From contig NZ_BOML01000006.1 of NCBI RefSeq assembly GCF_016862175.1, positions 248,001 through 312,000 of the forward strand: a stretch of DNA of 64,000 nucleotides, written 5' to 3'. Every line of letters begins with the position of its first letter. Within the stretch, counting starts at the first letter, position 1. The stretch comes from Paractinoplanes durhamensis. GTDB lineage: Bacteria; Actinomycetota; Actinomycetes; Mycobacteriales; Micromonosporaceae. Under the pieces are notes generated by a model. It was given only the letters and a program-made list of their open reading frames with translations, made no database searches and was not told the DNA's origin. Both the position numbers and the translations under genes were made by a program. Below, piece after piece: positions 1 to 64,000 of the stretch.

Positions 1-1
1 C

Positions 2-271
2 CTCACCGGGCTGGTCAGCGGCAAGCAGGCCGAGGGGGTCGGCACCACCGTGGTGCATTTCGCCGACGTCACTGACGAGGAGATCGCGGCCTACGTCGCC
101 ACCGACGAGCCGCTCAACGTGGCCGGGTCCTTCACGCTGGACGGGCGCGGTGGCGCCTTCGTCGAGCGGATCGAAGGGGATCCGGGCAACGTCATCGGGC
201 TTTCCCTTCCGCTGCTGCGGAAGCTCCTCATCGAGATGGGCGTCTCGATCACCGCTTTGTGGCGGGCCTGA
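2..271 (+). CDS. maf: Maf family nucleotide pyrophosphatase, C-terminal part (cut by window edge)
   Basis: The reading frame is already open at base 2, so only the last 89 residues are present. The segment ERIEGDPGNVIGLSLPLL matches the conserved C-terminal end of Maf/YhdE proteins, house-cleaning pyrophosphatases that hydrolyse non-canonical or m5UTP/UTP-type nucleotides to monophosphates. The catalytic N-terminal motifs lie outside the window. The TGA stop (269-271) sits inside a perfect 18-bp hairpin followed by tandem copies of one arm. The next gene is convergent. The family call is firm; the substrate cannot be judged from this fragment. Confidence 0.8.
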   Translation, partial: LTGLVSGKQAEGVGTTVVHFADVTDEEIAAYVATDEPLNVAGSFTLDGRGGAFVERIEGDPGNVIGLSLPLLRKLLIEMGVSITALWRA

Positions 272-291
272 CCAGGCCCGCCACAAAGCGG
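252..291. terminator. 18-bp perfect hairpin over the maf stop codon
   Basis: Left arm 252-269 and right arm 274-291 are exact reverse complements, with a 4-nt loop (gacc). The left arm contains the last maf codons and the first base of the stop. There is no T-tract on either side, so this would be an I-shaped actinobacterial-type terminator or an mRNA 3' stabiliser between the convergent genes maf and the ABC permease. Confidence 0.6.
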
Positions 292-351
292 CAAGGCCCG
301 CCACAAAGCGGCAAGGCCCGCCACAAAGCGGCAAGGCCCGCCACAAAGCGG
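274..351. repeat. Four tandem copies of a 20-bp unit downstream of maf
   Basis: The unit aggcccgccacaaagcggca starts at 274, 294, 314 and 334; the last copy is complete for 18 bases. Each copy is the reverse complement of the 3' end of maf, so the single left arm at 252-269 could pair with any of the four copies. There are no unique spacers, so this is not a CRISPR array. Confidence 0.9.
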
Positions 352-366
352 CGAAACCGGAGAGCC

Positions 367-1122
367 TCAGCGCACGCTGCGGGAGAACTCCCGAGCCGCC
401 CACAGGACGGCGAGCAGCGCCAGCACGGCCATGATCAGCAGGCCCTGCCAGACATCGGGGGCGCCCAGGTCACCCCGGAACAGGGCCCGGGTGCCGTTGA
501 CCGCCCACGAGAACGGGTTCCAATCGGCGATGCCCTGCAGCCAACCGGGGGCGAAGGTCAGCGGCAGCAGGATGCCGGAGAGCAGCAGCACCGGCTGGGC
601 CACCGTGTTCATCAGCGGCGCCAGCGCGTCCTCGCTCTTCACGACGAGCGCGATGCCGTAGCTCAGGGCCGAGGTCATCAGTGAGATCAGCGCCAGCATC
701 AGGTACGCGAGCAGCAGGTTCCCGATGAACACGCGCAGATCGAAGAGCAGGGCCAGCAGCGTGATGATCACCGCCTGGGCGATCAGCGAGACCACGTCGC
801 GCAGCGATCGGCCCAGCAGCAGGGCCAGCCGCGACACGGGGGTCACCCGGGAGCGCTCGATCACCCCGGCCCGCAGCTCGGCGATCAGCCCGAAACCCTG
901 GAACAGGCCCCCGAAGATCGCGAGCAGAACCAACAGGCCGGGGACGAAGATTTCGTACGCCTCCGCGTTGGAGTTCACCTGAAGTGCCGGTTTGAGCAGC
1001 GGGGCGAACAGCAACAGATACATCACCGGCTGGAAGACGCCGACCAGGATCCAGACCGGATTGCGCAGCAGTAGTTGAGCCTGCCGCTGGAAGATCAGTG
1101 AAGTGTCGCGCAGCAGCTTCAT
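367..1122 (-). CDS. ABC-2 type transporter permease (DrrB-like)
   Basis: 251 residues with about six hydrophobic segments, starting with a cytoplasmic stretch followed by the membrane segment WILVGVFQPVMYLLLFAPL. This pattern is typical of ABC-2 permeases of the daunorubicin-exporter (DrrB) group, which form the membrane half of small-molecule or lipid exporters. It starts 3 bases after the stop of the ATPase gene, so the two are translated as a unit. A PadR regulator upstream suggests induction by a toxic compound. The substrate is unknown. Confidence 0.88.
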   Translation of the reverse strand: MKLLRDTSLIFQRQAQLLLRNPVWILVGVFQPVMYLLLFAPLLKPALQVNSNAEAYEIFVPGLLVLLAIFGGLFQGFGLIAELRAGVIERSRVTPVSRLALLLGRSLRDVVSLIAQAVIITLLALLFDLRVFIGNLLLAYLMLALISLMTSALSYGIALVVKSEDALAPLMNTVAQPVLLLSGILLPLTFAPGWLQGIADWNPFSWAVNGTRALFRGDLGAPDVWQGLLIMAVLALLAVLWAAREFSRSVR

Positions 1123-1125
1123 CGC

Positions 1126-2070
1126 TCAGCTCTCCCGCAGGGATCGGCCGGTCTTGGTGAGGAAGACGTCGTCGAGGCTGGGCCGGCGCAGCTCGATCCC
1201 GCCCAGCGGCACGTCGGCGGCGTCCAGGGCGCGCAGGATCTGCGGAATGGCCACGGCGCCGTCTTCGACAAAGAGGCGCACGCTGTCGTCGTACGTCTCA
1301 ATCTTGTAGGCATTGAGGGCTTGCGCAGCGGCAGAGATCGAGCCGGGCGCGAGTCCGACCCGAACAACGTCGCCGGAGATTTCCCTTTTCAGTTCGGAAG
1401 GCGTGCCGGAGGCGACGATCTCGCCGTTGTCCATGATGGAGATCCGGTCGCAGAGCGCGTCAGCCTCGTCGAGGTAGTGCGTGGTGATGAAGACCGTCAT
1501 GCCCTCCGCGCGCAGACGGCGGACCTCGTCCCACATGTGGGCCCGGCTCTGCGGGTCGAGGCCGGTGGTGGGCTCGTCGAGGAAGACCACCTTGGGTTCG
1601 TGGATGATGCCGAGCGCGATGTCGACCCGTCGGCGCTGCCCACCGGAGTAGGTCTGGCACTTGCGGTCGGCGTACTCGGACAGTTGGAACGCCTCGAGGA
1701 CCTGGGCGGTGCGGGCGCGGGCGTCCGCCTTGCTGACGCCGTAGAGCCGGGCCTGGAGCACCAACTCCTCGCGGGCGGTCGATCCGTCCCAGGTGCTGCC
1801 GCCCTGTGCGACGTACCCGATCCGGCGGCGCACTTCCCCGGGGTCGGCGCGGAGGTCGGCGCCGGCGATGGTCGCGCTGCCGCCGTCCGGCTCGATCAGG
1901 GTGGCGAGCATGCGCAGCGTGGTGGTCTTGCCGGCCCCGTTCGGGCCGAGGAAGCCGAAGATCTCGCCTTCGGCGACGTCGAGGTCGACACCGCGTACGG
2001 CCTCGATGGTCTTTTTCTCGCGCCCCTGGCGCGACTTGAACGACTTGCGCAACCCGCGAGTCTCTATCAT
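1126..2070 (-). CDS. ABC transporter ATP-binding protein (DrrA-like)
   Basis: 314 residues. Walker A is GPNGAGKTT (residues 42-50), the signature is YSGGQRRR, Walker B is VVFLDEP and the H-loop lies in TTHYLDEAD. A C-terminal extension of about 80 residues after the nucleotide-binding domain is usual in the DrrA group. It energises the ABC-2 permease encoded directly downstream. It lies downstream of padR with 42 bases between; that gap holds a large palindrome, so it may be expressed both from the padR promoter and from its own repressed promoter. Confidence 0.92.
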   Translation of the reverse strand: MIETRGLRKSFKSRQGREKKTIEAVRGVDLDVAEGEIFGFLGPNGAGKTTTLRMLATLIEPDGGSATIAGADLRADPGEVRRRIGYVAQGGSTWDGSTAREELVLQARLYGVSKADARARTAQVLEAFQLSEYADRKCQTYSGGQRRRVDIALGIIHEPKVVFLDEPTTGLDPQSRAHMWDEVRRLRAEGMTVFITTHYLDEADALCDRISIMDNGEIVASGTPSELKREISGDVVRVGLAPGSISAAAQALNAYKIETYDDSVRLFVEDGAVAIPQILRALDAADVPLGGIELRRPSLDDVFLTKTGRSLRES

Positions 2071-2086
2071 GCGGGCAGCGTAGGTT

Positions 2087-2114
2087 AATCAAGTTTTACT
2101 AGTCAAACTTGATT
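2087..2114. promoter_or_regulatory. 28-bp palindrome, probable PadR operator
   Basis: Perfect 10-bp arms AATCAAGTTT (2087-2096) and AAACTTGATT (2105-2114) flank a centre that contains the palindrome ACTAGT. It lies 17-44 bases upstream of the ATPase start and overlaps the padR stop codon. PadR proteins bind such dyads as dimers, so the adjacent PadR is the obvious candidate. The assignment is by position and symmetry only. Confidence 0.65.
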
Positions 2115-2664
2115 ATGCGACCGGCGACTCACCGGCTTCGATTTTCTTGGCCGTGCGCTCGCACCAGAGGATCTCCGCCTCGGACCGGACGATGGTCAGC
2201 TCCCACATCCAGGACACATAGACCGGCTTCTGGTCGGCCCAGTCCGCCTTGGTCGCCGCCTCCAACTGCTGCACGCCCACCCGCAACTGCGCGGCCCGGT
2301 TGCGCAGCGCCGCCGCAGCCTCCTCGCGCGACAGGAACGGCAGGAAGGAGAACGCGGCCATGAACGGATCGGTCGGCGTGGCCAGGTTCCACCAGTCGCC
2401 CCGCAGCAGCGACTGGAACTCGGCCCGGCCCTTGTCGGTGATCTCGTAGGTGGTGCGGGCCGGCCGCCCGGCAACCTGCTCGGTGGAGACCTCGCGGAGC
2501 AGATCTTCCTCGGTGAGCTTGCGCAGCGCGTGATAGATCGAACCGGGCTGGATGTTGGCCCACTTGTCGGCGTTCCAGCTCAGCAACTCGCGGCGCACGT
2601 CATAGCCGTGCACCGGCTGCAGCCACTGAACCAGGCCAAGAATCATCATGCGCGTCGTGGACAC
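2113..2664 (-). CDS. PadR family transcriptional regulator
   Basis: 183 residues with the PadR winged-helix pattern: LGLVQWLQPVHGYDVRREL, then QPGSIYHALRKLTEEDLL and the wing with TYEITDKGRAEF. The C-terminal half is the helical dimerisation domain of the longer PadR subfamily. It is the first gene of the padR-ATPase-permease unit and probably represses the exporter until a ligand binds. The GTG start is placed 7 bases after a TACCCT -10 element (2672-2677), which predicts a leaderless mRNA. Confidence 0.9.
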   Translation of the reverse strand: MSTTRMMILGLVQWLQPVHGYDVRRELLSWNADKWANIQPGSIYHALRKLTEEDLLREVSTEQVAGRPARTTYEITDKGRAEFQSLLRGDWWNLATPTDPFMAAFSFLPFLSREEAAAALRNRAAQLRVGVQQLEAATKADWADQKPVYVSWMWELTIVRSEAEILWCERTAKKIEAGESPVA

Positions 2665-2671
2665 AACTCAC

Positions 2672-2703
2672 AGGGTAGATCTGCGGTTAACTTTCGTTAG
2701 GCT
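2672..2703. promoter_or_regulatory. Back-to-back leaderless promoters of padR and the carboxylase gene
   Basis: The 45-bp gap between divergent genes holds two -10 elements: TACCCT on the minus strand (2677-2672), 7 bases before the padR GTG, and TAGGCT on the plus strand (2698-2703), 6 bases before the ATG at 2710. Neither gene has room for a Shine-Dalgarno leader. The two promoters must overlap in their -35 regions. Confidence 0.5.
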
Positions 2704-2709
2704 CGGGCG

Positions 2710-4461
2710 ATGCGCAAGGTATTGGTCGCCAACCGAGGCGAGATCGCCGTCCGGGTGATCCGGGCCTGCCAGGACGCCGGCTTGGCCAGCGTCGCCGTCT
2801 ACGCCGACAGCGACCGCGACGGTCTGCCGGCCCGGCTCGCCGACGAGGCGTTCGCGTTGGCCGGCGAGACCGCCGCCGACACGTACCTCCGCATCGACAA
2901 GCTTCTCGACGTCGCGGCCCGCAGCGGCGCCGACGCGGTACATCCGGGCTACGGCTTCCTCTCCGAGAACGCCGAGTTCGCCCAGGCCGTGATCGACGCC
3001 GGGCTGACCTGGATCGGCCCGACCCCGCAGGCGATCCGCGACCTCGGCGACAAGGTCACCGCACGGCACATCGCCCAGCGGGCCGGTGCGCCGCTGGTGG
3101 CCGGCACCGCCGAGCCGGCGGTCGACGCCGAGGAGATCGTGGCATTCGCCCGGGAGAACGGCCTGCCGGTGGCGATCAAGGCGGCGTTCGGTGGTGGCGG
3201 CCGCGGTCTCAAGGTCGCGCGCACGATCGAGGAGATCCCGTCGCTGTTCGAGAGCGCCACCCGCGAGGCGGTCGCGGCGTTCGGGCGCGGCGAGTGCTTC
3301 GTCGAGCGCTATCTCGACCGGCCCCGGCACGTCGAGGCGCAGGTCCTGGCGGACACCCACGGCAACGTCGTGGTGGTCGGCACCCGCGACTGCTCGCTGC
3401 AACGCCGGCACCAGAAGCTGGTCGAGGAGGCGCCCGCACCGTTCCTCACCGAGGCCCAGCGGGCCCAGATCCACGACAGCGCCAAGGCGATCTGCCGCGA
3501 GGCCGGCTACCACGGCGCCGGCACGGTGGAATACCTGGTCGGCCAGGACGGCACGATCTCCTTCCTCGAGGTCAACACGCGACTGCAGGTGGAGCACCCG
3601 GTCAGCGAGGAGACCGCCGGGATCGACCTGGTGCGCGAGCAGTTCCGGATCGCCGACGGCGAGCCGCTCCCCTTCACCGAGGACCCGGAGCCGCGCGGGC
3701 ACGCGATCGAGTTCCGGATCAACGGCGAGGACGCGGGCCGCAACTTCCTGCCGGCGCCGGGCACGGTCACCGCGCTGGCCTGGCCGCTCGGGCCGGGCGT
3801 GCGGGTCGACTCGGGCGTCGAGGCGGGCAGCGTCATCGGCGGCAACTTCGACTCGATGCTCGCGAAGATCATCGTGATCGGGGCGACCCGCGCGGAGGCG
3901 CTCGAACGCTCCCGCCGGGTGCTCGACGAAACGGTGGTCGAGGGCATCGCGACCGTGCTGCCGTTCCACCGGGCCGTCGTGCGCGATCCGGCGTTCACGG
4001 CCGAGCCGTTCACCGTGCACACCCGGTGGATCGAGACGGAGTGGGCGGGCGGCGTCGAGCCGTTCGGCGCGGCCGCACCGACGGCCGAGCCGGCCGAACG
4101 AGAAACCGTGGTGGTCGAGGTCGGCGGCAAGAGGCTCGAGGTGAGTCTCCCGAAAACCCTTATGACGGGTACGCGTGGGACCGCGGCCCAACCGCAGCGT
4201 CCGACTTCCCGCCGCTCGGGTGCGCAAGCTTCCACGACGGCCGCGGGCGGTGCCGCGCTGACCGCGCCGATGCAGGGCACGATCGTCAAGGTCGCCGTCT
4301 CCGACGGCGACGAGGTGCAGGAGGGCGACACGATCGTCGTGGTCGAGGCCATGAAGATGGAGCAGCCCTTGCAGGCGCACCGCTCCGGCACGATCTCCGG
4401 CCTGGCCGTCGAGGTGGGCGGCACGGTGACGGCCGGCGCCCTGATCTGCTCGATCGACTGA
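2710..4461 (+). CDS. accA: Acyl-CoA (acetyl/propionyl-CoA) carboxylase alpha chain: biotin carboxylase plus biotin carrier
   Basis: 583 residues. Residues 1-450 are the biotin carboxylase: [15 protein letters not shown] at the N-terminus, the ATP-grasp loop [10 protein letters not shown] and [16 protein letters not shown] linker then leads to a biotinyl domain with EAMKME; the biotinylated lysine is residue 549, 34 residues from the end as in the family. The product carboxylates biotin with ATP and bicarbonate and hands it to a separate beta (carboxyltransferase) subunit, which is not in this window. Length and architecture match actinobacterial AccA1/AccA2 proteins. It is predicted to be leaderless. 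Confidence 0.95.
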
Positions 4462-4465
4462 GCCC

Positions 4466-4517
4466 GTTACGGGGCTCGCGTTACGGGGCTCGCGCTACGG
4501 GCTCGCGCTACGGCGCG
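4466..4517. repeat. Short tandem repeat over the TetR stop codon
   Basis: Units of 14, 14, 13 and about 11 bases: gttacggggctcgc at 4466 and 4480, then gctacgggctcgc at 4494, then a partial copy at 4507. Read on the minus strand, each copy begins with CCGTAG or CCGTAA, so the TetR stop codon and its preceding codon are repeated three more times behind the gene. It is the only sequence between the convergent carboxylase and TetR genes. Confidence 0.8.
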
Positions 4518-5143
4518 AAGTCGCGGGACAGCTCCGAGAAGAGGATCCGGGCGGTTTCGGCCGGGTCCAGTTCACGGTCCGGGAAGGCGCCGGTCAGCCA
4601 CAGCGTGGCGAACCCGTGCGCCATCGACCACGCCGCCAGCCCGGCCGTGCGCACCTCGGGCGGCGCGGTCTCGGCCGTGCCTTCGCGCGCGGGGCGGGCC
4701 GGCCCGTCGGCGTCGGCGCGGGCCAGGAAACCGTCCGGCAGGTCCGACACCGCGGCGTAGAGCGCGTCGGCCGCCTTCGCCCGCGCGGCAAGCAACTCCG
4801 GATCGTCGGCGTGGTAGAGATCGGTGCGCCACATGACGTCGAAGGTGGCCCGGCGGGTCACCGCGAACCGGATGTAGGTGACCCCCAGCTCGATGAAGCT
4901 GTTGCTGGCCAGCCGGGAGGTGGCGAGCGCCTTGGCCAGTTGCTCGAAGCCGGCCGTGGCGACCGCGGTGAGCAGCCCGGCCTTGTCTCCGAAGTGGTGG
5001 GTGGGCGCCGCGTGCGAGACCCCGGCCCGGCGGGCCAGATCCCGCATGCTGAGGGTGGCCACGCCGTGCTCGGTGATCGCTTCCTCAGCGGCCTGCAACA
5101 GGGCCCGGCGCAGGTCACCGTGGTGGTAGGACTGCTTGACCAT
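4508..5143 (-). CDS. TetR/AcrR family transcriptional regulator
   Basis: 211 residues. The N-terminal helix-turn-helix reads SMRDLARRAGVSHAAPTHHFGDKAGLLTAV, a typical TetR recognition region with the HF.DK.GLL signature. The C-terminal ligand domain resembles the WHG type of TetR proteins. A 15-bp palindrome and a -10 TAAGAT lie just upstream, so the gene is probably autoregulated. Neighbouring targets could be the acetyltransferase upstream or the carboxylase; the effector is unknown. Confidence 0.88.
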   Translation of the reverse strand: MVKQSYHHGDLRRALLQAAEEAITEHGVATLSMRDLARRAGVSHAAPTHHFGDKAGLLTAVATAGFEQLAKALATSRLASNSFIELGVTYIRFAVTRRATFDVMWRTDLYHADDPELLAARAKAADALYAAVSDLPDGFLARADADGPARPAREGTAETAPPEVRTAGLAAWSMAHGFATLWLTGAFPDRELDPAETARILFSELSRDFAP

Positions 5144-5149
5144 GGCCGA

Positions 5150-5171
5150 ATCTTAACTTGTCGCTGACAAG
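5150..5171 (-). promoter_or_regulatory. TetR operator and leaderless promoter
   Basis: A perfect dyad CTTGTC-N3-GACAAG (5157-5171) abuts a minus-strand -10 TAAGAT (5155-5150), which ends 6 bases before the ATG of the TetR gene. A repressor bound here would block its own transcription. Confidence 0.55.
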
Positions 5172-5187
5172 ATGATGAGGACAGGCC

Positions 5188-5730
5188 CTAACCGGTCGGC
5201 AGCCAGTAGCGCAGCTTCTCGTCGAGCTTGTCGTGCAGCACCCCGCCGTTGCGCTCGATCGTCCGGCGGGACGCGTCGTTCGTCTCGTCGCAGGTGATCA
5301 GCACCGAGGACAGGCCGAGCGTGGCGGCGATCGGCAGGGACGCGCCCAGCATCGCCGACGCGTGCCCCTTCCGGCGCGCCGACGGGCGTACGTCGTACCC
5401 GATGTGCCCGTTGCGTTCGCCCATCCGCCCCGGCGCGAGCCGGTGCCGGATGCCCAACCGGCCGAGGTATTCGTCGCCGTCGACCCACCACAGCGACGTC
5501 GTCGGGACGAAGGTGGCCGGCCGCGGCGTGTCCTCCAGCTCCTGCGCCCGAAGGCTGCCGACGAACCGCTCGAACTCCGGCCGCTCGGCCCAACCGGCAC
5601 CGAACTGCCGAATGTACTGCCCCACGTTGCTGCCGTCGCCGGGCTCGCCCCGGCCCTCGGCGATGTGCTCGGCCATCGCGCGCAGGTAGGAGGCGTGGAC
5701 GTCGACGGTGGGGGGAATCAGGGCCGGCAT
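5188..5730 (-). CDS. GNAT family N-acetyltransferase
   Basis: 180 residues from the ATG at 5728-5730. The acetyl-CoA binding motif A region is IGYDVRPSARRKGHASAMLGA (cut here to the R-x-x-G/A signature RRKGHA), followed by VLITCDETNDASRRTIERNGG, the typical GNAT beta5/alpha4 segment. It is a small-molecule or protein N-acetyltransferase with unknown acceptor. It follows the transglutaminase gene by 5 bases and may be the last gene of that operon. A longer upstream frame exists but runs through the transglutaminase gene, so it was not used. Confidence 0.85.
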   Translation of the reverse strand: MPALIPPTVDVHASYLRAMAEHIAEGRGEPGDGSNVGQYIRQFGAGWAERPEFERFVGSLRAQELEDTPRPATFVPTTSLWWVDGDEYLGRLGIRHRLAPGRMGERNGHIGYDVRPSARRKGHASAMLGASLPIAATLGLSSVLITCDETNDASRRTIERNGGVLHDKLDEKLRYWLPTG

Positions 5731-5735
5731 GCCGC

Positions 5736-6599
5736 TCAGCGTAGGCGAGTGATCGTCACTTCGACGCCCTGTCCGGTGCTCTTCGGTCCGGCGTAGACAC
5801 CCTTGAGCGGCGGCACGTCCCCGTACTCCCGGCCGCGCCCGACCACGACGTGCCGCTCCCCCACCGGGACGCCGTTGGTCGGGTCGAAGGCCGTCCACCG
5901 GCCCACCCACCACTCGACCCAGGCGTGCGACTGGCCGATCACCGAGTCACCGATCGCGGCCGAGGGCTGCGGGTGAAGGTAGCCGGAGACGTAGCGGGCC
6001 GGCATGCCCATCTCGCGCAGCATCCCGACGGTCAGGTGGCTGATGTCCTGGCAGACGCCCTTGCGCTGCTCCCAGGCGTGCAGTGCGTCGCTCTGCACGC
6101 CGGTCGCGCCGGGTTGATAGGTGACCTCGCCGCGCACGAACTCGCAGACGGCGAGGGCGGCCGCGTGCGGGGTGGCGTGCGCGGCCTTGATGTCGGCCGC
6201 GATCCCGCTCAGCTCGTCGTCGAGGCCGGTGCGCTTGGTCGGCAGGACCAGCTCGTACCAGCGGTCGACGCTCTCCGGCTGGGTGAGCCCCTCCCAGGAG
6301 GAGCCTTCGCCCGCTTCGAGCAGGTCGCCGGGCGGCAGAGTCTCCACCGTCGACGTCGCCGTCACGGTCAGCGCGTCGTGCTTGGCGTGCACGTCGAACG
6401 CGGTGACGACGGTCCCCCAGTAGTCCTCGTAGCGGTAGGTGCGGGCCGGCGGCCACACCTCCACCCGGGCGTCGAGCACGGCCTGACGGGCTTCGTTACG
6501 CGGCCACATCCGGGCCTCGTTGTAGGACGAGCTCACCGGCCCCGCATAGTCGAACCCGCTCTTGTGCTGAATCCGAAGTCGCCAGCTGTCCACCGTCAT
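5736..6599 (-). CDS. Transglutaminase-like cysteine protease family protein
   Basis: 287 residues. The bacterial transglutaminase N-domain precedes a papain-like core with the triad Cys183 (RKGVCQDISH), His225 (QSHAWVEWW) and Asp239 (AFDPTNG). Proteins of this group occur next to circularly permuted ATP-grasp and alpha-E genes and are thought to cleave or rearrange isopeptide or peptide bonds. The ATG at 6597-6599 has a good ribosome site (AAGGAGG, 7 bases away). It overlaps the end of the 30-codon frame upstream by ATGA. Confidence 0.9.
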   Translation of the reverse strand: MTVDSWRLRIQHKSGFDYAGPVSSSYNEARMWPRNEARQAVLDARVEVWPPARTYRYEDYWGTVVTAFDVHAKHDALTVTATSTVETLPPGDLLEAGEGSSWEGLTQPESVDRWYELVLPTKRTGLDDELSGIAADIKAAHATPHAAALAVCEFVRGEVTYQPGATGVQSDALHAWEQRKGVCQDISHLTVGMLREMGMPARYVSGYLHPQPSAAIGDSVIGQSHAWVEWWVGRWTAFDPTNGVPVGERHVVVGRGREYGDVPPLKGVYAGPKSTGQGVEVTITRLR

Positions 6600-6688
6600 G
6601 CTGAGCCCTCCTTGGGCATGCCCTTCTGGCCCTCGCCTGCGGCCTGGGCGTGCAAGTCACGGAAGTGCCGCTCGGTGCAGGCGGTCAT
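6596..6688 (-). CDS. Candidate 30-residue small protein in the ATP-grasp operon
   Basis: An ATG at 6688-6686 overlaps the alpha-E stop (ATGA) and the frame ends in a TGA that overlaps the transglutaminase ATG (again ATGA). The 30-residue product starts MTACTERHFRDL and ends MPKEGSA. A ribosome site GGGGAG lies 7 bases upstream. 26 of 30 codons end in G or C, as expected of coding DNA in this genome. It exactly fills the gap between two operon genes. No family is recognised. It could be a structured spacer that only looks coding, but the double stop-start overlap argues for translation. Confidence 0.5.
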   Translation of the reverse strand: MTACTERHFRDLHAQAAGEGQKGMPKEGSA

Positions 6689-7623
6689 GCCACCGCTCCC
6701 CGCACCCAGTTGACCGCGGTCGTCTGCCGGAAATAGCGCCGGGACACCGCGTCATTCACCTGCGAACACGTCTTCTCCAGGCTGGCCAGCACCGGCGACA
6801 GGTCGCCGATCAGATCGTCCGCGCCGCGGAACTCGAGGTTGGTGCGGGCCCGCCCGACGATCCGCTGCGCGTCGGTGGCCACCCCGGCCCGGCCCGGATC
6901 GGGTTCCAGATCGGACAGGCAGCTCTCCGCGGTGGAGAGCGCCGCGAACACCGACCGCGGGAACAGCCGGTCGAGCAGCAGGAACTCGGCCGCGTGCCGG
7001 TCGTCGAGCGACCCCCGGTAGGTACGCAGGAACGTCTCCCAGGCCCCGCTCGACCGCAGCAGGGTCATCCAGGTCGGGATGCTGCCGCCGGCCCGCTCAT
7101 GGGTGCGCAGCAGCCGGGCGGTCATGTCGACCCGTTCCACGCTGCGGCCGAGCACCAGGAACAGCCAGCCCTCGTCACGGCTCATGGTCGCGTCGGTCAG
7201 CCCGGCCATCACCGCGCAGCGCTCCCGCACCCAGCGGAAGAACGCGTGCACGCCCTGCTGCTCGACCCGCCGCCGGGCGTTGGGCAGGCCGTGCCAGGTG
7301 GAGTTGAGGCACTCCCACATCTCCGAGGAGACCGTCTCCCGGGAGCCGCGGGCATTTTCCCGGGCGGCGGCGAGCGCGCCGACCACCGAGGAGGCGTTCC
7401 GGTCGTCGAGGCCGAGCAGGCCGACCACCTGGGCCGAGGTGAACGGCCCGTCGGTGGTGGGCATGCCCATCACGCCCAGCAGCGACCGGCAGGCCGCATC
7501 CTCCTGGGTCCACGGGTCGGCGAGCATCCGCTGCAGGTGGACGTCGAGGATGCGGGCGGTGTCCTCGGCCCGCTCGACGTAGCGGCCGATCCAGTAGAGC
7601 GACTCGGCTATCCGGCTCAGCAC
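6685..7623 (-). CDS. Alpha-E domain protein (COG2307)
   Basis: 312 residues, almost entirely helical, beginning VLSRIAESLYWIGRYVERAEDTAR, the hallmark start of alpha-E proteins, which usually pair with circularly permuted ATP-grasp enzymes. The GTG start at 7623 is chosen over longer frames because a strong ribosome site (GGGGAGG, 7635-7629) lies 5 bases upstream and the start is nested with the stop of the previous gene (GTGCTGA). Biochemical role unknown; the family is inferred to act in peptide ligation or modification. Confidence 0.9.
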   Translation of the reverse strand: MLSRIAESLYWIGRYVERAEDTARILDVHLQRMLADPWTQEDAACRSLLGVMGMPTTDGPFTSAQVVGLLGLDDRNASSVVGALAAARENARGSRETVSSEMWECLNSTWHGLPNARRRVEQQGVHAFFRWVRERCAVMAGLTDATMSRDEGWLFLVLGRSVERVDMTARLLRTHERAGGSIPTWMTLLRSSGAWETFLRTYRGSLDDRHAAEFLLLDRLFPRSVFAALSTAESCLSDLEPDPGRAGVATDAQRIVGRARTNLEFRGADDLIGDLSPVLASLEKTCSQVNDAVSRRYFRQTTAVNWVRGAVA

Positions 7624-9191
7624 GCCAGCCTCCCCTGTTGCTGTTGTTGCTGCTGCTCTTCGGCGACGGCCGCGCCCGGACCGAGATCCGGGCTGGCGGC
7701 GGCCGGCAACGGTGCCGGTGCGGCCGGCAGGTGCGGCACCTCGAACGGCGTCAGGTCGTCCTCGGCGGCGAGCACCCAGGTGTCCTTGGAACCGCCGCCC
7801 TGGCTGGAGTTGACCACCAGCGCGCCCTCGGGCAGCGCCACCCGGGTCAGCCCGCCCGGCAGCACCCAGATCTTCTCGCCGTCGTTGACCGCGAACGGCC
7901 GCAGGTCGACGTGCCGCCCGCGCAGCCGATTGCCGATCAGGGTCGGCACCATCGAGAGCTTCACCTCGCGCTGCGCGATCCAACCCCGAGGATTTTCCAA
8001 GATCTTTTCCCGTACGTCGTGCAGCTCCTGCCCGGAGGCCTGAGAACCGATCACGATGCCCGCTCCACCGGCGCCGTCCACCGGCTTCATCACCAACTGG
8101 TCGAGCTGGGTCAGCACGTGATCGAGAACCCCGGGCTCGTCGAGTCGGTAGGTGTCGACGTTCGGCAGCAGCGGCTCTTCGTTCAGGTAATAGCGGATCA
8201 GATCCGGAACGTACGTATAAAGCAGCTTGTCGTCGGCGACACCGTTGCCGACCGCGTTGGCGATCGTCACCCGCCCGGCCCGGGCCGCGTTGAGCAGGCC
8301 CGCGACCCCGATCACCGAGTCGGCCCGGAAGTGCACCGGGTCGAGGAAGTCATCGTCGATCCGCCGGTAGATCACGTCGACCCGCTGCTCACCGGCGGTG
8401 GTGCGCATCGCCACGTCGTTGCCGACGCAGACCAGGTCGCGCCCCTCGACCAGCTCGACACCCATCTCCCGGGCGATCAGCGCGTGCTCGAAGTAGGCCG
8501 AGTTGTAGACGCCGGGGCTGAGCACCACCACGGTCGGGTCGTTGACCCCGACCGGCGCGGCCGCCCGCAGCGCCCGCAGCAGCATCCCGGGGTAGCTCTC
8601 CACCGGCAGGATGCGGGTGGCGGCGAAGACCTCGGGCAGCACCTGGGCCATCGCGCGGCGGTTTTCCATCACGTAGCTCACCCCGGACGGGATGCGCACG
8701 TTGTCCTCGAGAACGCGGAACGTCCCCTGCTCGTCGCGGATCAGGTCGACCCCGGCGACGTGGATGCGGACCCCGTTGGGCGGGTTGATGCCGGCCGCCG
8801 CGCGCAGGAAGTGGGCGCTGGTCGCGATGATCCGCCGCGGCACCACGCCGTCGGCGAGCACCTGACCCGCGCCGTACACATCGGCGAGGAACGCCTCCAG
8901 CGCCCGGATGCGCTGGGCCACGCCGACCTCGACCGACCGCCACTCGGCGGCCGCGATGATCCTCGGCACGATGTCGAGCGGGAAGGGACGCTCGACGCCC
9001 TTGAGCGCGAACGTGATGCCCTGGTCGAGGAACGCCCGGGCCAGTACCTCGGCACGAATGCCCAGTTCCGCACTCGACAACGGCTGGAGAGTCGCGTGCA
9101 GGGCCTCGTAACTTTCCCGGGGCATGCCTAGCTCGCTGAACATCTCGTCCCAGCCGGGGCCGAGGCGGTACTCCTCGAAAAGATCCGCCAT
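7617..9191 (-). CDS. Circularly permuted ATP-grasp protein (COG2308)
   Basis: 524 residues. Motifs RVLEDNVRIPSGVSYVMENR and VMKPVDGAGGAGIVIG are diagnostic of the circularly permuted type 2 ATP-grasp family, predicted carboxylate-amine (peptide) ligases. The first gene of a four- or five-gene operon with alpha-E, a small frame, transglutaminase and a GNAT. The C-terminus after residue about 480 is a low-complexity tail with seven glutamines (EEQQQQQQQGRLAC); its DNA also carries the ribosome site for the alpha-E gene. No proteasome-like Anbu gene, sometimes linked to this trio, is present nearby. Confidence 0.93.
   Translation of the reverse strand: MADLFEEYRLGPGWDEMFSELGMPRESYEALHATLQPLSSAELGIRAEVLARAFLDQGITFALKGVERPFPLDIVPRIIAAAEWRSVEVGVAQRIRALEAFLADVYGAGQVLADGVVPRRIIATSAHFLRAAAGINPPNGVRIHVAGVDLIRDEQGTFRVLEDNVRIPSGVSYVMENRRAMAQVLPEVFAATRILPVESYPGMLLRALRAAAPVGVNDPTVVVLSPGVYNSAYFEHALIAREMGVELVEGRDLVCVGNDVAMRTTAGEQRVDVIYRRIDDDFLDPVHFRADSVIGVAGLLNAARAGRVTIANAVGNGVADDKLLYTYVPDLIRYYLNEEPLLPNVDTYRLDEPGVLDHVLTQLDQLVMKPVDGAGGAGIVIGSQASGQELHDVREKILENPRGWIAQREVKLSMVPTLIGNRLRGRHVDLRPFAVNDGEKIWVLPGGLTRVALPEGALVVNSSQGGGSKDTWVLAAEDDLTPFEVPHLPAAPAPLPAAASPDLGPGAAVAEEQQQQQQQGRLAC
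7629..7635 (-). promoter_or_regulatory. Ribosome binding site that fixes the alpha-E start
   Basis: GGGGAGG on the minus strand, 5 bases before the GTG at 7623. It lies inside the last codons of the ATP-grasp gene, so the two genes are translationally coupled. Confidence 0.7.
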
Positions 9192-9570
9192 GCAAGGAAT
9201 CTACGGGCGGCTCATTGCACGCGCGTAACGAAGGAAATCCGCTCGTCGTGCGACATGAGGAGGGCCGTCGGAACGGGACCTTCCGACGGCCCGGGGCCGG
9301 CCACACCGAGAACGGGGGACTCGATGTCACCGGCAGTCTCACGGTACGCCGGAGGACGGCACGCGAAAAACCCGTGCGGCGCCGCAGAATGAAATAAAGG
9401 GAAATAACCGGCGCGGACCGGCCCCGGAACTTCGGGAGGGCGGCGACAATACCGTGTCAGGTATCACCGTTCCGGGGCCCTGATCAGGGCGCATGCTGGA
9501 GCACAGCACATTCTCAGGTACGCCCATCGACAATGTGGCAGACCCTGACGCCCGTGAGGTGGCCGAACCG
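9192..9570. other. Intergenic region between ATP-grasp operon and DedA-like gene
   Basis: Must hold the promoter of the minus-strand ATP-grasp operon and of the plus-strand DedA-like gene. A perfect 12-bp hairpin (9262-9292) and a looser inverted repeat (9420-9430 with 9469-9479) are visible. No clear -35/-10 pair and no convincing small gene were seen. The plus-strand frame is open from an ATG at 9493, so part may encode 26 extra residues of the next protein. Confidence 0.5.
9262..9292. repeat. 12-bp perfect hairpin in the divergent intergenic region
   Basis: Arms gggccgtcggaa (9262-9273) and ttccgacggccc (9281-9292) with a 7-nt loop. It sits between two divergent genes, where a terminator is not expected; it may be a leader hairpin or a bidirectional insulator. 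Confidence 0.6.
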
Positions 9571-10308
9571 ATGACCGAACTGCTGACCATGATGGCCACC
9601 CCGGTGTGGGCCTACCTGGCGCTGTTCGGCTTCCTGACCGTCGACGCGATGGTTCCGGTGGTGCCGATCCAGGCGATCATGATCACATCCGGCGCGCTCA
9701 CCGTCTACGGCAACCTGGACCTTCCGCTGGTGATCGCGATCGGCGCGCTCGGCATGTTCACCGGCGACTCGATCGCGTTCCTCCTCGGCCGCTCCACCGG
9801 GCATGTCGGCAAGGGCTGGCTCGCCAACCTGCGCGCCCGCTGCGCCCCCAAGCACGACGACACCCCGCGCCCCGAGTCACGCACCAAGAAGGCCGCGGTC
9901 CGCTTCACCCGCGGCCTGCGCCGGCCGGGGCCGCTGGTGCTGCTGCTCTGCCGGTTCGTGCCGGGCGGGCGGATGGCGGCCGGCTTCGCGGCCGGCCGCA
10001 CCGGTTACCCGGTCAAGCTCTTCGTGCTGTACGACGGGGCCGCCGCGCTCTGCTGGGCAGGCTACGGCGGCCTCGTCGGTCACATCGGCGGTACCGCGAT
10101 CACCCAGTCGGCCTGGCGGCTGTTCGCGATCGCCGCCACCGCGGCGATCGTCTTCGGCACGGCCGGCTGGATCCTGGCCCTGTTCGGCGGCCGGAAAGCG
10201 GACGTCGACGAGGCCATCGCGGCCGGCGCCGCCGACGTCACTGCAGCTCGTGCTGCATCAGCTGACGTGCCGCCTCGGCGATCGACCCCGACAACGACGG
10301 GTAGATAG
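9571..10308 (+). CDS. DedA/VTT-domain membrane protein
   Basis: About 245 residues with four to five membrane segments. The conserved DedA core is visible: GDSIAFLLGRSTG, then CRFVPGGRMAAGFAAGRTGY and YDGAAALCWAGYGGLVGHIGG. DedA/VTT proteins are flippase-like membrane proteins that recycle lipid carriers such as undecaprenyl phosphate. The ATG at 9571 is preferred because the first membrane segment follows within about 10 residues; an in-frame ATG at 9493 would add a hydrophilic 26-residue extension. Its 3' end overlaps the convergent lpdA-like gene by 71 bases. Confidence 0.85.
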   Translation: MTELLTMMATPVWAYLALFGFLTVDAMVPVVPIQAIMITSGALTVYGNLDLPLVIAIGALGMFTGDSIAFLLGRSTGHVGKGWLANLRARCAPKHDDTPRPESRTKKAAVRFTRGLRRPGPLVLLLCRFVPGGRMAAGFAAGRTGYPVKLFVLYDGAAALCWAGYGGLVGHIGGTAITQSAWRLFAIAATAAIVFGTAGWILALFGGRKADVDEAIAAGAADVTAARAASADVPPRRSTPTTTGR

Positions 10309-11638
10309 TGATCGTGTGGGCCAGCTGGTCCACGGTCAGGTTGTTCTCGATCGCCATCGTTATCGGCAGGATCAGCTCGCTGGCCTTCGGCGCCACCACC
10401 ACGCCACCGACGATCTGACCGGTGGCCGGGCGGCAGAACAGCTTCACGAAACCGTCCTGCAGGCCGGCCATCTTGGCGCGGGCGTTACCGGTCAGCGGCA
10501 GCATCACCTGGCGGGCCGGGGTGCGGCCGGAGTCGACCTCGTTCTGCGAGACACCGACGGTGGCCAGTTCCGGGTCGGTGAAGACGTTCGCCGAGACCGT
10601 CCGAAGCCGCAGCGGCGCCACCGCCTCGCCCATCGCGTGCCAGATCGCGATCCGGCCCTGCATGGCGGCCACGCTGGCCAGCGGCAGCACGCCGGTGCAG
10701 TCGCCGGCGCCGTAGATGCCGGGCACGTTGGTGCGCGACACCCGGTCGACGGTCAGGTAACCGCCGTCGCCGACATCCACGCCGTACTCCCGCAGGCCCA
10801 GCTGGGCCGTGTTGGGCACGGCACCGACCGCCATGAGGGCGTGCGAGCCCTCGACCGTCCGGCCGTCGGAGAGGGTGACCAGGACGCCGTCGCCGGTGTT
10901 GACCACCGACTCGGCCCGGGACTGGTTGAGGATCGTCATGCCGCGCTCGCGGAACACCCGCTCGATCGCCATCGCCGCGTCCGCGTCCTCGTGCGGCATG
11001 ACCCGCTCGCGGCTGGAGACCAACGTCACCTTCGTGCCCATCGCCAGGTAGGCGCTGGCGAACTCGGCGCCGGTCACGCCGGAGCCGATCACGATGAGGT
11101 GCTCGGGCAGCTCGGTGAGGTCGTAGACCTGCCGCCAGTCGAGAATGCGCTCGCCGTCCGGCTTCGCGGTGGCCAGCACCCGAGGGGTAGCTCCGGTGGC
11201 GATCAGCACGGTAGACGCCTCGACCGAGTACATCTCGCCGCCGTCGGGAATCACCAGCACCTGGTGGGTGTGGCCGAGGGTGTCCTCGCCGAGCAGCGCC
11301 CGGCCGTGCACCACCTCGACCCCGGCCTTGATGAGTTTGGCCTGGATATCGCCCGACTGGGCCAGGGCCAGCCTCTTGACCCGCTCGTTGACCGCCACCG
11401 CGTCGACGGTCACGCCGTCGAGGCCGGACGAGCGGATGCCGAACCGCTCGTTGTGGCGGTAACCGGTCATCACCTCGGAGCTCGCGATGAACGTCTTGGA
11501 CGGCACACAGTCGGTCAGGACGCAGGCGCCGCCGGGACCTTCCGCCTCGACGAGGGTCACCTCCGCGTCGAGCTGGGCGGCGACCAGGGCTGCTTCGTAT
11601 CCGCCCGGTCCGCCACCGATGATCACGATCCGGCTCAC
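10238..11638 (-). CDS. lpdA: NAD(P)H-quinone dehydrogenase of the flavoprotein disulfide reductase family (LpdA/Rv3303c type)
   Basis: 466 residues. FAD-binding GGGPGGYEAA at the N-terminus, NAD-binding GSGVTGAEFASAYLAMG, and the FAD motif YGAGDCTGVLPLASVA. The disulfide motif is GGACVLTDCVPSK, so both cysteines (C-x4-C) are kept. The C-terminal catalytic His-x4-Glu of true disulfide reductases (HPTLSE) is replaced by YPSLSG. The closest known group, M. tuberculosis LpdA, reduces quinones and protects against oxidative stress rather than acting as a lipoamide dehydrogenase. Its neighbours give no pathway clue. Confidence 0.88.
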   Translation of the reverse strand: MSRIVIIGGGPGGYEAALVAAQLDAEVTLVEAEGPGGACVLTDCVPSKTFIASSEVMTGYRHNERFGIRSSGLDGVTVDAVAVNERVKRLALAQSGDIQAKLIKAGVEVVHGRALLGEDTLGHTHQVLVIPDGGEMYSVEASTVLIATGATPRVLATAKPDGERILDWRQVYDLTELPEHLIVIGSGVTGAEFASAYLAMGTKVTLVSSRERVMPHEDADAAMAIERVFRERGMTILNQSRAESVVNTGDGVLVTLSDGRTVEGSHALMAVGAVPNTAQLGLREYGVDVGDGGYLTVDRVSRTNVPGIYGAGDCTGVLPLASVAAMQGRIAIWHAMGEAVAPLRLRTVSANVFTDPELATVGVSQNEVDSGRTPARQVMLPLTGNARAKMAGLQDGFVKLFCRPATGQIVGGVVVAPKASELILPITMAIENNLTVDQLAHTITIYPSLSGSIAEAARQLMQHELQ

Positions 11639-11713
11639 GACTTTCTGCCTCCATGCTCAGGGGTTCTGTGCCGACACGCACTCCCTGTATTCTCCACCAC
11701 CGCCCGATACGGC

Positions 11714-11719
11714 TATCGT
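11714..11719 (+). promoter_or_regulatory. Leaderless -10 of the glutamylcyclotransferase-like gene
   Basis: TATCGT ends 7 bases before the GTG at 11727. There is no ribosome site, and this supports the short start. Confidence 0.4.
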
Positions 11720-11726
11720 CGTCGCC

Positions 11727-12188
11727 GTGCGTCACTACGCCGCGTATGGCTCAAACCTCGACCCGGCCCGCATGCGGGCCTACTGTCCGCACTCGCCCAT
11801 GGTGGGCGTGGGGTGGATAGAAGGCTGGCGCCTGACCTTCGCCGGTGAGGGGGAAATGGGCTGGGAAGGCGCGGTCACCACGATCGTGGAGTCGCCCGGC
11901 GACCGCGTGTTCGTGTCGCTCTACGACGTCCACCCCTGGGACGCGGCGCAACTCGACGAGGTCGAGGGGGTGACCGCCGGGGCGTACCAGAAACTCACCG
12001 TGCGTGTCTCGACCCTCGAGGGCGAGTTCAGCGCGTGGGTCTACGTCTACGACGGTTACGAGGGCGGCCTGCCCACCGCGTGGTACATCTCCGAGATCGC
12101 CAACGCGGCCGAGAAGGCCGGCGCCCCCGACGACTACGTCGAGGACGTCCGCAACCGCCCGAGCGCCACCTCCGCGCCCGAAGTCTGA
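11727..12188 (+). CDS. Gamma-glutamylcyclotransferase-like (AIG2/GGCT fold) protein
   Basis: 153 residues. HYAAYGSNLDPARM is the substrate-binding loop of the GGCT/AIG2 family and the glutamate in LDEVEGV matches the catalytic acid. Such proteins form 5-oxoproline from gamma-glutamyl compounds, though many bacterial members have unknown substrates. A longer frame extends upstream but runs antisense through the lpdA gene; the GTG at 11727 fits the family start. It is convergent with the next gene with a gap of 2 bases. Confidence 0.82.
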   Translation: MRHYAAYGSNLDPARMRAYCPHSPMVGVGWIEGWRLTFAGEGEMGWEGAVTTIVESPGDRVFVSLYDVHPWDAAQLDEVEGVTAGAYQKLTVRVSTLEGEFSAWVYVYDGYEGGLPTAWYISEIANAAEKAGAPDDYVEDVRNRPSATSAPEV

Positions 12189-12190
12189 AT

Positions 12191-13183
12191 TCAGCGGGCC
12201 CGGGCGGTCACGTAGGTGCGGTAGACGTCCGCCTGGTACAGCGGGGTCATGCCGACCGCGTAATACAGCCGGATGGCCTGGGTCGGATTTTCCATGTCCA
12301 CGCCCAGGCCCACCTTCGCCCGGCCCTTGGCGGCGTAGACGGCGAAGGCCCGGCGCAGCAGCGCCTCACCGACACCCCGCTTCCGGTACGCCCGGAGCAC
12401 GCCGAGCCGCTTCACCCAGCCCTCGTTGTCGTCCACGCCGGCGTCGGACGACTGGAGTGCCCCCACGACCCGGCCGTCGACCTCGGCGACGAACCACTCG
12501 TCGAACGAGATCGAGGACTCGTTGCCGATCTGGGTGCGCCACGCCTCGTAGTCGGCGCCGAGATGATCGGTGTCGGCGAAGGCCCGGAAGATCACCGAGT
12601 GCACGGCCCGCAGGTCGCCCTCGTCGTCGCCGCGCACCTCGCGCACGGTCACCCCGGCCGGCGGCGCGGGCGCGGTCAGCGGCACCCCGGCCAGCGACAT
12701 CTGCAGCCGCGCGTGCTGTTTCAGGAAGGCGAACCCGGCGTCCTCGAGCGCCGCGACCAACTCCCCCTCGCTGGCGATGGCGCCGGCGCGCACCTCGTAC
12801 GGGTCGTGGCCGAACTCGGCGGCCCGCTCGGCCATCCGGTCCATCAGGAGGGCGAGCAGCGGGCGCAGGGCCGGCCGGCCGTGCTCCGGCCAGATGTAGA
12901 CGTCGGCGAAGTCGCGGTCGCCCCGGTTCGCGTTGCGCGGGTAGGCCCAGCCGATGATCTTGCCGGCCGGGTCGAGCGCGATCCAGCAGTCGCGGGACAT
13001 GTCGGTGTTCGGCTCGGTGAGCATCTCGCGCACCTCGTCGAGCGTGCAGTCGGGCTCGCCGAACGCCGCGATGTCGCTGGCGTGCACCAGGGCCAGGATC
13101 TCCTCGGCGTCGTCGAGCTTCGGCCGGCGAGTGGTCCAGCCCTCGGGCAGCGCGGTCGTCGCGGCGGCGGTCATGGCGCGCAT
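12191..13183 (-). CDS. Tandem GNAT-fold N-acetyltransferase
   Basis: About 330 residues holding two GNAT-like halves. The C-terminal half has the acetyl-CoA motif LGVLRAYRKRGVGEALLRRAF and ENPTQAIRLYYAVGM; the N-terminal half is degenerate, a layout seen in mycothiol-synthase-like and other double-GNAT proteins. Start candidates are ATG 13183 and ATG 13174; neither has a strong ribosome site. The acceptor is unknown. It is not MshD by obvious motif, but that cannot be excluded. Confidence 0.8.
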   Translation of the reverse strand: MRAMTAAATTALPEGWTTRRPKLDDAEEILALVHASDIAAFGEPDCTLDEVREMLTEPNTDMSRDCWIALDPAGKIIGWAYPRNANRGDRDFADVYIWPEHGRPALRPLLALLMDRMAERAAEFGHDPYEVRAGAIASEGELVAALEDAGFAFLKQHARLQMSLAGVPLTAPAPPAGVTVREVRGDDEGDLRAVHSVIFRAFADTDHLGADYEAWRTQIGNESSISFDEWFVAEVDGRVVGALQSSDAGVDDNEGWVKRLGVLRAYRKRGVGEALLRRAFAVYAAKGRAKVGLGVDMENPTQAIRLYYAVGMTPLYQADVYRTYVTARAR

Positions 13184-13213
13184 CCGACCACGACCCGCCC
13201 GCGTCTGTCGACC

Positions 13214-13258
13214 GATTTCTATCGAGCCAGTTTCTATCGGGCCAGTTTCTATCGGGCC
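13214..13258. repeat. Three 15-bp tandem copies spanning a stop codon
   Basis: The unit agtttctatcgggcc occurs at 13229 and 13244, with a two-mismatch copy at 13214. The TAG of the SCO6745-like gene (13251-13249) is inside one copy, so the terminal codons and an in-frame stop are repeated every 5 codons behind the gene. Confidence 0.85.
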
Positions 13259-13986
13259 AAGCGCTGGCTCAGCGACTGCAGCAGGCCGACCAGCTCGATC
13301 CGCTCGGCCATGTCCAGCGTCCCGTAGGCCTGACCGGCCAGCGCGTCGGCCACCGAGTCGGCCCACAGCAGCCGCCGCACGATCGGCCCGGCCGGCGGGT
13401 AGGGCGGTTGCCAGCCGAAGGCGACCGCGCCGGTCTCCCCCTCCGGGCCGGCGATGATCGCCTGGAGCGGGGTGAGCCCGCTGGCCCGCACGGCCACCAG
13501 GTGCACGCCGAGCCGGTGCTCCTGCAGCAGGTGCAGGGTCACCGCGGCCCGGGCGCCGGGCGCCTGATCGGGCACCGGCATGGCCCGCCACGCGGCGAAC
13601 AGCGGCAACCCGGCATGCTCGACCGCGTCGACCACCCGGCCGGTCAGCTCGAGCAGCCGGGTCACCCGGGGGAAGCCACCGATCTGCTCGATGCCCCATT
13701 TGCACAGCTCATGGAGGTGCCAGGTGGCCACTTCCATCGGGGCGGAGCTCTTGGCGGTCGCCTCCCAGCCGTCGATGACGGCCTCGGGGGCGATGAAGCC
13801 GATGGCCGCGGCCACTGTTTCGGGTCTCACCTCGCCGAGCGCACCGGCCCGCGCGGAGACGTGGTAGGCCCAACCGGACAATCCCAGCAGACGCGCACGG
13901 CGAAGCGTCTGTGGCGACTCGGCAAAGGCGCCCACGATCGTTGCGAGTCCCGTTTTGGCATTGGCGGCAGCCTGTTCGGGGGTCAC
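13249..13986 (-). CDS. SCO6745-like helical protein
   Basis: 245 residues from the GTG at 13986. The segment GWAYHVSARAGALGEVRPETVAAAIGFIAPEAV resembles the conserved core (RAAPLG.V..E.V.A.F..F.P) of the SCO6745 group, actinobacterial proteins with an HTH_67-like fold and no known function. The predicted protein is soluble and helical. It is in the same direction as its neighbours, but the next gene upstream is 103 bases away, so it may have its own promoter. The family call is by memory of the motif. Confidence 0.6.
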   Translation of the reverse strand: MTPEQAAANAKTGLATIVGAFAESPQTLRRARLLGLSGWAYHVSARAGALGEVRPETVAAAIGFIAPEAVIDGWEATAKSSAPMEVATWHLHELCKWGIEQIGGFPRVTRLLELTGRVVDAVEHAGLPLFAAWRAMPVPDQAPGARAAVTLHLLQEHRLGVHLVAVRASGLTPLQAIIAGPEGETGAVAFGWQPPYPPAGPIVRRLLWADSVADALAGQAYGTLDMAERIELVGLLQSLSQRLAR

Positions 13987-14089
13987 GCGCCGATTGTGCT
14001 CTCCCACGCCCGATCTGGAAAATATTCTTCCCGTCTGGCCCCGGAAAAACGCTTTAGTCCGGTTAAGGGCGGCGGCGGGGCACGGTTGG

Positions 14090-15010
14090 TCAATCCGGCT
14101 CGTCCGATTCAAGATCCTCCAGCGCGGCCTGAACGTCGCCCACCTGCCTGCGGGCCGCCGCGGTCTCCCGCTCGGCCGAGCGCCGGGCCTGTTTACGCCG
14201 CGCCACATCGGCCTGCGCCTCGGTACGGCGGCGTTCCAGTTCGGCCAGTTCGGCGTCGAGGTCCTCGACGAGATGCTCGGCGTCCCGCTCGGCCGCCTCG
14301 GACCGCTCCAACTGCTCGTCCGCGCGGCGCTCGGCCGACTGCGCGGCACTCAGTTCGCGGCGTAGCTCCCGGCGCTTCTGCTCGAAGTCGCGCCGGCGCC
14401 GCTCGGCCGCGGCCCGCTCCCGGACCGACTGCTGCGGAAACTCGACGACCTCGGCGCTTTCGTCCTCGTCCTCTTCCACCGAGTCCGGCTCGTCAAAAGC
14501 TTCGTCGGTGACCAGCCGCAGACGCGGCCGCGGCACCTCGCCGAACCCGGCGTAGGTGGCGGCCCGGATCAGCCGCCCGGTCCGCACCTGGGCCGCGATC
14601 GACGGCTCGGCCAGCGCCGCGGTCAGCGTCGCCTCCACCTCGCCCAGCGGCAGTTTCGCCCCCGGCTCGGCCTCCAGCGCCAGCCGCCGGGCCGCGCCGA
14701 CCAGCGCCGCCACCACCTGCCGCCGCTGCGTGGTCAGCTCCCGCAGCTGCTCGCCGTCGAGGCCGCGCTGCGCCTCCCGCAACGCGGCGGACAGCTCGAC
14801 CAGCTCCTCGATCAGCTCCGGCCGGCGTAGTGCGAGCAGGTTGACCACCCAGGCCGCCACGGTCGGCTTCTTGAGGGCGGCCAGGCGCTTCGCGGTGTCC
14901 CGGTCGCCGGACTCCCGGGCCTCGTTGATCGCGGCGGTGCGGGTCGCCACGAAACCCTCCGGCGGCTCGGAGTAGAGCCGCTGGATCACCTCGTCGGTAG
15001 CGCTCGGCAC
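14090..15010 (-). CDS. Conserved actinobacterial coiled-coil protein, function unknown
   Basis: 306 residues. The N-terminal 170 residues form a helical domain (KRLAALKKPTVAAWVVNLLA). An acidic linker (EEDEDESAE) leads to a long charged coiled coil (ERRRRDFEQKRRELRREL onwards) reaching the C-terminus. The first half resembles proteins conserved across actinomycetes that have no assigned role. The GTG start lies 1 base after the stop of the MBL hydrolase gene, so the two are co-translated. Not a transposase or SMC protein: no ATPase motif is present. Confidence 0.65.
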   Translation of the reverse strand: MPSATDEVIQRLYSEPPEGFVATRTAAINEARESGDRDTAKRLAALKKPTVAAWVVNLLALRRPELIEELVELSAALREAQRGLDGEQLRELTTQRRQVVAALVGAARRLALEAEPGAKLPLGEVEATLTAALAEPSIAAQVRTGRLIRAATYAGFGEVPRPRLRLVTDEAFDEPDSVEEDEDESAEVVEFPQQSVRERAAAERRRRDFEQKRRELRRELSAAQSAERRADEQLERSEAAERDAEHLVEDLDAELAELERRRTEAQADVARRKQARRSAERETAAARRQVGDVQAALEDLESDEPD

Positions 15011-15011
15011 G

Positions 15012-15644
15012 TCAGATCGTGGTCCCCGGCGCCACGTGCGCGTACCTGGTGCCGGAGAAGCGTTCCAGGTGCCCGTCGGAGATCTTCGCGCCGGTCGCGG
15101 TCAGCAGCGAGTCGTGCAGGGCATAGGCCCGCCCGGGTTTGACCGCCCGGACGAAGTCGATCGATTCCATCAGCTTCATCCACGGAGCATTCAACGGGAC
15201 GAACAGCGTGTCCACGACCGTGTCCTCCGGAACGGTGAACGAGTCGCCCGGGGTGAATACGTTCGTGTCGCCGTCGGCGATCAGAAAGCCCAGGTTCGCG
15301 ATCCGTGGAATGTCCGGGTGGATCACCGCGTGCTTACCGCCGTACGCACGAACTTGGAAACCCGCCGCGGTGAAATCCTGGCCCGACTCCACCGCGGTGG
15401 CGATGTCGCCGAAGGCGGCGAGCTTGGGCAGCACGTCCGCGTGGGCGAAGACCCGCAGCGCCGGATTGCGCGCCGCCGCCTCGGCAACCGCGGCCAGATC
15501 CAGGTGATCGATGTGCTCGTGGGTGATCAGCACCGCGTCCGCGCCGTCGAGGGCGGACCTTTCACTGAATTCCCCCGGATCGACCACCAGCACTCCACCG
15601 CCGTCGATCCGCAGACAGGAATGCGTGTACTTCGTGATGCGCAC
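15012..15644 (-). CDS. MBL-fold metallo-hydrolase (UlaG-like)
   Basis: 210 residues. The zinc motif is THEHIDHLD (HxHxDH), preceded by YTHSCLRIDGGGVLVVDPG at the N-terminus, the pattern of the beta-lactamase_3/UlaG-like group. A later histidine occurs in YALHDSLL. Members hydrolyse phosphodiester, lactone or ester bonds; the substrate here is unknown. A GTG start with GGAGGGG about 5 bases upstream is clear. Confidence 0.85.
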   Translation of the reverse strand: MRITKYTHSCLRIDGGGVLVVDPGEFSERSALDGADAVLITHEHIDHLDLAAVAEAAARNPALRVFAHADVLPKLAAFGDIATAVESGQDFTAAGFQVRAYGGKHAVIHPDIPRIANLGFLIADGDTNVFTPGDSFTVPEDTVVDTLFVPLNAPWMKLMESIDFVRAVKPGRAYALHDSLLTATGAKISDGHLERFSGTRYAHVAPGTTI

Positions 15645-15753
15645 GGGACCCCTCCGCTGCCGAAACGTAACCGCTAATCACGCAGTCTGCCGGAACCGGT
15701 GGACGTGCGCCGCACGTCCCAGGTGCACGCCTCCACGGGGATCGGAGAAAACC

Positions 15754-16746
15754 ATGCGTGTTCACCTCAGACGAACGACTTTGCTCATTACCACCGCGAT
15801 CGCTGCGGGAATCATTCTTACCGGATGCGGTGCCGACGCCTCGGACAACTCATCGAGTTCGGCCGGGATGGCCGACTCGGGAGCGAAGGTCGCGGCCGAG
15901 CCGCAGGCGGCCGCGGAACGGGCGCCGGATGCCGCCCAGGGCGAGAACGTCCCGGCGCAGGCCCCGGACCTCGGCGTCGATCAGCGGTCGATCATCTATC
16001 GCGGTTCCACTTCGGTCCGCGTGAAGGACGTCAACGCCGCAGCCGGGCAGGCCACCGGCATCGCGCAGACCGCCGGCGGCTTCATCGGCGGGGACAACCG
16101 CAGCAGCAGCAACACCGGCTCGGGCACCGCCACGCTCACCATCCGGGTGCCCGCCGACAAGTTCGCCACCAGCGTCGACCAGCTGTCCAAGCTGGGCACC
16201 GAGGAGTCCCGGGAGATCAGCACCGAGGACGTCACCGAGCAGACCGTCGACCTGGACGCCCGGATCGCGGTGCAGCAGGCCCGGGTGACCAGCGGCCGCA
16301 ACCTGCTCAGCCAGGCCAAGTCGCTGAACGACCTGGTGATGCTGGAGAAGGAAGTGGCCACCCGGGAGTCCGACCTGGCGTCGCTGCAGGCCAAGAAGCG
16401 GCGGCTGGCCGATCTCACCGCGCTGTCCACGATCACCGTGACGTTCCTCGGGCCGGAGTCGCCCGGGGTGAAGCCGGACGACAATCCGGGTGGCTTCCTC
16501 GGCGGGCTCTCGGCCGGTTGGAAGGCGCTGCTGGCCTCGCTCGGCGTGCTGCTGACCGTGCTGGGTGCGCTGCTGCCCTGGATCATCGCGATCGGGCTGC
16601 CGGCCTGGGCGGTGTGGTGGGCCTACAAGCGCTGGTCCCGGAACCGGCCGCCGGCCGCCCAGCCCGCGCTCGCCCCGGCCGCCACCGGCGGCCCGCTGCC
16701 GACGTTCCCACCGGCACCGCCGGCGAAGCCCGCCGACAAGGACTAG
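15754..16746 (+). CDS. DUF4349 lipoprotein
   Basis: 330 residues. A signal peptide ends in the lipobox LTGC, so the mature protein is anchored outside the membrane. The extracytoplasmic part has the DUF4349 pattern (IIYRGSTSVRVKDV; AGGFIGGDNRSS; LDARI...LLSQAK) with a coiled coil. A C-terminal membrane span (LLASLGVLLTVLGALLPWIIAIGLPAWA) leads to a proline-rich tail. Function unknown. The ATG at 15754 has GGAGA 6 bases upstream; a longer frame lacks a signal peptide. Confidence 0.88.
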   Translation: MRVHLRRTTLLITTAIAAGIILTGCGADASDNSSSSAGMADSGAKVAAEPQAAAERAPDAAQGENVPAQAPDLGVDQRSIIYRGSTSVRVKDVNAAAGQATGIAQTAGGFIGGDNRSSSNTGSGTATLTIRVPADKFATSVDQLSKLGTEESREISTEDVTEQTVDLDARIAVQQARVTSGRNLLSQAKSLNDLVMLEKEVATRESDLASLQAKKRRLADLTALSTITVTFLGPESPGVKPDDNPGGFLGGLSAGWKALLASLGVLLTVLGALLPWIIAIGLPAWAVWWAYKRWSRNRPPAAQPALAPAATGGPLPTFPPAPPAKPADKD

Positions 16747-16752
16747 AACGGA

Positions 16753-16784
16753 ACGGCCCGCGAGATCACAATCTCGCGGGCCGT
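16753..16784. terminator. 14-bp bidirectional hairpin terminator
   Basis: Arms acggcccgcgagat (16753-16766) and atctcgcgggccgt (16771-16784) with the loop caca, between the convergent DUF4349 and M20 genes. There is no strong T-tract. Confidence 0.75.
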
Positions 16785-16794
16785 CCGGTACGGA

Positions 16795-18051
16795 TCAGAA
16801 AGCGCCGGTCGACAGCGCCGCCAGGGCGGTGTGCACGAACACCCGCAGCCCGTGGCCGATGCAGCTCTCGTCCACGTCGAAGTCGCCCTGGTGCAGGTCG
16901 TGCCGCTCGTCCGAGCCCGGCACCCCGGTGCCCAGCCGGATCATCGCGCCGGGCACGTGGTCGAGGTAGAACGCGAAGTCCTCGCCGCCCATGCTGATCT
17001 CGGCCTCGACCACCCGGTCGGCGCCGAGCGCGGCCCCGGCCGCTCCGGCGATCACCGCGGCCGCCATCCGGTCGTTGATCACCGGCGGGACACCCCGCTG
17101 ATAGGTGACCTCGACCTCGGCGCCGGTCGGCGCGACCACGTCCTTGATCAGCTTGGTGATCAGCTCGGGCGCCGCACGCCACGCCTCCCGGTTGAGGATG
17201 CGGACCGTGCCGGAGGCCTCGCCGACGCTGGGGATCGCGTTGAACGCCTTCCCCGCGTGCACCGCGCCCCAGACCATCGAGACCCCGGCGCGCGGGTCGA
17301 TCCGGCGCTCGAGCAGGGCCGGCACGTCCACGATGACCCGGCCCAGCGCGTGCACCAGGTCGGCGGTCAGGTGCGGCCGCGCGGTGTGCCCGCCGGGGCC
17401 GGTCAGCTTGACGCTGACCGTGTCGGCGGCGGCGGTGAACGGCCCGGAGCGGACCCCGACCAGGCCGGCCGGCAGCTGCGGGTAGCAGTGCAGCGCGTAG
17501 ATGGCGGCGACGTCCTTGAGGGCGCCGGCCGCAATCACCTGGGGCGCTCCGGACGGGATCGCCTCCTCGCCGGGCTGGAAGATCAGCCGGACCCGGCCGG
17601 GCAGTTCGCCCCGCTTGGCCAGCTGCGCCAGGGCCAGGCCGAGGCCGAGCAGCACGGTGGTGTGCACGTCGTGCCCGCAGGCGTGGGCCACCCCGTCGAC
17701 GGTCGACCGGTAGGGCACGTCCTTGAGGTCGGCCAGCGGCAGCGCGTCGAGGTCGGCCCGGAACGCGACGACCCGGTCGCCCTCGCCGATGTCGCAGATC
17801 ACGCCGTTGCCCTTGGGCAGCATCCGCGGCGAGAGACCGGCCACGGCCAGCTCGCGGGCGATCATGGCGGCGGTCTCGAACTCGTGGAACGAGCGCTCCG
17901 GGTGGGCGTGCATGTGCCGACGAATCGCTACCAGCTCAGCACCGTGCGAGGCGAGCCAGCGGTCGAGCTGACCGGGCAGGGGCTCGGCACCGGGCAACGG
18001 CCCGGGCAACTCCTCTTCGGCCTCGTCGGGCCTCGTCAGAGCAGTAGTCAC
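16795..18051 (-). CDS. M20 family amidohydrolase (HipO/AmhX type)
   Basis: 418 residues from the GTG at 18051. Metal and substrate motifs: ACGHDVHTTVLLG, FQPGEEAIPSG, MGGEDFAFYLDHVPG. It is a zinc-dependent amidohydrolase that removes acyl groups from amino acids or related compounds; the exact substrate is unknown. The frame is open for another 66 codons upstream, starting with a strong ribosome site at 18249-18253, but only about 65% of those codons end in G/C, far below neighbouring genes, so the shorter start is preferred. See the hairpin at 18247-18280. Confidence 0.88.
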   Translation of the reverse strand: MTTALTRPDEAEEELPGPLPGAEPLPGQLDRWLASHGAELVAIRRHMHAHPERSFHEFETAAMIARELAVAGLSPRMLPKGNGVICDIGEGDRVVAFRADLDALPLADLKDVPYRSTVDGVAHACGHDVHTTVLLGLGLALAQLAKRGELPGRVRLIFQPGEEAIPSGAPQVIAAGALKDVAAIYALHCYPQLPAGLVGVRSGPFTAAADTVSVKLTGPGGHTARPHLTADLVHALGRVIVDVPALLERRIDPRAGVSMVWGAVHAGKAFNAIPSVGEASGTVRILNREAWRAAPELITKLIKDVVAPTGAEVEVTYQRGVPPVINDRMAAAVIAGAAGAALGADRVVEAEISMGGEDFAFYLDHVPGAMIRLGTGVPGSDERHDLHQGDFDVDESCIGHGLRVFVHTALAALSTGAF

Positions 18052-18322
18052 GTCGGTTTCCGTATCGATCTCGAAGTTTTGTCGGGTTTTCGCAACGCGC
18101 GACAGCTTAGACCCATGTTGGTGACGCTGTGCAACGTCATTCCCGTGCACGCCGGATTGCGCAGGGTCACGAATGCCCTGATTAGAGCGCTCCGCAGAGG
18201 TCCGGGGGATGCCCGGGGTGTCTTCCCAACGCAGCATCTGGCCCTTCACCTCCTACAACCGGTAACGGATCACGGAGGTGACGGAGTTCAACCATGACAC
18301 GGGTACGTGCCTCGTACTTGCC
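18052..18322 (-). other. Leader region between the mutase and M20 genes
   Basis: 271 bases without an assigned gene. It holds a frame-extending stretch in frame with the M20 gene, beginning at an ATG (18237-18235) 11 bases after AGGAGG, and a hairpin that can mask that ribosome site. A 17-codon plus-strand frame at 18294 overlaps the mutase end and is not credible. Confidence 0.5.
18247..18280 (-). promoter_or_regulatory. Hairpin able to sequester a ribosome binding site
   Basis: On the minus strand CACCTCC (18280-18274) is the exact complement of GGAGGTG (18253-18247), with 20 bases between. The second arm is a near-perfect Shine-Dalgarno sequence. This is the arrangement of a translational switch: when the arms pair, the site is hidden. 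No known riboswitch class was recognised. Confidence 0.45.
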
Positions 18323-19888
18323 TCAGAAACGCTCCACCGGGTGGTAGATCCCCCACACGCCACGCAGCGTGTGGCATACCTCGCCAACAGTGGCACGCAG
18401 TCGCAAAGCGTCTTTCATCAACGGTAGAACGTTCTCTGTTCCCTGTGCGGCCTTCGCCAAATCCCCGAGTGCGGCCTCGACCGCGGCCGAGTCCCGTTCG
18501 GCGCGAAGCGTCGCCAGCCGGCCGACCTGGGCCGCCTCGATCGCCGGGTCGACCCGCAGCGGGTCGTACTTCTCCTGGTCGTCGACCGTGAAGCGGTTGA
18601 CGCCGACCACCACCCGCTCGCCGGAGTCGATCTCGTTGGCGATCCGGTACGCCGAGGTCTCGATCTCTTCCTTCTGGAAGCCCTGCTCGATCGCGTCGAC
18701 CACCGATCCGAACGAGAAGACCCGCTCGATCAGCGCGGTCGCCTCGCGCTCCACCTCGTCGGTCATCGCCTCGATCGCGTAGGACCCGGCGAACGGGTCG
18801 ACCGTGCCGGTCAAGCCGCTCTCGTAGGCGAGCACCTGCTGGGTCCGCAGTGCGAGCCGGGCCGACTTCTCGGTGGGCAGCGCGATCGCCTCGTCGTACG
18901 CGTTGGTGTGCAGCGACTGGGTGCCGCCGGCGATCGCGCCGAGCGCCTGGATCGCCACCCGCACCAGGTTGACCTCGGGCTGCTGGGCGGTGAGCTGCAC
19001 GCCCGCGGTCTGGGTGTGGAACCGCAGCATCAGCGACTTCGGATCCTGGGCGCCGAACTCCTCGCGCATGATCCGGGCCCACATCCGGCGGGCCGCGCGG
19101 AACTTGGCGATCTCCTCGAGCAGGGTGGTGCGGGCGACGAAGAAGAACGACAGGCGGGGCGCGAAGTCGTCGACGGCCAGGCCGGCGGCGAGCGCGGCCC
19201 GGACGTACTCCATGCCGTTGGCCAGGGTGAACGCGATCTCCTGCGCGGGCGTGGCACCGGCCTCGGCCATGTGGTAGCCGGAGATCGAGATGGTGTTCCA
19301 CTTCGGGATCTCGGCCCGGCAGTAGGCGAAGGTGTCGGCCACCAGCCGCAGCGACGGCTTCGGCGGGAAAATATACGTCCCGCGGGCGATGTACTCCTTC
19401 AGGATGTCGTTCTGGATGGTGCCCTGCAGCTTGCCGCCCTCGACGCCCTGCTCCTCGGCGACCAGTTGGTAGAGCAGGAGCAGGACCGAGCCCGGCGCGT
19501 TGATCGTCATCGAGGTGGAGACCTGGTCGAGCGGGATGCCGTCGAACAGCTTGCGCATGTCGTCGATCGAGTCGATCGCCACCCCGACCTTGCCGACCTC
19601 GCCGTGCGCGATCGGGTCGTCGGAGTCGTAGCCCATCTGGGTGGGCAGGTCGAACGCCACCGAGAGGCCCATCGTGCCGGCCTTGAGCAGCTGGTGGTAG
19701 CGCGCGTTGGACTCGGTCGCGGTGCCGAAGCCCGCGTACTGCCGCATGGTCCAGGGCCGCTTCGTGTACATCGTCGGGTACGGACCCCGGGTGTACGGGT
19801 ATTCGCCCGGCTCGCCGAGCGGTGCGCCCGCGGGGACATCCTCCGGGCGATAGACCGGCTTGATCTCGAAACCCGACTCTGCGTTCAC
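18323..19888 (-). CDS. Methylmalonyl-CoA mutase family large subunit lacking the B12 domain
   Basis: 521 residues from the GTG at 19888. The TIM-barrel of the acyl-CoA mutase large chain is complete: [47 protein letters not shown], and a C-terminal [11 protein letters not shown]. The Tyr in RQYAGF and the Arg in YIARGTY match the methylmalonyl-CoA type; isobutyryl- and hydroxyisobutyryl-CoA mutases usually carry Phe/Ile and Gln there. There is no DxHxxG cobalamin domain, so a separate small subunit is required; none is in the window. Start choice rests on a -10 TAGGAT 7 bases upstream; an in-frame GTG at 19939 would add 17 residues. Confidence 0.88.
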
Positions 19889-19895
19889 AAATGTG

Positions 19896-19901
19896 ATCCT
19901 A
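19896..19901 (-). promoter_or_regulatory. Leaderless -10 of the mutase gene
   Basis: TAGGAT on the minus strand, 7 bases before the GTG at 19888. It lies inside the longer annotatable frame, and so decides for the shorter start. Confidence 0.45.
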
Positions 19902-20081
19902 GGGCGTCGCTCGGGCCTGGAGAGTGAGGCCTTTTGCACAGAGAGTCCGATAGTCCGAACTCAGGGAGATTTCCCGGTCACGGTTTGTCGACTTCATAGG
20001 AACACCGGCCCCGTGGCTTTCAAATAGGGGTCGGCTACGGGCAAGATAGCGGGGTTGGTCGACGGCCCCTAGACCCCCTCG

Positions 20082-22013
<1,932 letters not shown>

Positions 22014-22040
22014 TCTTTCGGCACGTGCTATCAACACCTG

Positions 22041-23687
22041 ATGGCACGTGACGATGAACTTCTGGCGACTGCCCAGGCCTGGCTGGCCGACGATCCCGAC
22101 CCGGCGGGCCGCGCGGAGCTGAGCGCGCTGCTCGAAGGTCTGCCCGGGACGGCGGCCGAGCTGCGCGACCGTTTCGCCGGGCCGCTCACCTTCGGCACCG
22201 CCGGGCTGCGCGGCCGCCTGCGGGCCGGGCCGAACGGGATGAACCTCGCGGTGGTCACCCGGGCCGCCGCCGGGCTGATCGCCTGGCTGACCGAGCAGGG
22301 TGGCACCGGACCGCTGGTGATCGGCTACGACGCCCGGCACGGCTCCCGCGAGTTCGCCGAGCGGACTGCCCAGGTCGCCACCGGCGCCGGGCGGGAGGCG
22401 CTGCTGATGCCGGGCACGCTACCCACGCCGGTGCTCGCCTACGCGGTGCGCGCGCTGGACGCGGTGGCCGGGGTGATGGTCACCGCCAGCCACAATCCGC
22501 CGCAGGACAACGGCTACAAGGTCTACCTCGGGCGCGAGCTGGGCGGGCGGGCCGGGGACGGCGCGCAGATCGTCCCGCCGGCCGACGCCGGCATCGAGGC
22601 GGCCATCCGGGCCGTCGGCCCGATCGCAGGGGTCCGGCTGGGCGAGCCGGGCACGGTTCTCGACGACAAGATCGTTTCTGGGTACGTGGTGAGCGCCGCG
22701 GCCGTGCTCGACGCGGGCGGTCCGCGTGACCTGAAGATCGCCTACACCCCGCTGCACGGGGTCGGCGGCGAGACGGTGCTGGCCGCGTTCGCCGCGGCCG
22801 GGTTCCCGCCGCCGGCGTTCGTCCCCAACCAGTTCACCCCCGACCCGGACTTCCCCACCGTCGCGTTCCCCAACCCGGAGGAACCGGGCGCGATGGACAA
22901 CCTCCTCGCGCTGGCCGCCGCGCACGGCGCCGACCTGGCGATCGCCAACGACCCGGACGCGGACCGCTGCGCGGTGGCGATCCCGACGGCCGGCGGCGGG
23001 TGGCGTCCGCTGCGCGGTGACGAGCTGGGCATCCTGCTCGCCGACCACCTGATCCGGCGGGGAATGCCCGGGACGTACGCGACCACGATCGTCTCGTCGC
23101 AGCTGCTCGGCAAGCTGTCCGACGCCCGGGGCGTGCCCTACGCCGAGACCCTGACCGGCTTCAAGTGGATCGTACGGGCCGACGAGGACCTGGCCTTCGG
23201 CTACGAGGAGGCGCTCGGCTACTGCGTGTCGCCGACCCTGGTGCGGGACAAGGACGGGATCACCGCGGCCCTGACCGTGGCCGAGCTGGCCGCGACGCTG
23301 AAGACCGCCGGGAAGACGCTGGCCGACCGGCTGGACGAGCTGGCCGCCGAGTTCGGCGTGCACGCCACCGACCAGCTGTCGGTGCGGGTCGACGACCTGG
23401 CCGAGATCGGCACCGCGATGGGCCGGGCCCGGCAGGCACCGCCGGCCACCCTGCTCGGCGCGCCGCTGATCGGGGTGAACGACCTGCTGCCGGAGAACGA
23501 CGTGCTGACCTTCCGCACCGCCGCGGTGCGGGTGGTGATCCGGCCGTCGGGCACCGAACCGAAGCTCAAGGCGTACCTCGAGGTGGTGGAACCCGTCGCC
23601 GACGGCGACGTGCCCGCGGCCCGGATCCGTGCGGCCGCCGCTCTTCGCACCCTGCGGGACGAAACGGCGGCGGCGCTCGGCGTCTGA
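22041..23687 (+). CDS. Phosphosugar mutase (phosphoglucomutase/phosphopentomutase, PGM2-like)
   Basis: 548 residues. The phosphoserine loop is TASHNPPQDNGYK (Ser150), the metal loop is DPDADRCAVA (about 304), and the sugar loop includes GYEEALGY; the phosphate-binding loop is RPSGTEPKLKAY. This alpha-phosphohexomutase superfamily member is of the length and motif type that includes phosphopentomutases. With deoC, deoA, upp and cdd nearby, interconversion of (deoxy)ribose-1- and -5-phosphate is a reasonable role, but phosphoglucomutase or phosphomannomutase activity is equally compatible with the sequence. Confidence 0.9.
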   Translation: MARDDELLATAQAWLADDPDPAGRAELSALLEGLPGTAAELRDRFAGPLTFGTAGLRGRLRAGPNGMNLAVVTRAAAGLIAWLTEQGGTGPLVIGYDARHGSREFAERTAQVATGAGREALLMPGTLPTPVLAYAVRALDAVAGVMVTASHNPPQDNGYKVYLGRELGGRAGDGAQIVPPADAGIEAAIRAVGPIAGVRLGEPGTVLDDKIVSGYVVSAAAVLDAGGPRDLKIAYTPLHGVGGETVLAAFAAAGFPPPAFVPNQFTPDPDFPTVAFPNPEEPGAMDNLLALAAAHGADLAIANDPDADRCAVAIPTAGGGWRPLRGDELGILLADHLIRRGMPGTYATTIVSSQLLGKLSDARGVPYAETLTGFKWIVRADEDLAFGYEEALGYCVSPTLVRDKDGITAALTVAELAATLKTAGKTLADRLDELAAEFGVHATDQLSVRVDDLAEIGTAMGRARQAPPATLLGAPLIGVNDLLPENDVLTFRTAAVRVVIRPSGTEPKLKAYLEVVEPVADGDVPAARIRAAAALRTLRDETAAALGV

Positions 23688-23695
23688 AGGCGGTG

Positions 23696-24379
23696 TCAGG
23701 CCGGCTTGGGCGTGCCCAGGGCGGCCTGAATCGCCTTGCCGAGGGTGGCGACCACCAGCGCGACCGCCGGGCGGACGATCGAGTCCTCCAGGTCGGCCGA
23801 GCCGGAGAAGCCGGCGCCCGCCGCGATCTGCTCGAGGCGCTCGTGCGCCCGGGCCGACTCCTCGGGCGGAAGCCGCAGGGCCGGCTCCATCCGGGTGGCG
23901 CTGAGCAGGGTGGCCAGCGCGGCGGTCCGCTCGTCGCAGATGCCGTCGCTGGTCAGCGCGTCGGCGAGCCGCTTGCGGATCTCGGTCTCGTAGGCGTGAT
24001 CGGTGGTCGGGTAGCGGTGCACGTGGATGACGCCCATCTGGGTCTCGTCCACGTCCTGCACCACGCCGCGGGACACCAGGTCCTCGAGGACCCGGGTGCG
24101 CAGGCGGTGGCGCAGCCGCTGCACCCACTGGCTCGGCGTGTGCGGCTCGTCGGCGGCGACCTTGGCCAGGACCGCGTCGGCGATCGGGTCACCGATCGGC
24201 CGCGGGTCGGACACCTTCAGGAAGCCGTCGACGTAGGCGACCCGCCCCGCCAGGGCCAGATCGACCAGCACAGCCGCGGCCATGCCGAGGTCGAGCCCGA
24301 TGCGGGAGCCGGTCGCTTTGCCGGTCCGGTCGTCATAGGCGAGGAGGAGCAGTTCCTCGGCGAGCGGAATGGAGGTCAT
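23696..24379 (-). CDS. GPP34 (GOLPH3/Vps74-like) family protein
   Basis: 227 residues from ATG 24379. The start MTSIPLAEELLLLAYDDRTGK and GLDLGMAAAVLVDLALAGRV match the GPP34 fold, a eukaryotic Golgi phosphoprotein family also common in actinobacteria. Eukaryotic members bind PI4P and glycosyltransferases; the bacterial role is unknown. Helical, soluble, no enzyme motif. It ends 8 bases from the convergent mutase gene. Confidence 0.85.
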   Translation of the reverse strand: MTSIPLAEELLLLAYDDRTGKATGSRIGLDLGMAAAVLVDLALAGRVAYVDGFLKVSDPRPIGDPIADAVLAKVAADEPHTPSQWVQRLRHRLRTRVLEDLVSRGVVQDVDETQMGVIHVHRYPTTDHAYETEIRKRLADALTSDGICDERTAALATLLSATRMEPALRLPPEESARAHERLEQIAAGAGFSGSADLEDSIVRPAVALVVATLGKAIQAALGTPKPA

Positions 24380-24387
24380 GAGACGCA

Positions 24388-24393
24388 ACGATA
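24388..24393 (-). promoter_or_regulatory. Leaderless -10 of the GPP34 gene
   Basis: TATCGT on the minus strand, 8 bases before the ATG at 24379. An in-frame TTG at 24388 overlaps it and is therefore unlikely as a start. Confidence 0.35.
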
Positions 24394-24456
24394 GTGGCAG
24401 GAGTCACGCGCGACGATCGCCAGGTCGGGTCGAAAGACCATCCCGATGTTCCTCAA

Positions 24457-25467
24457 CTAGCGGCGTCCCGCCAGGTCGGGCAGAATCCGGTCGCGCTGTT
24501 CGAACCAGGCGAGCGTGTCCCGGATGCCGTCGGCGACGCTGTGCTCGGCCCGCCAGCCGAGCAGATCCGCGGCCCGGGTGCTCCGGGTGTAGGCACCGGC
24601 CTGGTCACCCGGCCGCCGGGGCGCCTCGGCGATCGCCACCGGCCGGTCGACGACCTGGTTGAACGCCTCGACGAACTCCCGGACCGTAGTGCCGGTCCCG
24701 GTGCCGAGATTGATCACCCGGTAATGCGATTTTTCCGGGAAAAGTGTGTCGAAGACCTCAAGGGCCCGCAGGTGCGCGCCGGCCAGGTCCCAGACGTGGA
24801 CGTAGTCCCGGATCCCGGACCCGTCCCGTGTCGGGTAGTCGACTCCGGTCACGCTGAACGGGGTGCCGGCGCGGTAGGCCTCGATCAGTTTGCCGAGCGC
24901 GTGGCTCGGCGCCGCCACCTGCAGACCGGTCCGCATCTTCGGGTCGGCGCCGATCGGGTTGAAGTAGCGCAGCGAGAGCACCCGCAGCGGGCTGGCCGCG
25001 GTGATGTCGGTGAACATCCGCTCGACCACCAGCTTGGTCCGGGCGTACGGGCTCTGCGCCGCCAGCGCCGAGCCCTCGTCGACGCTGAACTCGTCGTTCG
25101 GCTCGTAGATCGAGGCCGACGAGCTGAACACCAGCCGGGTGACCCCCTTGGCGATCAGGTGGTCGACCAGGTCGAGCGTCTTCACGACGTTCTCCCGGTA
25201 GTAGCTGATCGGCCGGGCCACCGAGTCGGGCACCACGATGAGCGCCGCGCAGTGCACGACCGCCTCGATGTCCGGGTGGTCGTCGAAGATGCGGTCCAGG
25301 ATCGCCCGGTCGGCGATGTCACCCTCGTAGAACGGCCGGCCGGCGCAGAACTCCCGGCGCCCGGTAACCAAGTTGTCCAGAACGACCGGCTGGTGGCCGG
25401 CGTCGAGCAGGCACGAGCCGATAGTGCTGCCGATGAAGCCTGCGCCCCCGGCAATGAGCACTTTCAC
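24457..25467 (-). CDS. galE: UDP-glucose 4-epimerase (first galE copy)
   Basis: 336 residues. Rossmann GGAGFIGSTIG at the N-terminus, the SDR catalytic serine region FSSSASIYE and YxxxK as SPYARTKLV; substrate region RYFNPIGADP and GIRDYVHVWDLA. It interconverts UDP-glucose and UDP-galactose. The GTG at 25467 is chosen because AGGGGA lies 6-7 bases upstream and the product starts directly with the beta strand VKVLIAGG. A second galE lies at 55657-56631 in an operon with galK. This one has no galactose genes beside it, so it may serve cell-envelope sugar synthesis. Confidence 0.9.
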   Translation of the reverse strand: MKVLIAGGAGFIGSTIGSCLLDAGHQPVVLDNLVTGRREFCAGRPFYEGDIADRAILDRIFDDHPDIEAVVHCAALIVVPDSVARPISYYRENVVKTLDLVDHLIAKGVTRLVFSSSASIYEPNDEFSVDEGSALAAQSPYARTKLVVERMFTDITAASPLRVLSLRYFNPIGADPKMRTGLQVAAPSHALGKLIEAYRAGTPFSVTGVDYPTRDGSGIRDYVHVWDLAGAHLRALEVFDTLFPEKSHYRVINLGTGTGTTVREFVEAFNQVVDRPVAIAEAPRRPGDQAGAYTRSTRAADLLGWRAEHSVADGIRDTLAWFEQRDRILPDLAGRR

Positions 25468-25614
25468 GAAAAATCCCCTTTTGGCCCTGACCGCGATACG
25501 CGCCAAGACGTTAGGGGCAAGTGCCGATTGTTACCCTCGGCCAACCGGGCGACCCCACCCGATTCAGTGAATTACTCGCAAAAAGCTGTCTTTCCAGAGA
25601 GGGTTGGACGCTCA

Positions 25615-26106
25615 GTGCAGGCCACCATCGCCACGCTCGGTTATGTCTTCTCCGCCGACCGGAAGAACATCCTGATGATCCGGCGGGACACCCGGCCCGA
25701 CGACATCCATTTCGGCTACTACAACGGCCTCGGCGGCAAGCTCGAACCGGGTGAGGACGTGGCCGCGTGCATGCGGCGGGAGATCCGGGAGGAGGCCGGC
25801 CTCGAATGCGGGACGCTCGACTTCGCCGGCACCATTTCCTGGCCCGGCTTCGGCAAGGACGGCGGCAACTGGTTCGGCTTCCTGTTCCGGATCACGTCCT
25901 GGACCGGCACGCCGTTGTCCGCCAACGACGAGGGCAGCCTGCACTGGATGCCGATCGCCGATGTGCTGGCCGGCAACCTGCCGATGTGGGAGTCCGACCG
26001 GCACTTCCTGCCACTGGTCTTCGCCGACTCCCCCACGCCGTTCCACGGGGTGATGCCGTTCGCCAGCGGCAAGGCGCTCAGCTGGAGTTACACCGAGCTC
26101 TCCTAG
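25615..26106 (+). CDS. Nudix hydrolase (8-oxo-dGTP diphosphatase-like)
   Basis: 163 residues. Nudix box [20 protein letters not shown] followed by EAGL, complete for metal binding (GX5EX7REUXEEXGU). The family group with ATLGYVF...LMIRR and [10 protein letters not shown] resembles MutT/MTH1-like 8-oxo-dGTP diphosphatases. It would clean the nucleotide pool. The stop TAG overlaps the convergent upp stop in the palindrome CTAG. The GTG at 25615 has GAGAGGG 11 bases upstream, which is weak; the family start fits. Confidence 0.85.
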
Positions 26107-26735
26107 AACCGGCGCATGCCGCCGAACTGGCGGTCACCGGCGTCACCGAGACCGGGCACGATGTAGGCCTTGTCGTTCAGGCCCTCGTCGATCGAGGCGG
26201 TGACCAGGCGCAGCGGCAGGCCGCTCTCGCTCAGCCGCTCGATGCCCTCCGGCGCGGCCAGCACGCAGCAGATGATCATGTCGGTGCAACCGCGGTCGAC
26301 CAGCAGCTTGCAGCAGTGCAGCAGCGAGCCGCCGGTGGCCAGCATCGGGTCGAGCACCAGCACCGGCTGCCCGGCCAGGTCGGCGGGCAGCGACTCCATG
26401 TACGCCCGGGGCTCGTACGTCTTCTCGTCGCGGGCCAGGCCGACGAAGCCCATCGACGACTCGGGCAGCAGCGCCAGCGCCGAATCGGCCATCCCCAGGC
26501 CGGCCCGGAGCACCGGGACGATCAGCGGCGGGTTGGCCAGCCTGGTGCCCTGGGTGGGCGCGACCGGGGTGTCGATCGGGTACTGCTCGACGGCGAAGGA
26601 GCGCGCCGCCTCGTAGACGACCATCGTGGTGAGCTCGTGCAGCGAAGCGCGGAAGACACCGCTGTCGGTCTCCGCATTTCGCATCGCGGTGAGCCGGGTC
26701 TGGGCCAGCGGGTGATCTACAACGAGTACGTCCAC
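26103..26735 (-). CDS. upp: Uracil phosphoribosyltransferase
   Basis: 210 residues. The PRPP loop is [14 protein letters not shown] and the uracil-binding C-terminus is [12 protein letters not shown]...GG. It converts uracil and PRPP to UMP, closing the pyrimidine salvage loop with Cdd and DeoA of this window. The GTG start lies 6 bases after a -10 TAGGTT. It is divergent from deoC with 59 bases between. Confidence 0.95.
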
Positions 26736-26741
26736 GCCGAC

Positions 26742-26787
26742 AACCTACCGGTCTGTCAAGATCAATTGTTAACCGGCTGCGTAGAAT
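26742..26787. promoter_or_regulatory. Divergent leaderless promoters of upp and deoC
   Basis: Minus-strand TAGGTT (26747-26742) is 6 bases before the upp GTG; plus-strand TAGAAT (26782-26787) is 7 bases before the deoC ATG. Both genes of nucleoside salvage thus share a 59-bp control region. Confidence 0.5.
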
Positions 26788-26794
26788 CGATTTC

Positions 26795-27745
26795 ATGACT
26801 GCGACAGCGACGTCCCGGCTGTCCGCCCTGCCCGATTCCGCCGTCAACCTGCGCGCTTTCCTGCACGGACTGCCCGGGGTCGACAAGGTGGGCGTCGAGG
26901 CGAGGGCGGCCGCGCTCGGCACCCGATCGGTGAAGACGACGGCCAAGGCGCGGGCGATCGACCTGGCGATCCGGATGGTCGACCTCACCACCCTCGAGGG
27001 TGCGGACACGCCCGGCAAGGTCCGCGCGCTCTCCGCCAAGGCCCTGCGACCCGACCCTGCCGACCCGACCTGCCCGACCGTCGGCGCGATCTGCGTCTAC
27101 CCGGCCATGGTCCCGGTCGCCTACGAGGTGCTCAAGGGCTCCGGCGTGCACCTGGCCAGCGTGGCCACCGCCTTCCCGTCCGGGCAGGCGCCGCTGGACG
27201 TGAAGCTCGCCGACACCCGTGACGCGGTGGCCGGCGGCGCCGACGAGATCGACATGGTGATCAGCCGGGGCGCGTTCCTGGCCGGCGATTACGCCAAGGT
27301 CTTCGACGAGATCGTCGCGGTCAAGGAGGCGTGTGGCAGCGCCCACCTCAAGGTCATTCTGGAGACCGGCGAGCTGGCGACGTACGACAACGTCCGCCGC
27401 GCCTCCTGGCTGGCGATGCTGGCCGGCGCCGACTTCATCAAGACCTCCACCGGCAAGGTCCCGGTGGCCGCCACCCTTCCGGTCACCCTGGTCATGCTGG
27501 AGGCGGTGCGCGACTTCCGGGCTCAGACCGGCCGGCAGATCGGCGTGAAGCCGGCCGGCGGCATCCGCACGACCAAGGACGCCATCAAATACCTGGTGCT
27601 GATCAACGAGACGGTCGGCGACGACTGGCTGAGCCCCGACTGGTTCCGGTTCGGTGCCTCGTCGCTGCTCAACGACCTGCTCATGCAGCGCACCAAGCTC
27701 ACCACCGGCCACTACGCCGGCCCCGACTACTTCACGCTGGACTGA
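26795..27745 (+). CDS. deoC: Deoxyribose-phosphate aldolase
   Basis: 316 residues. The Schiff-base lysine lies in DFIKTSTGK, and GVKPAGGIRTTKDA holds the second catalytic lysine. The enzyme splits 2-deoxyribose-5-phosphate into acetaldehyde and glyceraldehyde-3-phosphate. The N-terminal extension of about 80 residues before the barrel is usual in the longer actinobacterial/eukaryotic-type DeoC. It is the first gene of a three-gene operon with two aldehyde dehydrogenase genes. Confidence 0.95.
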   Translation: MTATATSRLSALPDSAVNLRAFLHGLPGVDKVGVEARAAALGTRSVKTTAKARAIDLAIRMVDLTTLEGADTPGKVRALSAKALRPDPADPTCPTVGAICVYPAMVPVAYEVLKGSGVHLASVATAFPSGQAPLDVKLADTRDAVAGGADEIDMVISRGAFLAGDYAKVFDEIVAVKEACGSAHLKVILETGELATYDNVRRASWLAMLAGADFIKTSTGKVPVAATLPVTLVMLEAVRDFRAQTGRQIGVKPAGGIRTTKDAIKYLVLINETVGDDWLSPDWFRFGASSLLNDLLMQRTKLTTGHYAGPDYFTLD

Positions 27746-27747
27746 TC

Positions 27748-29166
27748 ATGTTCGAGTACGCTCCGGCACCCGAGTCCCGCTCGGTCGTCACGATCCAGCC
27801 CTCCTACGGCCTGTTCATCGACGGCGACTTCACCCCCGGCAAGGACGTCTTCAAGACGATCAACCCGGCCACCGAGGAGGTCCTGTCCGAGGTGGCGCTC
27901 GGCGCTCCCGAGGACGTCGACCGCGCCGTGGCCGCCGCCCGCCGCGCCTTCGCGACGTGGTCCGCCCTGCCCGGCGCCGAGCGGGCCAAATACCTGTTCC
28001 GGATCGCCCGGATCATCCAGGAGCGCTCCCGCGAGCTGGCCGTCCTCGAGTCGCTCGACAACGGCAAGCCGATCAAGGAGACCCGCGACGTCGACCTGCC
28101 GCTGGTCGCCGCGCACTTCTTCTACTACGCCGGCTGGGCCGACAAGCTGCAATATGCGGGCTTCGGCCCCGACCCCAGGCCGGTCGGCGTCGCCGGCCAG
28201 GTCATCCCGTGGAACTTCCCGCTGCTGATGCTGGCCTGGAAGATCGCGCCGGCGCTGGCGGCCGGCAACACGGTGGTGCTCAAGCCGGCCGAGACCACGC
28301 CGCTCTCCGCGCTGTTCTTCGCCGACGTCTGCCGCCAGGCCGACCTGCCGCCGGGCGTGGTCAACATCGTGACCGGCGCCGGCGACACGGGTCGCTACCT
28401 GGTCGAGCACCCCGGCATCGACAAGGTCGCCTTCACCGGTTCGACCGAGGTGGGCCGGCAGATCGCCCGCTCGGTGGCCGGCACCGGCAAGCGGCTCACC
28501 CTGGAGCTGGGTGGCAAGGCCGCCAACATCGTCTTCGACGACGCGCCGATCGACCAGGCGGTCGAGGGCATCGTGAACGGCATCTTCTTCAACCAGGGCC
28601 ACGTGTGCTGCGCCGGGTCGCGCCTGCTGGTCCAGGAGTCGATCGCCGAGGAGTTGCTCGACTCGCTCAAGCGCCGGATGGCCACGCTGCGGGTCGGCGA
28701 CCCGCTCGACAAGAACACCGATGTCGGCGCGATCAACTCGGCCGCCCAGCTCGCCCGAATTACCGAATTGTCGGAAATTGGAAGCGAAGAGGGCGCCGAA
28801 CGCTGGTCGCCAGAATGTTCGCTGCCCGATCGCGGCTTCTGGTTCGCCCCGACGATCTTCACCGGAGTGACCCAGGCGCACCGGATCGCCCGCGAGGAGA
28901 TCTTCGGCCCGGTCCTGTCGGTGCTGACCTTCCGGACCCCGGCCGAGGCGATCGAAAAGGCCAACAACACGCCGTACGGACTCTCGGCCGGCATCTGGTC
29001 CGAAAAGGGCTCCCGGATCCTGGCCGTCGCCGACAAGCTGCGGGCCGGCGTGGTCTGGGCCAACACGTTCAACAAGTTCGACCCCACGTCGCCGTTCGGC
29101 GGTTACAAGGAGTCCGGTTACGGTCGCGAAGGCGGCCGCCACGGCCTGGAGGCGTACCTTGCCTAA
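27748..29166 (+). CDS. NAD-dependent aldehyde dehydrogenase
   Basis: 472 residues, starting 2 bases after the deoC stop. Complete ALDH: VIPWNFPLLMLAWK, FTGSTEVGRQIA, catalytic Glu in LELGGKAANIV and catalytic Cys in GHVCCAGSRL. Cosubstrate binding is conserved (KPAETTPLSA). Its place after deoC suggests oxidation of acetaldehyde from DeoC to acetate. A segment around residues 330-360 (ELSEIGSEEGAERWSPECSL) is shorter than in many relatives but the frame is intact. Confidence 0.9.
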   Translation: MFEYAPAPESRSVVTIQPSYGLFIDGDFTPGKDVFKTINPATEEVLSEVALGAPEDVDRAVAAARRAFATWSALPGAERAKYLFRIARIIQERSRELAVLESLDNGKPIKETRDVDLPLVAAHFFYYAGWADKLQYAGFGPDPRPVGVAGQVIPWNFPLLMLAWKIAPALAAGNTVVLKPAETTPLSALFFADVCRQADLPPGVVNIVTGAGDTGRYLVEHPGIDKVAFTGSTEVGRQIARSVAGTGKRLTLELGGKAANIVFDDAPIDQAVEGIVNGIFFNQGHVCCAGSRLLVQESIAEELLDSLKRRMATLRVGDPLDKNTDVGAINSAAQLARITELSEIGSEEGAERWSPECSLPDRGFWFAPTIFTGVTQAHRIAREEIFGPVLSVLTFRTPAEAIEKANNTPYGLSAGIWSEKGSRILAVADKLRAGVVWANTFNKFDPTSPFGGYKESGYGREGGRHGLEAYLA

Positions 29167-29995
29167 GTCACCGAAGGCGGCTCTGAAGGAGCCCACCCGT
29201 CTTTCCGTGCGAAAGACCTACAAGCTCTACATCGGCGGGTCCTTCCCGCGCAGCGAGTCAGGACGGACCTATCTCGTGGACGGCGACAACGTGGCCCTCG
29301 CCTCCCGTAAGGACGCCCGGGACGCGGTCGTCGCGGCCCGCGCGGCCCAGCCCAAGTGGGCCGCCGCCACCGCCTACAACCGCGGCCAGGTGGTCTACCG
29401 GATCGCCGAGATGGTCGAGGCCCGCCGGGCCGAGTTCACCGCGCTCGGCGTCCCCGCCGACGAGGTGACCGCCGCGATCGACCGCCTGGTCTGGTATGCG
29501 GGCTGGTCCGACAAGATCGCCCAGGTGACCGGCAGTGCCAACCCGGTGGCCGGCCCCTACTTCAACCTCTCCTCGCCCGAGCCCACCGGCGTGATCGGCG
29601 TGATCGCGCCGCCGTCGCTGCTCGGCCTGGTCAGTGTGGTCGCCCCGGCGATCGTGACCGGAAACACCGTGGTCGCCCTCGCGGCCGGCCCGCAGGTGGC
29701 GGTCACCCTCGCCGAGGTGCTGGCCACCTCCGACGTGCCCGGCGGCGTGGTGAACATCCTCACCGGACACGCCGCCGAGACCGCGCCCTGGCTCGCCTCG
29801 CACGACGACGTCAACGGTCTCGACCTGACCGCGGTCGACGACGCGGAGCTCGCCACCGAGCTGGAGCGGGCCGCCGCGGGCACGCTCAAGCGGGTCCGGC
29901 GGCCCGGCAGCGGCGACTTCACCGGTGATCCGGGGACGGCGCCGATGACCGCGTTCCTGGAGACGAAGACGGTCTGGCACCCCAAGGGTTTCTGA
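29159..29995 (+). CDS. Aldehyde-dehydrogenase-like protein lacking the catalytic domain
   Basis: 278 residues against about 470 for the family. Only the NAD-binding part is present (TGVIGVIAPPSLLGL; ALAAGPQVAVTLAEVL; PGGVVNILTG); no catalytic cysteine domain follows, and the glutamate motif is lost. The TTG start overlaps the previous gene by 8 bases and has GGAGG 6 bases upstream, so it is actively coupled. The frame has no break, so it looks like a maintained pseudoenzyme, possibly an interaction partner of the upstream dehydrogenase, rather than a decaying pseudogene. Confidence 0.75.
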   Translation: MPKSPKAALKEPTRLSVRKTYKLYIGGSFPRSESGRTYLVDGDNVALASRKDARDAVVAARAAQPKWAAATAYNRGQVVYRIAEMVEARRAEFTALGVPADEVTAAIDRLVWYAGWSDKIAQVTGSANPVAGPYFNLSSPEPTGVIGVIAPPSLLGLVSVVAPAIVTGNTVVALAAGPQVAVTLAEVLATSDVPGGVVNILTGHAAETAPWLASHDDVNGLDLTAVDDAELATELERAAAGTLKRVRRPGSGDFTGDPGTAPMTAFLETKTVWHPKGF

Positions 29996-30113
29996 CCGCC
30001 GGACGTCGGCCGATGCGGAATCACGGGGGACGGCCTGCCAGCTCTCAGGAGGGCACACTAGGGTGTGTCGGCAGAATCACCGTCCAACCGTCCGAATCAT
30101 CCCGGAGGTCACC

Positions 30114-30974
30114 GTGGCCAGCCAGTCCGACGAGTCCGAGAAGTCCGCAACGGGCCTCTCCGGCCAGGACCTCTGGGAAGAAGTCCGGATCGAACCGGTC
30201 GAAATCGCCCTGCCCGGCGGCGTCGGCCTGACCCTGCGGGCATTCCGCAAGGCCTCCGAGCTGACCCCGACCGAGGTCGTCATCGACGAGGACGACCCGT
30301 TCGAGGCGCGCAAGAAGCGCCTGGCCGCGGAGGACGAGGAAGAGGTCATCGCCGACGACGAGTTCTCGGCGCTGCTCACCGAGGGCGAGGTCGACCAGGC
30401 GGTCGACGAGGACGCGAAGGCGGCGTCCGAGGAGCCCGACCCCGAAGACTTCGAGGACGAAGCGGTCGAGGAGGACGAGGCGGCCGACGAGGACGTCCCG
30501 ATGTTCCTGAGCCACAAGGGCAAGCTGCTCGCGTTCAAGACGCCGGAGTCGCTGGTCTCCTTCATTCGTTCGGGTGCACCGCACGACCTCGCACAACTCG
30601 ACAGCTGGGGCACCCTGGCCGAGCGGGTACAGTCGACCGACATCGACCCGCAGGCGGACGACCGCTACGAGCTCGACCTCGTGGTGGAAAACCTGCGTGG
30701 CGGGCACGACAGCTGGGACCTTCCGCTGCTCATCGCGGCCGGCGAGGTGGCCCGCGACCTGGGCTACGCCCTCCGGCTCAAGCCGGTGATCCTGGCCCTG
30801 TCGCCCGGCTCGCCGCTCGACGATCTGGACGATTCCCTCCGGACGACGGAAAGCGGTGGCATGGGCGGATTCTTCGGTCGCCGCCGATTGAAGAAAATCG
30901 GGGCACAACAGGCAAGTCTCGGCTGGCGCTCGGTAATCGGCAAGATCTCTGCCGCTGTGGACTGGCGCGACTGA
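30114..30974 (+). CDS. Acidic conserved protein, function unknown
   Basis: 286 residues. The GTG has GGAGG 5 bases upstream. Residues about 60-125 are extremely acidic (DEDAKAASEEPDPEDFEDEA). A folded C-terminal half follows (MFLSHKGKLLAFKTPESLVSF; DRYELDLVVENLRGG; LLIAAGEVARDLGYALRLKP) and ends in a basic loop with GGFFGRRRLKKIG. No membrane span or catalytic motif. It immediately precedes the IS110-like/CvnA-tail gene in the same direction, 115 bases away, so a shared role is possible. Confidence 0.65.
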   Translation: MASQSDESEKSATGLSGQDLWEEVRIEPVEIALPGGVGLTLRAFRKASELTPTEVVIDEDDPFEARKKRLAAEDEEEVIADDEFSALLTEGEVDQAVDEDAKAASEEPDPEDFEDEAVEEDEAADEDVPMFLSHKGKLLAFKTPESLVSFIRSGAPHDLAQLDSWGTLAERVQSTDIDPQADDRYELDLVVENLRGGHDSWDLPLLIAAGEVARDLGYALRLKPVILALSPGSPLDDLDDSLRTTESGGMGGFFGRRRLKKIGAQQASLGWRSVIGKISAAVDWRD

Positions 30975-31089
30975 CCCCTCAACAGGGACCATCAGTGCTT
31001 GGCCAAAATGCAATGAGACTTTGACCTGCGCGGCCCCATGACTCATGGTGGGTCCCGAACAAAGTTTCACCGGGGAGGAGGACGACGCC

Positions 31090-33486
31090 GTGGCGCTCGT
31101 GCGCGTGTACTGCGGTCTCGCGTCGGCTGATGAAACGGTGCGCTCGGCCTCGGCCGCGCGGCTGACCATCGCCGTGGTGGATGACGCAGGCCGACTGCTC
31201 GGTGTTCACGAGATCAGCGACGACCCGGGCGGCTACGCCGAGCTGGGCATGCTGCTCGTGGAGCGGACGAGTGGATTCACCGACGCCGCGGTCGCCGCCG
31301 ACAGCGACGATCACCTGGTGACGTCGCTGCTCATCGCGGCGGGCCGTCCCCTGGTGGTCACCGACGACGACACCACCGACGACTTCGCCGAGCGCTTCGC
31401 CGACGACGACTCGGTCGAGGAGATGCAGGCCCCGCCGGCCGCTCGCCGGGCCGCCGGCCTGGCCCGGGCGTTGCAGGCCGGGGCCATCGCCGCGACCAAC
31501 CAGATGGCCCCGCGCGAGCTGGTCAGTTACAAGCCGGTGCTGGCCGCGCACGTGGCCCTCCTCGGCGGCCGGCAGGCGACCGCGATGGCGCTGCGCGAGG
31601 TCCTCCGCGAGCTCTACCCGGCGGCCCTGCGGGCGTTCACCGACCCGGCCCACCCGCTGGCCCTCGCCGTGCTCGACGCGCTGCCCGAGCCGGGCCGGCT
31701 CACCGCGCAGGGCGACCCCGAGCGGGTGGCCGAGCAGGTCGCCGCCGAGCTGATCCGCTCCGGCGCCGGCTCCGACGACGAGATCATCGCGGCCGTCACC
31801 GCGCTGCACGTGGCGATAAGCGAGTCGCCGCGCCGTGGCGGGGTCAACAAGTCGCTGGCCCCCGCGGCCGCCGAGACGGTCCGCAAGGCCATCGCGGCGG
31901 TCCGTGCCTGCGACGCCGCCTGCGCCTCGCTGATCGGCACGATCGCGGCCCGCAGCAGCACCGCGGCCGGCTCGACCCGGCGCCGCGCGGAGGCAGCACC
32001 GCTGCAGTCCGTGCCCGACGCCCGCCTGACCCGGCGCACCCGGCGCGATCCGATCAGCGACGGCAGCCCGGTCATCCCGCAGCCGATGAATGCTCCGCCG
32101 ACCGCACCCGACCCGGTGGCCCCGCCGCCGCTGGCCCCGCGCCCGGTCACCCCGCCGCCGGTCGCGCCCGCGGCCGCCGCGGCCTTCCCCAACCGCGCTC
32201 CGGTGCCCGGCAACCGCCCGGTGTCGGTGCCCCCGCCGCCGCCCGGCATGACGCCGATCACACCCGGTTCCCGCCCGGTCTCCGGTGGCCGCAGCCCGGC
32301 CTCGGCACCGCCGCCGCCCGGCTTCGGGCCGGCCTCCGCGTCGCCGGCACCCGGGTTCGGGCCGTCGTCCGCGCCGTCGCCCGGCTTCGGGCCCTCGTCC
32401 GCACCGCCGCCCGGCTTCGGGCCGTCGTCCGCGCCGCCGTCGTCCGCGCCGCCGTCGCCCGGGTTCTCCTCGCCCGGCTACCCGCCGCCGTCCGCACCGC
32501 TGTCCCCGGCCGCGTCCGTGTCGCCCGCCGAGAGTGGACAGCCGTTCCGGGCGACGCTGACCAACGCCGCGATCAACAGCGTTCGCGCCGAGCGGCAGCG
32601 CACGGTCATCCCGCCGCGTCCCGGCCGCGCCGCGCCCGCACCGGGCAGCGCCACCGACTATTCTTCGCTGCCGATGCCGGCGCCGCGTCCGGAGCCGTCC
32701 GAGCCCGGCTCCCGGGCCAACTGGCCGATGATGAACCCGGGTGCCGACGACCTGCCGGTCCCGGCCGCCTCGTCCTCGATCAGCGCCCCGCCCTCCGCCG
32801 ACACCGGCCGGGTCAAGCCGCCGTGGCAGGACATGCCGAAGGAGCCGCCGGCCCTGCGCCTGGTGGAGCCGCGCATCGGCAACAGCCTCGACGCCACCGT
32901 GGCCGATCTGCCGCCGGTCGGCGACCCGCCGTCGCTGCGCCTGGTCGAGGGCGCCGCCCGCCGCCGCAACGGCAACAACGGCACGATCTCCAGCTCCGGC
33001 ACCACACTGACCGCGCTCGACCGCAGCACCGCGCCGCCGGTTCCGTCCGACGGCAGCGACGGTGACCTGCTGATCTTCGCGGCCGCCCGGTCGGCCTGGT
33101 TCACCGGCCACACCGACCAGACGCCTGACATGGATTGGGCCAACGCGAACGACAGCGGATGGCAGGCCGCCGAGCGTGCCGCCACCCCGGAGATCGCCGC
33201 CGAGACGCCCGCGGGCCTGCCCAAGCGCGTCCCCCAGGCCAACCTGGTCCCCGGTTCGCCGCTGCGTGACGAGCGCCCGCTGCGCATCGTCCGCGACGCG
33301 GCGAGCATCGCCGCGCACACCACCGGCTACTTCCGTGGCTGGCGCCGCGGTCAGGAGATCGGCGGGTTCGCGATGGGTGGCCGGCCGGGCCGCGAGTCGG
33401 CCGGCGGCTGGGACTTCACCCGGGACCGGGAAGGCGCGGACGACTACCGCAACAACAACGACAACGCGAACTCCAACTCTCGCTAG
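31090..33486 (+). CDS. Large proline-rich protein: IS110-like N-domain plus CvnA-type C-terminal tail
   Basis: 798 residues from the GTG at 31090, chosen for GGAGGAGG 8 bases upstream; an ATG at 31045 would add 15 residues. Residues 1-220 resemble the DEDD domain of IS110 transposases (VYCGL..., a beta strand with DAGRLLGVHEI, then LREVLRELYPAALRAF and ALAVLDALPEPGRL), but the first catalytic Asp is replaced (GLASADE) and the second IS110 domain is missing. A 300-residue Pro/Ser-rich linker has repeats of PGFGPSSAP. The last 130 residues match the tail of CvnA: SAWF, GWQAA, GLPKR.P.A.LVPG, then a GYFRGWRRG end. Probably a domesticated protein tied to conservon signalling; this is inference. 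Confidence 0.7.
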   Translation: MALVRVYCGLASADETVRSASAARLTIAVVDDAGRLLGVHEISDDPGGYAELGMLLVERTSGFTDAAVAADSDDHLVTSLLIAAGRPLVVTDDDTTDDFAERFADDDSVEEMQAPPAARRAAGLARALQAGAIAATNQMAPRELVSYKPVLAAHVALLGGRQATAMALREVLRELYPAALRAFTDPAHPLALAVLDALPEPGRLTAQGDPERVAEQVAAELIRSGAGSDDEIIAAVTALHVAISESPRRGGVNKSLAPAAAETVRKAIAAVRACDAACASLIGTIAARSSTAAGSTRRRAEAAPLQSVPDARLTRRTRRDPISDGSPVIPQPMNAPPTAPDPVAPPPLAPRPVTPPPVAPAAAAAFPNRAPVPGNRPVSVPPPPPGMTPITPGSRPVSGGRSPASAPPPPGFGPASASPAPGFGPSSAPSPGFGPSSAPPPGFGPSSAPPSSAPPSPGFSSPGYPPPSAPLSPAASVSPAESGQPFRATLTNAAINSVRAERQRTVIPPRPGRAAPAPGSATDYSSLPMPAPRPEPSEPGSRANWPMMNPGADDLPVPAASSSISAPPSADTGRVKPPWQDMPKEPPALRLVEPRIGNSLDATVADLPPVGDPPSLRLVEGAARRRNGNNGTISSSGTTLTALDRSTAPPVPSDGSDGDLLIFAAARSAWFTGHTDQTPDMDWANANDSGWQAAERAATPEIAAETPAGLPKRVPQANLVPGSPLRDERPLRIVRDAASIAAHTTGYFRGWRRGQEIGGFAMGGRPGRESAGGWDFTRDREGADDYRNNNDNANSNSR
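32310..32480 (+). repeat. Coding repeat PGFGPSSAP in the proline-rich linker
   Basis: Four to five imperfect copies of a 24-30 base unit containing cccggcttcgggccgtcg. Proline-rich repeats of this kind make extended linkers. Confidence 0.7.
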
Positions 33487-33496
33487 TCGAAGCAGC

Positions 33497-33530
33497 AAAA
33501 AGGCGGCCGCGGCATAGCGGCCGCCTTTTT
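33497..33530. terminator. Bidirectional rho-independent terminator
   Basis: Perfect 14-bp arms aaaaaggcggccgc (33497-33510) and gcggccgccttttt (33517-33530), loop ggcata, with T-tracts for both strands, between the convergent IS110-like and dehydratase-VOC genes. It is the most canonical terminator in the window. Confidence 0.92.
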
Positions 33531-33535
33531 CGTGC

Positions 33536-34186
33536 CTACTTGCGGTCCTGCCAGGTGCACAGGCAGACGCGGTTGCCCTGCGGGTCGGCCAGCACCCAGA
33601 AGCTGGGCGCCTCGGAGTCGCTCTCCAGCGTGCCGCCGGCCGCCACCGCCGCGTCGATCCGCGGCTGCACCTCGGACGGGTCGATCCACAGGTCGGGGTG
33701 CCACCGCTGCCGGGGCTCGGCGCTGCCGGACTGCTGGAACCAGATCGTCGGCAGCGCGCCGGACGGGTCGGCGACCTCCTCGTCGTAGTCGCCGGTGCGT
33801 CGCTCGAACCCCAGGATCGCCTCCCAGAACGGCGCCACCACCGCGAAATCCGGGCTGTCCAGGCCGAACTCCAGCCAGGTCAGACCGGTCGACGAGTGGG
33901 TCAGGCCGGCGTCCGCGACCAGCGCCGAGATGGTGCGGGCCAACCGCACGTCGCGCGCCGTCACCCCGCCGGTGTCATGGCTGGTGAGGCGGACGTCGAC
34001 GTGGGTGTAGCGCAGGTCGAGATCCGGATGATGATCCATCTCCTCGGCCGCCGCGCCGATCGCGTTGACCAGCGCCAGGCCGGCGGCGAAGCCACCGCTG
34101 CCGACCCGGGTCTGCAGCCCGTTGTACAGATGCGTCCAGCCCGTCAGGCCCTCGGCCGCGACCTGTTGTCCCGTCAGCTTCGTCAT
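33536..34186 (-). CDS. Pterin-4a-carbinolamine dehydratase fused to a VOC domain
   Basis: 216 residues. The N-terminal 95 residues are a 4a-hydroxytetrahydrobiopterin dehydratase (EEMDHHPDLDLRYTHVDV...GGVTARDVRLA; the HHP catalytic pair is intact). The C-terminal 110 residues are a glyoxalase/VOC-type domain (LEFGLDSPDFAVVAPFWEAILGF; PEVQPRID; FWVLADPQGNRVCL). Dehydratases recycle pterin cofactors and many serve molybdopterin or unknown roles. The next gene, an Lrp regulator, reads the same way 16 bases upstream. No aromatic amino acid hydroxylase is nearby. Confidence 0.88.
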   Translation of the reverse strand: MTKLTGQQVAAEGLTGWTHLYNGLQTRVGSGGFAAGLALVNAIGAAAEEMDHHPDLDLRYTHVDVRLTSHDTGGVTARDVRLARTISALVADAGLTHSSTGLTWLEFGLDSPDFAVVAPFWEAILGFERRTGDYDEEVADPSGALPTIWFQQSGSAEPRQRWHPDLWIDPSEVQPRIDAAVAAGGTLESDSEAPSFWVLADPQGNRVCLCTWQDRK

Positions 34187-34202
34187 GCTCCCATCCTTCC
34201 CC

Positions 34203-34685
34203 TCAGCCCCGGCTCCCGCTGCCCGTGACCGGGCCGATCCGGTGGTTGCGGATGTGCTCGTAGACGATCGACGTGCGGACGTCGGCGACCTCCGGGCGCT
34301 GGGTCAGCCGGTCGATGACGAACTCGTAGAGGCTCGCGTTGTCCGGCACCGCCACGTGCACGATGAAGTCGTCGGTGCCGGTCGTGACGTAGAGCCCGAG
34401 TGTGTCCGGCAGCATGCTGACCCACTCGCGGAAGGCCTCGATGTTGCGCCGCGACGGCGGCCGGATCCGCACCGCGATCAGCGCCTGCACCGGCCGCCCG
34501 ATGGCCGGCAGGTCGACGTCGAGGAGCGCGCCCCGGATCACCCCGCGCCGCCGCAACGCCCGGGTGCGGTCGAGCGCGGTGGTCGGCGAGACACCGACCG
34601 CCGCCGCCACCTCCCGATTGGTCTTCCGTGCATCCGACTGGAGTTCCCGCAGGATCGCCGTATCAAGTTCGTCGAGGTCAGTCAT
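34203..34685 (-). CDS. Lrp/AsnC family transcriptional regulator
   Basis: 160 residues. N-terminal HTH: LDELDTAILRELQSDARKTN, VAAAVGVSPTTALDRTRALRRRGVIRG. The C-terminal RAM domain is present (VQALIAVRIRPPSRR; GLYVTTGTDDFIVHVAVPD). It is divergent from the DUF2000 gene 100 bases away, so it probably senses an amino acid or related ligand and controls that gene. Confidence 0.92.
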   Translation of the reverse strand: MTDLDELDTAILRELQSDARKTNREVAAAVGVSPTTALDRTRALRRRGVIRGALLDVDLPAIGRPVQALIAVRIRPPSRRNIEAFREWVSMLPDTLGLYVTTGTDDFIVHVAVPDNASLYEFVIDRLTQRPEVADVRTSIVYEHIRNHRIGPVTGSGSRG

Positions 34686-34785
34686 CTGCCTCTCTCTTCC
34701 GCGATTAGTACGGATGCTTTGCAGCTATCGTATTCATCTGCCTAGCATTCTTCGCAGAGCCCGGATGAATGCACAGGGAGACAGC

Positions 34786-35247
34786 ATGACCGTCGGATTT
34801 GCCACCGAGGAGATCGACCCGAGCGCGCCGACCCGGGCCGCCCGCCTCAAGTGGGTCGTGGTGGTCGACACCGCCCTGCCCGCCGGCCGGGCCGCGAACG
34901 CCGCGATCTGCACCGCCGCCGCCACCGTCAAGGCCGTCGCCGGTCTGCTCGGCGACGACGCGATCGACGCCGACGGCAACAGCCACCCCGGCCTGCCCTG
35001 GGCCGGCTGCACGGTGCTGGCCGCCGACGCCGCCACCCTCCGCACCATCCGGGCCCGGGCCGCCGCCCGCCCCGACTTCTTCGTCGCCGACATGCCCGCG
35101 GCCGCCCAGCAGACCCGCGTCTACACCGAATACCTGACCGCCGTCGGCGAGGCGCCGGCCGACGCCCTCGACTACTACGCGGTCAGCATCGTCGGCCCCC
35201 GCAATCCGCTGGACAAGATCGTCGGCAAGCTTCCGCTGATGCCCTGA
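34786..35247 (+). CDS. DUF2000 family protein
   Basis: 153 residues with the DUF2000 pattern: KWVVVVDTALPAGRAANAAICTAAA, LLGDDAIDADGNSHPGLPW, and a C-terminal GPRNPLDKIVGKLPLMP. The fold is related to peptidyl-tRNA hydrolase II; members often lie beside Lrp regulators and their role is unknown. ATG 34786 has AGGGAG 5 bases upstream. The HAD gene follows after 12 bases. Confidence 0.85.
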   Translation: MTVGFATEEIDPSAPTRAARLKWVVVVDTALPAGRAANAAICTAAATVKAVAGLLGDDAIDADGNSHPGLPWAGCTVLAADAATLRTIRARAAARPDFFVADMPAAAQQTRVYTEYLTAVGEAPADALDYYAVSIVGPRNPLDKIVGKLPLMP

Positions 35248-35259
35248 GACCATGTCGAG

Positions 35260-35949
35260 GTGCGGGCTATCGTCTTCGACTTCTTCGGCACGTTGACCGA
35301 CCCGGCCGCCGAGGCCGGCCGCCGCGATTCCGTCACCGCCACCGCGGCCGCCCTGGGCGTCCCCGCCGACCGCTTCTGGCACGCGATGGGCGCCAGCTTC
35401 CCGGAGCGGATCGTGGGCGGCTACGGCGACGCCCGGCAGACGCTGCGCCGGGTGGCCCGGGACTGCGGCGCCGACCCGGCCGAGTCCGAGCTGGACGCGG
35501 CCGTGGCCGCCCAGCTGGCCGGCTCGGTCCACGTCCGGCCGCCCCGGCCGGGCGTGCTCGACCTACTGGATCGGCTGCGCGCCGACGGCTACCGGCTGGG
35601 TCTGATCAGCGACTGTTCGAGCGAGCTCTACGAGTCCTGGCCGGAAACGCCCTACGCGCCCAGGATCGACGCAGCGGTCTTCTCCTGGCACGAGGGGTAC
35701 CGCAAGCCCGACCAACGCCTCTACGAGGCCGTCAGCGCCCGTCTCGGGGTAAACCCGGCCGACTGCTGGTATGTCGGGGACGGCGGCAGCCGCGAGCACG
35801 CCGGCGCCCACCGGGCGGGGATGCGCCCGATCCTGGTGACCAACACGGCCTACCCGGACGCGGCCGCCCTGCGCAGCGATCCCGACCCCTACACGCCCGC
35901 GCTGGCGATCCCCGACCTCGACGCCCTGCCGACGCTGATCGACTCTTGA
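35260..35949 (+). CDS. HAD superfamily hydrolase
   Basis: 229 residues. Motif I is VFDFFGTLTD (the second Asp is replaced by Phe), motif II is LISDCSSE, motif III includes the lysine in GYRKPDQRLYEA, and motif IV is YVGDGGSREHAGA. A typical phosphatase or dehalogenase-like HAD of the Gph type. The DxD first aspartate is present (VFDFF), so nucleophile function is kept, but the usual general acid position is Phe; dehalogenase-like chemistry is possible. Confidence 0.85.
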   Translation: MRAIVFDFFGTLTDPAAEAGRRDSVTATAAALGVPADRFWHAMGASFPERIVGGYGDARQTLRRVARDCGADPAESELDAAVAAQLAGSVHVRPPRPGVLDLLDRLRADGYRLGLISDCSSELYESWPETPYAPRIDAAVFSWHEGYRKPDQRLYEAVSARLGVNPADCWYVGDGGSREHAGAHRAGMRPILVTNTAYPDAAALRSDPDPYTPALAIPDLDALPTLIDS

Positions 35950-35956
35950 GCATGCA

Positions 35957-35989
35957 GAAGCCCCGCTCCGACTATCGGAGCGGGGCTTC
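35957..35989. terminator. 14-bp hairpin terminator
   Basis: Arms gaagccccgctccg (35957-35970) and cggagcggggcttc (35976-35989) with loop actat, between the convergent HAD and cvnD genes. Confidence 0.8.
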
Positions 35990-35998
35990 CACCAAGCG

Positions 35999-36610
35999 CT
36001 ACGCCGGCGCTACGGCCCGCGTGCGACGCATCGTCAACACATACTCGACGAGCGAGATGAGGACGTTCTTCGTCGACTCGCGGTTGCGGGCGTCGCAGCT
36101 CACCACGGGCACGTCGCTCGAGATCGCGAGCGCGTCCCGAACGTCCTGCGCGTTGTGGTACTGCATCCCGTCGAAGCAGTTGATCGCCACCAGGTACGGG
36201 AGGCGACGGTGCTCGAAGAAGTCGATGGCGGCGAAGCAGTCGGCCAGCCGGCGCGTATCGACCATGACCACGGCACCGATCGCGCCCCGGACCAGTTCGT
36301 CCCACATGAACCAGAAACGGGTCTGGCCCGGGGTACCGAACAGGTACAGGATCAGGTCACGATCGATACTGATGCGGCCGAAGTCCATGGCGACGGTGGT
36401 CGTCATCTTCCCGGGCACCTGCCGGTTGTCGTCGACACCCACACCAGCCGAGGTCATGATCGCCTCAGTGGTCAGTGGGGTGATCTCCGAGACCGACCCG
36501 ACCAGCGTCGTTTTGCCGACGCCGAACCCACCGGCGATGACAATCTTCGCCGATGTAACGCGTCCCCCCGCAGCGGGACGGTGCGACATGTCAGAGCCTG
36601 CGAAGTCCAC
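35999..36610 (-). CDS. cvnD: Conservon G-protein CvnD (ATP/GTP-binding protein)
   Basis: 203 residues. The P-loop is GGFGVGKTTLVG; switch regions with LYLFGTPGQTRFWFMWDEL and the base-binding region CFDGMQ are typical of the MglA-like small GTPases found in conservons. Start: GTG 36610 has GGAAAGGG 7 bases upstream; an ATG at 36589 is 1 base past the cvnC stop. It is the last gene of cvnABCD. In streptomycetes these complexes couple a membrane kinase to a GTPase. Confidence 0.92.
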   Translation of the reverse strand: MDFAGSDMSHRPAAGGRVTSAKIVIAGGFGVGKTTLVGSVSEITPLTTEAIMTSAGVGVDDNRQVPGKMTTTVAMDFGRISIDRDLILYLFGTPGQTRFWFMWDELVRGAIGAVVMVDTRRLADCFAAIDFFEHRRLPYLVAINCFDGMQYHNAQDVRDALAISSDVPVVSCDARNRESTKNVLISLVEYVLTMRRTRAVAPA

Positions 36611-36977
36611 TCAGCACCCTTTCCAGCAGTTCCGTGCCTACCGCGTCGGTCTCGTCGTCCAGCGAGGTGGGCTCGTACACCGCGACCAGGCCATCAGTGG
36701 CCATGTCCGCGACGATCACTCGAGCCACACCGAGCGGCAGTTGCATGCGTGCGGCGATTTCAGCGAGCGACTGCACACGGCCGCCGTCGCACATGGCCGC
36801 GATGTACTGATGCTCGCTTCCACCCTGCCCGCCGCGGATCATTCCTGATCGCCCGCGCACGGTTGTCTCGACCAGCGCTTCCAGCGCTATCTCAAGCTTC
36901 GGCCGGGTCCGACCGCGGGTCACGGCGTACGGCCTGACCAGCGCGCCTGTCGGCTCATCGCGTTCGGGCATCGTCAC
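36591..36977 (-). CDS. cvnC: Conservon protein CvnC (DUF742)
   Basis: 128 residues. LVRPYAVTRGRTRPKLEIALEALV and PLGVARVIVADMATDGLV are the DUF742 hallmarks; the C-terminal part is a winged-helix-like fold. It ends within cvnD (overlap of 20 bases). An 85-base gap to cvnB contains TTGACA on the minus strand without a convincing -10, so an internal promoter is unproven. Confidence 0.9.
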   Translation of the reverse strand: MTMPERDEPTGALVRPYAVTRGRTRPKLEIALEALVETTVRGRSGMIRGGQGGSEHQYIAAMCDGGRVQSLAEIAARMQLPLGVARVIVADMATDGLVAVYEPTSLDDETDAVGTELLERVLSGLRRL

Positions 36978-37062
36978 CGCTCACCCCTTCCTCGAACCCC
37001 TAGAAGTGTCTCTTGTTGTCAATGATTTGGACAGCGGCCGGATGAACCGGCTACCTGCCCGT

Positions 37063-37467
37063 TCAGCCCAGCACGCCGGCCGCGGAACGCGGAGCCGGAG
37101 TGAGGGCCTCGCCGACGCGGTCGACAAGGAGGGCCATCTCGTAGCCGACCTGACCGACGTCGCAGCTGCGCGCTGCGAGCACCGCGAACGACGAGCCATC
37201 GGAGATCGACATCAGGAAAAGGAACCCGTTGTCCATCTCGACGACCGTCTGCAGCACCGCGCCACCCTCGAAGCACCGAGCGGCGCCCTGGGTGAGGCTG
37301 ACCAGGCCGGAGGCGATTGCCGCCAGCTGGTCGGCACGGTCACGCGGAAGGTCCCGCGATGCTGCGAGGAGCAGACCGTCGGCGGAGACCGCGATCGCAT
37401 GCGCGACTCCGGGAACGCGGTCGGCGAAGTTGGCCAGAAGCCAACCGAGATCCTGCGTAGATGTCAT
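37063..37467 (-). CDS. cvnB: Conservon protein CvnB (Roadblock/LC7 domain)
   Basis: 134 residues. [34 protein letters not shown] is the signature start of actinobacterial Roadblock/LC7 proteins, which act as GTPase-activating or scaffold partners of the small G-protein. The ATG overlaps the cvnA stop (ATGA), so the two are translationally coupled. Confidence 0.92.
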
Positions 37468-40400
37468 GCCTCATGCTCCTTGCCAGCCTGCGAGGACTGC
37501 TGCCCTCCCGGAGTTCCCTCCGGGTTGGTCGATTGTTCCTTGGTGCGACCGCGCTGCACACCCCGGTGGTACGCGGACAGCAGACCGCGAACTCCCTCGG
37601 GCGTGCGCTTCTGGGCGGGGTCTCCGCCACGGTCGACACCGCCGGGGACGAGCTGCGCCATCGGTGTGCGCTTGGGCAGCCCGGCCGTGGTAGTGGTGTC
37701 GATCGAGTGCTCGGCGGCCGCGCGAGCGGCCTGCCAGCCTTCGTCGGCAGCGGTTTGCCATGGATTACTCGCCACGCTGCCGTTGGCCCCGTTGCCGTTG
37801 GAGCCATTGCCGTTCGAACCGTAGCCGTTCGTGGCGCCAACGCCCACTGTTGCCGGGTCGAGCTCCCGCGATTCGGGCGAACCGGCCTGCTGCGGCACCG
37901 AACGGGTGGGTTCCCCGGTCGGGATCCGCTGCGAGGTGACCGCTTCGTCGGAGCCGTTGGGCTTGCCGTCCGGCCGGGACGGTGTGGTAGTGGTGAACCA
38001 CGCCGACTCGAGCTCGCGGAAGATCGGTAGCTCCATCGTCTCGTCGGCGAACTGGCCCTGGTTGCTGTCCCGCTGACGGGCTGCCGCCTGGGCCGCGGCG
38101 ATCTGCTGAGCCGCGGTGGCCTGAGCCTCGGCGGCCTGGGCCGCCGCGATCTCGTGGGCCGCCCGGGCCGCAGCCGCCGCCCGCTGCTGGGCTTCCGGGC
38201 CACCCGAGGTCGGCATCGCGGAGACCGGGGTCGCCGACACCGGACGGGCCGGCGGGGCGGACGACGGGATCGGCGCGGTCTGCGGGTTGCTCGGGCGCTC
38301 GACCTGGGGGTCGGACCGCTCGGGCCGGTAGCGCGGGATCTCGGCGGTCATGTCGAGCGCCGCGGCGAGGTTCTCCGGCACGTGCGGAGTGGCGTTCGGG
38401 TCGCGCTCGGGGGCGACCGGCGGCCAGACCGGTGGGTTCGCGGCCGCACCGGACACCGGCGACCCGTTGGCCGGCGGTGCCGAGTTCGGCCGGCCGTACG
38501 GCACCGGGGGTGCCGAGACCGGCGGCATCGGCGGGGCCGACACCGGCGGAACGTAACCGCCGCGACCCTGACTCTCCGGGTTGGACGGCAGCTGCCGCGG
38601 GATCGACGGACCACCGTAGGTGTCGTTGCCCGTCTGGAACTGGTCGCCGTTGCGGCGCTGCGGCAGGCCGTCGGGGCCGGTGAAGCCCTGCGGGCCACCG
38701 CCCGGGCCCATCGGGCCGGTCGGCAGCGGCGGGATCATCTCGTTGCTGCGCGGGCCGTAGAAGCCGTTCTGGCCGCCACCGCCGCCGCCGTTCGACGAGC
38801 CGTTGGTGCCGAAGCCGTTGGAACCGTTGGAACCACCCGACGCGCCGGTCAGATCGGACCAGGCCGGAACGCCGCGGCTGCCGTTGGTGCCGAGCATGCC
38901 GCCGTTGGGCATCGGCGGGTTCGGGTCGAAGGGACGGCCACCGGGGTAACCGCCACGACCGCTCTCCAGGGCCAGCGGCTCGGGCATGCCCGAACGACCG
39001 GGACCCTGCTGCAGGCTCTCGTAGCCGTTGGCCGGCAGCGGACGACCGGCGCTGTTACCGCCGGAGAGCACCGGCAGCGGCAGGCCGACCTCGGCCACCG
39101 TGCCGCGCTCGCTGTCGGCCGGGCGCAGCTCGACCTTGACGCCGTGCCGGTTCGCCAGCCGGGCGACCACGACCAGGCCCATCATGCGGGAGACGGCCAC
39201 GTCCACCATGGGCGGGTTGGCGAGCCGCTCGTTGAGGTCGCGCAGCTGTTCCCGGCTGATGCCGATGCCGCGGTCCTCCACCGAGAGCAGCGCGCTGTCG
39301 CCCAGCCGCCGGGCCTCGACGGTGACCGTCGAGTTGGGCGGCGAGAACGCGGTCGCGTTGTCGAAGAGCTCGGCGACCAGGTGGACCATGTCGTTGACGG
39401 CGTGCGCCGCCACCTCGATGTCTCGGTCGATCATGCCGAACTCGATGCGGGTGTAGTGCTCGACCTCGGACTGGGCGGCCCGGAGCACGTCGATCAGGGC
39501 GGCCGGCTCGCGCTGCACGCGGGTCGAGTCGGCGCCGGCGAGAACCAGGAGGTTTTCGTCGTTACGCCGCATTCGAGTGGCCAGGTGGTCGAGCTGGAAG
39601 AGCTCGGCCAGACGGTCCGGGTCTTCCTCGCCGCGCTCCAGCCGGTCGAGGTGACCGATGAGCCGGTCGACCAGGATCTGCGAACGGCGGGCGAGGTTGA
39701 CGAACATCGTCGCGACGGAGGCCCGCAGGGCGGCCTGCTCGGCCGCGGTGCGCACCGCCTCGAGGTGAACCGCGTTGAACGCCTCGGTCACCTGACCGAA
39801 CTCGTCCCGGCTGCGCACCGGCAGCGGCTCGGCGATCTGGTCGGCGACCTGGGCCGGGGTCAGTGAGGTGGCGAGTGCCGGATCTCGCAGTCGGGAAACC
39901 GCGTGCGGCAACCCGAACTGGGCGACCGACAGGGCACCCTGGCGCAGCTCACGCAGCGAGCGGGCCATCGACCGGGCGACGAGCCAGGCGAACAGGATGG
40001 CCAGCAGCAGCATCGCGAGCAGAACGCTGGTCTCGATGAAGACCTTGCGGTTCACCGCGTTACGCAGATCGGTGGCCTCGACCACGATGTCGGCGTCGAA
40101 CTTCTTCTCCACCTCGCGGAAGAGATTGTTGTAGCCGATCATCGCCGTCTCCCACTGCTGGGAGTCGAACGGGATGTTCTTGGTGTTCGCACCCTGCAGC
40201 GCGCGGAGCTGGATGGTCAGGTTGGTGGCGGCGCGGCCGTCGGTCACGTTCGCCGTGCGCTCGAAGAGCTGCTGCTCCTCGTCGCTGCCGACCGACTTGA
40301 CGCTCGACTGCGCGAGCTTGAAGCCGGCGTCGGTGAGCAGGAAGTCCTGGCGCAGCGTGGCGTTGAAGTCGCCGGCGCCGAGCACCTCGTGACCGACGTC

Positions 40401-41042
40401 GCGCTGCTGGGAGATGAAGTCCTTGGCCCGGGCGACGGCGGCCACCGTACGCAGGTGGTCGCTCAGCTCGGTGTCGCTGGCCAGCTGGGCGGAGACGTCG
40501 CGGACCGAGAGCAGGTCGTCGATCAGCTTGCCGTAGGTGTCCTTGACGTCATCGGCGTTGAGCTTGCCGTTGGCGATCTGGCTCCGCTTGGCGGGCAGGT
40601 CCTCGAGGTTACGGTCCAGCCGCAGCAGGAGGGTGCTCACCTTGGGCGGCACGTCATCCAGCGCGGCCTTCTGCTGCGAATACGGAACCTTGGCCTGGTC
40701 GACCTGAGCGTGCTCGCCGTTGTAGGCCTTCATCGCCACGTCGCGGACAGTGCTCTGCCGCGGGCTCGTGGTGATGATGACGCCGTAGGCACGTTCGTTC
40801 TGCAGGCGGTCGACGAGACCACCGGCGGCCTCCGACAGAACCGAAAGGTTCCGAGCGCGCTCCGCGTTGCTCGCCTCGTCGATGTGGTCCACCAGACCGC
40901 TGACGCCGACGATGATCGTCGCCAGGGTAGGCACCAGCATGATGAGACCGAGCTTCGACCAGATCGGCAGATCTCGCAGCCGATCGGCCGGCCGACGGAG
41001 ACGCGACATGACGCCGGTCGCCGTCTTGGGGCGCTTGCTCAC
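37464..41042 (-). CDS. cvnA: Conservon sensor kinase CvnA (NIT-domain histidine-kinase-like)
   Basis: 1192 residues from the GTG at 41042, chosen for AGGAGG 8 bases upstream. Layout: first membrane span (about 28-50), a nitrate/nitrite-sensing (NIT)-type external domain, second span ([17 protein letters not shown]), HAMP, the helical H-box region ([20 protein letters not shown]) and the ATPase core ([22 protein letters not shown]). The last 500 residues are Gly/Asn/Pro-rich and disordered, ending in a conserved tail ([35 protein letters not shown]). The canonical phospho-His is absent, as in many CvnA kinases. No response regulator is encoded here. Confidence 0.9.
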
Positions 41043-41478
41043 GTCACCGTCCTCCTGATTCGGGCCCGGCTTTCGGGTCGCCGGAACACCGCACACGGCC
41101 GACTACCGCGTCGGGCCCCCGAGATTCCATCACGACGAGTGTCAAAGAGAAAGAGCAGGCGGACACGGACCGCTTGTGTGACGCGATGTTGCTCCGTCGG
41201 AGTTGGACATCGCCGGTTCGTTATGACTGCCTGTATCGCTTCGCATCTCTCAGAGTCACTCATGCCGATCGACTCGACGCGGGGGTGTCGTCGTTCGATC
41301 GGGCCCGATCGTAGTGGATCGCGGCAGGACAGACGATGTCGCGGTCGGGCCCGCAGAGCAAGGTGAGATGCCCGATTTTGAAGTATTTGTAGGGACCATT
41401 CTGACCGAACGGATGAGACGTCTCACCGAACCGGCAAAGCCGCAAACCTTAGGTCGGGTGGCGCTTGCCGGGAAGCAC
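41043..41478. other. Control region between cvnA and add
   Basis: 436 bases without a gene. A minus-strand TTGACA (41145-41140) has no good -10 at the right distance. Two dyads: an imperfect one with arms gatgt/ctccg and cggag/acatc (41185-41211) and a perfect 12-bp palindrome TGAGACGTCTCA (41414-41425). A 74-codon minus-strand frame (41263-41039) overlaps the cvnA start by GTGA, is arginine-rich and lacks a ribosome site; it was not accepted as a gene. Confidence 0.6.
41414..41425. promoter_or_regulatory. 12-bp perfect palindrome downstream of add, upstream of cvnA
   Basis: TGAGACGTCTCA, flanked by cgg and ccg with one offset base. It lies 55 bases beyond the add stop and 372 bases upstream of cvnA. 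A regulator site is plausible; no cognate regulator is apparent. Confidence 0.35.
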
Positions 41479-42561
41479 TCAACCCAGCAGCTTGGCGTAG
41501 GCCGGCTTGATCACTTCGTTGATGATCTCGAGGCGCTCGTCGTACGGGATGAAGGCCGACTTCATGGCGTTGATGGTGAGCCACTGCAGCTCCGCCCAGC
41601 CCCAGCCGAAAGCCTCGCTGAGCAGGGCCATCTCCCGCGACATCGAGGTGCCGCTCATCAACCGGTTGTCGGTGTTGACGGTGACCCGGAACCGCAGATC
41701 GTGCAGCAGACCGATCGGGTGCTCGGCGATCGAGGCGGCCGCACCGGTCTGCACATTGGACGAAGGGCACAACTCCAGCGGAATCCGCTTGTCGCGAACA
41801 TAGGCCGCGAGGCGTCCGAGAACGGCATCTTCCCCAGGCGTACGCGTGATGTCGTCCACCAGCCGCACCCCGTGCCCGAGCCGGTCGGCGCCGCACCACT
41901 GGATGGCCTGCCAGATCGACGGCAGGCCGAAGGCCTCGCCGGCGTGGATGGTGAAGTGGAAGTTCTCACGCTGGAGGTACTCGAAGGCGTCCAGGTGCCG
42001 GGTGGGCGGGAAACCGGCCTCGGCGCCGGCGATGTCGAAGCCGACCACGCCCGCGTCCCGGTAGCGCACCGACAGCTCGGCGATCTCCTGCGAGCGGGCC
42101 GCGTGCCGCATCGCGGTCAGCAGCACCCCGACCCGGATCGGCCGGCCCAGGGCCGCCGCTTCCGCGGAACCTTCGACAAATCCGGCATTCACCGCGTCGA
42201 CCACGTCGTCCAGCGAAAGACCGCGCTCCAGATGCTGCTCCGGCGCGTAGCGCACCTCGGCGTAGGCCACCCCGTCCGCGGCCAGGTCGAGCGCGCACTC
42301 CTTGGCCACCCGGTGCAGCGACTCGGCGGTCTGCATCACCGCCACCGTGTGCGCGAACGTCTCCAGGTACCGTTCGAGCGAGCCCGAATCGGCCGCCGCG
42401 ACGAACCACTCGCCCAGCGCCGCCGGATCGCCGGCCGGAAGCTCGTGCCCGATTTCCCCGGCGAGCTCGAGGATGGTCTCGGGGCGCAGACCACCGTCGA
42501 GGTGGTCGTGCAACAGCGCTTTCGGTGCCTTGACGATGTCGGAGTGCGTGATGGCGGCCAT
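41479..42561 (-). CDS. add: Adenosine deaminase
   Basis: 360 residues. Zinc and catalytic motifs are complete: [10 protein letters not shown] (N-terminal His-x-His), HAGEAFG with the catalytic glutamate, and [12 protein letters not shown] with the metal-binding Asp. It deaminates (deoxy)adenosine to (deoxy)inosine in purine salvage. A leaderless -10 (TAGGCT) lies 6 bases upstream of the ATG. It is divergent from the RlmA-type gene. Confidence 0.94.
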
Positions 42562-42567
42562 CCGAGA

Positions 42568-42573
42568 AGCCTA
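42568..42573 (-). promoter_or_regulatory. Leaderless -10 of add
   Basis: TAGGCT on the minus strand, 6 bases before the ATG at 42561; the same hexamer and spacing as at the carboxylase gene (2698-2703). Confidence 0.45.
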
Positions 42574-42587
42574 GAGGGCGGGAACGA

Positions 42588-43388
42588 ATGATCGACGGAG
42601 CATTGCCGTACCTGCGGTGCCCGAGTTGCGAACAGCCGTTGCACCGGGCCGATCGGGCCCTGCGATGCCCCCGCGGGCACAGCTTCGACATGGCCAAACA
42701 GGGATATGCGGACCTGAGCGCGGGCCGGCTGCCGCACTCCGGGGACACCGTGGAGATGGTGGCCGACCGGGCCGGCTTCCTGGCCGCCGGGCACTACGAC
42801 TTCATCGCCGAGGCGCTCACCGCGTACGCCATCCCGGGTCTTGTCGTCGACGCCGGCGTCGGCACCGGCAGTTATCTGGCCCGGGTGCTCGACGCGGCCC
42901 CCGGCGCCACCGGCCTCGGCCTCGACGTGTCCAAGCCGGCCCTGCGCCGCGCCGCCCGGGCCCATCCGCGGGCCGCCGCCGTGCTCGCCGATCTCTGGCG
43001 GCCGCTGCCGATCGCGGACGCGTCGGCCGGCCTGATCATCAACGTGTTCGCGCCGCGCAACGGCGCCGAGTTCCGCCGGGTCCTGCGGCCGGACGGGGTG
43101 CTGGTGGTGGTGACCCCGGCCCCGGAGCACCTGCGGGAGCTGATCGCGGCGCACGGCCTGATCCGGGTCGATCCGGACAAGCAGCAGCGGGTCCGGGAGG
43201 CGCTCGACGAGCACTTCACGGCCGGCGCCGCCAAGTCCTACCAGCGCGAACTGCACCTGACCGCGGCCGAGGTGCGCACCCTGATCGGAATGACCCCGAG
43301 CGCCCACCACGTCCCGGTCGCCGATCTGCCGACCACCGACGTGCCGGTGACCGCGGCGGTGCAGGTGACGGCCTACCACCCCCGGTAG
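42588..43388 (+). CDS. RlmA-type 23S rRNA (guanine-N1) methyltransferase
   Basis: 266 residues. The zinc-binding site Cys11, Cys14, Cys27 and His31 (CPSC ... CPRGHSFD) and the SAM motif VVDAGVGTGSYLARVL mark the RlmA family. GYADLS after the zinc site matches the family's N-terminal pattern. RlmA(II) enzymes such as TlrB give macrolide resistance; RlmA(I) modifies G745. Which one this is cannot be told from sequence alone; no macrolide cluster is present here. Confidence 0.85.
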   Translation: MIDGALPYLRCPSCEQPLHRADRALRCPRGHSFDMAKQGYADLSAGRLPHSGDTVEMVADRAGFLAAGHYDFIAEALTAYAIPGLVVDAGVGTGSYLARVLDAAPGATGLGLDVSKPALRRAARAHPRAAAVLADLWRPLPIADASAGLIINVFAPRNGAEFRRVLRPDGVLVVVTPAPEHLRELIAAHGLIRVDPDKQQRVREALDEHFTAGAAKSYQRELHLTAAEVRTLIGMTPSAHHVPVADLPTTDVPVTAAVQVTAYHPR

Positions 43389-43391
43389 TCC

Positions 43392-44072
43392 TCAGACCGA
43401 GAGGTCGACCTCTTCCCACTCCGGCGGTTTGTCGTGGTAGGGGCCGTGGAAGAGGACCGCCCACTCCAGGGCCCAGCGACGCTGGCCGATCGCGTTGCTG
43501 TCGATCTCGCCGGGCACCGGCCCGCCGAGCCGCTCGGCCTCCTGGAACGCCCAGTCCAGGCAGTAGTAGAGGTCGAGCAGGACGGCCGCCTCGACCGGGT
43601 CGCGGGGCGACATCAGCGACCGCGACCGCCAGCTGCCGAAAGTCTCACCAGACGGGAGATCGGGCATCTGCGACATCATCCGGTCCTCGGGCGGGGCGGT
43701 CGGATCCAGATGCCGGCTCAGCCCCAGTAACCAGGCCAGCGCGAACACCGCGTCATGGTGCAGCACGAACGATCGGTGATCACCCTTGGCGCCGATCACG
43801 AACTGCCACTCCGGCGGCGTCACGAGATCGACCAGGTGCGAGCCGAGCAGCCAGCCCATCGCGATCTCGGTGGGCATCCCGAAGCACCGGGCCACGACCA
43901 CGTGCAGGACCGCGCACCGCGCCTCGATCTCCACGGTCGGGCGCAGGTCGACCGTGTCGCCCGGCTCCCAGATCAGCGGGAAGCCGGGCGGTGGCAGCGG
44001 CAGACCCAGCCGCTCGACCTCGTCGAGGCTGGCGTCGCGGACCGCGCGCGGATCGGGGACGGCCTTCGTCAT
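43392..44072 (-). CDS. DUF4272-like protein
   Basis: 226 residues. The pattern of conserved Arg-Cys near the N-terminal third (EIEARCAVLHVVVA), HHDAVFALAWLLGL and the C-terminal LLDLYYCLDWAFQEAERLGG...QRRWALEWAVLF resembles DUF4272. Soluble helical; function unknown. It is 3 bases from the convergent RlmA gene and 6 bases after deoA, so it probably belongs to the deoA operon. Confidence 0.6.
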   Translation of the reverse strand: MTKAVPDPRAVRDASLDEVERLGLPLPPPGFPLIWEPGDTVDLRPTVEIEARCAVLHVVVARCFGMPTEIAMGWLLGSHLVDLVTPPEWQFVIGAKGDHRSFVLHHDAVFALAWLLGLSRHLDPTAPPEDRMMSQMPDLPSGETFGSWRSRSLMSPRDPVEAAVLLDLYYCLDWAFQEAERLGGPVPGEIDSNAIGQRRWALEWAVLFHGPYHDKPPEWEEVDLSV

Positions 44073-44078
44073 GGTGGG

Positions 44079-45356
44079 TCAGGCTATGCGGTCGAGAACG
44101 AGAGGGGTAAGGGCGGGCGCGGCCTCGCCGACGGTGACGGCCGCTGCCGCGAGGTCACGCGCCGTGTCGATCCGGGCGCTTTCATCCGTACGCAATTCGA
44201 GCAACACGTCCCCGGCCCGCACCCGGTCCCCCGGCTTCACCTTGAGCATCACCCCGGCCCCGAAGCTGACCGGGTCCTCCTTGCGCGCGCGCCCGGCGCC
44301 GAGACGCCAGGCGGCCACCCCGATCCCGTACGCGTCGACGGCCGTCACCACGCCGTCCGCCGAAGCGCGCAGCACCTCGGTCTCCCGGGCCACCGGCAGC
44401 GGGACATCCGGGTCGCCGCCCTGGGCCTGGATCATCCGGCGCCAGCTGTCCATCGCGGCGCCGCTTTCCAGCACCTTCGCCGGGTCGGCGTCGATCCCGG
44501 CCGCGGTCAGCATCTCCCGGGCCAGCGCCAGGGTCAGCTCGACCACGTCGGCCGGACCGCCGCCGGCCAGCACCTCGACCGACTCGGCCACCTCGATCGC
44601 GTTGCCGACGGCCAGGCCGAGCGGGGTGTTCATGTCGGTGAGCAGCGCGATCGTGTTGACCCCGCTGTCCTTGCCGAGCCGCACCATGGTGCTGGCCAGC
44701 TCGCGCGCGGTGGCCAGATCCTTCATGAAGGCACCGGAGCCGACCTTGACGTCGAGCACCAGCGCGCCGGTCCCCTCGGCGATCTTCTTGCTCATGATCG
44801 AGCTGGCGATCAGCGGAATGGCCTCGACCGTGCCGGTGACGTCGCGCAGCGCGTAGAGCTTGCGGTCGGCCGGGGCCAGGCCGTCGCCGGCCGCGCAGAT
44901 CACCGCGCCGACGTCCTGCAGCTGGCGCTTGAACGCGTCGTTGCTGATCGAGGCCTGCCACCCGGCGATCGACTCGAGCTTGTCGAGGGTGCCACCGGTG
45001 TGGCCGAGCCCGCGGCCGGAGAGCTGCGGCACGGCCGCGCCGCAGGCCGCCACGAGCGGGGTCAGCGGCAGCGTGATCTTGTCGCCGACGCCGCCGGTGG
45101 AGTGCTTGTCGGCGGTCGGCCGGGTGACGCTGGAGAGGTCGAGCCGTTCCCCGCTGGCGATCATCGCGGCGGTCCAGCGGGCGATCTCGGCCGGCGTCAT
45201 GCCGCGCAGCAGGATCGCCATGGCGAGCGCCGACATCTGCTCATCGGCGACCACACCCTTGGTGTAGGCGTCGACCACCCAGTCGATCTGTGCGTCGCTG
45301 AGGACGTGACCGTCCCGCTTCGCCCGGATGACGTCAACTGCCGCAAAATCGCTCAT
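44079..45356 (-). CDS. deoA: Thymidine phosphorylase
   Basis: 425 residues. KHSTGGVGDKITLPL and GRGLGHTGGTLDKLES are the phosphate- and pyrimidine-binding motifs. It splits thymidine and deoxyuridine to the base and deoxyribose-1-phosphate, which DeoC can use after mutase action. The ATG has GAGGAG about 5 bases upstream; that site belongs to a repeat-like element. The gene lies downstream of cdd in the operon. Confidence 0.95.
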   Translation of the reverse strand: MSDFAAVDVIRAKRDGHVLSDAQIDWVVDAYTKGVVADEQMSALAMAILLRGMTPAEIARWTAAMIASGERLDLSSVTRPTADKHSTGGVGDKITLPLTPLVAACGAAVPQLSGRGLGHTGGTLDKLESIAGWQASISNDAFKRQLQDVGAVICAAGDGLAPADRKLYALRDVTGTVEAIPLIASSIMSKKIAEGTGALVLDVKVGSGAFMKDLATARELASTMVRLGKDSGVNTIALLTDMNTPLGLAVGNAIEVAESVEVLAGGGPADVVELTLALAREMLTAAGIDADPAKVLESGAAMDSWRRMIQAQGGDPDVPLPVARETEVLRASADGVVTAVDAYGIGVAAWRLGAGRARKEDPVSFGAGVMLKVKPGDRVRAGDVLLELRTDESARIDTARDLAAAAVTVGEAAPALTPLVLDRIA

Positions 45357-45436
45357 GTCAACTCCTCGCTTCGCTCCGAGTTACCAAGAGCAAATTCCGC
45401 ACTGAACTTGCCGATTCGCTCGCTACGCTCGCTCAT
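45353..45436 (-). CDS. Candidate 27-codon frame in a mini-repeat between cdd and deoA
   Basis: The ATG follows the cdd stop directly (TAG ATG) and the TGA overlaps the deoA ATG (ATGA). The product begins MSERSERIGKF and contains SERSEE twice-like pieces. Only 17 of 27 codons end in G/C, unlike genuine neighbours, so the translation may be incidental to a repeat whose job is to carry a ribosome site (GAGGAG) for deoA. Confidence 0.3.
   Translation of the reverse strand: MSERSERIGKFSAEFALGNSERSEELT
45365..45436. repeat. Mini-repeat element between cdd and deoA
   Basis: Contains the direct repeat CGCTCGCTACGCTCGCTC (45419-45435 area) and the related ctcgcttcgctccgag (45364-45380). Such pieces are short enough to be dispersed genomic repeats. 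On the transcribed strand the second ends in GAGGAG, the deoA ribosome site. Confidence 0.5.
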
Positions 45437-46156
45437 CTAGACCCCGTCCTGTGCCCACCGGGCGGGGATGCCCTCCGGTGGTTCTCCCTCGCCGGCCCAG
45501 GCCAGGCCGCCGTCGGCGTCCACCACCACGATCCGTGGCGTGCGGACCCGGCCCCACCCGACCGCCTCGGCGGTGGTGGGGAAGTTCGGACCCTCCTCGA
45601 GCACGCCCTTCGCGACGCCGCTCTCCTCGGGGCTGCCCCCGGACCGCTCCCAGTAGCCGGTCCAGACCGTCTCGCCGCCGGACAGGTCGGGGTGCACGAA
45701 GACCGTGCCCCGCCCGCGCCACTTGGCCAGCGCGGTCGGCACCTCGTGCCCGGCCGACGGCCCGTTGACCTTGTCGAGGTCGTCCGGCCCGAACGCGTGC
45801 GGCAACAGCTCGCTGAGCTTCAGCGGCCGTGGCAGCGCCTCGAACAGGCACTCCGGCCCGCCGTGCTCGTAGAGCAGCTGCCGGCAGCGCCCGCACGGCA
45901 TCAGCGGGTTGCCGTTGGCGTCCACGCAGGAGACCGCCACCAGCCGGCCACCGCCGGTCGCGTGCAGCGAGCTGACCAGCCCGCACTCGGCGCAGAGCCC
46001 GACGCCGTAGGACGCATTTTCCACGTTGCACCCGACGACGACCCGGCCGTCGTCCACCAGCGCCGCCACTCCGACCGGAAAGTCGGAGTAGGGCGCGTAC
46101 GCGTGCCGCATCGCCTCGATGGCGGCGGCCCGCAGTCCAGCCCAGTCGATCTCCAT
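45437..46156 (-). CDS. cdd: Cytidine deaminase with a C-terminal extra domain
   Basis: 239 residues against about 130 for the family. Residues 1-125 are a complete deaminase: FPVGVAALVDDG, NVENASYGVGLCAECGLV (zinc Cys and catalytic Glu) and PCGRCRQLLYE. The following 110 residues (WRGRGTVFVHPDLSGGE; VWTGYWERSGG; LEEGPNFPTTAEAVGWGRVR) form an unrecognised, tryptophan-rich domain. It deaminates (deoxy)cytidine. The transporter permease ends 26 bases upstream. Confidence 0.92.
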   Translation of the reverse strand: MEIDWAGLRAAAIEAMRHAYAPYSDFPVGVAALVDDGRVVVGCNVENASYGVGLCAECGLVSSLHATGGGRLVAVSCVDANGNPLMPCGRCRQLLYEHGGPECLFEALPRPLKLSELLPHAFGPDDLDKVNGPSAGHEVPTALAKWRGRGTVFVHPDLSGGETVWTGYWERSGGSPEESGVAKGVLEEGPNFPTTAEAVGWGRVRTPRIVVVDADGGLAWAGEGEPPEGIPARWAQDGV

Positions 46157-46182
46157 GCCCTGAATTCTGCCAGGTGAGCCGC

Positions 46183-47460
46183 TCAGCTCTTGACGTATGG
46201 GATGCCGTCCGCGGCCGGCGCCCGAACCCGGCCGACGAGACCGGCCACGGCCACGATGGTGGCGATGTAGGGCAGCATGTTGAGGAACTGGTTGGGCACC
46301 GGGCTGCCGGCCACGCTCAGGAAGTAGGCGAGCTTCTGCGCGAAGCCGAAGAACAGGGCCGCGCCGAGCGCGCCGAACGGGGTCCAGCGGCCGAAGATCA
46401 GGGCGGCCAGCGCGATGAAGCCGGCGCCCGCGGTCATGTTCTTGTTGAACGCGCCGGTGGAGACGAGCGTGAAGTAGGCCCCGCCGGCCCCGGCGATCAG
46501 ACCGCCGACCATCACGTTCACGTAGCGCAGGCCGCGCACCCGGACACCGACCGTGTCGGCCGCCGTCGGGTGCTCGCCGACCGCGCGGGTGCGCAGGCCC
46601 CACCGCGTGCCCTTGAGCGCGAAGTGGATGACGAAGACCAGGATCAGGGCGATCCAGACCAGCACGTTGGTGTGGAACAGCACCGGCCCGATCACCGGGA
46701 TGTCGGCCAGGCCCGGGATCTCCCAGCGCGGCATCTGCGGCGGCTGGTTGTACTTCAGGGCGTTCGGCTGCATCAGCCGCTCGTAGAGGAAGCCGGTGAC
46801 GCCGAGCGCGAACAGGTTGAGCACGGTGCCGACGACGACCTGGTCGACCAGGAATTTGATGGCCAGCACGGCCAGCATCGCGGCGATGATCAGGCCGCCG
46901 ATCATGGCGCTGATCAGGCCGGCCCAGACGCTGGTGGCGAGCGTGCCGACCAGGGCCGCGCCGAACGCGCCCATCAGGAACTGGCCCTCGATCGCCACGT
47001 TGACCACGCCGGAGCGTTCGCCGAGCACACCGGCCAGCGCGCCCAGGACGAGCGGCAGGGCGTACTCGACGCTGCCGCTGAGTGTGTCGATCAGCGGCAT
47101 GAACTTGCCGGCCACCTGCCAGCACAGGAACGACAGCACGAAGGCCGCGATGCCGAGGCAGAGCAGCAGGGTCTGCCAGCGCTTGGCCTTGCCGGTCAGC
47201 ATGACGACGCCGAGGGCCACCGCGATCAGCCCGAACAGGATCGTGCCGAACTGGCCGTTGATCGACAGCGCGGCGCCGCTCGCGTCGGTGCTGAGCGTGA
47301 AGCGGGCGGTCTTCGACTCGGCGAGCGGGCCGAAGATCAGCGCGGCCACCAGGCCGATGACCGTGACACCGGCGCCGAGCCGGCGGTCCCGGTTCCAGAA
47401 CCGGTCGGGTGCGGCCAACCCGGTCAGGTTTTCCACTGTTGCCGTGGACACCTGGGTCAC
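46183..47460 (-). CDS. Nucleoside ABC transporter permease (BmpC/NupQ-like, second permease)
   Basis: 425 residues with about ten membrane spans. GVVNVAIEGQFLMGAFGAAL and GLRTRAVGEHPTAADTVGV are typical of BMP-linked permeases of the RbsC/LivM-like group. The GTG start overlaps the first permease's stop by GTGA. It imports nucleosides with the neighbouring ATPase and BMP lipoprotein. Confidence 0.92.
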   Translation of the reverse strand: MTQVSTATVENLTGLAAPDRFWNRDRRLGAGVTVIGLVAALIFGPLAESKTARFTLSTDASGAALSINGQFGTILFGLIAVALGVVMLTGKAKRWQTLLLCLGIAAFVLSFLCWQVAGKFMPLIDTLSGSVEYALPLVLGALAGVLGERSGVVNVAIEGQFLMGAFGAALVGTLATSVWAGLISAMIGGLIIAAMLAVLAIKFLVDQVVVGTVLNLFALGVTGFLYERLMQPNALKYNQPPQMPRWEIPGLADIPVIGPVLFHTNVLVWIALILVFVIHFALKGTRWGLRTRAVGEHPTAADTVGVRVRGLRYVNVMVGGLIAGAGGAYFTLVSTGAFNKNMTAGAGFIALAALIFGRWTPFGALGAALFFGFAQKLAYFLSVAGSPVPNQFLNMLPYIATIVAVAGLVGRVRAPAADGIPYVKS

Positions 47461-48721
47461 CAGCCCTTCGACATCGAGGCGCCGAGCCGTGCGGAACGGG
47501 CGGCGCGGAGCTGGAAGATCGCCTTCACCATGGCGGGCGCGGCGATGAAGATGACGATCAGGGCCTGCAGCACGGTGACCAACTCGAGCGAGATGCCGAT
47601 GTCGACCTGCATCAGGTTGCCGCCGGCCCGTAGCCCGCCGTACAGGATCGCGGCGAACAGCGTGCCCCACGGCTTGTTCCGGCCGAGCAGGGCGACCAGC
47701 AGGCCGTCGAAGCCGATGTTGCCGGCCACCTGGGCGGTGAGCTTGTCGGCGGTGCCGAGCACCTGGGTCGCGCCACCGAGTCCGGCGAGGCCACCGGCCA
47801 CCACCATGAGCAGGGTGTACGTCTTGGCGACGCTCATCCCGGCGGTCTTGGCCGCGGGCGGGTTCACGCCCACCGCGCGCAGCTCGAAGCCGAAGGACGA
47901 CCGGTTGATGATCCAGGCGACCCCGGCGGTGACCAGCACGGCGACCACGATGCCGAGGTGCACCCGCAGCGGGGCGGGCAGCGCCGGCAGCTCGGCCGAG
48001 GTGGCGATGGTCTTGCTGATCGCGTCGCTGCGCTCCGGGTCCTGCACGCCCTTCTGCAGGATCAGCCAGCCGAGGAACAGCAGGGCCGTGTAGTTGAGCA
48101 TGATGCTGGTGATGACCTCGTGGGCCCCGGTGCGGGCCTTGAGGAAGCCGGGCACGAAGCCCCAGAGCGCGCCGCCGAGCACGCCGAAGAGCAGCGCCAC
48201 GAGCAGGTGCAGGCCGACCGGCAGATGGAACGCGAAACCGGCCACGCCGGCCAGCACGCAGCCCATGATCGCCTGGCCCTGGCCGCCGATGTTGAACAGG
48301 CCGCCGCGGAAGGCGAGCGCCACCGCCAGGCCGGTGAAGACCAGCGGGGTGGCGTAGGTGAGCGTCTCGGAGATCGGGTTGAACGCGGCCTGCCAGGTGC
48401 CGCTGCCGTTGAACCAGGCCTGGAACGAGGCCGGATCGAAGAGGGCGCCCTTGAACAGGTCGGCGTAGGCGCCGCTGATCAGGGTCCAGCTCGCCTCGAG
48501 CGCGTCGCTGGGCCGGGAGGTGAAGTACGCGAACTTGCCCAGCACCTCGGAGTCGGAGACCACGATCAGCACCGCCCCGACGACCAGCGCCAGGAAGATC
48601 GACAGGACCGTGACGGTGACCGTGTTGGCCGACCAGAGGTTCTTCAGGAAGAGGGTGAGGAAACCCTCCTCCTTTTCCTTGGGCGACTCCTTGGCGGGTG
48701 GGGGCGCCTCGACGTCGGTGG

Positions 48722-48725
<4 letters not shown>
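47457..48725 (-). CDS. Nucleoside ABC transporter permease (first permease)
   Basis: 422 residues. After a cytoplasmic stretch with charged residues (KEKEEGFL) come about nine spans; GGLFNIGGQGQAIMG and GFELRAVGVNPPAAKTAGM are family motifs. The GTG start overlaps the ATPase stop (GTGA), so four genes are tightly coupled in the order bmp, ATPase, permease, permease. Confidence 0.92.
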
Positions 48726-50347
<1,622 letters not shown>

Positions 50348-50353
50348 GTGGAA

Positions 50354-50394
50354 CCGCCGCACGGCTGCGAGGAAAACTCGCAGCCGGGCGGCGG
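50354..50394 (-). promoter_or_regulatory. Intercistronic hairpin between bmp and the ATPase gene
   Basis: Arms ccgccgc (50354-50360) and ggctgcgag (50363-50371) pair with ctcgcagcc (50377-50385) and gcggcgg (50388-50394), loop gaaaa. The ATPase ribosome site is in the stem. It probably lowers ATPase synthesis relative to the abundant binding protein or protects the bmp mRNA end. Confidence 0.65.
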
Positions 50395-50412
50395 CCGAAT
50401 GCTACTGCCGTA

Positions 50413-51504
50413 TTACTTCGGGGCGTTGGCCGACTCGACCTTGACGGCACCCGAGATGATGTCTGCCTTCAGCTTCTCGACCTCGGTCTTGAGACCGGCG
50501 TCGACCTTGCTGTCGAACTGGTTGTACGGAGCGAGCTCGACGCCGTTGTTCTCCAGCGTGCCCAGGTAGCCCGGGGTCGCGGCGAGCGGCGTGCCGGTGG
50601 CGCCGGCGACGACCGCCTTCTCCACCGCGTCCTCGATGTTCTTCACGACCGTGGTCAGGAAGACGCTGCAGTACTGCGCCGCGCTCTTGCAGCCGTCCTG
50701 GTCGACCCAGATGATCGAGACCTTGCCGCTGGAGGCCGTCGCGACCTCGGCCGCACCGAGGCCGGTGCCACCGGCGACCGGCAGGATCACGTCGGCACCC
50801 TGCGAGACGAAGGTGCTGGCGAGCGCCTTGCCCTTGGCCGCGCTGGCGAAGTCGTCGGTGAAGCTGCCGGCCTGCTTGGTCTTGTCCCAGCCGAGCACGA
50901 CGACGTTCTTGCTCTTCTGCTTGTTGTAGTACGCCACGCCGTCGGCGAAACCGTCCATGAAGATGGTCACCGGCGGGATCTTCATGCCGCCGAACGTGGC
51001 GACCTTGCCCGACTTCGAGTAACCCGCGGCCAGGTAGCCGGCGAGGAACGAGGCCTGGTGGGTGGCGAACTGCATCGGGTAGACGTTGGACCCGGTGCTA
51101 CCGCTGTCCACGATGGCGAACTGGGAGCTCTTCTCCGCGTCCGACACCTTCTGGGTGGCGGTGCCCATGAGGCCGCCGACCGAGAGGATGAAGTTGCACT
51201 TCTGGGTCACGAAGCCGCGCAGGTTGGGCTCGTAGTCAGCCTCGGCGGTCGACGCCACGTACTTCGGGTCGACGTTGCTGGCCTGCGTCTTCGCAGCCTG
51301 CAGACCGGCCCACGCGGAAGCATTGAACGACTTGTCGTCGATGCCGCCGGTGTCGGTGACCATGCAAGCCTTGTATGCGGCGGCGGCGCTCGTGGAGCTA
51401 CCGCTGGGAGTCTCGGCCGGGGCGTCACCACAGGCAGCGGCGGTGAGGGCAAGCCCACCGGCCGCGAGAACCGCAAGGATCCGCTTCCCACGTACTGGGC
51501 GCAA
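50413..51504 (-). CDS. BMP family nucleoside-binding lipoprotein
   Basis: 363 residues. Signal peptide with a lipobox ending LTAAAC and then the Bmp/PnrA fold (CMVTDTGGIDDKSFNASAWAGL, SQFAIVDSG, GGMKIPPVTIFMDGFADG). The protein binds nucleosides outside the membrane for the ABC importer. Start: TTG at 51504-51502, chosen because AAGGAG (51516-51511) lies 6 bases upstream; an upstream GTG at 51525 would put this ribosome site inside the gene. A small hairpin (51525-51542) lies in the leader. Confidence 0.94.
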   Translation of the reverse strand: MRPVRGKRILAVLAAGGLALTAAACGDAPAETPSGSSTSAAAAYKACMVTDTGGIDDKSFNASAWAGLQAAKTQASNVDPKYVASTAEADYEPNLRGFVTQKCNFILSVGGLMGTATQKVSDAEKSSQFAIVDSGSTGSNVYPMQFATHQASFLAGYLAAGYSKSGKVATFGGMKIPPVTIFMDGFADGVAYYNKQKSKNVVVLGWDKTKQAGSFTDDFASAAKGKALASTFVSQGADVILPVAGGTGLGAAEVATASSGKVSIIWVDQDGCKSAAQYCSVFLTTVVKNIEDAVEKAVVAGATGTPLAATPGYLGTLENNGVELAPYNQFDSKVDAGLKTEVEKLKADIISGAVKVESANAPK

Positions 51505-51510
51505 AACGCC

Positions 51511-51516
51511 CTCCTT
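51511..51516 (-). promoter_or_regulatory. Ribosome site setting the TTG start of bmp
   Basis: AAGGAG on the minus strand, 6 bases from the TTG at 51504. Confidence 0.6.
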
Positions 51517-51700
51517 CCAATGCACACCGACACCCGTCGGTGAGTCTTCAAGTTGGGGAGCGTAGCCGCAGGCCAGAGGGTCAACCGAAGTTTGCGCCGG
51601 ACTGTTGGCGCACCGTTATCTCGCCGCAACCGGGGATGATGTTGAACGCCGGTTTAGGCGGATCTAAGCGCGAATTGACCGGAGATTACGTAACATGCCG

Positions 51701-51970
51701 TTAATCTTGCGGCCCGGCGCCGACCTTGGCCGCGAATTCTTCGGCCGGCCGGGCCCGCCGCCAGGCGAGGACGCCGAGCACCCCGACGGTGGTGCCGATG
51801 GCCAGCGACGCCGCGATCAGCACGGCGTGCACCCAGAGGAACGACGTGGGGCTGCCGTCGGCGAACGACCGGTCATCCTTGTAGATCGCCAGGCCGAAGC
51901 GCGGCCAGATCACCCAGGTCCAGACGCCGACCGCGATCAGGAAAAGCGCCCAGCGCCGCGTGATCACCAT
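51701..51970 (-). CDS. SCO4848-like small membrane protein
   Basis: 89 residues with two membrane spans: [20 protein letters not shown] and [23 protein letters not shown]. The pattern (W.WVIW; WVH..L...S...G...G..G) matches the SCO4848 family of actinobacterial small membrane proteins. Function unknown. ATG 51970 follows a likely -10 GATAGT by 7 bases. It is divergent from the TetR gene with 55 bases between. Confidence 0.8.
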
Positions 51971-51998
51971 GCACGCCACTATCTCATCCACTTATAAA

Positions 51999-52012
51999 AG
52001 CGAGCGTTCGTT
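51999..52012 (+). promoter_or_regulatory. Probable TetR operator
   Basis: agcgagcgttcgtt is a near-palindrome (5 of 7 pairs) of the type AACGAACGTTCGTT used by many actinobacterial TetR proteins. It lies 14-27 bases upstream of the TetR ATG and also covers the SCO4848-like promoter, so one repressor may govern both. Confidence 0.45.
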
Positions 52013-52025
52013 TTACACTGGCAGG

Positions 52026-52613
52026 ATGCCACGCGTCTCCGAGGAGCATCTCACCGCCCGCCGCGAGCAGATCCTGGCCGCGGCCCGCACCTGCTTCCTG
52101 AGCAAGGGCCTGCACAACACGTCGATGCAGGACCTGATCCAGGAGGCCGGGCTGTCGGTCGGCGCGGTCTACCGCTACTTCAAATCCAAGCACGAGATCA
52201 TCAACGCCATCGCGATGACCGTGGCCGGCGGCTTCCAGCAGCACATCGACGCGGTGGCGGCCGAGCGGCTGCCGATGATCGAGTCGATCGAGCAGATCAT
52301 CACCGGCCTCGACCCGCAGATCGGCCCGGGCGGCAGCCTGCCGATCGCGCTGCAGATCTGGGCCGAGGCGACGCTCGACCCGGCGATCGGCGAGATCGTC
52401 AAGGAGCGCTACACCGGGATGCGGCTGAGCCTGCAGGCCGTCGTCGAGCACTCGGTGCAGAGCGGCGAGCTACCGCCGGACACCGACGTCGCCGGGGTCA
52501 CGTCGGCGCTCTACTCGCTGATCCCCGGTTACGCGTTGCAGCGGCTGCTGACCGGCGGGCCGGACCGGGACACCTACCTGGCCGGCGTGCGGGCCCTACT
52601 TCACCGGGGCTAG
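52026..52613 (+). CDS. TetR/AcrR family transcriptional regulator
   Basis: 195 residues. HTH: TSMQDLIQEAGLSVGAVYRYFKSKHEIINAI. The C-terminal domain is of the AcrR type (IALQIWAEATLDPAIGEIV). The gene is divergent from the SCO4848-like gene and overlaps the end of the next, convergent gene by 18 bases. Probably regulates itself and its divergent neighbour. Confidence 0.9.
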   Translation: MPRVSEEHLTARREQILAAARTCFLSKGLHNTSMQDLIQEAGLSVGAVYRYFKSKHEIINAIAMTVAGGFQQHIDAVAAERLPMIESIEQIITGLDPQIGPGGSLPIALQIWAEATLDPAIGEIVKERYTGMRLSLQAVVEHSVQSGELPPDTDVAGVTSALYSLIPGYALQRLLTGGPDRDTYLAGVRALLHRG

Positions 52614-52994
52614 CCGGGCCGCGATCCGGGCCCAGCCCTCGCGCACCTCGGCCTCGGTGGGTGCCCGCCCCGGGCGTACCCGCCGGGTCTCGTGATCCTC
52701 CTCGCCGAAGGCGTCGTCCTCCGGTGCCTCCGCCGCGGCCCGGGCCAGCTCGATCTCGTCCCGGATCGCCTCGGCGTCGGCTCGGGGCAGCAGCGGCTCG
52801 ACCACCGCCATCAGGTCCTCGTCGGCCACCACCGCCTGGGCGAGGGAGAGGGCGTGCGCCCGTTCGTAGGGACCGCAGACGATGGGTTCCCAGTCCTCCT
52901 CGTCGCCCAGCGAACCGATCGTGATGACCCAGGGAAGATCGGCCACCGGCGAATTCGCCGGCAGGTCAAGCGTCACGAGAGTGCCCACGGGCAC
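52596..52994 (-). CDS. Conserved actinobacterial protein, function unknown
   Basis: 132 residues from the GTG at 52994 that follows the YihY stop (TGA T GTG). The N-terminal part VPVGTLVTLDLPANSPVADLPWVITIGSLGDEEDWEPIVCGPYERAHALSLAQAVV looks like a small alpha/beta domain; the C-terminal part is charged. Longer frames (to 53045 or 53081) overlap the YihY gene and are less likely. It overlaps the TetR gene by 18 bases. No family is recalled with confidence. Confidence 0.55.
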   Translation of the reverse strand: MPVGTLVTLDLPANSPVADLPWVITIGSLGDEEDWEPIVCGPYERAHALSLAQAVVADEDLMAVVEPLLPRADAEAIRDEIELARAAAEAPEDDAFGEEDHETRRVRPGRAPTEAEVREGWARIAARLAPVK

Positions 52995-52995
52995 A

Positions 52996-53907
52996 TCATT
53001 CCGGGCGGGTGTGCCGAATCCAGCTATTTTGCCCCACCGGGGCATTTTTATCGTCAGCTGATAAGTCGACGACCCGACCATGCGGGCTGGTCGCCGCCCA
53101 GGCCGCGCCGAAGAGCAGCAGCTGGTTGAAGACGTACAGGTAGACCAGCACGCCGACGGCCGAACCGACCAGGGCGTAGGCCGGGTTGTGCTCGACCAGG
53201 CCGACGAACGACTTGCCCACCGTATTGAGCAACGTGATGCCGAAGCCGACCTGCAGCACCGGCGGCGCGATCCGGCGCACCGTCATCCGCAACCGCGGCA
53301 CGGCGGCCAGCAGCGCCGCCGCCAGCAGCATGTTGACCGCGATGGTGAGCAGCCAGCTCACCGCGTTCTGCACGAAGCCGTCGGCGAGCCAGTCGGTCAC
53401 CTTCTCCAGGCCGTAGACCGCGAGCTGGGAGAGGGCGAGCAACACGATCAGGCCGATCAGAACAAGAAGATCCAGCGCTTGCCGTACGCCGATGTAGCCG
53501 GGCTGCTCGGGAATCCGCCAGATGAGCCGCTGGGACGAGCGGATCGCCTCCACCCAGCCGATGCCGGTGAAGGTCAGCCCGAAGATGCCGACGATGCCGA
53601 CCGTCTTGCCGCTGGACAGGATCGCCTGGATGTCGAGGAACGGCAGGTTCTGGGCGAGGAACTCGGTGACGATGTTCAGCAGTTCGACGTTGCTGGTCAG
53701 CAGGATGCCGAAGATCGAATACCCGATCAGCAGCAGCGCGAAGATCGCGAAGAAGCCGTAGTAGGCGATGGCGGCGGCCAGCCGGCCACCCTGCGCGTCC
53801 CAGAAACGCAGCAGGGCCCGGCTGAGGTGATCGAAATACCGCGACCGGAAACGAAGACGCATGATTCGCGCTTCGGCGGCGTCATACGCCCGATCGATCG
53901 GGTTCAC
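52996..53907 (-). CDS. YihY/BrkB family inner membrane protein
   Basis: 303 residues with six membrane spans. GGRLAAAIAYYGFFAIFALLLIGYSIFGIL at the start and the later segment GFGITLLNTVGKSFVGLVE match the YihY/virulence-factor BrkB family (putative transporters, not RNase BN). Upstream of it lie the 2'-5' ligase-like and trpS genes in the same direction. Confidence 0.9.
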   Translation of the reverse strand: MNPIDRAYDAAEARIMRLRFRSRYFDHLSRALLRFWDAQGGRLAAAIAYYGFFAIFALLLIGYSIFGILLTSNVELLNIVTEFLAQNLPFLDIQAILSSGKTVGIVGIFGLTFTGIGWVEAIRSSQRLIWRIPEQPGYIGVRQALDLLVLIGLIVLLALSQLAVYGLEKVTDWLADGFVQNAVSWLLTIAVNMLLAAALLAAVPRLRMTVRRIAPPVLQVGFGITLLNTVGKSFVGLVEHNPAYALVGSAVGVLVYLYVFNQLLLFGAAWAATSPHGRVVDLSADDKNAPVGQNSWIRHTRPE

Positions 53908-53943
53908 GGCCGCACCGTAACCGAAATCACGGTGCGGGAAACT

Positions 53944-54474
53944 CTAGACACCCAGGGGGAAGTCGCGGCGTCTCCGCCAGGGCCCCTCGCCGCCGTGCGA
54001 GAACAGCGTGAACGACGTGACGTGGAATTTCGCCGAGAACCCGCCGAGGTCCTCGAACACCGCGTCGAGCTGCTCGGGCGACACGTCCTGGGCGACCGTC
54101 ACGTGCGGGTGATAGGGGAACCGGGAACCGCGGTCCACATCGTCCGACGACGTGATCGCCTCGGCGAGCAGCTCGCACTCGCTGATGCCGACCGCGAGCG
54201 CCACGAACACCACCTCGGTGATCGGCCGGAACGTGCCGGTGCCCCGCAGATGGATGGTGAACGGCTGCTGGGCGACCGCCACCTTCTCCAGGTGCTTCTC
54301 GACGGCACCGAGCGCGTCGGTGGCGATCTCGGTCGGGCCGAGCAGCGTCACGTGCGCCGGCGTGTAGGCGGCCTGCGGGTCACCGGCCGCGGCGCGGCGC
54401 AGCGTCAACTGCTCGCCCCACGGCTCGGGGATGTCGATCGCGACACCGATCCGCGTCGTCGCTGCGGCGGTCAC
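53944..54474 (-). CDS. 2'-5' RNA ligase / phosphodiesterase family protein
   Basis: 176 residues. Two HxT motifs are present: AHVTLLG and HPHVTVAQ, the catalytic pair of the 2H phosphodiesterase superfamily. RIGVAIDIPEPW at the N-terminus is the first strand. It probably hydrolyses or ligates 2',3'-cyclic or 2'-5' phosphodiester bonds; the substrate is unknown. It follows trpS by 6 bases, a pairing that may mean tRNA-related work. Confidence 0.85.
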   Translation of the reverse strand: MTAAATTRIGVAIDIPEPWGEQLTLRRAAAGDPQAAYTPAHVTLLGPTEIATDALGAVEKHLEKVAVAQQPFTIHLRGTGTFRPITEVVFVALAVGISECELLAEAITSSDDVDRGSRFPYHPHVTVAQDVSPEQLDAVFEDLGGFSAKFHVTSFTLFSHGGEGPWRRRRDFPLGV

Positions 54475-54480
54475 CGCCGC

Positions 54481-55614
<1,134 letters not shown>

Positions 55615-55656
55615 CTAGACTTGCCGAAAACAGCGTCGACTGAGGGGTTACACGTC

Positions 55657-56631
55657 GTGAAATTGCTCGTCACCGGGGGTGCCGGCTACGTCGGCAGCGT
55701 CACCAGCCGACTGTTGCTCGATGCGGGCCACGAGGTCACCGTGCTCGACAACCTCAGCACCGGTTTCCGCGAGGCCGTCGCGCCCGACGCGACCTTCGTC
55801 GAGAAGGACATCCGCGACGCGGCCGACGTGCTCACGCCCGACTCCGGCTTCGACGCGGTGCTGCACTTCGCCGGTCTGATCGCGGCCGGCGAGTCGATGG
55901 TCAAGCCGGAACTGTACTGGCACGACAACGTCGTGAAGTCCCTGGCCCTGCTGGATGCGGTGCGGGCGGCCCGGGTGCCGCGGTTCATCTTCTCGTCGAC
56001 CGCCGCCGTCTACGGCAACCCGGTCGAGCTGCCGATCACCGAGTCCGCGGCCAAGGCGCCCACCAACACGTACGGCGCCACCAAGCTGACCTTCGACCAC
56101 GCGCTGACCTCGGAGACGTACGCCCACAAGCTGGCCGCCGTCTCGCTGCGCTACTTCAACGTGGCCGGGGCGTACATCCAGGACGGCTACGAGATCGGCG
56201 AGCGGCACAGCCCGGAGACCCACCTGATCCCGATCGCGCTGCAGGTGGCCGCGGGTAAGCGGGAGAAGCTGCAGCTGTTCGGCGACGACTACCCGACCGA
56301 CGACGGCACCTGCGTGCGCGACTACATCCACGTGGCCGACCTCGCCCGGGCGCACCTGCTCGCGCTGGACGCCGCCACCCCGGGCGAGCACCGCATCTAC
56401 AACCTGGGCAACGGCAACGGCTTCTCCAACAAGCAGGTCGTCGAGGTGGCCCGCGAGGTCACCGGCACCGCGCTGCCGGCCGAGCTCGCGCCGCGCCGCG
56501 AGGGCGACCCGGCCACCCTGGTCGCCTCCTCCGCCAAGGCGCACGCGGAGCTGGGCTGGGTGCCGGAGAAGAACACGCTGCAGGCGATGATCTCCGACGC
56601 GTGGACGTTCTACCGCTCGCACGTCGCATGA
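55657..56631 (+). CDS. galE: UDP-glucose 4-epimerase (second galE copy)
   Basis: 324 residues. [14 protein letters not shown], the catalytic TYGATKL (YxxxK), and RYFNVAGAY are all present; the start KLLVTGGAG is right at the beta strand. GTG 55657 has TGAGGGG 9 bases upstream. The stop overlaps galK by ATGA, so this copy is the Leloir-pathway enzyme. It shares little beyond family motifs with the galE at 24457-25467, so the two are paralogues rather than a recent duplication. Confidence 0.93.
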
Positions 56632-57758
56632 GCGCCGCCGACGTCTTCCGGCAGCGCTACGGCACCGAGCCCGCCGGCCTGTGGGCCGCCCCCGGACGGG
56701 TGAACCTGATCGGCGAGCACACCGACTACAACGAGGGCTACGTTCTGCCCTTCGCTCTTCCGCAGCGCACGATCGCGGCGGTCGGCCCGGCCCCGGCCGG
56801 CGAGTGGACCGTCTGCTCCACCTTCGCCGACGAGCCGGTCTCGTTCGGGGTCACCGAACCGGGTGAGGTTTCCGGCTGGGCGGGTTATGTGGCCGGCATC
56901 GTCTGGTCGCTGCGGGACGCCGGCTTCGAGGTGCCCGGCGCCCGCATCGCGATCGACTCCGACGTGCCGCTCGGTTCCGGCCTCTCCTCCTCGGCGGCGC
57001 TGGAGTCGTCGGTACTCACCGCGCTGATCGACCTCGGCGGGCTGGACGTTCCGCTGGAGCGGCGGCCGGCACTGGCCCAGCGGGCCGAGAACGTCTACGT
57101 CGGCGCGCCCACCGGCATCCTCGACCAGTCGGCGTCGATCCGCTGTCAGGAGGGCCGGGCGCTGTTCCTGGACTGCCGGACGTACGAGATCGACCAGATC
57201 CCGTTCGACCTGGCCGCCGAGGGCCTGGCCATCCTGGTGATCAACAGCAACGCCCCGCACCAGCACGTCGACGGCGAGTACGGTGCCCGGCGCAAGTCGT
57301 GCGAGGAGGCGGCGCACATCCTCGGCGTGCCGGCGCTGCGCGACGTCACCCCGGACGACCTGGCCGAGGCGCTCGCCAAGCTGGACGACGACGTCATGCG
57401 CCGCCGGGTGCGGCACATCGTCACCGAGGACCAGCGCGTGCTGGACACCGTCGAGCTGCTGCGGGCCGGCCGCACCCGGGACATCGGACCGCTGCTGACC
57501 GCGTCGCACGCCTCCATGCGGGACGACTTCGAGATCACCGTCCCGCAGGTCGACATCGCGGTCGAGTCGGCGCTGGCGGCCGGGGCCTACGGCGCCCGGA
57601 TGACCGGCGGCGGCTTCGGCGGCTGCGTGCTCGCCCTGATCGACACGGCCCGGGCGGACGAGACCGTGGCCGCCGTCGAGGCCGCCTACGCGGAGGCGAC
57701 GTTCACCGCTCCGACCTGCTGGATCGCGACCGCCGGGCCGGGTGCTACGCGGCTCTAG
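56628..57758 (+). CDS. galK: Galactokinase
   Basis: 376 residues. The galactokinase signature [17 protein letters not shown] and the GHMP motif [13 protein letters not shown] are complete; C-terminal TGGGFGGC. It phosphorylates galactose with ATP. It overlaps galE by ATGA. galT is not in this window. The 3' end overlaps the convergent LacI gene by 14 bases. Confidence 0.95.
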
Positions 57759-58773
57759 AAGGCCGGCCCAGGGTGCTCTCCCGGGCCACCAGCCGGTGCT
57801 CCACGCAGATCGCGCGGGGCGGCACGGTGGCGGCTGATCCGCCACCGAGCCGCTCGGCCAGCAGGTCCACCGCGAACTGGGCGATCCGGGCGGTGTCCGG
57901 CGCGACCGTGCTGAGCGACGGGGTGCTGTAGCGCCCCTCGTCGATCCCGTCGAAGCCGATCACCGCGATGTCCCCGGGCACGTCCAGCCACCGATCCGCG
58001 CAGGTCCGGATGGCGCCGAGGGCCAGCGGGTCGGTGAAGCAGAAGACCGCGTCCGGCGGCTCGGGGTTGCAGTCGAGCAGCCACGCCATCGCCGCGGCGC
58101 CGTCGGCGAGGTGCATGCCCGACACCGTGGCTACCAGCCGCGGATCGACGGCGAGACCGGACTCGGCGTGCGCGGCCCGGAAACCGGCGAGGCGCTGGGC
58201 CCGGGTGACCGCGGACGGCCGGGCCGGTCCGCCGATCGCGGCGATCCGCCGGTGGCCGAGGCGCAGCAGGTGACGGGTCGCGTCGGCGGCCGCCGCGGCA
58301 CCGTCGATCGCCACGTGGTCGGCCGGGCCGCCGCGCATCCGCTCGCCGAGCAGCACCGTCGGCAACCGGTCCCGCCCCATCATCGACGGATCGAGGCCGA
58401 CCGGGCTGAGGATCAGGCCGTCGACGGCGTGCCGGCGCAGGCCGGCGACCAGGTCGCGTTCCCGGCCGGCGCGACCGTCCGTCTGTTCGATCAGAACGGT
58501 CCAGCCGCGCGGCTCGGCGGACCGCACGATCAATCCGGCCAACTCGGCGAAGTAGGGCGAGCGCAGCTCGGGCACGGCCAGCGCGATCACCCCGGAGCCG
58601 CCGCCGCGCAGACGGCGCGCGGTGGGGTTGGGCACGTAGCCGAGCGCGTCGATGGCGGCCTGGACCCGGGCCCGGGTATCGGGAGCGACGTGCGCGAAGC
58701 CGTTGACGACATTGGACACCGTCTTGATCGACACACCCGCGCGGGCGGCGACGTCCTTCAGTCGGGGCGGCAC
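57745..58773 (-). CDS. LacI family transcriptional regulator
   Basis: 342 residues from GTG 58773. HTH: RLKDVAARAGVSIKTVSNVVNG. The periplasmic-binding-like ligand domain follows (PYFAELAGLIVRSAEP; VIGFDGIDEGRYS). A palindrome sits 6-24 bases upstream of the start, so autoregulation is likely. Its effector could be galactose-related, but no similar operator was found upstream of galE. Confidence 0.9.
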   Translation of the reverse strand: MPPRLKDVAARAGVSIKTVSNVVNGFAHVAPDTRARVQAAIDALGYVPNPTARRLRGGGSGVIALAVPELRSPYFAELAGLIVRSAEPRGWTVLIEQTDGRAGRERDLVAGLRRHAVDGLILSPVGLDPSMMGRDRLPTVLLGERMRGGPADHVAIDGAAAAADATRHLLRLGHRRIAAIGGPARPSAVTRAQRLAGFRAAHAESGLAVDPRLVATVSGMHLADGAAAMAWLLDCNPEPPDAVFCFTDPLALGAIRTCADRWLDVPGDIAVIGFDGIDEGRYSTPSLSTVAPDTARIAQFAVDLLAERLGGGSAATVPPRAICVEHRLVARESTLGRPSRAA

Positions 58774-58778
58774 GGCTT

Positions 58779-58797
58779 TGCACGTTACAACGTTGCA
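58779..58797 (-). promoter_or_regulatory. LacI operator
   Basis: Core ACGTT-N2-AACGT (58782-58793), flanked by gc and tg to give a 19-bp near-palindrome 6-24 bases upstream of the LacI start. The size and CG-centred symmetry fit LacI-family operators. Confidence 0.6.
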
Positions 58798-58869
58798 GTA
58801 CTTAAGGCCGATCACCCGGGGGAGCTACCGAACCCCGACAGAATCTCCGCTCCCGATTACCGTGACGTC

Positions 58870-59670
58870 ATGTCCGTGAGCACAGCATGTGCGCCGGCCG
58901 AGGAATCCTCGGTCGTCGTGGAGGGTGATCTGGAAGCTGCGGTTGCCCTGATGTCCGTTTGTGGCCCCTGGAACCATCCGTTGCGGCAGTTCGCCTCGTC
59001 CACATTGAGCAAGTGCCTGGCCGGGCACCCGGAAGCGGTGATCGTCGACCTGTCCGCCCTCGACGACCGCACCTGCGGCAGCGCGACGACCTGGTTGGGC
59101 GCTCAGCAGTCGGCGGCGTTCCTGCAGCCGGTGGTGGAACTGGCCCTGTGCATCCCGCCCGAGCTGCCGCTGGCCGACCGGATGCAGCGCCTCGGCACCC
59201 GCGGCCATCTGCCGGTGTACGCGAAGCTGCGCCAGGCGCGGGTGGCGATCACCGGCCGGCTGCCGTCCGCCGAGCGGATGACGCTGTCCCTGCCGGCCGA
59301 GCCGGAGTCGCCGAGCCTGGCCCGCAACCTGATCACCGAGGCGTGCCTGTCGTGGGAGCTGCCCGGCCTGCTGCACCCGGCCCGGCTGGTCATGTCGGAG
59401 CTGGTGACGAATGCGATCGAGCACACCCGGGCGGCGATCAGCGTGTCGGTGTGCCGGCGTGGGGCCGGCGTTCACCTGACCGTGTCGGACACCGACCCGG
59501 CGCTGCCGACGATGCGGAAACCGGCGAGGCCCCGCCCGGGCCGGCCGTTGGACGACCGGGGGCGGGGCCTGCGCGTGGTGACGGCGACCGCGGACGCCTG
59601 GGGCGCCCTGCCCACGAAGACCGGAAAGATCGTGTGGGCAACGCTGCAGCCGGTTACTGCGCCTCGATGA
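58870..59670 (+). CDS. STAS domain fused to an anti-sigma-type ATPase (RsbW-like)
   Basis: 266 residues from ATG 58870. Residues 20-125 look like an STAS anti-anti-sigma domain (HPEAVIVDLSALDDRTC; no obvious phosphoserine as in SpoIIAA). The C-terminal 120 residues are a HATPase_c_2 kinase: N-box LVMSELVTNAIEHT, G-box DDRGRGLRVVTATADAWG. It could regulate a sigma factor by partner switching within one chain. No sigma gene lies nearby. The 3' end overlaps cysN by 17 bases. Confidence 0.8.
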   Translation: MSVSTACAPAEESSVVVEGDLEAAVALMSVCGPWNHPLRQFASSTLSKCLAGHPEAVIVDLSALDDRTCGSATTWLGAQQSAAFLQPVVELALCIPPELPLADRMQRLGTRGHLPVYAKLRQARVAITGRLPSAERMTLSLPAEPESPSLARNLITEACLSWELPGLLHPARLVMSELVTNAIEHTRAAISVSVCRRGAGVHLTVSDTDPALPTMRKPARPRPGRPLDDRGRGLRVVTATADAWGALPTKTGKIVWATLQPVTAPR

Positions 59671-60952
59671 TCATGCCGGCGCCGACCGTCCGGTTGGTGC
59701 TCTCGTCGATCAGGATGAAGCCGCCGGTGGTGCGGTTACGGCGGTACTCGTCGGCGAGCAGCGGCACGGTGGTGCGCAGCTTGACCCGGCCGATCTCGTT
59801 GAGCCCGAGTTCGCCGGCGGTGTCGTCGCGGTGCAGGGTGTTGACGTCGAGGCGGTACTGCAGGCCGCGGACGACGGTCCGGGCCGTACGCGTGGTGTGC
59901 TTGATGGCGTATTTCGCGCCGATCCGCAGCGGGGCCGTCTCGTCCATCCAGCAGATCATGGCCTCGATGTCCTGGGCCACGGCCGGCGCGTTGTGCGGCC
60001 GGCAGATCATGTCGCCGCGGGAGATGTCGATCTCGTCGCTGAGCCGGACGGTGACCGACATCGGCGGGAACGCTTCGGCGACCGGGCCGTCAGCGGTGTC
60101 GATGCCGGCGATCGTGCTGGTCAGGCCGGACGGCAGGACGAGCACCTCGTCACCCGGCTTGAGCACGCCGGAGGCGACCTGACCGGCGTAGCCGCGGTAG
60201 TCGGTGACCGTGGTGGACTGCGGGCGAATCACATACTGCACCGGGAAGCGCACGTCGACCAGGTTGCGGTCGGAGGCGATGTGCACGTGCTCCAGGTGGT
60301 GCAGCAGCGACGGCCCTTCGTACCACGGGCTGTTCTCCGAGCGGGAGGCGATGTTGTCGCCGTTGAGCGCGGAGACCGGGATGATCGTCAGGTCGGTGAT
60401 CTCGAGCTTGGCCGCGAACGAGGTGAACTCGTCGGCGATCTTGTCGTAGATGTCCTTGTCCCAGTCGACCAGGTCCATCTTGTTGATGCACAGCACCAGG
60501 TGCGGCACGCGCAGCAGCGACGTCAGGAACGCGTGCCGGCGGGACTGCTCGACCAGGCCCTTGCGGGCGTCGACCAGGATCAGCGCCAGGTCGGCGGTGG
60601 AGGCACCGGTGACCATGTTCCGGGTGTACTGAATGTGCCCCGGGGTGTCGGCGATGATGAACTTGCGCCGCGGCGTCGCGAAGTAGCGGTACGCCACGTC
60701 GATCGTGATGCCCTGCTCCCGCTCGGCCCGCAGGCCGTCGGTGAGCAGCGCCAGGTTGGTGTATTCGTCGCCGCGCGCCGCGCTGACCGCCTCGACCGCG
60801 TCCAGCTGGTCGGCGAAGATCGACTTGGTGTCGTAGAGCAGGCGCCCGATCAGGGTCGACTTGCCGTCATCGACGCTGCCCGCGGTGGCGAAGCGGAGCA
60901 GGTCCATGCGCTGCGCCGGAGCGCTTTCCGCCTCCAGGACTGCCTGGCTCAT
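59654..60952 (-). CDS. cysN: Sulfate adenylyltransferase subunit 1 (GTPase)
   Basis: 432 residues. GTPase motifs AGSVDDGKSTLIGRLLYD (G1), DTPGHIQYTRNM (G3) and NKMDLVDW (G4). With CysD it makes adenosine 5'-phosphosulfate from ATP and sulfate. There is no C-terminal APS kinase (CysC) domain. The ATG overlaps the cysD stop by one base (TGATG). Confidence 0.95.
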   Translation of the reverse strand: MSQAVLEAESAPAQRMDLLRFATAGSVDDGKSTLIGRLLYDTKSIFADQLDAVEAVSAARGDEYTNLALLTDGLRAEREQGITIDVAYRYFATPRRKFIIADTPGHIQYTRNMVTGASTADLALILVDARKGLVEQSRRHAFLTSLLRVPHLVLCINKMDLVDWDKDIYDKIADEFTSFAAKLEITDLTIIPVSALNGDNIASRSENSPWYEGPSLLHHLEHVHIASDRNLVDVRFPVQYVIRPQSTTVTDYRGYAGQVASGVLKPGDEVLVLPSGLTSTIAGIDTADGPVAEAFPPMSVTVRLSDEIDISRGDMICRPHNAPAVAQDIEAMICWMDETAPLRIGAKYAIKHTTRTARTVVRGLQYRLDVNTLHRDDTAGELGLNEIGRVKLRTTVPLLADEYRRNRTTGGFILIDESTNRTVGAGMIIEAQ

Positions 60953-61863
60953 CAGAAGTAGCCCTCTCGCTTGCGGTCTTCCATCGCTGCCTCGGAGACC
61001 TTGTCGTCGCCGCGGGTCGCTCCCCGCTCGGTGATCCGGGTCGCGGCGACCTCGGCGATCACCTTCTCCACCGTGTCCGCGTCGGAGAGCACGGCGGCGG
61101 TCTGCGACGCGTCACCCACCGTCCGGTAGCGGACCCTCCGGACCTGCGCGGCCTCGCCCTCGCGCAGACGGATGAACTCGTTGACGGCGTAGTGCATGCC
61201 GTCGCGCTCGACGACCTCGCGGTCGTGCGCGTAGTAGATGCTCGGCAGCGGGATGTTCTCCCGCTCGATGTAGTGCCACACGTCGAGCTCGGTCCAGTTC
61301 GACAGCGGGAACACCCGGATCGACTCACCCGGGTGATGCTTGCCGTTGTAGAGCCCCCAGAGCTCCGGGCGCTGGTTCTTCGGATCCCACTGACCGAACT
61401 CGTCGCGGAACGAGAACATCCGCTCCTTCGCCCGCGCCTTCTCCTCATCCCGCCGCGCCCCGCCGAACAGCGCGTCGAACCGGTACTTCTCCACCGCCGC
61501 CAGCAGCACCGGCGTCTGGATCCGGTTACGGGTGCCGTCCGGCAGCTCGCGGACCAGGCCGGTGTCGATCGCCTCCTGCACGCTGGCGACGACCAGGTTG
61601 AGGCCGAGGGTCGCGACCCGGGAGTCGCGGTAGTCGAGCACTTCCGGGAAGTTGTGGCCGGTGTCGATGTGCATCACCGGGAACGGGATCCGCGCGGGCG
61701 CGAACGCCTTCTCGGCCAGCCGCAGCATGACGATCGAGTCCTTGCCACCGGAGAACAGCAGAACCGGGCGCTCGAACTCGGCCATCACCTCGCGCATCAC
61801 AAAAATGCTCTCGGCCTCGAGAGCATCCAGATGTGAGACGCGGTATGGCTTCGGCTGACTCAT
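60952..61863 (-). CDS. cysD: Sulfate adenylyltransferase subunit 2
   Basis: 303 residues. The PP-loop ATP-pyrophosphatase motif FSGGKDSIVML and FPVMHIDTGHNFPE are complete. It forms the catalytic adenylyltransferase with CysN. The gene lies 42 bases after cysQ and is followed directly by cysN. Confidence 0.95.
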   Translation of the reverse strand: MSQPKPYRVSHLDALEAESIFVMREVMAEFERPVLLFSGGKDSIVMLRLAEKAFAPARIPFPVMHIDTGHNFPEVLDYRDSRVATLGLNLVVASVQEAIDTGLVRELPDGTRNRIQTPVLLAAVEKYRFDALFGGARRDEEKARAKERMFSFRDEFGQWDPKNQRPELWGLYNGKHHPGESIRVFPLSNWTELDVWHYIERENIPLPSIYYAHDREVVERDGMHYAVNEFIRLREGEAAQVRRVRYRTVGDASQTAAVLSDADTVEKVIAEVAATRITERGATRGDDKVSEAAMEDRKREGYF

Positions 61864-61905
61864 CGGTGTTTCCCGACCTTTCCGGGGGGTTGCTTACGGT
61901 CGTTG

Positions 61906-62796
61906 TTACGGAAGGTGACGCTGCAACGCTGCAAGCAACTGAGGAGCCAGGTCCTTCCGGCAGACCACGAGGTCCGGCAGCTTCGGATCGGCCTCGTTGT
62001 ATTTCAGCGCAGAACCGTCGATTCGGCTAGCGTGTAGGCCGGTGGCCAAAGCCACAGCGACCGGCGCGGCGGAGTCCCACTCGTACTGCCCGCCGGCGTG
62101 AATATAGGCATCTGCCTCGCCGTTTATGACCGCGGCGATCTTCACACCGGCCGAACCCATGGGCACCAACTCGGCATTGATTTCTTCCGCCAGAGCGGTC
62201 ACGAAGGCGGGCGGACGGGTCCTTGAGGCAGCGATGCGCATCGATTTGCCGTCACCGTTGTCGATCGGCATCGGCGGATACGCCGGCGGGTGATCGGTGG
62301 CCAGCGTCCGATGCCGGGCCGGCATCGCGACGGCACCGGCCGCCAGATGACTCGGGTTACCGGAATCGGAACTCCAGAGAGCGACGTGTACCGCCCAGTC
62401 GGTGCGACCCTCCTCGGAGAACTCCCGGGTGCCGTCCAGCGGGTCGATGATCCAGACCCGGTTCGCGCCGAGCCGCTCCGGGCGGACCGAGCTGGGCTCG
62501 CCGTCCTGCCAGGCGACCCGGGAGTGGTCGTCCTCCTCGGAGAGCACCGCGTCGGCCGGGCGCCACCGGGCCAGCTCGGCGCAGAGCAGATCGTGCGCGG
62601 CCCGGTCGCCGGCGGTCTTGAGCGCCTTGCCGTCCGCGTAGCCGATCTCGTCACGGACCTGCAGCAGCAGCTGGCCGGCCCGGTCCGCGAGCCAGCGAGC
62701 GAAGGCCGCGTCGATGACCGGCGGGGTGCCACCGGCGTCGGCGCCTTCGCGCTGGTTGAGAAGGCGCGCCGACGTCTCTGTCCGCTCGCTAGTCAT
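61906..62796 (-). CDS. cysQ: 3'(2'),5'-bisphosphate nucleotidase CysQ-like
   Basis: 296 residues from ATG 62796, which has GGGGAG 9 bases upstream. Li-sensitive phosphatase motifs: SEEDDHS (metal), DPLDGTREF and the C-terminal YEWDSAAPVAVA. It removes the 3'-phosphate of PAP, the by-product of sulfate reduction, or dephosphorylates PAPS. The first gene of cysQ-cysD-cysN. Confidence 0.9.
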   Translation of the reverse strand: MTSERTETSARLLNQREGADAGGTPPVIDAAFARWLADRAGQLLLQVRDEIGYADGKALKTAGDRAAHDLLCAELARWRPADAVLSEEDDHSRVAWQDGEPSSVRPERLGANRVWIIDPLDGTREFSEEGRTDWAVHVALWSSDSGNPSHLAAGAVAMPARHRTLATDHPPAYPPMPIDNGDGKSMRIAASRTRPPAFVTALAEEINAELVPMGSAGVKIAAVINGEADAYIHAGGQYEWDSAAPVAVALATGLHASRIDGSALKYNEADPKLPDLVVCRKDLAPQLLAALQRHLP

Positions 62797-62831
62797 GTTC
62801 TGCCACTCCCCAAGGTCAAGTACGCCCGACT

Positions 62832-64000
62832 TCAGTACGCTCCGGATGAACGCACCACGGCGGTCATCGTCCGTAAAAGGATCACCAGGTCCAAGCTGAG
62901 CGACCAGTTCTCCACATAGCGCAGGTCCAAGCGGACGGCTTCCTCCCATGGCAGGTCCGATCGTCCGGAAACTTGCCAAAGGCCCGTCATGCCAGGTTTG
63001 ACGGCCAACCGGCGCCGCACGTCGTCGGCGTAGGCGGCCACCTCCGACGGCAGCGGAGGCCGCGGCCCCACCAGCGACATCTGCCCGAGCGCAACGTTGA
63101 GCAACTGCGGCAGTTCGTCCACCGAGAACCGGCGCAACCAGCGGCCCACCCCGGTGACCCGCGGATCGTCACGGATTTTGAAGAGCACACCGTCGTGCTC
63201 GTTGAGATGCCGCAGCTCGGCCAGCCGTGCCTCGGCGTCGACGTACATACTCCGGAACTTGAAAATGCGGAACAGGCGGCCGTCGCGACCGACCCGTACC
63301 TGACGAAAGAGTACCGGCCCCCGAGAGGTCACCCGCACACACAGTGCGACGGCCAGCAGCAGCGGGCCGAAACCGGCGAGCAGCATCAGCGCGCCGACCC
63401 GATCGAAAAGGTCCTTGACCAGCCTCGATCCGCCGTGCAGCCGCGGGTGCTCGACGTGCAGCATGGGCAGCCCGTCGAACGGCCGGATCGTGGTGCGGGC
63501 GCCGGCCACGTCCACCAGCGCGCTCGCCACCACCAGGTCGACCTCGTCGCGCTCGAGCCGCCAGGCCAGCCGGCGCACCGCGGCGCCGTCCAGCTCCGGA
63601 CAGCTGAGCACCACCACGGTGTCCGCGTCGGCCTGCTCGACCGCGCTCGCCACGTCGTCGAACGTGCCGAACACGGTCAGCCCGGTCACGCCGACGCCGT
63701 CATGCCCGGCCGGCAGGCACGCGCCCACCACCTCGAGTCCGTGATAGCGCTCCCGCCGCAGTTGCCGGGCCATCCCGATCACCGACAGCTCATGCCCGGC
63801 CAGGATCACCCGGCGCAGACTCTCCCCCCGGGCGCGGGCCAGGTGCAGCCGCTTGCGCAGGGCGAAACGCAACACCACGGAGGTGCAGATCGCGGTGGGC
63901 AGGGCGGCGAGGACATAGCCTCGGGCCAAATCAAGATCTAGCGCGTACGACACCAGGGCCGCGCCCGCGATCAGGCCGACCCCACCCCGCAGCACGCGCT
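62832..64000 (-). CDS. Polyprenyl-phosphate sugar-1-phosphate transferase (WbaP/WcaJ family), 5' end outside the window
   Basis: The frame is open to the window edge. The C-terminal bacterial sugar transferase domain is clear: KDLFDRVGALMLLAGFGPLL, GPVLFRQVRVGRDG, KFRSM, LRRFSVDELPQLLNVALGQM and GLWQVSGRS. Before it lies a CoA-binding-like (CoA_binding_3) domain and membrane spans. It transfers a sugar-1-phosphate to undecaprenyl phosphate to start a surface polysaccharide. The rest of any polysaccharide cluster would be beyond 64 kb. The gene is 35 bases upstream of cysQ. Confidence 0.9.
   Translation of the reverse strand, partial: RVLRGGVGLIAGAALVSYALDLDLARGYVLAALPTAICTSVVLRFALRKRLHLARARGESLRRVILAGHELSVIGMARQLRRERYHGLEVVGACLPAGHDGVGVTGLTVFGTFDDVASAVEQADADTVVVLSCPELDGAAVRRLAWRLERDEVDLVVASALVDVAGARTTIRPFDGLPMLHVEHPRLHGGSRLVKDLFDRVGALMLLAGFGPLLLAVALCVRVTSRGPVLFRQVRVGRDGRLFRIFKFRSMYVDAEARLAELRHLNEHDGVLFKIRDDPRVTGVGRWLRRFSVDELPQLLNVALGQMSLVGPRPPLPSEVAAYADDVRRRLAVKPGMTGLWQVSGRSDLPWEEAVRLDLRYVENWSLSLDLVILLRTMTAVVRSSGAY

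Follow-up and report, generated by a model that had tools for sequence, protein, structure and literature searches.

Conservons, a kind of Ras-like GTPase system, are widespread among actinomycetes. In the window, by which we mean the whole 64,000-nucleotide stretch of the Paractinoplanes durhamensis genome analysed here, a conservon on the minus strand faces a plus-strand gene whose product joins an IS110-type transposase domain to a C-terminal tail of the kind carried by the conservon kinase CvnA (Table 1). What does a kinase tail do on a protein that has no kinase? The open frame named in the original prediction is present (31045-33486) and encloses this fusion gene, for which GTG 31090, sitting 115 bases past the stop codon of the satS-like gene, is the likely start, with GGGGAGGAGG just 5' as the likely ribosome-binding sequence. 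The encoded protein of 798 residues consists of an N-domain of about 300 residues, a linker that is 25% proline, and a tail of 140 residues; the corresponding open frames in 38 loci range from 497 to 1141 aa. A promoter scan found none near the fusion gene, and a terminator scan gave a count of terminator-like sites in the region that was not above that of shuffled sequence.

Table 1 Features of the fusion gene and of the adjacent conservon, in window positions.
Feature	Position	Strand	Basis or remark
satS-like gene, conserved neighbour directly upstream	30063..30974	+	NCBIfam SatS 34.5 bits, far below the cut-off of 700
Fusion gene: apparently dead IS110-type domain, Pro-rich linker and CvnA-type tail	31090..33486	+	Open frame, GTG, ribosome-binding sequence, orthologs
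RuvC/RNase H-like domain	31099..31491	+	Model residues 4-134
Catalytic Asp 1 site of IS110, Ala here	31120..31122	+	Joint alignment
Catalytic Glu site, Asp here	31300..31302	+	Joint alignment
Catalytic Asp 3 and Asp 4 sites, Ala and Arg here	31438..31449	+	Joint alignment
Helical coiled-coil domain	31504..31965	+	Model residues 139-292; resembles IS110 coiled-coil part and Nop5 / Nop56/58 chains
Low-complexity linker, 25% Pro, length varying between species	31975..33057	+	
Tail motif 1, DLLIFAAARSAWF	33064..33102	+	Sequence and motif count in CvnAs
Tail motif 2, W..A.DSGWQAAERAA	33136..33180	+	Profile comparison
Tail motif 3, GLPKRVPQANLVPG	33214..33255	+	Profile comparison
Tail motif 4, RDAASIAAHTTGYFRGWRRGQ	33292..33354	+	Profile comparison
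C-terminal block, GGFAMGGRPGRESAGGWDFTRD	33361..33426	+	Present in loci that lack a downstream Roadblock gene
Terminator-like hairpin directly 3' of the fusion gene	33509..33530	+	Place of the Roadblock gene in diverged relatives
cvnD (GTPase by position)	35999-36610	-	Position; 80-99% identity at the same place in 30 relatives' loci
cvnC (DUF742)	36591-36977	-	Pfam
cvnB, Roadblock/LC7	37063..37467	-	Pfam; start overlaps cvnA stop
cvnA (NIT, HAMP, HATPase), kinase bearing the same tail	37464..41042	-	Pfam
CvnA tail, motifs 1-4	37545..38030	-	Genome search, profile comparison

By sequence comparison, the fusion tail is truly homologous to CvnA tails. Against the window's own CvnA it gave a BLASTP match of 4e-6 and a Smith-Waterman score of 136, compared with a maximum of 72 over 2000 tail shuffles; with a cheaper gap the same pair scored 147, compared with at most 118 in 1000 shuffles. 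A profile of the tail matched the CvnA-tail profile with a probability of 99.1 and a score of 112.5, compared with at most 20.7 in 60 column shuffles, and chance similarity of low-complexity tails was considered and rejected. When the CvnA tail was searched against the 10.5 Mb genome, it returned itself, a second CvnA (5.3e-23), the fusion protein (4.9e-9) and one more match at E 0.37. As originally predicted, the two tails hold common motifs, in the order (L/P)IF...SAWF, GWxAA, GLPKRxPxAxLVPG and YxRGxxRG, although CvnA ends about 4 kb from the fusion stop rather than the 6 kb first given. Pfam returned no meaningful match for the window's tail stretch.

The tail is at home on conservon kinases: CvnA proteins of NIT-HAMP-HATPase layout carry the same four motifs at their C-termini behind a low-complexity linker. 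Motif 1 (at the place of DLLIFAAARSAWF, or as a variant) occurred in all 30 CvnAs assigned in family loci and, by a loose pattern, in 45 of the 60 tail genes that we sampled from the class. Searches of class genomes with the tail profile mark the four-motif tail as a widespread signature of these kinases, a description drawn from our class sample, the published definition of CvnA being another matter. The 60 tail genes were chosen over the range of E-values, with three fusion genes left out and only the weak C34 match taken from the window's genome; this match belongs to the genome's third kinase (L183, G000 C34), covers only the later motifs and is followed by a Roadblock gene. Behind 59 of these tail genes stands a Roadblock gene, and in 56 the frame of the tail also gives a kinase match. 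L142 (G131 C119), whose frame starts 50 bases from the contig start and whose genome has eight tail matches, is the only one that lacks a Roadblock match, over 1.9 kb of following sequence. It is also one of the four without a kinase match, together with L146, which ends at a contig end, and L136 and L172, whose frames look interrupted. From these counts CvnA regularly ends in the tail, and the fusion protein, bar these four cut or interrupted frames, was the only carrier of it seen without a kinase. Further tail matches outside the fusion frame were present in 12 of 12 genomes tested by tail search, with frames taken by tail match alone.

We followed the surroundings of the fusion gene in two samples: the best 80 of 210 loci from a named collection, which by title belong to what we take to be Micromonosporaceae genera or to uncultured Actinomycetota, and 40 fetched loci chosen with a bias to diverged ones. 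Two of the latter were set aside, L096 as an IS110 frame without a tail and L095 as a second tail-bearing paralog; L095 (G366) is a diverged fusion copy of 501 aa with a tail, and neither satS nor a Roadblock was matched in its fetched sequence. With the window protein as query, a single frame holds both N-domain and tail in 37 of the 38 loci kept; for L093 only a single-sequence search of family genomes matched the N-domain. The tail is likewise present in 59 of 59 named loci with at least 4.5 kb of downstream sequence. A satS homolog lies less than 1 kb upstream of the fusion match in 80/80 named loci (48-729 bases) and upstream of the fusion in all 38 fetched ones. The expected association with conservons was also found, a convergent cvnD lying downstream in 57 of the 59 named loci with enough sequence and in 30 of the 38 fetched; since the fetched stretch contains no cvnD in the other eight, the linkage is not obligatory. 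On the fusion's own strand neither cvnC nor cvnD was matched in any of the 38 or the 59 loci, so only the tail and a Roadblock gene, of all conservon parts, accompany the fusion. In the window, a minus-strand frame (33536-34186) with a Pterin_4a and then a Glyoxalase_6 domain separates the fusion gene from the conservon, and the region 26795-42561 is flanked by deoC, the satS-like gene and a frame at 41479-42561. This last frame is a presumed adenosine deaminase gene, and the flanks resemble the satS neighbourhood of mycobacteria.

Beyond what had been predicted, the fusion gene is followed directly by its own Roadblock gene in diverged lineages, as cvnA is by cvnB. Such a gene stands behind the fusion in 20 of the 38 fetched loci (L075-L094), 15-146 bases from the stop to the aligned start, and both of the two fusion-linked Roadblocks that were Pfam-scanned are Robl_LC7 (59-65 bits). 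It is present in only 4 of the 59 named loci whose downstream sequence suffices; in three of four named loci inspected its inferred start overlaps the fusion stop codon, which parallels the overlap of cvnB with cvnA in the window. In a tree, fusion-linked Roadblocks form one clade (18/18 distinct rows, support 100/100) outside 78 others; this tree has few columns, and long branches limit what it can say of origin. The clade sits on a long branch and adjoins no particular CvnB, and so points to no donor conservon. Roadblocks of this deep clade stand directly behind the fusion in L075-L094, L187, L188, L194 and L202.

No Roadblock gene lies directly behind the fusion in the window, nor in the other 18 fetched loci. 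In the genomes of these 18 and of the window, the best match to a fusion-linked Roadblock has 41-43% identity and 84-92 bits (positive control 228 bits). This match is the CvnB of the adjacent conservon in 18 of the 19 genomes, the window's cvnB being its genome's highest-scoring Roadblock; in the remaining genome it lies at a tail-bearing gene elsewhere. The own Roadblock was probably lost on the Actinoplanes/Micromonospora side. A conserved block GGxxxGGRPGRxxxGGWDF or a variant follows motif 4, found in 18/18 loci without a Roadblock gene and 0/20 with one, by a pattern widened once after it had missed L067. Shared descent may explain this mutual exclusion, and the block itself is a candidate new binding element. 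The named locus L194, from a metagenome-assembled genome, has a Roadblock together with a partial block and looks intermediate.

We favour, with moderate confidence and on sequence evidence, a reading in which the fusion protein is a kinase-free, probably dimeric adaptor whose tail would dock to the Roadblock (CvnB-type) protein of a conservon G-protein system. An IS110 transposase gene would have fused to the 3' end of cvnA in an ancestor of Micromonosporaceae and Glycomycetaceae, replacing the kinase while the tail and the next gene, encoding the Roadblock, were retained. That the kinase was removed while these two were kept points to the tail as the link to the Roadblock, and the simplest reading would make it the part that meets this protein. 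In Actinoplanes, Micromonospora and their kin, where the own Roadblock would have been lost, the tail would use the CvnB of the adjacent operon; on CvnB it would compete with CvnA or bridge to it, and so alter the state of the GTPase CvnD, which it may inhibit, bridge or target. Unlike CvnA, the fusion protein has no Pfam match to a sensor, HAMP or ATPase part.

A less probable but serious alternative, to which we would give perhaps one chance in a few, is that the tail does another job, such as membrane or pole localisation or the binding of CvnC, CvnD or a shared chaperone (the SatS-like neighbour), the adjacency to a Roadblock gene being merely inherited from the cvnAB operon. This adjacency is ancestral in conservons, and since cvnAB is an old operon, the 59/60 count by itself is no proof of tail-Roadblock binding. 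It is mostly a sign that cvnAB operons are conserved, and as the 20 fusion loci go back to a single origin, neither count is one of independent events. The tail alone is also predicted, at low confidence, to be largely disordered, with a mean pLDDT of 56 and two short helices, and satS is a more constant neighbour than the Roadblock gene across the named loci. Against another job of the tail, however, the fusion cluster retained the Roadblock but not the kinase, CvnC or CvnD, and in the genomes without an own Roadblock the best-scoring one is, with a single exception, the CvnB next door.

The carrier of the tail is an IS110-type RuvC/coiled-coil domain that, judged from its residues, has lost its catalytic ones. 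The predicted IS110 likeness held: the N-domain matches IS110 frames directly in a single-sequence search (best 8.3e-13) and by profile-profile comparison (probability 99.5, score 164.5 compared with at most 20.5 in 30 shuffles). PF01548 is matched by 6 of 8 diverse orthologs (best 32.3 bits, cut-off 29), and both of the two matching IS110 frames that were Pfam-scanned contain PF01548 and PF02371. The window protein itself gave nothing meaningful in Pfam and NCBIfam, its pieces only chance-level matches, and a search against the sequences of solved structures returned sigma-54 at E 0.013 and weaker matches, taken as chance. With IS110-family transposases (PF01548 and PF02371; IS621, ISCro4) the N-domain has in common a RuvC-like fold, a helical coiled coil and 29% identity over 217 profile columns. 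Its two sub-domains match IS110 structures separately in Foldseek, not as one body, the TM-score of the whole N-domain being only 0.33. Unlike these transposases, the fusion protein has lost the DEDD residues, lacks the Transposase_20 part, is single-copy and syntenic, and is fused to a linker and tail. In a joint alignment the DEDD columns read D, E, D, D in 8/8 IS110 proteins and A, D, A, R in the window protein; among 38 fusion proteins the first Asp is kept in none, Glu in one, Asp 3 in four and Asp 4 in eight. The original prediction of a lost first Asp was thus right but understated. Its missing second half was overstated: the RuvC-like and coiled-coil parts are present, and the loss is confined to the C-terminal Transposase_20 part with the catalytic Ser, for which the window protein has no PF02371 match and before which the IS110 homology stops. 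IS621 requires all four DEDD residues and Ser241 of its Tnp domain (PMC11208158), and the fusion N-domain looks catalytically dead. The coiled coil of IS621 dimerises (PMC11208158); if that of the fusion does the same, it would offer two tails to a Roadblock dimer, a dimeric transposase core having replaced the dimeric kinase as tail carrier.

It is unlikely, in our estimate, that the dead core still binds RNA or DNA and feeds a nucleic-acid input into the G-protein system. In IS621 the bridge RNA is read by the Tnp domain, and the fusion protein has no part homologous to that domain; positions 29000-42000 gave no Rfam match, although Rfam may not contain bridge RNA. The layout of a RuvC-like domain followed by a helical coiled coil is also that of Nop5/Nop56/Nop58 and TIGR-Tas proteins, but the fusion-protein match leaves most of the RNA-binding Nop part uncovered and no guide RNA was seen. 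That match, which in 2nnw_A for example covers 127-256, presumably consists largely of coiled coil, which counts against nucleic-acid binding. The RuvC-like part of Nop5 has no activity and serves to recruit another protein (PMC12045711). The boldest version, which we regard as similarly improbable, would make a dead RNA-guided-recombinase core the core signalling scaffold of two actinobacterial families: dimeric, still nucleic-acid-sensing and, as a substitute for a histidine kinase, feeding a Ras-like G-protein switch by way of a captured kinase tail, this tail being an unnamed Roadblock-docking module of conservon kinases.

The fusion gene is a family-wide core gene, again beyond the original prediction. 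In 150 family genomes drawn from a larger group, a single-sequence search found orthologs in 146 and a profile search in two of the four missed, giving 148/150; in another missed genome the tail lies on a contig of 5451 bases that breaks off within the gene, and in one neither search found a fusion gene. Single-sequence searching gave one match in 143 of the 146 genomes and two in 3. The most diverged form came from Glycomyces, Natronoglycomyces, Haloglycomyces, Salininema and Stackebrandtia, which we take to be Glycomycetaceae. For the window sequence and those of 15 close relatives, all but one from the same genus, dN/dS (NG86) had a median of 0.24 and a maximum of 0.45 over 120 pairs, which are not independent. 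In the class sample, the N-domain profile matched 38 of 246 genomes, while 79 of 197 were matched by the tail profile; judged by coordinates, both fall together in only three genomes, all of the fusion's family. The other 35 N-domain-matching genomes lie outside the family, mostly with frames of IS110 size. Four outside matches lie in frames of 576-855 aa; three of these are weak, and the frame of the fourth, of 756 aa, closes with an apparently complete IS110. Outside the family, comparison of coordinates by eye in genomes present in both listings found no N-domain match near a tail match. Several copies in varied places, as expected of a mobile transposase, were not seen: there is mostly one copy, in a fixed place after satS. 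A recent IS insertion was rejected on the occurrence in 148/150 genomes, the fixed synteny and the dN/dS, and a pseudogene or recent transposon remnant open by chance, which the frequent label 'transposase' in public records might suggest, is refuted by these counts and the conserved tail, leaving it practically no chance. Conserved, immobile, under purifying selection and apparently inactive by its residues, the gene is a domesticated transposase; the predicted domestication and IS110 derivation stand, and only 'fragment', in the sense of decay, does not.

Extra proteins tied to conservons have been described before. The accessory proteins CvnE and CvnF are of GAF or P450 type with predicted DHp/HATPase contacts, and CvnF8 acts on its CvnA (PMC13343842, PMC8510531); the fusion protein, by contrast, is transposase-derived and bears the kinase's own tail. 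The terminal regions of CvnA8 and CvnF8 are unstructured and were modelled less confidently, and the phosphorylation target of CvnA8 is described as unknown (PMC13343842). The terms 'C-terminal' and 'C terminus' are absent from the main texts of PMC13343842 and PMC8510531, and 'transposase' from that of PMC8510531. The open-access literature searched yielded no IS110-derived signalling protein, nor this fusion or this tail. In eukaryotes, domesticated transposases and host-transposase fusions exist; as in the fusion protein, a transposase domain under purifying selection is joined to a host part. Unlike them, the fusion is bacterial, IS110-derived and tied to a Ras-like GTPase system. For this gene the database label 'transposase' is often misleading. 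For the passing of signals from CvnA to CvnB and CvnD, the fusion points to the tail as a possible link, which is directly testable. If the proposed role is true, the gene would be a clear example from bacteria of a transposase that was domesticated, probably for signalling, and that a whole family has retained among its core genes.
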